Below are positions 1 to 41,435 of a stretch of DNA of 41,435 nt, one piece after another. The DNA comes from a virus. Within the stretch, counting starts at the first letter, position 1; every line of letters begins with the position of its first letter. The position numbers and the translations under genes are program-made. Below the pieces are notes generated by a model. It was not told the origin of the DNA. It ran no database searches and was given only the letters and a program-made list of their open reading frames with translations. The stretch lies in the IMG/VR virus record IMGVR_UViG_3300027719_000029, positions 1-41,435 of that record. One strand, 5' to 3'.

Positions 1-15541: not shown

Positions 15542-16524
15542 TAGGCACCCATCCGCTTGAACGCCCCCGAGTACTCCAGAAGCCTCTCGATTGCGTCCGT
15601 TCCGGCGGTGCCTGCTTTGACTTGTTTGCGTAGTGTGCGAAGGTTCTCGTCCCCCGTTGTGCGTGCTGGAGCGGGCGTACCGCTCGATTCCAACTGCGGC
15701 GCGGGGGCTGCTGGTTTCTGTGTCGACGTGGGTGCGGTGGCGGATTTCTTCGCGGCGTAGGCGACCAGGCGACCCTTCACATCCTGGTAGACATCCAGGA
15801 AAGCTTCCGGGTTGGTGTCCAGCTCCTGGAACAACCCAGCCCGAAACCTCTCCGGCTGTGCCTCGACATAGGCCCGCATGGCCTCAAGCACCTGCGGGGC
15901 CGCCGGGTCTTGCCTGATCGATGCCTTGGTGGACTCGATACGCTGCATGGCCTGGATGACGGGGATTTGCTCCGCAAGCGGGGCCATCTCGCGCATCATC
16001 TCGGCTTTTGCCTGCTGCACCGCCTCCCATTTAAGACGCTCAATCGGGTCGGTGGGCGGATGCGGGGACTCGGCGGGCTGGGTAGGCGGGATTTCAAACT
16101 GGAAAACATGCGACCGGAAAGCCGGGTCAGTTTCCATCCGATCCATCAGTGCCTTGTAGCCCGCCAGCCTGTCGCGATCCCGGGCGAGTTCTTGCGTCTT
16201 GCGTGTGTAGTCAGCGCCCATCGACGCCAACTGCAAAACGTCCGACTCGCTCAACTCGCGTTCCTCGCCACCAACCTTGAGCTTGTGCATGCGTTCCGGG
16301 GCGGGCGCGGGGGGTTCCTCGGCCTTCGGCGGCTCGGGGTCGGGCGCGGTGGTCTGCGGGGCAGACTCGGGCCGATCCTCGCCAGCCATGGCGGCGGAAG
16401 CCTTGTCCATCATCGCCTCGAAAGCATCGACGGGGGCCGATTGTTCCACGGGCGTGGATTCCGGCGGGGGGAGCGTCGCGGCGTGCCCGGTGTCCGGGGC
16501 CGCAGACGTTTCGAAATCTGACAT
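15541..16524 (-). CDS. Scaffold protein, 327 aa
   Basis: Acidic and Pro/Ala/Glu-rich at the N-terminus (residues 1-80). A helical body includes LKVGGEERELSESDVLQLASMGADYTRKTQELARDRDRL (about 81-120), the recurring opening of scaffold-like proteins in many phages. It ends with a basic helical tail (about 285-327, ENLRTLRKQVKAGT...LLEYSGAFKRMG). It lies directly upstream of the capsid gene, the standard scaffold position. It would direct shell assembly and then leave the head. Translation starts at ATG 16524 with its ribosome-binding site inside a hairpin loop (16528-16542). Confidence 0.75.
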   Translation of the reverse strand: MSDFETSAAPDTGHAATLPPPESTPVEQSAPVDAFEAMMDKASAAMAGEDRPESAPQTTAPDPEPPKAEEPPAPAPERMHKLKVGGEERELSESDVLQLASMGADYTRKTQELARDRDRLAGYKALMDRMETDPAFRSHVFQFEIPPTQPAESPHPPTDPIERLKWEAVQQAKAEMMREMAPLAEQIPVIQAMQRIESTKASIRQDPAAPQVLEAMRAYVEAQPERFRAGLFQELDTNPEAFLDVYQDVKGRLVAYAAKKSATAPTSTQKPAAPAPQLESSGTPAPARTTGDENLRTLRKQVKAGTAGTDAIERLLEYSGAFKRMGA

Positions 16525-16527
16525 GGT

Positions 16528-16561
16528 TGGACCTCCTGTCCATTGTCTCCATCCTGGAGAC
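16528..16561 (-). promoter_or_regulatory. Double GGA-loop hairpin in the scaffold gene leader
   Basis: In the mRNA, hairpin 1 (16545-16561) is GTCTCC-AGGAT-GGAGAC, a perfect 6-bp stem. Hairpin 2 (16528-16542) is TGGAC-AGGAG-GTCCA, a perfect 5-bp stem whose pentaloop is the Shine-Dalgarno sequence, three bases before the ATG. A further stem (CCCCG/CGGGG) lies upstream near 16580-16595. Two GGA loops in tandem, the second on the ribosome-binding site, match CsrA/RsmA-type operators. Confidence 0.7.
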
Positions 16562-16611
16562 CATGCTATATGTGGAGTCCCCGGTGATCGGGGTTGCTCC
16601 GGGCTTGCGGT

Positions 16612-17238
16612 TTAGAAGTCTCCGGCGTTGATCCAGGTGAGGGTGAGCGTGCCGGTAATCGTGCCGGTAGCGGCGATATGCGCGGCGGCGTCGTCGATAC
16701 GGACGTTGACATAAACGGAGGTGTCGGTGGTTCCGGCGGCTGCGATCACGGCAGCGGCGGCGTTCCCGGCGTTACAAGTTCCGGTCTGCGCGGTCATGGC
16801 CGGGATGGCCGTCGAAGGGATGATGTTGACCTCGGTTCCGGTCATCGCGGCCCCGTCGTTGACCACAACGGTCCCCACGCCGATGTCGCCCTCGGCGGTG
16901 TCGGTCCACTCGGCACCCACGAGCGTAATGTTGGCGTCCAGCACGGCCCCGAGAAAGATGTTATTCCCGGCGGGCATGTCGTAGACTTTGACACCGCCAT
17001 ACTGGCCGGTGCCAGCGGTGTCGCCCAGCGTCACGCCCATCGCGGTCAGCGTCAGCACGGTTTTGTGGATGATGCCGTCACCGTACTCCGTGACAGATGC
17101 CACCGCAGGTCCGCCTTTCGCGCCGATGCCCGAGGTGGTCAGCGGCGGCGAGTCGAACGTCAGCTCGCTAATTGAGTCAGCCAGCGGGAACCGGAGATCC
17201 GTTTTCCCGTTCACGATGCGCCCTTTAACTGCTCCCAT
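16612..17238 (-). CDS. Capsid-associated structural protein, 208 aa
   Basis: Beta-rich and full of Thr, Ala, Gly and Val, without catalytic motifs. Residues about 55-120 contain a strand-turn pattern (IIHKTVLTLTAMGVTLGDTAGTGQYGGVKVYDMPAG), and the C-terminus closes with TGTLTLTWINAGDF. This kind of protein upstream of the scaffold gene is common in phages of this capsid type and is usually a decoration or cement protein; here that is inference. It overlaps the preceding 51-codon gene by 14 bases. Confidence 0.6.
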   Translation of the reverse strand: MGAVKGRIVNGKTDLRFPLADSISELTFDSPPLTTSGIGAKGGPAVASVTEYGDGIIHKTVLTLTAMGVTLGDTAGTGQYGGVKVYDMPAGNNIFLGAVLDANITLVGAEWTDTAEGDIGVGTVVVNDGAAMTGTEVNIIPSTAIPAMTAQTGTCNAGNAAAAVIAAAGTTDTSVYVNVRIDDAAAHIAATGTITGTLTLTWINAGDF

Positions 17239-17380
17239 TTTTCGTCTCCTCTAAAATATTCACGCCAAGTTTTCCGGCCAGGTGCAACACGATGACTTCC
17301 AAATCCCTCACCCGCTCCCGCAGCCCGGCAAGTTCATCTGGCGGCGGCTTCTTCTTCCCCCCCAAAAGCATCATCCTCAT
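17225..17380 (-). CDS. Small basic/coiled-coil protein, 51 aa
   Basis: ATG 17380 forms an ATGA overlap with the upstream stop and has GGAGGG seven bases before it. The stop TAA at 17225-17227 lies 14 bases inside the next gene. The protein begins MRMMLLGGKKKPPPDE and continues as one amphipathic helix (ELAGLRERVRDLEVIVLHLAGKL). The tight overlaps at both ends and the good ribosome-binding site are the case for it being real. Function unknown; a small helix-forming virion or assembly protein is possible. Confidence 0.6.
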   Translation of the reverse strand: MRMMLLGGKKKPPPDELAGLRERVRDLEVIVLHLAGKLGVNILEETKNGSS

Positions 17381-17667
17381 GAGATGACCCTCCCCGTGTC
17401 GTGTGACTCACCGTGAGCGGCCTCCTGCTCGGCATCCTGGCCCAGGTCGCGCAGCCCCTCCAGCGCGCCCCAGAAACGCCCCACACCGTCATACATGGCC
17501 CGCAGAATCATCATCCCGTCGCGGTCCCGGGGGTCGATCGTGCGGAGCTGCTCCAGGATCGCGACGCGGGATTGCTCATACACGTCGGCGACCTCCTGGC
17601 AGGCGATAAGCGCGCCCACACGGCGGCCTATCTCGGCGCGGCGGATCAGCTCGGCTTCATCGGTCAT
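17377..17667 (-). CDS. Small helical protein, 96 aa
   Basis: Almost entirely helical in appearance (EAELIRRAEIGRRVGALIACQEVADVYEQ, then AILEQLRTIDPRDRDGMMILRAMYDGV), with an acidic, His-containing tail. No family recognised. It lies within the capsid gene cluster and overlaps its downstream neighbour by ATGA. It could be a head-assembly factor; evidence is positional only. Confidence 0.55.
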   Translation of the reverse strand: MTDEAELIRRAEIGRRVGALIACQEVADVYEQSRVAILEQLRTIDPRDRDGMMILRAMYDGVGRFWGALEGLRDLGQDAEQEAAHGESHDTGRVIS

Positions 17668-17674
17668 CAGTCCC

Positions 17675-18088
17675 TCACGCGGCTAAAAGCATTATAAGGT
17701 GCAGCGCCTCTTCCTCATCGTCGGTGAAAAACTCTGTACGGACGGGCTGCTTTCGTGGTTTCGGTGCGGCGGCTATGGCCCCCATCGCCATGGCGAACGG
17801 CTCCGAATCCAGCACCCAGCGGAAATCGTCCTGCGGCGCAGGGTTAAAGATCTCCTTAACCGCTTTCGGTTTCGTTAAAGTCTGCGGCAGGGCAACCTGC
17901 GGGACTTCGACCTTCGGCGCGTCCTGGACCACCGTGACGATGGTCTTTTTCGGCTTCTTCGCCTTCGATACGACGCCGCCGCGCTTACGGACTGCATCCA
18001 GGCTCACAACCTGGCCCACCGTGGCCCTCTCCGGAAGCGCCCCTTCCGGTATCGCCCGCTGCGGGAACTGCCCGTAAATGATCGTCAT
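17675..18088 (-). CDS. Hypothetical protein, 137 aa
   Basis: A basic linker-rich protein. Residues about 30-50 are Lys/Val-rich (KRGGVVSKAKKPKKTIVTVV), followed by a Pro/Lys/Val stretch. A short conserved-looking C-terminal part (FRWVLDSEPFAMAMGAIAAAP, then FTDDEEEALHLIMLLAA) ends in an acidic and hydrophobic helix. No known domain. It lies among capsid-associated genes and its start touches the stop of the 301-aa gene, so it is co-translated with structural genes. Confidence 0.5.
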   Translation of the reverse strand: MTIIYGQFPQRAIPEGALPERATVGQVVSLDAVRKRGGVVSKAKKPKKTIVTVVQDAPKVEVPQVALPQTLTKPKAVKEIFNPAPQDDFRWVLDSEPFAMAMGAIAAAPKPRKQPVRTEFFTDDEEEALHLIMLLAA

Positions 18089-18993
18089 CAGTTGACCTCG
18101 ACGGCGCTCCGGTTGCCGGTAGCGTCCACGGTCAGCACCACCGCGTCGCGGGTGTCATCCAGGTCGCGAAACGTGATCGTCCCGGACCCGCCGCCCGTGG
18201 CTTTGCCCGCCAGCACAGCCAGGATTGTCTGCATAGCAGCCTGCGCCGACAGGCCAGCGGATATTTCTCCGGTCCACGGGTCACCGGCGGTTCCGGCCGC
18301 GTTGACTTTCTCGCCCATCGTACCGGTGCCGGTGTACTGGTCGGCAAGCGCCGTCCACACCGCGTCAGCCAGCGACGCAGGCGAAAGCTCGGTGTAGGGC
18401 AGAGCTGCCCCGGTCATGTGCCCTTTGGCGTAGGGCGTCAGCGAGCCGGTGAGCGAGAATGATGCGGTTCCGGTGCGCAGCGGCGAATCGTCGTCACTCG
18501 GCAGCGCAACCGCTGTCCCGGGGGCGAGGGAAAACGCTGACGTGCCCTCGATGCTCGCTTTGGCCCCGATGGTTCCGGACGCCGACAGCTCCACGGTGGC
18601 ATCGCCCTCGCCCTGTATGGAGGCGGTGAGCGTCGCGGACTCGGCCAGGACATCTATGGTCGCCTCGCCCTCGCCGAACGTCACCAACGCGCCCGTAGCG
18701 TCCGCCAGGGTGATGCTAATAGCTGCCGTGCCCGTGATCGGGACGCCCATCAGTCCGCTGGCGGTGGCCGTGAGTGCGTTGTCGAAAACGCGCCCGCACA
18801 GGTCGCCGCCCGTGATCGGCGGGATGAAGCTCCGCATGCCGTAGCCCACCGGCACAGCCGACTGCCGCCGGACGCCCGCCCACCCGGTGTAGGCCGCGAG
18901 GCCGTCGCCGTTGAGACGGTGCGGGTCGAAGGCCGTGAAACCCGTGTCCAGGGTCTGCGCGGTGCGGAGGTAGTTGCCGTTTGCGATCAGCAT
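18088..18993 (-). CDS. Virion structural protein, 301 aa
   Basis: A Thr/Ala/Gly-rich beta protein. The centre (residues about 95-190) repeats short strands separated by GEGEA/GEGDA turns, as in elongated fibre-like decorations. Residues about 205-260 contain LSPASLADAVWTALADQYTGTGTMGEKVNAAG, a phrase common in phage virion proteins. It closes with FRDLDDTRDAVVLTVDATGNRSAVEV. This combination suggests a head fibre or a decoration protein with a trimerisation segment. No enzymatic residues. It is between the two larger paralogous capsid-associated proteins and the 137-aa gene. Confidence 0.55.
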   Translation of the reverse strand: MLIANGNYLRTAQTLDTGFTAFDPHRLNGDGLAAYTGWAGVRRQSAVPVGYGMRSFIPPITGGDLCGRVFDNALTATASGLMGVPITGTAAISITLADATGALVTFGEGEATIDVLAESATLTASIQGEGDATVELSASGTIGAKASIEGTSAFSLAPGTAVALPSDDDSPLRTGTASFSLTGSLTPYAKGHMTGAALPYTELSPASLADAVWTALADQYTGTGTMGEKVNAAGTAGDPWTGEISAGLSAQAAMQTILAVLAGKATGGGSGTITFRDLDDTRDAVVLTVDATGNRSAVEVN

Positions 18994-18996
18994 GGA

Positions 18997-20106
18997 TTAA
19001 CCCCAGGCCGTCTCAAGATACCCGTATAGGCTCGTGGCCGCCGTGGTCGCGCCGCCCGCGTACATTAGGAAGTCAAGGCACGCGCCGTCGTAAATGCGCG
19101 GGAGCGACGGCATCTGGAACATCAGATTGCGTTCACTCGCGACGCCAGCCGCCGGGATCGGGATGGAGGCAATCGGGCGGGCCAGCACCAGCGCGAACTG
19201 TCCGGAGCCGGTGTAGGCCGTGCCGCCGCTGAACGTGAACGACTGCACGGAGCGGATGCCCGTGTCGCCGTTCGCCAGCGGGACGAAATTGAGCTTGTTC
19301 GCGCCCGCAGCCGTGTGCGGTATCTGCCCGGCCGGGGGAGTGGCGTTCATGCCAAGCGTGATGATCGGGCAGACGCGGGAGCCTGTCCCGGCCTGGTTAG
19401 TGTAGGTGAACTCGGTCAGGTTCGGGCCGCCGGTCAGCGGGGCGACGGTGGAGACGAAAAACGCCCGGACGCCTGCTCCCGTGGTGTAGCGGGGCAGCGT
19501 GATGGTGTTGGTCAGCGTCCGCTGCGTGGTGCCCGTTAAATCAGCGCCCGAAATCGGGTAGTAGAGCAGATAGTCCATGAGCATCAGCCAGGAAGGGCCG
19601 TAGGCGGCAGCGGTCACAGCCGCGCCCAGGTTGACGAGATGCTTCTGGTCGCTGGATACGTCGCCGCCGTGCCAGATGGTCGGGAAAGCGCAGGTCAGCG
19701 TCGGAGTGCCGGTGCTGGAGCCGCCCGTGACGGCCGAGATCGTGAACGATGTCCCCGCGCTGATGGCGGTTATGTAGGCGTTCGCCGGGATCGTAACCGT
19801 GCCAGCCGAGCCTGTCACGAGCATCCCGATGGCAAGCCCGGAGGTCTGCGTGGTCGAAATCGTCGCGTTGGCGGCGGTGGCTGTGCCCGTGGTGACGCTC
19901 ACCGGCGAGGAGGTCATGGCGACGGCGGTCTTGCTCGTGCCGCCAAAAAGAAACGCGGGGGGAGTGCCGCCAGCGGGCAGGAGGCTGTACCAGACAGACG
20001 CGGCCTGTGCAGCGCCGTTTGTCACGCGGGCGAAATCCTGACGCCACATTTTGCCCTGTGTGGTGACTTCGGAAACGAAATCGTCAATGGAACTGAAACC
20101 TGCCAT
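18997..20106 (-). CDS. Capsid-associated structural protein with inserted beta domain, 369 aa
   Basis: It shares its plan with the next gene (20119-21000). Both start M(A/P)GF..(D/E).(F/I) followed by GK.W, and share a stretch with a Tyr-rich strand, a GAGVR/GNGVR turn, a TYTNQ motif and a final strand-rich region ending near (F/L).(F/Y). Compared with the paralogue it has an extra 80 residues (about 57-140), Thr/Ser-rich, with TTQTSGLAIGMLVTGSAGTVTIPANAYITAISAG. This looks like an inserted Ig-like or adhesin-type domain that could protrude from the head. Role inferred from position among the capsid genes. Confidence 0.6.
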   Translation of the reverse strand: MAGFSSIDDFVSEVTTQGKMWRQDFARVTNGAAQAASVWYSLLPAGGTPPAFLFGGTSKTAVAMTSSPVSVTTGTATAANATISTTQTSGLAIGMLVTGSAGTVTIPANAYITAISAGTSFTISAVTGGSSTGTPTLTCAFPTIWHGGDVSSDQKHLVNLGAAVTAAAYGPSWLMLMDYLLYYPISGADLTGTTQRTLTNTITLPRYTTGAGVRAFFVSTVAPLTGGPNLTEFTYTNQAGTGSRVCPIITLGMNATPPAGQIPHTAAGANKLNFVPLANGDTGIRSVQSFTFSGGTAYTGSGQFALVLARPIASIPIPAAGVASERNLMFQMPSLPRIYDGACLDFLMYAGGATTAATSLYGYLETAWG

Positions 20107-20118
20107 ATCTTCTCCCCT

Positions 20119-21000
20119 TTATGACCAGACGAAAGTGAGTTCTGCCGCGCTCAATGGCGTGGTGGCAGACGTTCCGCGTGCAATAAAATTCAGATATGCG
20201 CCGTCGCCAACCTGCGATAGAAAGCCTTTCTCGAGAGTGAAATCGACCTCGTTAACGGCCTGGACGGCGTTGTAGGACGGCGTTCCCGTCGCCCATGAGT
20301 TCGCGTGTGGGTACACCGTCGGGATATGCAGTACGGGGGCAACCCACACCAGCGCAAATACGCCGCCCACCGCCGACTCCAACTGGATGCCCGTCACCGT
20401 CGCCGGGTAGTCGCCAGGGTGTAACTTGATGAACGGGTCATCCAGGCCAGCCGACGAGCTGTAGGAGCAAAGCACCGACCCAGGCACGAGAGAAAATCCC
20501 GCCAGGTTGCGCGGTGAAACCCGCTCCATGCCGTACTGGTTGGTGTAGGTGACCGTGAAGTAGGCGTTTCCCGTGCCAGCGCCCTGGCCGACCAGCATGA
20601 GCCGGACGCCGTTGCCGCCCGTGTGCCGCGCATAAGCGAGTTGCGAGATGGCCTGCACGCCGGTTTCGTCGCCATCCAAGAAAGGGACGTACATCTCGTA
20701 GTCGAGCAGGATGTACGCAACCCCCGCGCTCGTCGCGGTGCCAGACATCGAGATGCTCTTGACGTATTTCCTCGCCGGGGAGACCTCGGGGCCGTGATAA
20801 ATCCCATCCTCCGCAGCCAGCCGCCTGCACACGCCCGGTGCGCTGGCGTAGTAGTTAGCGGGAGGCCCACCGCCGCCGTAGGACATGTCCATAAAACTGT
20901 ACTGCGATAACGCGGGCGCAGTACGTCGCCACATGGAAGTCCACGTCTTCCCGGCCTCAAGAGCGCGGGTGATCTCGTCAACGGCGTTGAATCCGGGCAT
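20119..21000 (-). CDS. Capsid-associated structural protein (paralogue of 18997-20106), 293 aa
   Basis: Opens with MPGFNAVDEITRALEAGKTW, matching the opening of the 369-aa neighbour, and keeps the TYTNQYG motif and the GGNGVR turn. No enzymatic motif. Two adjacent copies of one protein family with different lengths suggest gene duplication followed by change. They may form two kinds of decoration, or hetero-oligomers. The antisense HNH gene (21072-21704) sits immediately upstream of its start, between it and the 134-aa gene. Confidence 0.6.
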   Translation of the reverse strand: MPGFNAVDEITRALEAGKTWTSMWRRTAPALSQYSFMDMSYGGGGPPANYYASAPGVCRRLAAEDGIYHGPEVSPARKYVKSISMSGTATSAGVAYILLDYEMYVPFLDGDETGVQAISQLAYARHTGGNGVRLMLVGQGAGTGNAYFTVTYTNQYGMERVSPRNLAGFSLVPGSVLCSYSSSAGLDDPFIKLHPGDYPATVTGIQLESAVGGVFALVWVAPVLHIPTVYPHANSWATGTPSYNAVQAVNEVDFTLEKGFLSQVGDGAYLNFIARGTSATTPLSAAELTFVWS

Positions 21001-21035
21001 GGCCTAGTCCGCACCGGTAGCGTGGCGAATCGTGG

Positions 21036-21064
21036 TTGACGTCACATGACACATTGGATATACT
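21036..21064 (+). promoter_or_regulatory. Sigma70-type promoter of the HNH gene
   Basis: TTGACG at 21036-21041, then 17 bases, then TATACT at 21059-21064. Each hexamer differs from the consensus at one position. The expected transcription start (about 21071) falls at or next to the ATG of the HNH gene at 21072. The transcript would therefore be leaderless, which fits the absence of any ribosome-binding site there. Confidence 0.75.
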
Positions 21065-21071
21065 CCTCCTC

Positions 21072-21704
21072 ATGGAAAGCAAAACTTGTTCCGCTGGCAA
21101 AAGGTTTGGACGTTGGTTGGTTCTCTCGCCATGTGAAAAACAAGGCTCTCACAGGTATTGGATATGCCTGTGTGACTGCGGAGAGGTCAGGGAAGTTTGC
21201 GAGTATAGCCTCACAAAGGGAAAGTCTGTTTCGTGTGGATGCTTCAACAAAGAGGGGACCATCGCCAGATGCCTCACACACGGCCACGCAAACGGGGGCT
21301 ACGGGACAAGAACGTATAACGCTTGGCGGAACATGAAAGCCCGGTGCCAGAATCCCAACAACCACAAATACCCGCGATATGGTGGCCGGGGCATCGTTGT
21401 GTGCGATAGGTGGCAGTTGTTCGAGAGGTTCCTTGAGGACATGGGGCCGTGTCCAGGGTTGGGGTTTTCCATCGACAGGGTAGACAACGACCAGGGATAC
21501 TTTGCCGAAAACTGCCGGTGGGGCAGCGAATCGCAGCAGGCAAACAACAAAAGCACCAACAGGCTCATCTCCTGTTTTGGCGAGACAAAGACCCTCGCCG
21601 ATTGGGCAAGAGCCGTCGGGCTGAAGGCGGTCACTATCCACCAGCGCATCAAGCGAGGGTGGAGCGTTGAGCGGGCGCTGTCTGAATTGCGGCATAACAG
21701 GTAG
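21072..21704 (+). CDS. HNH homing-type endonuclease, 210 aa
   Basis: An N-terminal zinc-binding part (CLCDCGE at 32-38, SCGC at 54-57) is followed by an HNH domain at about 80-160: AWRNMKARCQNPNN, YGGRGIVVCDRW and SIDRVDNDQGYFAENCRW with QQANN after it. The C-terminus (TKTLADWARAVGLKAVTIHQRI) is a helix-turn-helix type DNA-binding tail. Such proteins cut and copy themselves into DNA lacking them. It is the only rightward gene in the leftward late operon, between two structural genes, with its own strong promoter and no terminator seen. I chose ATG 21072 because the promoter start point lies beside it. Confidence 0.85.
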   Translation: MESKTCSAGKRFGRWLVLSPCEKQGSHRYWICLCDCGEVREVCEYSLTKGKSVSCGCFNKEGTIARCLTHGHANGGYGTRTYNAWRNMKARCQNPNNHKYPRYGGRGIVVCDRWQLFERFLEDMGPCPGLGFSIDRVDNDQGYFAENCRWGSESQQANNKSTNRLISCFGETKTLADWARAVGLKAVTIHQRIKRGWSVERALSELRHNR

Positions 21705-21710
21705 TCCTAT

Positions 21711-22115
21711 TTAATCAGCGCCAATCGATATAGCCCCGGCAGAAAACTGTGGCTGTATGCCCTGGGAGACCGTCAGCGTAGCGGACAAAGCCCCACTCAC
21801 AAGCATGCCCACGGCCCCGCTGGAGGTGTCCACGACGGCAAAGTGCGTAATGGCGGCGCTCAAGGCCGTACAGGCGCCGAACTGGATCAGCGCGGCGTTG
21901 GTGAACGTCGAGCCGCCATCGGTCCAGGCTGAGGATTTGGTCAGCGCGACGCGAGCGTAGCCCGTATAGGCCGCCTCGGCGGACACGCTGCCAGCCTCGC
22001 CCGGGTCAGCGGTGAAAAGCGCGAGGTACTGCGTGGCCCCGGCCCGCCAGGAGGGGTCGGTGCCCTGGAGGACGGCTTTCAGGACGGCGTTTTCGGTCGT
22101 GTTGCTCATGCTCAT
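21711..22115 (-). CDS. Phage virion protein (capsid/tail fibre-like), 134 aa
   Basis: Resembles a common small structural family: NTTENAVLKAVLQG..., YLALFTADPGEAGSVSAEAAYTGYARVAL, and a beta-rich C-terminus (TFTNAALIQFGACTALSAAITHFAV). Members are often labelled tail fibre or head-proximal protein, without a proven role. The start is ATG 22115, seven bases after AGGAGA, overlapping the portal stop by 4 bases. The antisense HNH gene ends 6 bases after its stop. Confidence 0.6.
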   Translation of the reverse strand: MSMSNTTENAVLKAVLQGTDPSWRAGATQYLALFTADPGEAGSVSAEAAYTGYARVALTKSSAWTDGGSTFTNAALIQFGACTALSAAITHFAVVDTSSGAVGMLVSGALSATLTVSQGIQPQFSAGAISIGAD

Positions 22116-24520
22116 GCGGTAATCTCCTGCTCTTCGGCGTTTTCAATGGATTCGGCACCCGTAATGCGGCCCTGGCCGTCGCGGATGACCGTGATTTTCC
22201 GCTTGCTCGGGCGCGGCGGCGTCTCCGGCTTCTTTTCGCCCGAATCCTGCCCCTTCGGCGGCTGCATGGCCCGGAACTGCATCTCGGCGGCGCGATTCTG
22301 CGCGTCCATCTCGATCTTTTCCTCTTCCAGGCCCAGTTTGATGCGCTCCAACTCTAGCCTGGCCTGCTCCAGGTCCAACTTCGCCCGTTCGACCTCGGCT
22401 TTCAGACCCAGCTCGGCGGCGCTCTGCTCGGCGTCTAGGCGTAGCTTCGCGACTTCCAGGCTTTTATCCTCGGGCGGCTGGCTTTTCAGCGTCTGATTCT
22501 CCTGCTCCAGCGTCTGCGCCTGCTGCATCGCGGCCTGGCCGTCCTTCATGAGCTGTTCCATCTGTTGCTGCATGCCCATGAGCTGCTCTTGCATCTGTTG
22601 CATCTGCACCTGCTGCGACTCGTTCGCCTCGATCTCTTCTTCGGTGTTAAAATACGGCGTGGCATCGACGCCCATGCGGTCAAATTTCGCTTTTTGCGCT
22701 GCGGCTAGTTTTGCTCTTGTCATCATCCCTTCGGGGATGCCGACCTGCGAGCCAAACACCACAAGTTGTTCCAGAGCCTGCGCCTGCTCGGCCCTGTCCT
22801 GCGGCCCGACGCCCACCTCGATGTCGATATCGTAGTGGCCCTGTAGGTCTTCGGGGCGAACGATCACGTCCGCGCCGATCATCTCCACGTCGTCCTGCGG
22901 CGGCCACATCCGCATGATGTCAATGATCCGGCGCAACACGCGCTTGAACGTCCTGGCGATGCGCCGTGCGTAGAGCTTCTGGCGCTGCATCCCGGCGGTC
23001 ATCCGCATGTTCATCCCGGCGGCGGTCTTGTTCAGCGAGTTATCGTCCAGCCCCTGCATATTCTCGTTGACGCCGCACTCTGCCGAAATCTCTTGTTTTG
23101 TCAGGTTGAACGCCTCAAAGATGAACTGGCTCGGGGCGCTCGGCTGTATCTCTTTGATCTGGTTGACATCCGGCGTCCAGGCCACGTCTCCCGGCCCCAT
23201 GCGCTGGAGCATCAGTTTCGACTGGTGGCTCGATGTCATCCAGCCGCCGTAAGTGCTGCGGGCGGCAGAGTCCTGGATGAAGCGCAGAAGGTTCGACATG
23301 ACCTTCTGCCGGTCTTCCAAAAGCGCCGGGATCGGGCGTCCGAGAATCTTGTGCGGCTCTTTCAGGATGTAGCCAAGTTCGAACGGTGCGCCGCCGTACG
23401 GGTTGACGACCGGCTCCCGCAACACCACATCCTCGCACACGGTCACAATGTACGGCTGCAAAAGCCCGTCGCCGTCCATGTCCAGTTTGCAGTAGCATTC
23501 CCAGAGCCAAACCTCGTTGGCCGCCAGCCGCTGCTTCTCGCTCGACGACGTGTCGCCTATCGCATCCGGCGTCTCCATGTTGTCAACGGAGTACAGCGAC
23601 TGATGTTCGCCCGCCGTCTCCGGCAACTCTCTGCGTCTCTCGCCAATCCGTTCCTTAACCTTGTCGTAGGTGCCCTTGCGGTACACCCCGGCCAACTCCT
23701 GGCGCTTGATGTAGTCCAGGTCACGGCGCACGACATGTGCCACGAACGGGCATTTAGAGAGCGAATCGTAGCCGGGTAGGAAGTAAAGTTCCCACGGCGG
23801 GATGACTTCGACGTGAAAACCGTTGTAGATTTGCTTCTTGCGGACAATCGTCGCGCCCTCAATTCCACTCCAGACCGGGGCCAGCGTTAGCGGATCATAC
23901 TCGACGACTTCCTTGCCGCCCTTTATCTCCGTGATCGACTTGTCGGACTCTTGCAGCGCGGCCATATCGTCGTAAGACATGATCGGCGCTTTCTCGGTCT
24001 CCACGTCGTAGTCGTCTCGGTAGCAAACCTTGAAGATGCCGTAATGGTTCACCAGACAGTTGTGGATGAAATCTTCCACGATCTGGTCGCCGTCCAACTG
24101 CCCGTAGAGTTTCTTCCGGATGTACTTCTGGATGCGCTCCGCGCTCTCGACGGCCGGGTCTTTCGCCTTCTTCCCGGGTGACTGCCCGGGTATCTGCCCG
24201 GGTGCGCCCTGCTGCTGCATGGCATACGTAGCCATGTCGGGCACGACGGGCTGACGCTCCTCCTTCGGAACCGGCTTGATCTGGAAGAAATCGCCGCTGA
24301 ACACTTCGAAAAGCCCGGGCTTCAGCCACTCCACGGCGGTCATGGCCGTCGAATGCACGGTCTGCGACCATTTGGGGCTTTCGTTCCCGTACTTCTCGGC
24401 GCGATACACGCGATACAACCGCTCGCGCTCGGTGGACAACTGCTCTTGATATTTCTTCGCAGTGTCCATGTCGCCCTGTATCAGGGCTATCGTCTGCTCG
24501 TCCGTGAGGCGAGTTGCCAT
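22112..24520 (-). CDS. Portal protein (SU10-like), 802 aa
   Basis: Clear portal signatures of the large podovirus type: helical N-terminus, KWSQTVHSTAMTAVEWLKPGLFEVFSG (about residues 50-76), HNCLVNHYGIFKVCYRDDY (about 153-171), VIPPWELYFLPG, HKILGRPIPALLEDRQKVMSNLLRFIQDSAAR (stem region, around 410-440) and the INDN-like segment with QEISAECGVNEN. The last 200 residues are a long Gln/Glu-rich coiled coil (QQMEQLMKDGQAAMQQAQTLEQE, then ERAKLDLEQARLELERIKLG), probably the barrel/crown. It forms the twelve-fold DNA entry ring and docks TerL. It has its own leader with a double GGA-loop hairpin (24525-24560). Confidence 0.85.
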   Translation of the reverse strand: MATRLTDEQTIALIQGDMDTAKKYQEQLSTERERLYRVYRAEKYGNESPKWSQTVHSTAMTAVEWLKPGLFEVFSGDFFQIKPVPKEERQPVVPDMATYAMQQQGAPGQIPGQSPGKKAKDPAVESAERIQKYIRKKLYGQLDGDQIVEDFIHNCLVNHYGIFKVCYRDDYDVETEKAPIMSYDDMAALQESDKSITEIKGGKEVVEYDPLTLAPVWSGIEGATIVRKKQIYNGFHVEVIPPWELYFLPGYDSLSKCPFVAHVVRRDLDYIKRQELAGVYRKGTYDKVKERIGERRRELPETAGEHQSLYSVDNMETPDAIGDTSSSEKQRLAANEVWLWECYCKLDMDGDGLLQPYIVTVCEDVVLREPVVNPYGGAPFELGYILKEPHKILGRPIPALLEDRQKVMSNLLRFIQDSAARSTYGGWMTSSHQSKLMLQRMGPGDVAWTPDVNQIKEIQPSAPSQFIFEAFNLTKQEISAECGVNENMQGLDDNSLNKTAAGMNMRMTAGMQRQKLYARRIARTFKRVLRRIIDIMRMWPPQDDVEMIGADVIVRPEDLQGHYDIDIEVGVGPQDRAEQAQALEQLVVFGSQVGIPEGMMTRAKLAAAQKAKFDRMGVDATPYFNTEEEIEANESQQVQMQQMQEQLMGMQQQMEQLMKDGQAAMQQAQTLEQENQTLKSQPPEDKSLEVAKLRLDAEQSAAELGLKAEVERAKLDLEQARLELERIKLGLEEEKIEMDAQNRAAEMQFRAMQPPKGQDSGEKKPETPPRPSKRKITVIRDGQGRITGAESIENAEEQEITA

Positions 24521-24524
24521 GTTC

Positions 24525-24560
24525 GCACGTCCTGTGCTTGTCCCTGCCGTCCTGGAAGGG
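24525..24560 (-). promoter_or_regulatory. Double GGA-loop hairpin in the portal gene leader
   Basis: In the mRNA, hairpin 1 (24542-24560) has stem CCC-U-U-CC against GG-C-A-GGG and pentaloop AGGAC. Hairpin 2 (24525-24537) is GCAC-AGGAC-GTGC, four bases before the ATG, with the ribosome-binding site in the loop. The leader is a diverged copy of the one at 4776-4813. One C-G pair there is U-A here, a compensatory change that supports the stem. Confidence 0.7.
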
Positions 24561-24580
24561 GTTGTGAGGCGGGTGGGAGG

Positions 24581-25069
24581 CTATTCGTAGGGGTTTATAA
24601 GCGTGGCATCTTCCTTCGGATTACGGGGGGCAGACCCACAAAACATGCCGCCGTCTTTGTCAGGGCGATGCACCGGAAAATAGACGCGCTCCGTTGTCCA
24701 CAACGTAAACGGGATGGCGAAAGGCTGCGGCATGTCGTCGTCGTCAGGATCAAACTCAAACGCGGCGTCGGTGTCGTCCAGGTTCCAATCCGTGATGGTG
24801 CTGCCCTCAAGGTCGGACCACGAGTCGCCATGATTCATCATCTCTTTCGTGATGCGGCCCCGCCACGTCTGCATATATGCAATCTCCCTCGCCCTGGCGG
24901 CCCACCGATCGGCCTTCTCCGTGATGTGCTTTTCGCCCCAAATCGCGTGCGGCTTGTTGGCGTTCGTCTTTAGATTCGGGAGCGCAACAAGTGGTATCTC
25001 CAGGTCCGGGGACTCTTCCCCGACGTGGTCAATCAGCGCGAAAACGGTCAACCTCTCTTCAGGCGTCAT
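24581..25069 (-). CDS. Hypothetical protein upstream of the portal gene, 162 aa
   Basis: No family recognised. It begins TPEERLTVFALIDHVGEESPDLEIP, has a basic helical middle (ADRWAARAREIAYMQTWRGRI), a strongly acidic loop (FEFDPDDDDMPQP at about 104-116) and an Arg/Pro-rich C-terminus with two Cys/His-poor strands. It is joined to the zinc-ribbon gene by an ATGA overlap and lies between terminase and portal, where packaging helpers are often found. Function unknown. Confidence 0.5.
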   Translation of the reverse strand: MTPEERLTVFALIDHVGEESPDLEIPLVALPNLKTNANKPHAIWGEKHITEKADRWAARAREIAYMQTWRGRITKEMMNHGDSWSDLEGSTITDWNLDDTDAAFEFDPDDDDMPQPFAIPFTLWTTERVYFPVHRPDKDGGMFCGSAPRNPKEDATLINPYE

Positions 25070-25263
25070 ACAATCATCCGTGGTTTCGTCGGGTCGCCCA
25101 TGTCAATAAATGTCCAGCCGCCGCTCTCGTTCTTGCGCTCGACAGTCTGGAAGCCACCCATATATCGCTCAATCCGCAGCACCGCGCCGCAGGATTTGCA
25201 CGTCACGGGGCGGGTAAGGTCATCCTGGCCCTGGTAGCCGCAGGCGCAAGTGTAGGAGTCCAT
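25066..25263 (-). CDS. Zinc-ribbon protein, 65 aa
   Basis: Four cysteines in a ribbon pattern, C6-x-C8 and C22-x2-C25, in the first half. The rest is beta-strand (FQTVERKNESGGWTFIDMG) with a conserved-looking GDPTKPRMIV tail. Its start overlaps the TerL stop (TGATG) and its stop overlaps the next start (ATGA). A zinc-binding protein beside the terminase could help in DNA handling or packaging; this is inference from position. Confidence 0.6.
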   Translation of the reverse strand: MDSYTCACGYQGQDDLTRPVTCKSCGAVLRIERYMGGFQTVERKNESGGWTFIDMGDPTKPRMIV

Positions 25264-26573
25264 CAGGTGATGACCCTCCCGGGGCCGTCGTCAGCAGTCC
25301 ACGAGTACGCGAATCCCTCGCTCCGCAGCGGTTCGACGTGCGCCATCGTCATAATGAAAGCCTCCGCGAGGTTGGGAGACGCGACCTCACGCTTCTTCAT
25401 CTCGTCCTTGCCCTCGACCTTGATCTTGCCGGTTGTCGTGCGCCCGTATGTGGGCGTCGAAAGCTCGGCCATAAACTTGTGGCGCAGCTCCAGCGTGTCC
25501 CGGATGCTGCACTGCTTTTCCGCGAAGAACTCGCGGGCCTTCCACCACAACTCGTCGCGCTTGCGGTTGAACTTGTCCGACTCGCTGGCGCTCTCGGCCA
25601 CATTGATGCCGACAGACGGCAGCCCCCACCCGGCGAGCGTGTGCATGACGCCAGCGCCCCAGCCGATCACGTCACCGTAGACCGCCTGCGGCTTGTACTC
25701 GCCGTAGCGGTCCTTGACGCGCCCCGCGATCTCCAGGGTGTTGTCCATGCGAAACTCTTCCAGATGGATGATGTTGCCGCCCTGGCGCACGACAATCGCG
25801 GACGGGTCGCCTCCCAAACTCATGCCCACATCCACGCCCATGATCTTCTCGGCGTGTGTGTAGATCACGTCGCGCCCGACAGCGGAGTCGATGAGCTGTA
25901 GCGGGATCAGGATGTCGGACGAGGAAACGTCGAAATCACACAGATATTCCTGCCGAAACTGACTGTCGGTCATTTGCTTCTTGAGCGCCTCGATCTCGTC
26001 CTCGGGCAGCACGCCGGTCTGGTCAACGCGGTACAGCGCCGTGAACCAGGCCGAATCCCGTAGCGCCGCTTGGTAAATCTCGTAAAATTTGTTGTGCCCG
26101 CGAGGCGTACCGATAAACACCGCCCATCCCTGGCGGTCAGACAGCGCGGGGCGGATAACCGAATCCCACGCCTCCGATTTCATGTCCGCGAACTCATCCA
26201 TGACCACGCCGTCGAAATACAGGCCGCGCAGCGAGTCCGGGTTGTCCGCGCCGAACAGGCGGATCGTCGCACCGTTGGGCAGTTTCACCGACAGCTCCGA
26301 GCGGTTCACCTCGCGCCCCGGTATCGGGCCGGTGAAATGAAGTAGGTAGTCCCAGGCGACGGCCTTGGCCTGGTGGTAGAAAGGTGCCACGTATGCGTAG
26401 AAAGGCGCACGCTTGTCGCACATGATGGCGCGTTTGAGCATGTGATTCAGCACACTGACGGTCTTTCCCATGCGCCGATGCGCGACGATAACAGCCCAGC
26501 GCCGTGACTCCATGCCCGCGTGCATCTCCGGCTGCGGCGGGCGAGGTGTGTAGGGGATTACGATTCTTGCCAT
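25263..26573 (-). CDS. terL: Terminase large subunit, 436 aa
   Basis: The ATPase and nuclease of DNA packaging. The ATPase has an arginine-containing Walker A (AHRRMGKT, residues 31-38), Walker B with the catalytic acid (GVVMDE, 122-127) and the coupling motif (FIGTPRG, 153-159). The RNase H-like nuclease has acidic residues at GVDVG (D248), VYGDVIG (D301) and near SPNLAEA (399-405, where an Asp is common but Asn is seen here). Length is on the short side but complete. It docks on the portal and cuts concatemeric DNA. The start overlaps the end of the TerS gene by 16 bases. Confidence 0.9.
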   Translation of the reverse strand: MARIVIPYTPRPPQPEMHAGMESRRWAVIVAHRRMGKTVSVLNHMLKRAIMCDKRAPFYAYVAPFYHQAKAVAWDYLLHFTGPIPGREVNRSELSVKLPNGATIRLFGADNPDSLRGLYFDGVVMDEFADMKSEAWDSVIRPALSDRQGWAVFIGTPRGHNKFYEIYQAALRDSAWFTALYRVDQTGVLPEDEIEALKKQMTDSQFRQEYLCDFDVSSSDILIPLQLIDSAVGRDVIYTHAEKIMGVDVGMSLGGDPSAIVVRQGGNIIHLEEFRMDNTLEIAGRVKDRYGEYKPQAVYGDVIGWGAGVMHTLAGWGLPSVGINVAESASESDKFNRKRDELWWKAREFFAEKQCSIRDTLELRHKFMAELSTPTYGRTTTGKIKVEGKDEMKKREVASPNLAEAFIMTMAHVEPLRSEGFAYSWTADDGPGRVIT

Positions 26574-26935
26574 GTGATCTCTAGTTTCCCGTCAACCTTC
26601 TGATGGATGTCCTGCCGCTCGATGTACCCGCGCTGCTTGCCCTGGCACTTGAGGTAAAAACAGATAGCGCCCAGGTCCTTGTCGCCGACCTTCGACATCA
26701 GCGCACTCTCGGCCAGGTCAAGATGCCGCTCCCGCACCTCTTCGATGACCGCCTGGAGTTCCGGGTGATTTTTGACCCTGACGCTCAGTGACCCGGGCAC
26801 GACGCCAAGCATCCGCGCCGCGTGAGTAATAAACCCACCAGACGCCCGCAGCGCCTCGGCGCACTCCTCAAGCGAGTTCTTCGCCCGGGTTGACCACACG
26901 GGTTTTTTTGCTTTGATTCGTTTGGCCTCACCCAT
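26558..26935 (-). CDS. terS: Terminase small subunit, 125 aa
   Basis: The start is ATG 26935 (GAGG upstream, 8-base overlap with the previous gene). A basic N-terminus (GEAKRIKAKKP) is followed by a helix-turn-helix region (about residues 34-57, GGFITHAARMLGVVPGSLSVRVKNHPEL) and a helical oligomerisation part (LQAVIEEVRERHLDLAESALMSKV, KDLGAICFYLKCQGKQRGY). This last phrase is typical of small terminases. It recognises the packaging site and hands DNA to TerL. It is directly upstream of terL. Confidence 0.8.
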   Translation of the reverse strand: MGEAKRIKAKKPVWSTRAKNSLEECAEALRASGGFITHAARMLGVVPGSLSVRVKNHPELQAVIEEVRERHLDLAESALMSKVGDKDLGAICFYLKCQGKQRGYIERQDIHQKVDGKLEITWQES

Positions 26936-27359
26936 TGTACGCCTCGTCCAAATAGGATTCACACGGCGTGCCGTCGTCGTTGCGGTTGCGCCAAAACATT
27001 TTGGGGGCAGCGCGCCGCGAGTGAGTTGATTTTCCGACCGGCGTTTGCTGCCGGTCCAGACCGGCGTTTAATGCCGGTAAACCATTAAGAGAACCATAGG
27101 CCGCGCAAAACTGGTATCGCGTCGTCTTCTGTGTCCTGGTGGCGACGAGGAGCTTTTTGGCGACAAGCCCGTGGATTGCCTCACGAACCGCCCGCTCTTT
27201 TAGCCCAGTTTCCATGCAAATCCTGGCCTGTCCCGGGTCACACCGCCCGGTTTTTTGGTTCCTGTGCCAGATCAGGCAAAGCGCCACGATTTTCTCCGGT
27301 GTTGTCAGGTCTTGCGCCTTAAAAACGAGACCCTGGAGGGTGATGTTCTCGTTTCCCAC
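26928..27359 (-). CDS. Winged-helix DNA-binding protein, first gene of the late operon, 143 aa
   Basis: The start is GTG 27359 after AGGGGG; an ATG two bases upstream is out of frame. Residues about 17-80 form a winged helix: TTPEKIVALCLIWHRN, GQARICMETGLKERAVREAIHGLVAKKLLVATRTQKTTRYQF, as in phage replication and packaging initiators that read host or phage DNA sites. The C-terminal 60 residues are basic and unordered. Being first in the late operon, just before the terminase genes, it could regulate late transcription or mark the packaging site. Both are inference. Confidence 0.65.
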   Translation of the reverse strand: MGNENITLQGLVFKAQDLTTPEKIVALCLIWHRNQKTGRCDPGQARICMETGLKERAVREAIHGLVAKKLLVATRTQKTTRYQFCAAYGSLNGLPALNAGLDRQQTPVGKSTHSRRAAPKMFWRNRNDDGTPCESYLDEAYNG

Positions 27360-27605
27360 ATTGTCGCCCCCTGTAGCGCCCTGATAGATTCGTTTGGGGC
27401 AGGCGGATCAGGGTTTCCGCTTTTCGACTGGCCGGTCTAGCCCCAAACAAAGTTGGCCCGCAAATTCTTCTGTGTCAGCACACAACCTAGCGCAATTGCT
27501 TGAGATAATATTTTGATAAACCTGTTGACTTGTTCGCGTTTGCGTACTATCTATTAGTCAACGGCGGACGGGACTTGGCCCGGGGCCACAAAACAGGAGA
27601 TGAAC
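27360..27605. promoter_or_regulatory. Divergent control region between the late operon and the small rightward cassette
   Basis: No gene here. Rightward: TTGACT at 27525-27530 with TATCTA at 27549-27554 (18-base spacing) is a candidate promoter. A 7-bp inverted repeat GTTGACT (27524-27530)/AGTCAAC (27556-27562) encloses it and could be an operator. Leftward: TATTAT at 27510-27505 is a good -10 without a recognisable -35, as expected of an activator-dependent late promoter. In the leftward 5' leader, a 9-bp inverted repeat (27392-27400 and 27440-27448) can form a stem. Confidence 0.5.
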
Positions 27606-28202
27606 ATGGGCACCACTCGTCAATTCCAGAATGCCAAAATCCGCGTCACCGTCACCGCCGCCGTCGTGCGCGACCTCCAGGCGCGTGTTCAGCACGCCCA
27701 GTTAATGCACCACGGACACGCCGACGAGGACACAATTTTGAGGAGTATCGTCCTGTCAGACGCGATGCGCATGCTCGATCACGAGCCACCCATAACAACG
27801 CATGGGATGGGCGATGTTATGTTACTCGCCACACGCCTGCATTATATCGATATCTGTGAGCAGCATGGGACCAGTCTACACACGGTAGATTCCCGGCTCG
27901 AATCTGGGCATTCCGGATCATCGTTATACAATTTTCTTGACATCGCGACAGAGGAATCAAGCAGCGTGTTTTTCCGAAATGGGGACGTGTATCGCTCGCT
28001 GCTGCGCGAAAACCCCACGGGGCCGCAGGACATCCGGCTCCCGCTGGGTGAGGCGGTAGAAATCCTGATTTCCAGGAGCAATGACCCGTCCCGGTCGAGG
28101 TCCTATTTTTCCGAGGCCCTCCAAATTCTACAGGAGCTGGACGAGGAATCACAACGGGCCAGCCCTAGCCAGCCCGACGGCTGGACGATAGAGGTTTTAT
28201 AG
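27606..28202 (+). CDS. Hypothetical protein, first gene of the small rightward cassette, 198 aa
   Basis: The start is ATG 27606, six bases after AGGAG; an ATG at 27600 is too close to it. The N-terminal 50 residues look like a short strand followed by helices (AKIRVTVTAAVVRDLQARVQHAQL), perhaps a ribbon-helix-helix-like DNA-binding part. The rest is helical with a Ser-rich stretch and ends in an acidic tail. No family recognised. It is co-directional with an excisionase-type protein and a 61-aa protein, all between two leftward blocks, so the cassette is probably expressed on its own schedule. Confidence 0.55.
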   Translation: MGTTRQFQNAKIRVTVTAAVVRDLQARVQHAQLMHHGHADEDTILRSIVLSDAMRMLDHEPPITTHGMGDVMLLATRLHYIDICEQHGTSLHTVDSRLESGHSGSSLYNFLDIATEESSSVFFRNGDVYRSLLRENPTGPQDIRLPLGEAVEILISRSNDPSRSRSYFSEALQILQELDEESQRASPSQPDGWTIEVL

Positions 28203-28204
28203 CT

Positions 28205-28411
28205 ATGCCCCCCCGCCCTCTCACCGCAGCAGAGGCCGCTACACGCCTCGGGATCACTCTCCGGGCCATCCAGCAGGCGGCCAAGCGTGGTCGCCTCAAG
28301 GCCCGGAGGCACGGGATGGCCTGGCTCATCATGCCGGGCGATCTGGCGGAGTACGCCGCATCTCGGCAATGGACGAAAACAAAGGGGAGAAATCATGAGC
28401 GCGAAGACTAA
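28205..28411 (+). CDS. Excisionase/MerR-type helix-turn-helix protein, 68 aa
   Basis: Residues about 6-50 (LTAAEAATRLGITLRAIQQAAKRGRLKARRHGMAWLIMPGDLAEYAA) form the winged helix-turn-helix of excisionase-family DNA-binding proteins, with the typical loop from RLKA to the beta hairpin and closing helix. It starts two bases after the previous stop. Such proteins bend or repress DNA. No integrase is present, so a transcriptional regulator is more likely than an excisionase; the nearby inverted repeat at 27524-27562 could be its target. Confidence 0.7.
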   Translation: MPPRPLTAAEAATRLGITLRAIQQAAKRGRLKARRHGMAWLIMPGDLAEYAASRQWTKTKGRNHERED

Positions 28412-28580
28412 TTTTTACGAGCAGGTTCGGCTGGGGATGTTTAAGGTCGGCAGCCAGTTTTTCGATCTAGCTACGCCGTCCGACTACGCCACCCTCTACG
28501 AGGATGGCGGCACGGACGAGCAGTACGCGAAGGCTGCCGAGGTTCTGGCCCGCTGGAATGAAGACCAGCGGTGCCTGTAG
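28395..28580 (+). CDS. Hypothetical protein, 61 aa
   Basis: ATG 28395 follows GGGGAG and overlaps the end of the previous gene by 17 bases. The protein is short and soluble-looking, with aromatic residues early (NFYEQVRLGMFKVGSQFFDLATPSDYATLY) and an acidic second half. No family recognised. It is the last gene before a strong terminator, so it is likely made with its two upstream partners. Confidence 0.55.
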   Translation: MSAKTNFYEQVRLGMFKVGSQFFDLATPSDYATLYEDGGTDEQYAKAAEVLARWNEDQRCL

Positions 28581-28588
28581 TGCAACCC

Positions 28589-28621
28589 AGCCCCCTGGCC
28601 GACGCCGGGGGGCTTTTTTTT
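28589..28621 (+). terminator. Strong intrinsic terminator of the small rightward cassette
   Basis: An 11-bp stem (AGCCCCCTGGC paired with GCCGGGGGGCT, with one T-G pair), loop CGAC, followed by eight T residues. It lies 8 bases after the stop of the 61-aa gene. The minus strand lacks a T run at the matching place, so it terminates rightward transcription only. Confidence 0.9.
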
Positions 28622-28660
28622 GCGCTAGGTTGTCAAAGACCGTGGCCCGAAGGCCGAAAT

Positions 28661-28963
28661 TTATCGTCCGTGTTCCCGCTCACAGACCGTCTCAAGTCGC
28701 GTCAGCCGCCTGTCGTGGTCATTGAGTTTCGACCACTGATCGTCCCATTCAGCTCGGGCGGCGTCCCATGCCCTCGTGGCCTCTTCCTTCGTGCGGAAAG
28801 TGGACAGGAAATTGAGCGCACAGTTTTTGGAGTCCGCCTCGAAACGGTCCAGGCGCAGGTCCACACGCTCCATCCAGCGTTTGCCAAAAAACGCCACGAT
28901 GCCCAAAATGACGTTCGAGAGAATCGCCCCAAGTGCCGCTATGTCCACTGATATCCCCGTCAT
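28661..28963 (-). CDS. Membrane protein at the end of the lysis cassette, 100 aa
   Basis: One membrane helix (about residues 8-28, IAALGAILSNVILGIVAFFG) is followed by a long charged helix (KRWMERVDLRLDRFEADSKN, then KEEATRAWDAARAEWDDQWSKL) and a basic tail. This shape is seen in some phage holin-associated or antiholin proteins. ATG 28963 overlaps the Rz1 stop (ATGA). A role as antiholin or second holin is inferred from its place behind holin, Rz and Rz1. Confidence 0.55.
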   Translation of the reverse strand: MTGISVDIAALGAILSNVILGIVAFFGKRWMERVDLRLDRFEADSKNCALNFLSTFRTKEEATRAWDAARAEWDDQWSKLNDHDRRLTRLETVCEREHGR

Positions 28964-29241
28964 TTTATCTTGGCCTCGTAGCATGTTATGACCGCATCGC
29001 GGAGTTTCATGGCGGACATCAGCGTCTCGAAATTGTAGGCGGTGATCCTCATGTTACGCGCATGCCCCATGCTGACGGACTCGTCCCACGGGTGGACGTC
29101 AAGGTCACTGTACGGCTTTGGGCACGGGGATAGCGTCACCAGCTGCGGGACGATTATTTCCCGGGGAGGAGGTGCTTTCGCGCACGACAGAAGGCACAAG
29201 CCCATTGAGATGGCGCACAACAGCGCGATTCGTCTTGGCAT
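28960..29241 (-). CDS. Rz1: Outer-membrane spanin Rz1-like lipoprotein, 93 aa
   Basis: The start is ATG 29241 with GGGGGAG before it. The signal peptide ends in a lipobox (CLLSC) with the lipid-accepting Cys20, followed by a Pro-rich stretch (KAPPPREIIVPQ) as in other Rz1 proteins. It starts inside the Rz gene in another reading frame and continues past its end, the usual overlapped spanin arrangement. It would join the inner-membrane spanin to fuse membranes in the last step of lysis. The C-terminal half is longer than in the smallest Rz1 proteins. Confidence 0.8.
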   Translation of the reverse strand: MPRRIALLCAISMGLCLLSCAKAPPPREIIVPQLVTLSPCPKPYSDLDVHPWDESVSMGHARNMRITAYNFETLMSAMKLRDAVITCYEAKIK

Positions 29242-29563
29242 CGGTGATCTCCCCCGGCTTGGCCTGCGTGGGCGTCGAGCTGGATAAGATTTCGTTGACT
29301 TCCCACAACCGCCGCAGGAGAGTCTCATTTGCGGCAAGCGCATCTTCGGAGAGCTGCACGTGGGCGGTCAACTCCTTGTCTCGCACCGCCACGACGTTCT
29401 CTAGGCCCGCGATTCTGGCGTCACGCGCCCGGACCTGCTCTTCGAGAGCCGCCACTTTAACCTGCGCGTCCGCGATTTTGGACCGCAGTGAGGCGACATG
29501 CAGCTCCGTGGCAGCGACAGCGGCGAGGATGGCCGCGATGATGATCCACTTGGCGGTTGTCAT
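29105..29563 (-). CDS. Rz: Inner-membrane spanin Rz-like, 152 aa
   Basis: The start is ATG 29563 (ATGA overlap with the holin gene, AGGAGAAGG upstream). One N-terminal membrane anchor (about residues 6-19, WIIIAAILAAVAA) is followed by a periplasmic coiled coil with heptad Leu/Ala pattern (about 24-75, LRSKIADAQVKVAALEEQVRARDARIAGLE). The C-terminus is Ser/Pro-rich. The lipoprotein Rz1 gene lies embedded at its 3' end in another frame. This is the classic two-component spanin that disrupts the outer membrane. Confidence 0.8.
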   Translation of the reverse strand: MTTAKWIIIAAILAAVAATELHVASLRSKIADAQVKVAALEEQVRARDARIAGLENVVAVRDKELTAHVQLSEDALAANETLLRRLWEVNEILSSSTPTQAKPGEITDAKTNRAVVRHLNGLVPSVVRESTSSPGNNRPAAGDAIPVPKAVQ

Positions 29564-29775
29564 TCCTTCTCCTCGAAAGCGGCTTGCATGGCCTTGGCCC
29601 CAAACGGCACCGCAATAGCGGCAATGTCGCCCCAGGTGGAGAGGCTGGCCTGGCCGACCCAAAACAGCGCCACCCAGCGCATTACGATCTCATTGACGAT
29701 GACCAGCGCGACGAGCAGCCGCATGGACGACAGACGCCCCTGGCCGTCGGAAAATATGTCCTGGAAGGCGTTCAC
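29560..29775 (-). CDS. Holin-like membrane protein, 71 aa
   Basis: GTG 29775 forms a GTGA overlap with the upstream stop; an in-frame GTG at 29820 would add 15 residues. The segment SSMRLLVALVIVNEIVMRWVALFWVG and a second hydrophobic stretch around WGDIAAIAVPFGAKAMQA give two membrane helices with a charged end (EEKE), as in a common holin-like family with the (S)SMR-start and GAKA(M/A)Q-end. It lies between the predicted endolysin and the spanins. It would permeabilise the inner membrane at a set time. Confidence 0.7.
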   Translation of the reverse strand: MNAFQDIFSDGQGRLSSMRLLVALVIVNEIVMRWVALFWVGQASLSTWGDIAAIAVPFGAKAMQAAFEEKE

Positions 29776-29912
29776 CGCAGGACTCGATTGTAGATGACGC
29801 GCTCGTACCACATCGCCCACCTGGTAGCCCGCCAGCGATGCACGCCCAGGTCGATCAGACGGCAGCGGACGTGCGCCGGGTTGAAGTGGTGCTGGAGCCA
29901 GCGCCGAATCAA
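29772..29912 (-). CDS. Small basic lysis-cassette protein, 46 aa, TTG start
   Basis: TTG at 29912 overlaps the endolysin stop (TTGA), and the stop TGA at 29772-29774 overlaps the holin GTG (GTGA). The protein is arginine- and tryptophan-rich (IRRWLQHHFNPAHVRCRLIDLG), with an amphipathic second half ending YERVIYNRVLR. I have seen similar tiny HHLNPLHVYCRL-type proteins next to phage lysis genes, but their function is not known to me. The double overlap in an otherwise packed cassette is the main evidence that it is expressed. The start codon remains uncertain. Confidence 0.6.
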   Translation of the reverse strand: MIRRWLQHHFNPAHVRCRLIDLGVHRWRATRWAMWYERVIYNRVLR

Positions 29913-30316
29913 TTATGCGCCAGCCTAATGCCCGCCGCGATTGTCTCGGGCGGGTACGGGTTGCTGCCGTTTTCGACCTTGATTATCGCGGGAACGAGCT
30001 GGTGGAGATGGTCGCCCACGTTGACGACCGTCTCGGGCGTGCAGCCGCAGGCAGCGGCCAGCACGGCGGCGTAGCGGTCCGTGTCGTTCTCGCACGGCGG
30101 CGCCCAACGCATCGCGATTTTGAGCGGCGTGTCGATGCCGTAGCGGCGTTCATAAGCCATGAGCAGCTTGGCGATGGCACGAATGCCGTACTCGGGCGCG
30201 CCGAACGTCTCGAACGCGGAATCGTTCCCGGCTACCTCGCCCTGCCAGCGCGTGGCAGAAACGCGGATGTTGCCCGGGTTATTGTTCCTGATGCCACGGG
30301 GGATGGATTTGCTCAT
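29909..30316 (-). CDS. Predicted endolysin (P5/muramidase-like family), 135 aa
   Basis: The family phrase is clear: RGIRNNNPGNIR at 7-18, RW.GE at 23-27, FETFGAPEYGIRAIAKLLMAYERRYG at 35-60, then RWAPPCENDTDRYAAVLAAACG at about 69-91. Database labels for it are often structural protein P5; its position in front of holin and spanin genes indicates a cell-wall hydrolase for lysis. Proposed catalytic residues cannot be named with certainty, though the Glu in the GEVAG region and ENDTD are candidates. The virion protein at 9843-10907 carries a related C-terminal domain. Confidence 0.65.
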   Translation of the reverse strand: MSKSIPRGIRNNNPGNIRVSATRWQGEVAGNDSAFETFGAPEYGIRAIAKLLMAYERRYGIDTPLKIAMRWAPPCENDTDRYAAVLAAACGCTPETVVNVGDHLHQLVPAIIKVENGSNPYPPETIAAGIRLAHN

Positions 30317-30588
30317 GCCGCAACCTCTTCACGAAAGTTGCCCCCCCGGCATGGCCGGGAGGATGCGGCTTGCCGGACGGGGATGTCGGGCGGGCCGGGG
30401 GGGATGGGGGAGAAGCAAAATGGACAAATGAGCCTGTCAGATGGGATAGTCGCCGTCGTATTGCAGTCACCGCAGGTGACGGTGATCTCAATGACAGGGA
30501 AGACCGGGAACACGTTCTCGACAGAGAATCCATGATGCCCGAAATGAGCATGGAGGAAAGCGAATTCAGCCCGGCTCACATTGTCCAT
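30313..30588 (-). CDS. Zinc-ribbon protein, up to 91 aa (start uncertain)
   Basis: The C39-x2-C42 and C55-x2-C58 pairs around TCGDCNTTATIPSDRLICPFC form a zinc ribbon. The tail is Pro/Arg-rich (PIPPGPPDIPVRQAAS). The stop overlaps the endolysin start (ATGA), which supports expression. No ribosome-binding site is visible before ATG 30588, so the true start may lie inside, for example before ITVTCGDC. Function unknown; by position it could modulate lysis or DNA functions in the leftward block. Confidence 0.5.
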   Translation of the reverse strand: MDNVSRAEFAFLHAHFGHHGFSVENVFPVFPVIEITVTCGDCNTTATIPSDRLICPFCFSPIPPGPPDIPVRQAASSRPCRGGNFREEVAA

Positions 30589-30637
30589 AAACTAATATTG
30601 AGCGGACGGGCGGACATCGCCCATCCCGGGGGAGGTC

Positions 30638-30913
30638 CTAGTTCCTCGATGCAAATAGAGTGATGATGCGCCTCACATGACGTGGCGTGATGCCGAAACG
30701 CTCCGCGAGTTGCGCCACGCCGACGCCCCGCGACCATAGCGCAACGATTTTACCGTTCCGGTTCAGACGCCCATCGACGCCAGGCGGCAGCGGAATCCAC
30801 ATCGGCCCGCCGCCATCAGTCTCGCAGATATAGTCCACAACCGCCGTCGCCTGCTCCAACGTCACCACCCCTCGCTCCACGGCCCCCGTGATCCACCGTT
30901 CCCGTGTCGCCAT
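30638..30913 (-). CDS. Mor-like transcription activator, 91 aa
   Basis: Residues about 55-85 (NGKIVALWSRGVGVAQLAERFGITPRHVRRII) match the helix-turn-helix of Mor/C-type activators, with a preceding acidic helix and a GGPMWIPL bridge. The Mor/C group, known from Mu, binds near the -35 of promoters with poor -35 elements and recruits RNA polymerase. The late leader at 27360-27605 has a -10 without a -35, so this protein is the natural candidate for late-gene activation; that link is inference. ATG 30913 follows AAGGGGGGGGG. Confidence 0.65.
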   Translation of the reverse strand: MATRERWITGAVERGVVTLEQATAVVDYICETDGGGPMWIPLPPGVDGRLNRNGKIVALWSRGVGVAQLAERFGITPRHVRRIITLFASRN

Positions 30914-30923
30914 CCCCCCCCCT

Positions 30924-31688
30924 TTAGTTCATCAGCGCGGCGAGCATTTTCTTGTGCCGCTCATTCCCAGACGGCGACGCATCAAGAGTGACTGCCACCG
31001 CCCCTTTCGGTTTCTCGGGCAACATCATGTCAGCGGCGTACGACTTGTCATAGTCCAGAAAGTGGCCCGTCACAGTCTTGAGTGACCGCAGCGGACGCAT
31101 GATGTAGCGTTTGCGGTCCGGGACTTCTGTCACGTCCTCGGAAACGGAAAACGTGTGCGTGTGGCCTCCAAGGTAGACATCAAAGCCGGGCATCCATTGC
31201 GTCAACCGCTCCATCTTGTTGGCTTTTGCGCCCATCGTGGCCCCGCCGCCGCACAGGTGATGTAGCGCGATCCAGTACGACAAGCGGTTGCATGTGATGG
31301 CAATCCTCCCGCGCTTGCCGAGGTAAGGGACACCAAGATATTGCGCCAGCACCTTGTCCAGGCTCATGCCCACGGCACGATCCATACGGCCATGGTGGTT
31401 CGACGCGACGAAACCGAGGCACTTGGCGGCTATCGGTTTCAGATTCTCCGTCAGCGCCTCAAGCTCTTCCTGCACCGAGGCGGACGTGTAGGACGAGGAT
31501 TTGCCGCCAGCCAGGGCGCAGTTCAACAAGTCGCCCGTGGAAACCCACCGGGCGTGTTTCTCGCGCTCGATTTGGCCGATGACCCGCTCGAAAAGCGGCA
31601 CGTCGCACGCTTCGTCGCCCCGGTGAACGTCGCCCAAGTTGTAGAGCAGGCAGGCGTCAGGTGTCCGGTAGTGCGGGACGCGGCTCAT
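30924..31688 (-). CDS. Calcineurin-like metallophosphoesterase, 254 aa
   Basis: The start is ATG 31688 (ATGA overlap with the previous gene). Metal-binding motifs are complete and in order: LGDVH (D20, H22), STGDLL (D53), ASNHH (N97, H98), HH at about 143-144 and GGHTHTF (H176, H178). These enzymes hydrolyse phosphomono- or diesters, here possibly nucleotides or nucleic acid ends. It lies between a DUF6378 protein and the Mor-like activator in the replication and metabolism part of the leftward block. The actual substrate is unknown. Confidence 0.8.
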   Translation of the reverse strand: MSRVPHYRTPDACLLYNLGDVHRGDEACDVPLFERVIGQIEREKHARWVSTGDLLNCALAGGKSSSYTSASVQEELEALTENLKPIAAKCLGFVASNHHGRMDRAVGMSLDKVLAQYLGVPYLGKRGRIAITCNRLSYWIALHHLCGGGATMGAKANKMERLTQWMPGFDVYLGGHTHTFSVSEDVTEVPDRKRYIMRPLRSLKTVTGHFLDYDKSYAADMMLPEKPKGAVAVTLDASPSGNERHKKMLAALMN

Positions 31689-32041
31689 TCGCTCTCCCCC
31701 AAGAGCCTGCCCGCCGCGATGGATAAGTAGCCGCAAGCGTCGTCGTAATTGTCCCTCTTGGACTTTTGCCCCTGCATCCTGGCGACTTTGAGTAGCGTCA
31801 TCAAGTGAGCCACATCAAGAGGCGAAACGTGATGGCTTAGGTAGACTGACCAGTAGTTTGCGATCCGTGCGAAACTGTCCTCCGGGTTCCCGTAGGCGTC
31901 CTGCCTGTCCCCGCAGATGATTTGCTTGGCCCGGTCCAGGCATGGCCCAAGTTCACTCGCTTTTATTTTTTTCACCTCCGACTCCACGTCGAAAGTGAAG
32001 CGTTTCCGGTCCATAATCGCTTCATCTATTGGTTTTCCCAC
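31685..32041 (-). CDS. DUF6378-like phage protein, 118 aa
   Basis: The middle matches this small phage family: RQDAYGNPEDSFARIANYWSVYL (about residues 46-68), then LDVAHLMTLLKVARMQ and DNYDDACGYLSIAAGRLL. Such proteins accompany nucleotide and replication genes and may be related to MazG-like helical folds; no catalytic activity is proven. The start is GTG 32041, eight bases after GGAG, overlapping the previous gene by 20 bases; an ATG at 32014 is an alternative. Confidence 0.7.
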   Translation of the reverse strand: MGKPIDEAIMDRKRFTFDVESEVKKIKASELGPCLDRAKQIICGDRQDAYGNPEDSFARIANYWSVYLSHHVSPLDVAHLMTLLKVARMQGQKSKRDNYDDACGYLSIAAGRLLGESE

Positions 32042-32204
32042 TCGCTTTCTCCTTCGCTCTTTCTGTCGCCAGTTCTCGTCCCAGGGCGCACACCCCCATC
32101 GGCCTGTGTTTCGTCAACGTCGCCGCGAGGTCAGCCGTGCATTTGCCGCTTCGCCACATCGTGCAAATGGTGTCGCAAACGTCAGGAGCGGGCGCGTTTT
32201 GCAC
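32022..32204 (-). CDS. Hypothetical small cysteine-containing protein, 60 aa
   Basis: A GTG start at 32204 with a weak ribosome-binding site (GGTGA). Four cysteines, C10, C14, C22 and C39, are spread over the first two thirds; the spacing does not make a standard zinc finger. The C-terminus is a basic helix (ALGRELATERAKEKASGK). No family recognised. Confidence is limited by the weak start. The overlap with the next gene supports translation. Confidence 0.45.
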   Translation of the reverse strand: MQNAPAPDVCDTICTMWRSGKCTADLAATLTKHRPMGVCALGRELATERAKEKASGKTNR

Positions 32205-32240
32205 TAATCACCGCGAATAGTGTAAGTGTGGTTGCACTAT

Positions 32241-32588
32241 TCAAAACGTGAACCCCAACTTTTGCAGCGCGTCGTCAACCGACAGCACCATGACAACCTT
32301 AGCCCCGTGGCGCTCCAGCGCATCGAATCGTTCCTCCTGCGCCGGGGTCAACCGCCTGGCCGACGGCGGCTTGCGCCCGTCTTTCACCTCGACGAAACAC
32401 ACCGGCTTCATCCGTGGGTGCGCCACGAACAGGTCGGGGCACCCCTCGCCAACCCGCGACAGGTCCATGACATCGCAGCCGACAGCTCGCAGCGCGGCCA
32501 CGATCTCGGCGTGGTTGTCGTCAACCCTGGCGCGTCGTCTCACTGGTCGCGTTCTCCCGTCATCTCTCGCCCTCCCATATGCCTCCAT
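32241..32588 (-). CDS. VRR-NUC type nuclease, 115 aa
   Basis: Restriction-enzyme-like VRR-NUC fold: DDNHAEIVAALRAVGCDVMDLSRVGEGCPDL (D52), then CFVEVKDG with E67 and K69, then LTPAQEERFDAL and HGAKVVMVLSVDDAL. These proteins cut branched or flap DNA and are common next to phage replication genes. ATG 32588 is used here; a TTG at 32627 or a GTG further in are alternatives. It lies near ssb and primase-helicase genes, so it may act in replication or recombination with the ERF protein from the other block. Confidence 0.8.
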   Translation of the reverse strand: MEAYGRARDDGRTRPVRRRARVDDNHAEIVAALRAVGCDVMDLSRVGEGCPDLFVAHPRMKPVCFVEVKDGRKPPSARRLTPAQEERFDALERHGAKVVMVLSVDDALQKLGFTF

Positions 32589-32697
32589 CGCCTCGTACAG
32601 ACGTCGTGGCGGCGTTTTTTCGTTCAAGACGACCTACGGCCTACCCGGCCACACCAGAAGCGATTCTAGGCCCGATTTTCGGCTGTGGAGCAGGCCG

Positions 32698-33180
32698 CTA
32701 GAATGCCATGGCAGGCTGCGTATCCCTCGCCCTGTGCCGCAAAGCATGACAAGCAGGGCAAAGCCATATTACGTCAAGGGGTTTGGAATAGTCTTCGTGG
32801 TGGCCTTGAACCCGAGCAAGATTCCCGCAACTTGAGCATGTATCAGGCTTAATCAATTTTCCAGACGCTACCGCAATAGTAACTGCCTCATGCGCCGCAT
32901 ATTTTTCGGGATATCTCTCTCTGTAATTTTTACGACTTTTAGCACTAGCCAATCTCCCTCTTCCTGTCGTTGCGTATGCCTTTCGTGCGGCCATTCTATG
33001 CGGGAGGTTGGCGCGCATTTTATCAAAAGTTTTGTAATAATCGTATCTCTCGGAACGATTGTTTTTAACATCATTCCTTGTGCAATCCTTGCACTTTCCA
33101 AGATGCCCATCGGCCATTTGGGGATGTTTATAAAACTCTCCAATCGGCTTTATCACCCCACACTTAAAGCATTTTTTCAT
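32698..33180 (-). CDS. HNH-type zinc-binding endonuclease-like protein, 160 aa
   Basis: Two zinc-binding parts: an N-terminal C4/C7/C30/C33 set (KKCFKCGVIKPIGEFY, then GKCKDC) and a C-terminal C115/C118/C141/C144 set around the HNH-like core (GHHEDYSKPLDVIWLCPACHALRH at 126-149). The helical middle is basic. It starts in an ATGA overlap with the SSB stop. The codons are AT-richer than in its neighbours, which suggests a recent arrival. It is likely a free-standing homing or HNH nuclease, though the catalytic set is not tested. Confidence 0.75.
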   Translation of the reverse strand: MKKCFKCGVIKPIGEFYKHPQMADGHLGKCKDCTRNDVKNNRSERYDYYKTFDKMRANLPHRMAARKAYATTGRGRLASAKSRKNYRERYPEKYAAHEAVTIAVASGKLIKPDTCSSCGNLARVQGHHEDYSKPLDVIWLCPACHALRHRARDTQPAMAF

Positions 33181-33626
33181 ATTACAACCCCATAACCAAG
33201 CAGCGCCAACCCAATGGCCGCGAGAGGAGCGAGAACAACGGCGAACGGGACATCTTCCATGCCACTCGCCTCGCTCGGGAACTGCCCTTCCCGTGGCGCG
33301 GGGCTGGCCGGGGCCGACGTGTCGCGGGGCTGGCCCTGCTGAAATTCGACCTCGTTGCAGATGATCTCGGGCATGCTGTGCTTCTGGCCGTCCTTCTCCC
33401 ACTCGTTGATCGTCAACTCGCCGCGCACGATAATCGGCTTGCCCTTGAGCAGGTGTGGGGCCAGATTCTCGCGCTTGAACACCTTGCAGCGCAGCCACAT
33501 CGCCTTTTTCTTGTCGCCAAACCCCTGATCGACGGCCATCGAAAACGTGGTGACGGGCATCCCTGCCGTGGTGAACCGAGTTTCAGCGTCTTTGCCGATG
33601 CGACCAGAAGCCATAAAAACGTTCAT
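33177..33626 (-). CDS. ssb: Single-stranded DNA-binding protein with hydrophobic C-terminal tail, 149 aa
   Basis: OB-fold SSB: MNVFMASGRIGKDAETRFT at the start, TTFSMAVDQ, MWLRCKVF, then KGKPIIVRGELTINEW (about residues 61-76). A Pro/Ala/Gln-rich linker follows, then an acidic tip GMEDVPF at 122-128. In most SSBs the tip (D-D-D-I-P-F type) is the very C-terminus and binds partner proteins; here 21 more, mostly hydrophobic residues (129-149) follow and read like a membrane segment. The stop overlaps the next gene's start (ATGA). Confidence 0.85.
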   Translation of the reverse strand: MNVFMASGRIGKDAETRFTTAGMPVTTFSMAVDQGFGDKKKAMWLRCKVFKRENLAPHLLKGKPIIVRGELTINEWEKDGQKHSMPEIICNEVEFQQGQPRDTSAPASPAPREGQFPSEASGMEDVPFAVVLAPLAAIGLALLGYGVVI

Positions 33627-33638
33627 GCGATCTCCTTT

Positions 33639-35345
33639 TTACTCAAAATATATCCCGCACTCGCGGGCGTACTTCAACTCCACCTTGCCAATCTTGCCGA
33701 CCTCGCGAAAACGAATCTTTTGAACGTAAATCTCGGTCACGTCGCGCTCGTAATCAGGGCGGTGGACGCAAATTCCGTTGTCCGCCTTGTTCCTCCAGTG
33801 TGCGCTGCCGGAGATGTCATACATAGTCGGGACTGGATATTCGCCGCTGTCCTTGCTTTTCTGCATCTTCGTCGGATGCGCGACAAGCCAGACGTGGACA
33901 TGGTTCATTCTCGCGAACCGTCGGACCTTCGTCAAAGATTGCGAGATGTAGTCAGTCTCGCTTATCTTGTCGCTACGATTATGCTCTATTTCGTTCCAAG
34001 GATCAATCACCACACCGCGACACCCGAACCGATAAATGGCGACACGCGCCTTTTGCAGGATGCTGTCGAGTGACATCTGGTCTTCGGGGGGCATGATGAA
34101 GTGAAAATATCCGGCCATGTATTCAAGGCCATCCCTCACCTCGTCATCCCGCATCCGCTCCGTGTAGCTGTACTTCGTGGAAAATGGTTTCCGGATGACC
34201 TTTTCCAGTAGGTTCGCCACATGCCTTTCGGGCGGCCAGTTCTCGGGCGAAAACAGCGCAAACCCCCACTCCTGGTCGCGATGCAGGTTGACCAGAAGCG
34301 CATCCAGCCAGTTTGATTTCCCCGACCCCGGGATTCCAGTGACAATCGTCATTTCTCCAAGGCGGACGGTGTAGAAGTCGTCAAGGCACAGCCAGCCGGT
34401 CGAGACTCCGGGGCGCATTCCTTCGGCGTACAAAAGCCCCACATCCCCGGCCAAGTCCGGAATCCCGAAAAGCCCCTCCACCGGCATCGGCACCGCGTTG
34501 GCGATGACTGCCGCCGCCGCGTCTTTGCCGTGATTAACCAGCACCTCGTTGATGTCCTTGCAGCCGTCGGGATAGGCGACGCGCCAGCACCGCTCGACGC
34601 CAATGCGCCGCGCAAGCTCACGCTCAAGCGTTTGCCCGGGTAAGTCGTTGTCCACGCACAGGATCACGCGCCCGTAAGCGGCTATAATCTCCTCGGCAGA
34701 CTCCAAAAAGCTGAACTTCTTTTCGTACTGCTTCGTATCGGGCGAAGGCGCACCGTCGGGAACGCTGGTGACGGCGTTGATGCCGATTGAAACCAGCGAA
34801 AGCGCGTCCATCTCGCCTTCGGTGATGACGAGATAGCGATTTGCGCTGGCGCGTGCGGCGATCTCGTCGAAGCGATACAGGCACTTTTCGGCGTCCTTGG
34901 CCTGGCGGAACCGCTTCTTGCCGTCGCGGAATTTGATGTTCACGACTTCGCCGCCCTTGACGTACGGAAACTGAATTGCCGTCACTTCGCCGTCAGTTCC
35001 GGGCATCCAGGCCAGGCCGTAGCCGACTCGGTTCGATGCCAGCGCATCGGGTGTGATCCCGCGACTAGCGAAGTACGCCAGCACCTTCTCGGGCAAGTCC
35101 ACGCTGGCCTTGTAAGCTGGCCGAACCGGCTTTCGCGGCAAAGGCTCTGGCTTTTCCGCCACACCCTTGACGGTTCCCGTCCAGCCGCAATGCCAGCAAT
35201 TCCACACGCCCTCGGTCACATTCACGCTCAAGCACGGGTCCGTGGACTTCTTACGGCTGGCGCTGCACTGCGGGCAGGTTGTTTTCACGTCGCCCGTGGC
35301 GTCAGCGGGGACGTGGATGCCGTATGACTTCAAGTTCATAGCCAT
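33639..35345 (-). CDS. Bifunctional primase-helicase (T7 gp4/Twinkle-like), 568 aa
   Basis: The start is ATG 35345, seven bases after GGAGGT; an ATG at 35339 is in frame. Domains in order: an N-terminal zinc finger (C24, C27, C50, C53), a Toprim primase core with EGEMDAL (176-182) and CVDND (about 231-234), then a RecA-like helicase with Walker A GIPGSGKS (337-344) and Walker B VVIDPWNE (445-452). It primes and unwinds DNA at the fork. No DNA polymerase is encoded, so it likely works with the host polymerase. It is followed by the ssb gene. Confidence 0.88.
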   Translation of the reverse strand: MAMNLKSYGIHVPADATGDVKTTCPQCSASRKKSTDPCLSVNVTEGVWNCWHCGWTGTVKGVAEKPEPLPRKPVRPAYKASVDLPEKVLAYFASRGITPDALASNRVGYGLAWMPGTDGEVTAIQFPYVKGGEVVNIKFRDGKKRFRQAKDAEKCLYRFDEIAARASANRYLVITEGEMDALSLVSIGINAVTSVPDGAPSPDTKQYEKKFSFLESAEEIIAAYGRVILCVDNDLPGQTLERELARRIGVERCWRVAYPDGCKDINEVLVNHGKDAAAAVIANAVPMPVEGLFGIPDLAGDVGLLYAEGMRPGVSTGWLCLDDFYTVRLGEMTIVTGIPGSGKSNWLDALLVNLHRDQEWGFALFSPENWPPERHVANLLEKVIRKPFSTKYSYTERMRDDEVRDGLEYMAGYFHFIMPPEDQMSLDSILQKARVAIYRFGCRGVVIDPWNEIEHNRSDKISETDYISQSLTKVRRFARMNHVHVWLVAHPTKMQKSKDSGEYPVPTMYDISGSAHWRNKADNGICVHRPDYERDVTEIYVQKIRFREVGKIGKVELKYARECGIYFE

Positions 35346-36088
35346 GCCGGGCACCTCCCGGATGTTTTCGCCGCCTGCGTCGGCTCGTCGTTCCACCCGT
35401 GGGCATTAATCCACGTCGCCGGGTGGGGGATGAACTGTCCGCCGTCCTTTTGCCAATCATGGCCCGCCTGTGCGGCTGCTATGGCTTGCAGGATCGTGGG
35501 AAGCGGCGGCAGCGTTTTTTCCTTGCGAAGCTTGCCCCAGGCTTTTTGCGCCTGCTGCTTCGAGCGCTTTTTCGGGTACGCCTGCCAGAAAGCGTCAAAC
35601 TCGCGCACCGCCGAAGGCAGGAGCGCAAGAGAGTCTTTCTCTTTCTTTATCTCTTCTTCTCTTATCTCCTCTCCTCTAGGTGTTTCCTGGCGTTGCGTGG
35701 CGTTACACGGCGTTACATTGTTGTAAGTGTCGTTACTTTCTTGCTTTTTCCTCTCGCGAAATTCCTTGACGCGCTGCGAACTGTCGTCGTCTCGCTCACG
35801 TTTTGGTTGACGCTTTTCCCATGCCGCGATCCGCCCGTCAGAAATCATCCCCTTGTCTTCCATGGCGACGTAAATTTTCCGTGCGCCACCGTCCTCAAGG
35901 TCAAGCAAGGCGTCGGCTCCCTCGTGGTCAAACACTTCCACTTTTCCCCGTTCTGGCGCTGCACAGGCCCGCTCCAGGAGCATCTGCCAGACAGCCAGCA
36001 CGTCGCCCAAACGCGCCCCCGATTTTTTGGCGACGACCAGGAACTTGGGGTCCGTGGCCGTCCCGACATAGTGGCGAAACCAGTCCAT
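35336..36088 (-). CDS. Replication initiator / helicase-loader-like protein, 250 aa
   Basis: The N-terminal 95 residues (MDWFRHYVGTATDPKFLVVAKKSG..., GDVLAVWQMLLERA, ALLDLEDGGARKIYVAMEDKGMI) form the winged-helix part typical of phage replication-initiator proteins. After a charged linker (about 105-155), the C-terminal part has EFDAFWQAYPKKRSKQQAQKAWGKL and QFIPHPATWINAHGWNDE, a common phage replication phrase. It is directly upstream of the primase-helicase, as expected for an initiator or loader. Origin DNA may lie within its own coding region; no clear iterons are seen. Confidence 0.7.
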   Translation of the reverse strand: MDWFRHYVGTATDPKFLVVAKKSGARLGDVLAVWQMLLERACAAPERGKVEVFDHEGADALLDLEDGGARKIYVAMEDKGMISDGRIAAWEKRQPKRERDDDSSQRVKEFRERKKQESNDTYNNVTPCNATQRQETPRGEEIREEEIKKEKDSLALLPSAVREFDAFWQAYPKKRSKQQAQKAWGKLRKEKTLPPLPTILQAIAAAQAGHDWQKDGGQFIPHPATWINAHGWNDEPTQAAKTSGRCPAWL

Positions 36089-36357
36089 CACGCCTCCCCC
36101 CTCATCCGCCGATCAAGCCTCGCCTCTTTCTCGCGGACGACCTCGTCCACGTCTGCCTCGCCAAAAAGGATTCGCATCTGCGCCAGCATAATTTGCACGT
36201 CGGCCAGTTCCCCGATCACAGCGCGTCGGGCCATGGCGGTGCCGAATCTGCGGTGGTGCGAAAGCTCCACGATGAGTTCCGCGCACTCTTCTTTCATCTG
36301 GTCTATCTGTGCGTGCGGGCCGTAGTGGGCGAGAGCGCGGGCGTAGAGTCCTCTCAT
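36088..36357 (-). CDS. MazG-like nucleotide pyrophosphohydrolase, 89 aa
   Basis: Small all-helical MazG/dUTPase-like protein with the metal-binding pairs EEcaE (E23-E27) and E50-x2-D53 (GELADVQIML). The family cleaves nucleoside triphosphates to monophosphates and is common in phages, where it can clean the nucleotide pool or lower alarmone levels. It is shorter than typical bacterial MazG, as usual for phage copies. ATGA-type overlaps join it to genes on both sides. Confidence 0.7.
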   Translation of the reverse strand: MRGLYARALAHYGPHAQIDQMKEECAELIVELSHHRRFGTAMARRAVIGELADVQIMLAQMRILFGEADVDEVVREKEARLDRRMRGEA

Positions 36358-36719
36358 GCCGCCACCGCCTCCCGTGCTTTAACTCGGGCACGATAAGCAC
36401 GGTTCAACTCTCGCTTTGCCGCGAGGTTGTGCGCCTTGACCTCGGCACGAAATGCCTGCCGATTAAGTTGCAAATACATCGAGTGGTCATTCTTGCACTT
36501 GACAGACCCGCAAGTGACTTGATTGTACTGGAAGGGACGAAACGTGACGTGGCAGTAAGGACACTCACGTTTTGGATAAAGGCCGGTCTTGTCTTTGATC
36601 TTCAACACGCGGACGCGCTCACAGAGGCACTCAAACTTGCCGCAGGTCTTTTGATTGTGAACACGGGGGCGGTAGACTTCTCCGCAAATGGAGCAAGTTT
36701 TTGTCCCAACGTCCTTCAT
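36354..36719 (-). CDS. Two-finger zinc protein, 121 aa
   Basis: Two matching zinc units, each C-x2-C-x13-C-x4-C: CSIC...TCGKFEC and CPYC...TCGSVKC, with the same R-P-...-NQ-T-C pattern in both, so they arose by duplication. The rest is a long basic helix (NRQAFRAEVKAHNLAAKRELNRAYRARVKAREAVA). It overlaps its neighbours by ATGA on both sides. It is probably nucleic-acid-binding. The next gene upstream has three more fingers of the same type. Confidence 0.65.
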   Translation of the reverse strand: MKDVGTKTCSICGEVYRPRVHNQKTCGKFECLCERVRVLKIKDKTGLYPKRECPYCHVTFRPFQYNQVTCGSVKCKNDHSMYLQLNRQAFRAEVKAHNLAAKRELNRAYRARVKAREAVAA

Positions 36720-37225
36720 GCCGCGACCTCCTGCCACCCAAACGGGCATATCTGCGGGTCAACGGGGAGCGGCCAGGGCGTGTCAAGGCGGGTGATCGGC
36801 CAGAGTTCGCCGTATTTATTGACGACGGACTTCGGATCGTGTCGCTTGCGGTCTTCGGTGTGAGGGTGCGAGGCGTTACTGGAAAGCAGGGCGCGGAAAC
36901 ACCCTTCTCCGCAGGTGACGCGCCTTGTCTGGCTTGTGATCTGCGCCCCGCAGACGACGCAAACAGTGGGCTTCGATGCCTGCCCCTTGTGCCTCGCGTT
37001 CCAGAGTGAAGCGCACGACATCGTGCAAAATCGCCCCGTCGCGTTTGCTGGCCGGAACAGCTTGCCGCAAAACTCACACGGCTTCACGGGCCGCCGCCGC
37101 AAATCATGGGATTGCGCCGCCGCCTGCTGACTTCGATTGATCTGGTCGCACTCGCGGCTGCATGTGATCCGCCATGGCTTGTCATCCGGGACCGGCTTGC
37201 CGCAAACCTTGCATGTCTTGGTCAT
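36716..37225 (-). CDS. Three-finger zinc protein, 169 aa
   Basis: The start is ATG 37225, in an ATGA overlap with the regulator stop. Three zinc units, C-x2-C-x12/13-C-x3-C, stand in a row: CKVC...TCSREC, CEFC...FCTMSC and CVVC...TCGEGC (about residues 5-110). The last 60 residues are unrelated and Pro/Trp-rich, with KSVVNKYGELWPITRLDTPWPLP. Likely DNA- or RNA-binding; an early regulator or host-takeover protein is plausible from its position behind the Cro/CI-type gene. Confidence 0.65.
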   Translation of the reverse strand: MTKTCKVCGKPVPDDKPWRITCSRECDQINRSQQAAAQSHDLRRRPVKPCEFCGKLFRPANATGRFCTMSCASLWNARHKGQASKPTVCVVCGAQITSQTRRVTCGEGCFRALLSSNASHPHTEDRKRHDPKSVVNKYGELWPITRLDTPWPLPVDPQICPFGWQEVAA

Positions 37226-37419
37226 TTTTTCCCATCCTGTATCAAAAACATCTCCAGCGGAACGGAAAAAACACGTTGATACGCCAAAGCCGCCTTTGCC
37301 GATATGCTGCGCTCCCCCCGGATGTGCCGCGTAACCGTAGACGGGGCCATCCCGGCAAGCCGCGAAAGCTCCGAAGGGCGCATACCGTAGATAACTAGAA
37401 GTCGTCTCAATTCGTTCAT
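37222..37419 (-). CDS. Cro/CI-type helix-turn-helix regulator, 65 aa
   Basis: One HTH domain: LRRLLVIYGMRPSELSRLAGMAPSTVTRHIRGERSISAKAALAYQRVF, with the turn at about residues 12-35, so close to the size of Cro. It is the first gene of the leftward block, just behind the divergent switch at 37420-37520, which carries three candidate operators. It most likely represses one or both promoters there. It has no cleavage domain, so a Cro-like timing role is more likely than lysogeny. The ribosome-binding site is weak. Confidence 0.75.
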   Translation of the reverse strand: MNELRRLLVIYGMRPSELSRLAGMAPSTVTRHIRGERSISAKAALAYQRVFSVPLEMFLIQDGKK

Positions 37420-37426
37420 GCGGGCC

Positions 37427-37455
37427 ACTTTGCCGGACAAATCCCGCCATGTCAA
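37427..37455 (-). promoter_or_regulatory. Leftward early promoter
   Basis: On the minus strand TTGACA (37455-37450), 17 bases, CAAAGT (37432-37427). The start of transcription would be about 10 bases before the ATG of the regulator at 37419, so the leader is very short. An operator-like dyad, TTTGCCGGACAAA (37429-37441), covers the -10. Confidence 0.65.
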
Positions 37456-37460
37456 CAATT

Positions 37461-37476
37461 TTTGCCATATGGTAAT
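37461..37476. promoter_or_regulatory. Central operator-like dyad between the divergent promoters
   Basis: TTTGCC-ATAT-GGTAAT, an imperfect 16-bp dyad with half-site TTTGCC. It sits just upstream of both -35 boxes. Its centre is about 33 bp from the centres of the flanking dyads (37429-37441 and 37494-37509), close to three turns of the helix, so all three sites face the same side. Confidence 0.6.
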
Positions 37477-37482
37477 TTCCCC

Positions 37483-37511
37483 TTGACACATTTTCTGCCA
37501 AGCGGCAAAGT
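37483..37511 (+). promoter_or_regulatory. Rightward early promoter
   Basis: TTGACA (37483-37488), 17 bases, CAAAGT (37506-37511): the same two hexamers and spacing as the opposite leftward promoter. A dyad TCTGCC-AAGC-GGCAAA (37494-37509) covers the -10. It would drive the rightward early block starting at 37668, leaving a leader of about 150 bases without a gene. Confidence 0.65.
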
Positions 37512-37667
37512 ACCCCCAACACGACGAGCGGCCCGCAGTAGCGACCGAGGCCAACACCACCAACCTTCGGGGTCCGGGAACGGCGGGGCAAAGCCCCTGA
37601 CACCGGACGGCGGCAGAGGCCAGGAAGACCGAGGCGGGAAGCGCGAAAGGGAACAAACGGAGGCGAC

Positions 37668-38369
37668 ATGGAAACTTTTAAGGTTGCATCACTGGATGAT
37701 ATTCAGCGGTTCAAAACCCCGGACGGCGACATGTATTTCGTTGACGGGCATCTGGAGATCATAGGCAAATTCTTGGTGGATATGCGGATTGAGGTGCGTG
37801 GGTACATCAAGGCTGGCGGGTCCATCAAGGCTGGCGGGTCCATCAAGGCTGGCGGGTCCATCAAGGCTGACGGGGACATCGAGGCTGACGGGTACATCGA
37901 GGCTGACGGGTACATCAAGGCTGGCTGGCACATCGAGGCTGGCTGGTACATCGAGGCTGACGGGTACATCGATGCTGGCGGGTCCATCGAGGCTGACGGG
38001 TACATCAAGGCTGACGGGGACATCGATGCTGGCGGGTCCATCAAGGCTGGCGGGTCCATCAAGGCTGGCGGGGACATCGAGGCTGACGGGTACATCGATG
38101 CTGGATTTGTTTTTTCGTTCATCTTTTCCGTGACCGCGAAGTGGATCAAAAATTCACGTCTTCCGTTTTGGAGAAACTTCTACGCCAAAATGCCGCCACT
38201 CCAACCCTGGGCAGAGATCATTAACGACGGATCGAAATGCTGGGGACACCTCAAAAACGTGCTTACGCGAGAAGAGGCCGAAACTGTGTGCGCGTGGGAC
38301 GGCTGGCATCCCCTGCTTCGCGGGCACCTGGAAGTATTTCTGGGGCTTAAAGACCGGTTTGAGCCGTAA
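37668..38369 (+). CDS. Hexapeptide-repeat beta-solenoid protein, 233 aa
   Basis: A 44-residue N-terminal part (ASLDDIQRFKTPDGDMYFVDGHLEI) is followed by 17 perfect-length hexapeptide repeats of the form G-x-I-(K/E/D)-A-(G/D) at residues 45-146. Ile at each third position and Ala at each fifth make a regular solenoid face, so a left- or right-handed parallel beta helix is expected. A hydrophobic stretch (FVFSFIFSVTAKWI) and a C-terminal domain with PPLQPWAEIINDG and an LTREEAETVCAWDGWHPLLRG helix follow. Function unknown. It is the first gene of the rightward early block and follows AACGGAGG. Confidence 0.75.
   Translation: METFKVASLDDIQRFKTPDGDMYFVDGHLEIIGKFLVDMRIEVRGYIKAGGSIKAGGSIKAGGSIKADGDIEADGYIEADGYIKAGWHIEAGWYIEADGYIDAGGSIEADGYIKADGDIDAGGSIKAGGSIKAGGDIEADGYIDAGFVFSFIFSVTAKWIKNSRLPFWRNFYAKMPPLQPWAEIINDGSKCWGHLKNVLTREEAETVCAWDGWHPLLRGHLEVFLGLKDRFEP
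37800..38105. repeat. Tandem 18-bp repeats, 17 units
   Basis: Seventeen in-frame units of 18 bp, consensus close to GG(G/C)NNCATC(A/G)AGGCTG(G/A)C. They differ mainly at the codon for the second residue and at the fourth and sixth codons. They lie inside the solenoid gene. The direct repeats could expand or contract by slippage or by the phage's own annealing protein. Confidence 0.9.
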
Positions 38370-38437
38370 CGAGATCATTGAATGTCGAGCTTTGGGCGAG
38401 GGGGCGGACGGCAACCCGGCCCCAAAGGAGAACCACA

Positions 38438-38563
38438 ATGTGCTACCCGCCCGACAATTCACCGTTCACCGCCCGCGAGATAGGCGAAGGGCTGGCGCTG
38501 TTCTTAATCTGCATCGTGTTCGCGGCGTCCCTGATCGTCGCGGCGGCGATATGGAGGGGATGA
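38438..38563 (+). CDS. Tiny membrane protein, 41 aa
   Basis: ATG 38438 follows AAAGGAG at the right distance. A short polar start (CYPPDNSPFTAREIGEG) is followed by one membrane helix (LALFLICIVFAASLIVAAAIW, about residues 18-38). Its stop overlaps an ATG of the following gene. Function unknown; such peptides in early blocks often act on host membrane proteins. Confidence 0.6.
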   Translation: MCYPPDNSPFTAREIGEGLALFLICIVFAASLIVAAAIWRG

Positions 38564-38565
38564 CA

Positions 38566-38853
38566 ATGGAAAAGTATTGCAGCGATTGCGAGCATTTTGA
38601 CCCTGCGTGCGGCGGCGGCAGTCATGGCGGGTGTGACTTCATCCACGAACTTATCCGCGCCGTGGGGGCACATGTGCCCACGTCAACCTTTAGCGACAAA
38701 GGCGACGCCACCAACTGCCAGGGGTTCCGCCCGTCCGATGACTGGAAGGCGCGCGCCCGTGACGAGGCGAGCGGGCCTGACAACCTAACGGACTCGATGT
38801 GCGGCACGCTGCACGCCGGGGCGGGTGTGGCGGTTGTGGGTGTGGGATCATGA
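38566..38853 (+). CDS. Cysteine-rich small protein, 95 aa
   Basis: ATG 38566 is placed correctly after GGAGGGG; an ATG at 38560 is in frame but too close. The first part (YCSDCEHFDPACGGGSHGGCDF) has four cysteines and two histidines in 20 residues, a small metal-binding knuckle, with a further Cys in NCQGFRPSDDWK. The C-terminal half is acidic, then Gly/Val-rich. Its stop overlaps the next start (ATGA). No family recognised beyond the metal-binding appearance. Confidence 0.6.
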   Translation: MEKYCSDCEHFDPACGGGSHGGCDFIHELIRAVGAHVPTSTFSDKGDATNCQGFRPSDDWKARARDEASGPDNLTDSMCGTLHAGAGVAVVGVGS

Positions 38854-39044
38854 ATGTCAAGGGATGCATCGACCCCCGGCACGCGGCTGCCCACGAGGCC
38901 ATGGTCCTGCGCCTGCACCGCCAGTTCGCGGAGATGGCGCGGGACGATGTCGAGGAGACGCCGGGTTACCAGCCCCGGCAGTTGGCCGAAAGACGGCCGT
39001 ACTACATGGCCGACCAAGTGGAGGTGGATGATGTTTCAATCTGA
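38850..39044 (+). CDS. Hypothetical protein, 64 aa
   Basis: ATG 38850 in an ATGA overlap. Helical in the middle (DPRHAAAHEAMVLRLHRQFAEMARDDVEE) with a Tyr/Pro/Arg-rich C-terminal part (GYQPRQLAERRPYYMADQ). No known motif. It immediately precedes the ERF gene, which starts inside its last codons, so it is translationally linked to recombination functions. Confidence 0.55.
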   Translation: MNVKGCIDPRHAAAHEAMVLRLHRQFAEMARDDVEETPGYQPRQLAERRPYYMADQVEVDDVSI

Positions 39045-39837
39045 CCAAATCGACCAGATTGCAACAGCTCTTTCCCTTGCGCAGGGGGAGATGGATGCGG
39101 CGGGGAGGAACGCGCAGAATCCGCACCTCAAAAACAAATATGCCGACATCGCGGCGGTTTGGGAGGCTGTGCGGAAGGTGCTGCCGAAACACGGGCTGGC
39201 CGTTGTGCAAACGATGCGGCCAGGTGACAGCCGCGCCCATGTCGTGACGACGCTCATGCACAAGTCCGGGCAATGGCTCTCGGGCGAGTGCGCTCTGCCG
39301 GTGCCCAAAAACGATCCGCAGGGCTACGGGTCCGCGATCACCTACGCCCGCCGCTACTCTCTTTCGGCCATGCTCGGAGTGGTGTCCGAGGACGACGACG
39401 ACGGCGAGGGCGCGAAGCAGAAGCCCAAGGAGACGGCAACTCGTCCCGCGCCCCCGGCCCCCACCTTCTCCTCGCTCGACCTGCCCGCCATCAGCGAGGC
39501 GTTGCAGTCCATCGGAAAATCGGCCGACCTTGTGCCGTATTTGTCGGGCCTTCACATTCCCAAGGATCACCCGGACAAGCCAGCCGTCGTCACGCTGTAC
39601 GAGGCGCGACGCAAGGCCCTGGAGATCACGGGCGATGTGCCGCCGCCGTCCGCACCGCAGATGATGAACGACGGCCAGCGCAAGGCCATCATGGCGCATT
39701 ACAAGGGTGCGTCGCGGGATGACCGGCTGGCGGATATGAGTTCGTTCCTGAATCGGCGTGTGAACTCGTTCAAGGAACTGACGGCAGACGAGGCGCATGC
39801 GTTTTTGGAAGATGTGAAGGAGGTGGAGAATGCCTAG
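39031..39837 (+). CDS. erf: ERF-family single-strand annealing protein, 268 aa
   Basis: The start is ATG 39031, five bases after GGAGGT. The ERF domain covers about residues 8-125: LSLAQGEMDAAGRNAQNPHLKNKYADIAAVWEAVRKVLPKHGLAVVQ, then the signature GYGSAITYARRYSLSAMLGVVSEDDDDG. A Pro-rich linker and a helical C-terminal part (about 150-268) follow, with the MAHYKG.SR and FKELTADEAHAFLEDV helices. The protein anneals complementary single strands for phage recombination and genome circularisation. It is next to a Gp157-like gene, a usual partner. Confidence 0.85.
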   Translation: MFQSDQIDQIATALSLAQGEMDAAGRNAQNPHLKNKYADIAAVWEAVRKVLPKHGLAVVQTMRPGDSRAHVVTTLMHKSGQWLSGECALPVPKNDPQGYGSAITYARRYSLSAMLGVVSEDDDDGEGAKQKPKETATRPAPPAPTFSSLDLPAISEALQSIGKSADLVPYLSGLHIPKDHPDKPAVVTLYEARRKALEITGDVPPPSAPQMMNDGQRKAIMAHYKGASRDDRLADMSSFLNRRVNSFKELTADEAHAFLEDVKEVENA

Positions 39838-40342
39838 CTTAAACGACATCCAGCACGAGATCGAAAACGCGCTCACGGCGCTGGACGACTTCGAGGGGGA
39901 GGAGGACGAGCGCCAGGCCGTCGCCGCAGCCATCGAGCCGTACCTGGCCGCCCTGGCGACGCAGGAGGCCGGGAAGGTGGACGCCATCGCCAAGATGGAC
40001 CGGCGCACCGAAAACGAGATCGAGTTCCTCAAGGAAGAGGAGAAGCGCGTGGCCGCCAAACGCCGCACGCTGGAGCGCCGCCGCGCCTCGTTCCGTGAGT
40101 TTTTGAAGGTGACGATGATGGCCCATGGGTTGAAGAAACTCGCCGGGCACTCCGCCACGCTGTCGCTGCGGACCACGGAGTCGGTGCTGGTCACGGGAAA
40201 TCCGCAGAGTTTGCCGCAGGAGTTCGTGACGACGACGATCTCATACGCGCCCAAAAAGACCGAGATCAAGGCGGCGCTCAAGGCGGGCATGGAGATTCCC
40301 GGCTGCGAGATCGTCCACGGCCAGACGGTGCAGGTGAGGTAA
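39830..40342 (+). CDS. Gp157-like protein, 170 aa
   Basis: Siphovirus Gp157-like architecture: a helical N-terminus (LNDIQHEIENALTALDDFEGEEDERQAVAAAIEPY), a long charged coiled coil (about residues 55-95, MDRRTENEIEFLKEEEKRVAAKRRTLERRRASF) and a C-terminal part with the family phrase FVTTTISYAPKKTEIKAALKAGMEIPGCEIV. These proteins are common beside ERF/RecT genes and were first linked to phage resistance in streptococci. Exact role unknown. The ATG lies 8 bases inside the ERF gene end. Confidence 0.8.
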   Translation: MPSLNDIQHEIENALTALDDFEGEEDERQAVAAAIEPYLAALATQEAGKVDAIAKMDRRTENEIEFLKEEEKRVAAKRRTLERRRASFREFLKVTMMAHGLKKLAGHSATLSLRTTESVLVTGNPQSLPQEFVTTTISYAPKKTEIKAALKAGMEIPGCEIVHGQTVQVR

Positions 40343-40344
40343 CC

Positions 40345-40563
40345 ATGCCCACCAATCTCGACATCGTAAACTGCGCGCTGAAATCGCACCATCCTGACCG
40401 GCGTCGGGCGCAGTCCGTGATCGACAGATGGCCGAAAAGCTATCGCGGCTGCCACGCCTACCTATGCCCGGTGTGCCGGGAGGGCTGGCTGGTGGGGCAT
40501 GTGCGGACGAACGCTGGTAAAACATTCAACGAAAAAAGGGGGACTTATGTACATGCAGTCTAG
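40345..40563 (+). CDS. Small zinc-binding protein, 72 aa
   Basis: A compact basic protein with an HH pair (KSHHPDRRRAQSVID) and a C-x4-C-x2-C knuckle (GCHAYLCPVC), then REGWLVGHVRTNAG. Likely one zinc-binding fold. It starts two bases after the previous stop, and the next gene starts inside its end. No family recognised. Confidence 0.6.
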   Translation: MPTNLDIVNCALKSHHPDRRRAQSVIDRWPKSYRGCHAYLCPVCREGWLVGHVRTNAGKTFNEKRGTYVHAV

Positions 40564-41026
40564 CGGGGGGTCAGTTGCAACGCCACAAAAACAGGGACTA
40601 GTCGGTCCGAGGGCCGGATCGGTAGACAAGTATTTTCTGTTTATCCTGACTCTGTACACGAAAATTCGCAGCAAGCAGGCAATCTCCATGGCGGAACTCG
40701 TTGCGTCGCACCGCATATCGACGCGAATTGTCATCGTCATGAGGGAAAGGGGGATCCTCTCGCCTTCCGGGAATGAGGGGAAGCGCATGATGTACGACTG
40801 GAATGGCCCTGACCCGACGCGGGAAATGGCTGAAGAGTTCCTACGTTACGCAAACGAGCAGAAGTGGGCCAAGACGAAGATGAGGGAGGCTCTCGCCGCT
40901 GCTACCCATCCCTCCCCCGTGCCCTCGCCCGAGTCGCAGCCGGAAGAACTCGGCGTCCGCGCCATCCTGGACGAGCTGGCGAACGTCAAGAAGATGCTGG
41001 CACACCTCGTGGCCGAACTCGGCTAG
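40547..41026 (+). CDS. Winged-helix protein, 159 aa
   Basis: The start is ATG 40547 after AGGGGG. Residues about 28-75 look like a winged helix (DKYFLFILTLYTKIRSKQAISMAELVASHRISTRIVIVMRERGILSP) followed by a wing with MMYDW. A linker rich in Pro, Ser and Glu follows, then a final helix (VRAILDELANVKKMLAHLVAEL), probably for self-association. I infer a small transcription or replication regulator of the rightward block. Confidence 0.6.
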   Translation: MYMQSSGGSVATPQKQGLVGPRAGSVDKYFLFILTLYTKIRSKQAISMAELVASHRISTRIVIVMRERGILSPSGNEGKRMMYDWNGPDPTREMAEEFLRYANEQKWAKTKMREALAAATHPSPVPSPESQPEELGVRAILDELANVKKMLAHLVAELG

Positions 41027-41238
41027 CCTCCCCTCCCTCGCCTCGGGAAATCTCCAGGGGCGGGCGAGTCAGAGGACTCACACCCTTCCCCGCCGGGTTT
41101 GTAGGTGGGGGCCGTGCGTGAGCGGTTGGCAGAGGCAGAAGCGAAAGTGAGGCCCGGAGTGCAAGGGTAAAGCTCCGGGCAGCGCTCGGGGCCGGGACGC
41201 CGGTCCTGGCCACAATCGTGAACAAAAGGAGGAGAGAC
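41027..41238. promoter_or_regulatory. Structured leader, no gene
   Basis: About 210 bases without a gene and with three predicted hairpins: GAGTC-AGAG-GACTC (41066-41079), CCCGGAG/CTCCGGG (41153-41179) and GGCCGGGAC-GCCG-GTCCTGGCC (41190-41211, one G-T pair). No T run follows, so none is a terminator. It precedes the 55-aa gene with its AGGAGG site. It could be an RNA leader or a small RNA; I see no match to a known riboswitch. Confidence 0.45.
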
Positions 41239-41406
41239 ATGGGCAACACCACAACGACGCTCGTCCGTGTGCTTTTGGAGAGAACAGACTTCCCGGAAGG
41301 GACGCGAGAGCGATACGCCGTGCGTCTGTCAAGAGACCTCCCCCAAAATATGAACGATGCGGCAAACATCATGACCAGAAACGCCAAGGGACTGCCCCAA
41401 GCGTGA
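41239..41406 (+). CDS. Small basic protein running over the circular join, 55 aa
   Basis: ATG 41239 follows a perfect AGGAGG (41227-41232) at six bases, which decides it over the GTG at 41218. The protein starts MGNTTTTLVRVLLERTDF and continues with a basic strand-helix pattern (RERYAVRLSRDLP, then NMNDAANIMTRNAKG). No family recognised. Its end is repeated at positions 1-98 because of the terminal overlap. In the circle it is followed by the gene at 138. Confidence 0.65.
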   Translation: MGNTTTTLVRVLLERTDFPEGTRERYAVRLSRDLPQNMNDAANIMTRNAKGLPQA

Positions 41407-41435
41407 CCATATTCCCGGTAACGGAAAAATGATGA
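41309..41435. repeat. Right copy of 127-bp terminal direct repeat
   Basis: Identical to positions 1-127. It marks the circular closure of the assembled genome. See the left copy. Confidence 0.95.

Follow-up and report, generated by a model that had tools for sequence, protein, structure and literature searches.

Genome Organization and Gene Layout

The window considered here is the whole stretch of DNA that was analysed, a viral record of 41,435 bases in which bases 1-127 and 41309-41435 form an exact direct terminal repeat, giving a unit of 41,308 bp. Owing to this exact 127-bp end repeat, the viral genome is probably complete. Its major capsid protein shares 34-36% identity with that of podoviruses, e.g., MW202481, Venkman and Pseudomonas phage NV1, and its portal protein matches the same MW202481/Venkman/NV1 group at 21-24%. 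Phage tf, a member of the podovirus group of the capsid matches, is lytic and possesses two converging gene sets that are both read by the host RNA polymerase (PMC3517423).

Two gene blocks diverge at about 37.4-37.7 kb, where the sign of the GC skew switches. The early part of the leftward block comprises a 65-aa XRE/HTH_3 regulator (37222..37419, minus strand, ATG at 37419), zinc-finger proteins, a replication initiator, a DNA primase/helicase (33639..35396, minus strand; phrog_239, E 7.9e-93) and SSB, after which follow a Mor-like activator, terminase, portal, capsid and tail genes. The start of the gene next to the regulator, which encodes a treble-clef/HNH-like zinc-finger protein (36716..37225, minus strand), overlaps the regulator stop by ATGA, an arrangement through which the two genes are likely to be translationally coupled. 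The rightward block starts with a short-repeat, FapA-like β-solenoid protein (37668..38369, plus strand; Pfam FapA, E 6.8e-8), continues with an ERF single-strand annealing protein (38854..39837, plus strand; Pfam ERF, E 1.4e-28), a Siphovirus Gp157/Gam-like protein (39830..40342, plus strand; Pfam E 1.4e-32, PHROG 253) and unknown genes, and extends across the end repeat as far as about 1.7 kb. The product of its first gene is made of near-perfect six-residue repeats (KAGGSI, EADGYI etc.) and weakly resembles FapA β-solenoids or acyltransferases.

Other features deserve mention outside of this region. Between the early and the late genes, the minus strand encodes the Mor-like protein, a late activator candidate (30638-30913; phrog_532, E 5.7e-6). 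This integrase-free phage also contains a strong match to the int-alpA RNA (27379-27447, minus strand; Rfam RF02996, 56.2 bits vs a gathering threshold of 35.8), situated a short distance upstream of the terminase genes and of an HTH_36 gene (26928-27359).

The Divergent Promoter Pair

Two candidate early promoters face away from each other in the interval between the two blocks. The leftward one (37427..37455, minus strand) has its -35 box TTGACA on the complement of 37450-37455 and its -10 box CAAAGT on the complement of 37427-37432, while the rightward one (37483..37511, plus strand) has its -35 and -10 boxes at 37483-37488 and 37506-37511, respectively. Direct reading of the sequence thus confirms the form TTGACA-N17-CAAAGT attributed to both promoters in the initial annotation, and the identity of the two arms extends even further, to TTGACA-N14-CGGCAAAGT on both. 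With both -35 boxes as well as A2 and T6 of the -10 boxes taken as given, the probability that the seven further matched bases agree by chance is about 8e-5. With respect to the sigma-70 consensus, each promoter combines a perfect -35 box and a spacing of 17 bp (16-18 bp being accepted) with a weak -10 hexamer, which shares three of the six bases of TATAAT, including A2 and T6; it is because of these weak -10 hexamers that a stock promoter scanner missed both promoters. No other TTGACA-N17-NANNNT site occurs in the whole window, and the pair is the only back-to-back divergent promoter pair of the genome. Such pairs were absent from 30 whole-genome shuffles, and one was found in a single one of 200,000 simulated 101-mers of local composition. 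The axis of the promoter pair lies at 37469.0. A duplication of the whole element in inverted orientation was considered and rejected, since the arms are identical at 15 of 29 positions, i.e., at the level of random sequences, and the overall symmetry about 37469.0 reaches only z = 2.

On the right, transcription is predicted to start at about 37518, leaving a leader of about 150 nt, in which no known RNA family was found, up to the ATG of the 37668 gene, whose Shine-Dalgarno pairing amounts to -9.5 kcal/mol. On the left, the ATG of the regulator is located at a distance of eight bases from the end of the -10 box, so that the RNA would start at 37419-37420, at the ATG itself or one base before. 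The regulator gene has no Shine-Dalgarno sequence, its pairing with the anti-Shine-Dalgarno (-2.3 kcal/mol) being almost the weakest among the 32 genes examined, and its mRNA is accordingly predicted, from the sequence, to be leaderless. Leaderless mRNAs are documented for both cI and cro of phage PY54 (PMC4488713) and for the controller genes of restriction-modification (R-M) systems (PMC4824078). The longer TTG/ATG frames across the region, 37222-37656 and 36716-37669, were judged accidental extensions of real genes, given that the 65-aa form contains the HTH_3 match from its residue 5 onward. As a whole, the replication genes on the left and the ERF/Gp157 recombination genes on the right, transcribed in opposite directions, support the previous proposal of divergent early promoters between the two blocks.

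The best sigma-70-like promoter of the window, TTGACG-N17-TATACT, belongs to another gene, that of an HNH endonuclease (21036-21704, plus strand; phrog_374, E 5.6e-60), which is oriented against the late genes. The ATG of this gene has the same eight-base distance from the end of the -10 box, which makes it a second candidate leaderless gene.

The TTTGCC Dyads

Three dyads related to TTTGCC half-sites can be read directly in the control region. Dyad A (37429..37441), TTTGCC-G-GACAAA, spans 13 bp with a gap of 1 and one mismatch to the half-sites; dyad B (37461..37476), TTTGCC-ATAT-GGTAAT, located between the -35 boxes, spans 16 bp with a gap of 4 and two mismatches; dyad C (37494..37509), TCTGCC-AAGC-GGCAAA, also spans 16 bp with a gap of 4, and has one mismatch. 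Their axes lie at 37435, 37468.5 and 37501.5, that of dyad B being close to the axis of the promoter pair (37468.5 vs 37469.0). The spacings of 33.5 and 33 bp agree with the even spacing of about 33 bp described previously, but this evenness is mainly a consequence of the mirror layout of the promoters. Similarly, dyads A and C do sit on the leftward and rightward -10 boxes, respectively, but each overlaps just four of the six bases instead of covering the box.

In an unbiased search, in which all 4096 hexamers competed as half-site with gaps of 0 to 6, TTTGCC came out as the best word with a score of 5, a value reached in 20 of 6000 simulations. Among the 1654 windows of a genome scan, only that starting at 37426 attained this score. 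Limiting the search to a gap of 4 leaves only dyads B and C, with a weaker signal (6 of 250 simulations). The set of three dyads recognized in the initial annotation is therefore above chance, but the unequal gaps of 1, 4 and 4 mean that they are not three equivalent operators, since a single dimer geometry cannot fit both a gap of 1 and a gap of 4. For dyad A, the possibilities are a weaker site, a lone half-site or no site at all.

No copy of the candidate operator region with a diverged sequence was found in IMG/VR, the sole match being the contig IMGVR_UViG_3300004154_000058, which is 100% identical over the 6632 bp compared. Searches with the exact two-promoter pattern, the regulator and the zinc-finger gene returned only the identical contig or distant HTH proteins, and L005, which matches in the primase/helicase at 85%, is devoid of such a divergent region.

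The 65-Residue Regulator and the Search for Lysogeny Functions

The regulator matches Pfam HTH_3 with 26.8 bits (E 5.5e-6) vs a gathering threshold of 23. Together with its position, this match bears out the previous identification of a Cro/CI-type gene as the first gene on the left. A single-sequence fold model was poor and an AlphaFold2 model built from a three-sequence alignment was used instead; this model displays a confident five-helix, λ-repressor-like fold (pLDDT 87.8), and the 65-aa protein is, as modelled, a five-helix XRE/HTH_3 regulator. The model superposes with a TM of about 0.8 on HigA antitoxins, the controller proteins C.AhdI and C.BclI, and SinR, at a Foldseek probability of 1.00 and with E values that do not fall below 0.001. 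With just 32-33% identity, the relatives of the regulator are too distant for a transfer of specificity.

Neither an integrase (PF00589) nor a resolvase (PF00239) was detected in the genome, the controls being positive, in accordance with the earlier description of a phage without integrase. No S24/LexA-like domain (PF00717) occurs in the genome, and the regulator, with only 65 residues, has neither the domain nor the size of a CI-type repressor. The regulator is also the sole HTH_3 protein of the genome, which thus lacks the opposed cI and cro pair of a lambdoid immunity region. No partition or plasmid replication family was found among the ORFs scanned. As the genome is likely complete, the absence of integrase, resolvase, S24 domain and second HTH_3 protein carries weight and, taken together with the lack of plasmid functions, makes a lysogeny switch unlikely.

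Comparison with Capsid Relatives and Known Systems

MW202481, a podovirus from Manatee Spring, and the Methylophilales phage Venkman (MT375522) possess major capsid proteins about 36% identical to that of the present phage. Each encodes a Cro of 55-58 aa at the head of its replication block, with another block running the opposite way and neither a CI nor an integrase annotated. Their regulators have no detectable sequence similarity to that described here and, unlike it, are encoded by cro genes that have Shine-Dalgarno sequences. Beside its cro, MW202481 exhibits two back-to-back promoters separated by 21 bp, TTGACA-N16-TAGAAT reading leftward and TTGACA-N17-TATAGT reading rightward; shuffles of this AT-rich genome yield 0.57 such pairs on average, so that what counts is the position of the pair beside cro. 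Venkman has TTGACA promoters but no back-to-back pair by the criteria used. A de novo dyad search found neither TTTGCC dyads nor a comparable triple in MW202481 or Venkman, and no cro is annotated in three other capsid relatives from Manatee Spring. In MW202481 (positions 4000-4145), the sequences just past both -10 boxes, GGCTTTCGTTGAA and CGGCTTCATTCAAC, are alike and are perhaps that phage's own paired operators, to judge from their likeness.

In the right operator of phage λ, which is used by two proteins, 17-bp sites lie about 23-24 bp apart, two overlapping PR and the third PRM. The resemblance to this operator put forward in the initial annotation is loose, since the sites of the present element are about 33 bp apart, are placed symmetrically with respect to two promoters, differ in their internal spacing and would serve one regulator. 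Taking λ cro/PR and PL together, the common points are a small HTH protein heading the replication block, a recombination block transcribed in the opposite direction and several related dyads on the early promoters. In contrast to λ, no cI separates the promoters, which lie back to back at a distance of 27 bp, the dyads, about 33 bp apart, are unequal in their half-site spacing, the gene in the Cro position is apparently leaderless, and the regulator exhibits a five-helix, HigA/C-protein-like fold instead of the α/β fold of λ Cro.

The cI/cro switch of the telomere phage PY54 shares with the present region leaderless regulator mRNAs (predicted here), a 16-bp palindromic operator (candidate here), a short divergent intergenic region and an AT-rich stretch near a promoter; PY54 differs in being temperate, in having both CI and Cro, and in that its Cro binds a single site (PMC4488713). 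The R-M controllers C.AhdI, C.BclI and C.Csp231I have the same size and five-helix HTH_3 fold, a leaderless own gene (predicted here) and operators (candidate here) on their own promoter, but the regulator has no SQE patch and no methyltransferase partner was found. An R-M system was rejected, as no methyltransferase occurs among the ORFs scanned and the next gene is just distantly HNH-like. The autoregulating HTH_3 antitoxins of the HigA type, in spite of providing the top fold matches, are larger (about 90 vs 65 aa), and a HigBA system was also rejected, with a TIGR02607 score of 17.5 vs a cut-off of 47.7 and, in place of a HigB-like neighbour, a zinc-finger protein. No paper describing such an arrangement was found in a literature search.

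Proposed Mechanism and Alternative Explanations

The region is a real, compact and above-chance divergent control region. It probably functions, in our opinion, as a CI-less, Cro-like autorepressor switch by which the two early blocks are timed and balanced in the course of lytic growth. We infer a lytic lifestyle in which the host RNA polymerase would start both early blocks at once from the two sigma-70-type promoters. The leftward promoter would give a leaderless mRNA, with the XRE regulator gene in first position and the replication genes behind it, and the rightward promoter would serve the recombination block (ERF, Gp157). As they accumulate, dimers of the regulator would bind the TTTGCC-type dyads over both -10 boxes and that between the -35 boxes, and by covering the -10 and spacer regions would turn down both promoters, its own included. 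Early expression would thus be limited before the late genes take over, perhaps via the Mor-like protein. In favour of this Cro-like switch are the unique promoter pair, far above chance, the dyad set sitting on it, likewise unique and above chance, the HTH_3 nature of the regulator, without a second member of this family in the genome, the regulator ATG at the predicted transcript start without Shine-Dalgarno, the absence of integrase, resolvase and S24 from a genome with an exact end repeat, and the cro-first layout of two capsid relatives with no annotated CI or integrase, one of which, MW202481, has its back-to-back TTGACA promoters beside cro. Against it stand the dyad gaps of 1, 4 and 4, the modest signal at gap 4 only, the poor -10 boxes, the want of a diverged relative that keeps the dyads and of a comparable triple in MW202481 or Venkman, and the low identity (32-33%) of the regulator to its relatives.

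The same inconsistent spacing and the 6 of 250 simulations at gap 4 would also suit real early promoters whose TTTGCC dyads do not serve the 65-aa protein as operators. In this case the protein would act elsewhere, CGGCAAAGT would be a host-specific form of the -10 region and dyad B an A+T-rich, UP-element-like stretch. The outer half-sites coincide with the -10 boxes and could be produced by a common promoter sequence alone. However, the unbiased search (20 of 6000 simulations, a single genome window) argues against this explanation, as does the fact that an HTH_3 protein encoded by the first gene beside its own promoter usually autoregulates, and we regard it as unlikely. The proximity of the fold model to C.AhdI and C.BclI (TM of about 0.8), the predicted leaderless mRNA, as in C genes, and the position of the central dyad, symmetrically upstream of both promoters, would fit a protein that both activates and represses, stimulating one or both promoters from the central dyad at low level and repressing from the -10 dyads at high level. 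Such a function is quite improbable, given that the centre of dyad B falls near position -49.5 relative to both predicted starts instead of the usual -41.5, that the regulator reads R-P-S-E-L-S where C proteins carry their SQE activation patch (PMC4824078), and that methyltransferases are missing from the ORFs scanned. Even less probable, indeed very improbable, is a role in maintenance, in which the 65-aa protein would shut down both early blocks while the phage persists without integrase as an episome, i.e., a phage-plasmid or pseudolysogen. Closing both promoters would silence all early genes, and the single int-alpA RNA match belongs to a family named for integrase-linked elements, but the ORFs scanned hold no partition or plasmid replication family, integrase and S24 are lacking, and the regulator heads the replication block, like Cro, instead of a separate immunity operon.

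Returning to the Cro-like switch, a more far-reaching and rather doubtful version of it would have a single 65-aa regulator running both early blocks of a lytic phage through a near-symmetric element, three dyads of two spacings giving the promoters a differing sensitivity, as a Cro-without-CI timing device that, with the cro-first, CI-less layout of the distant capsid relatives, would form a recurrent class in integrase-free podoviruses. From the unequal dyad spacing, an unequal repression of the two blocks is predicted. The region offers a compact variant of a familiar phage theme, and a Cro-without-CI switch would overturn no known principle. The role of a Cro-like repressor without an opposing CI is nevertheless a testable question which this circuit addresses and, with 101 bp, one regulator and two mirror promoters, the element comes close to being the smallest natural circuit for measuring Cro without CI.
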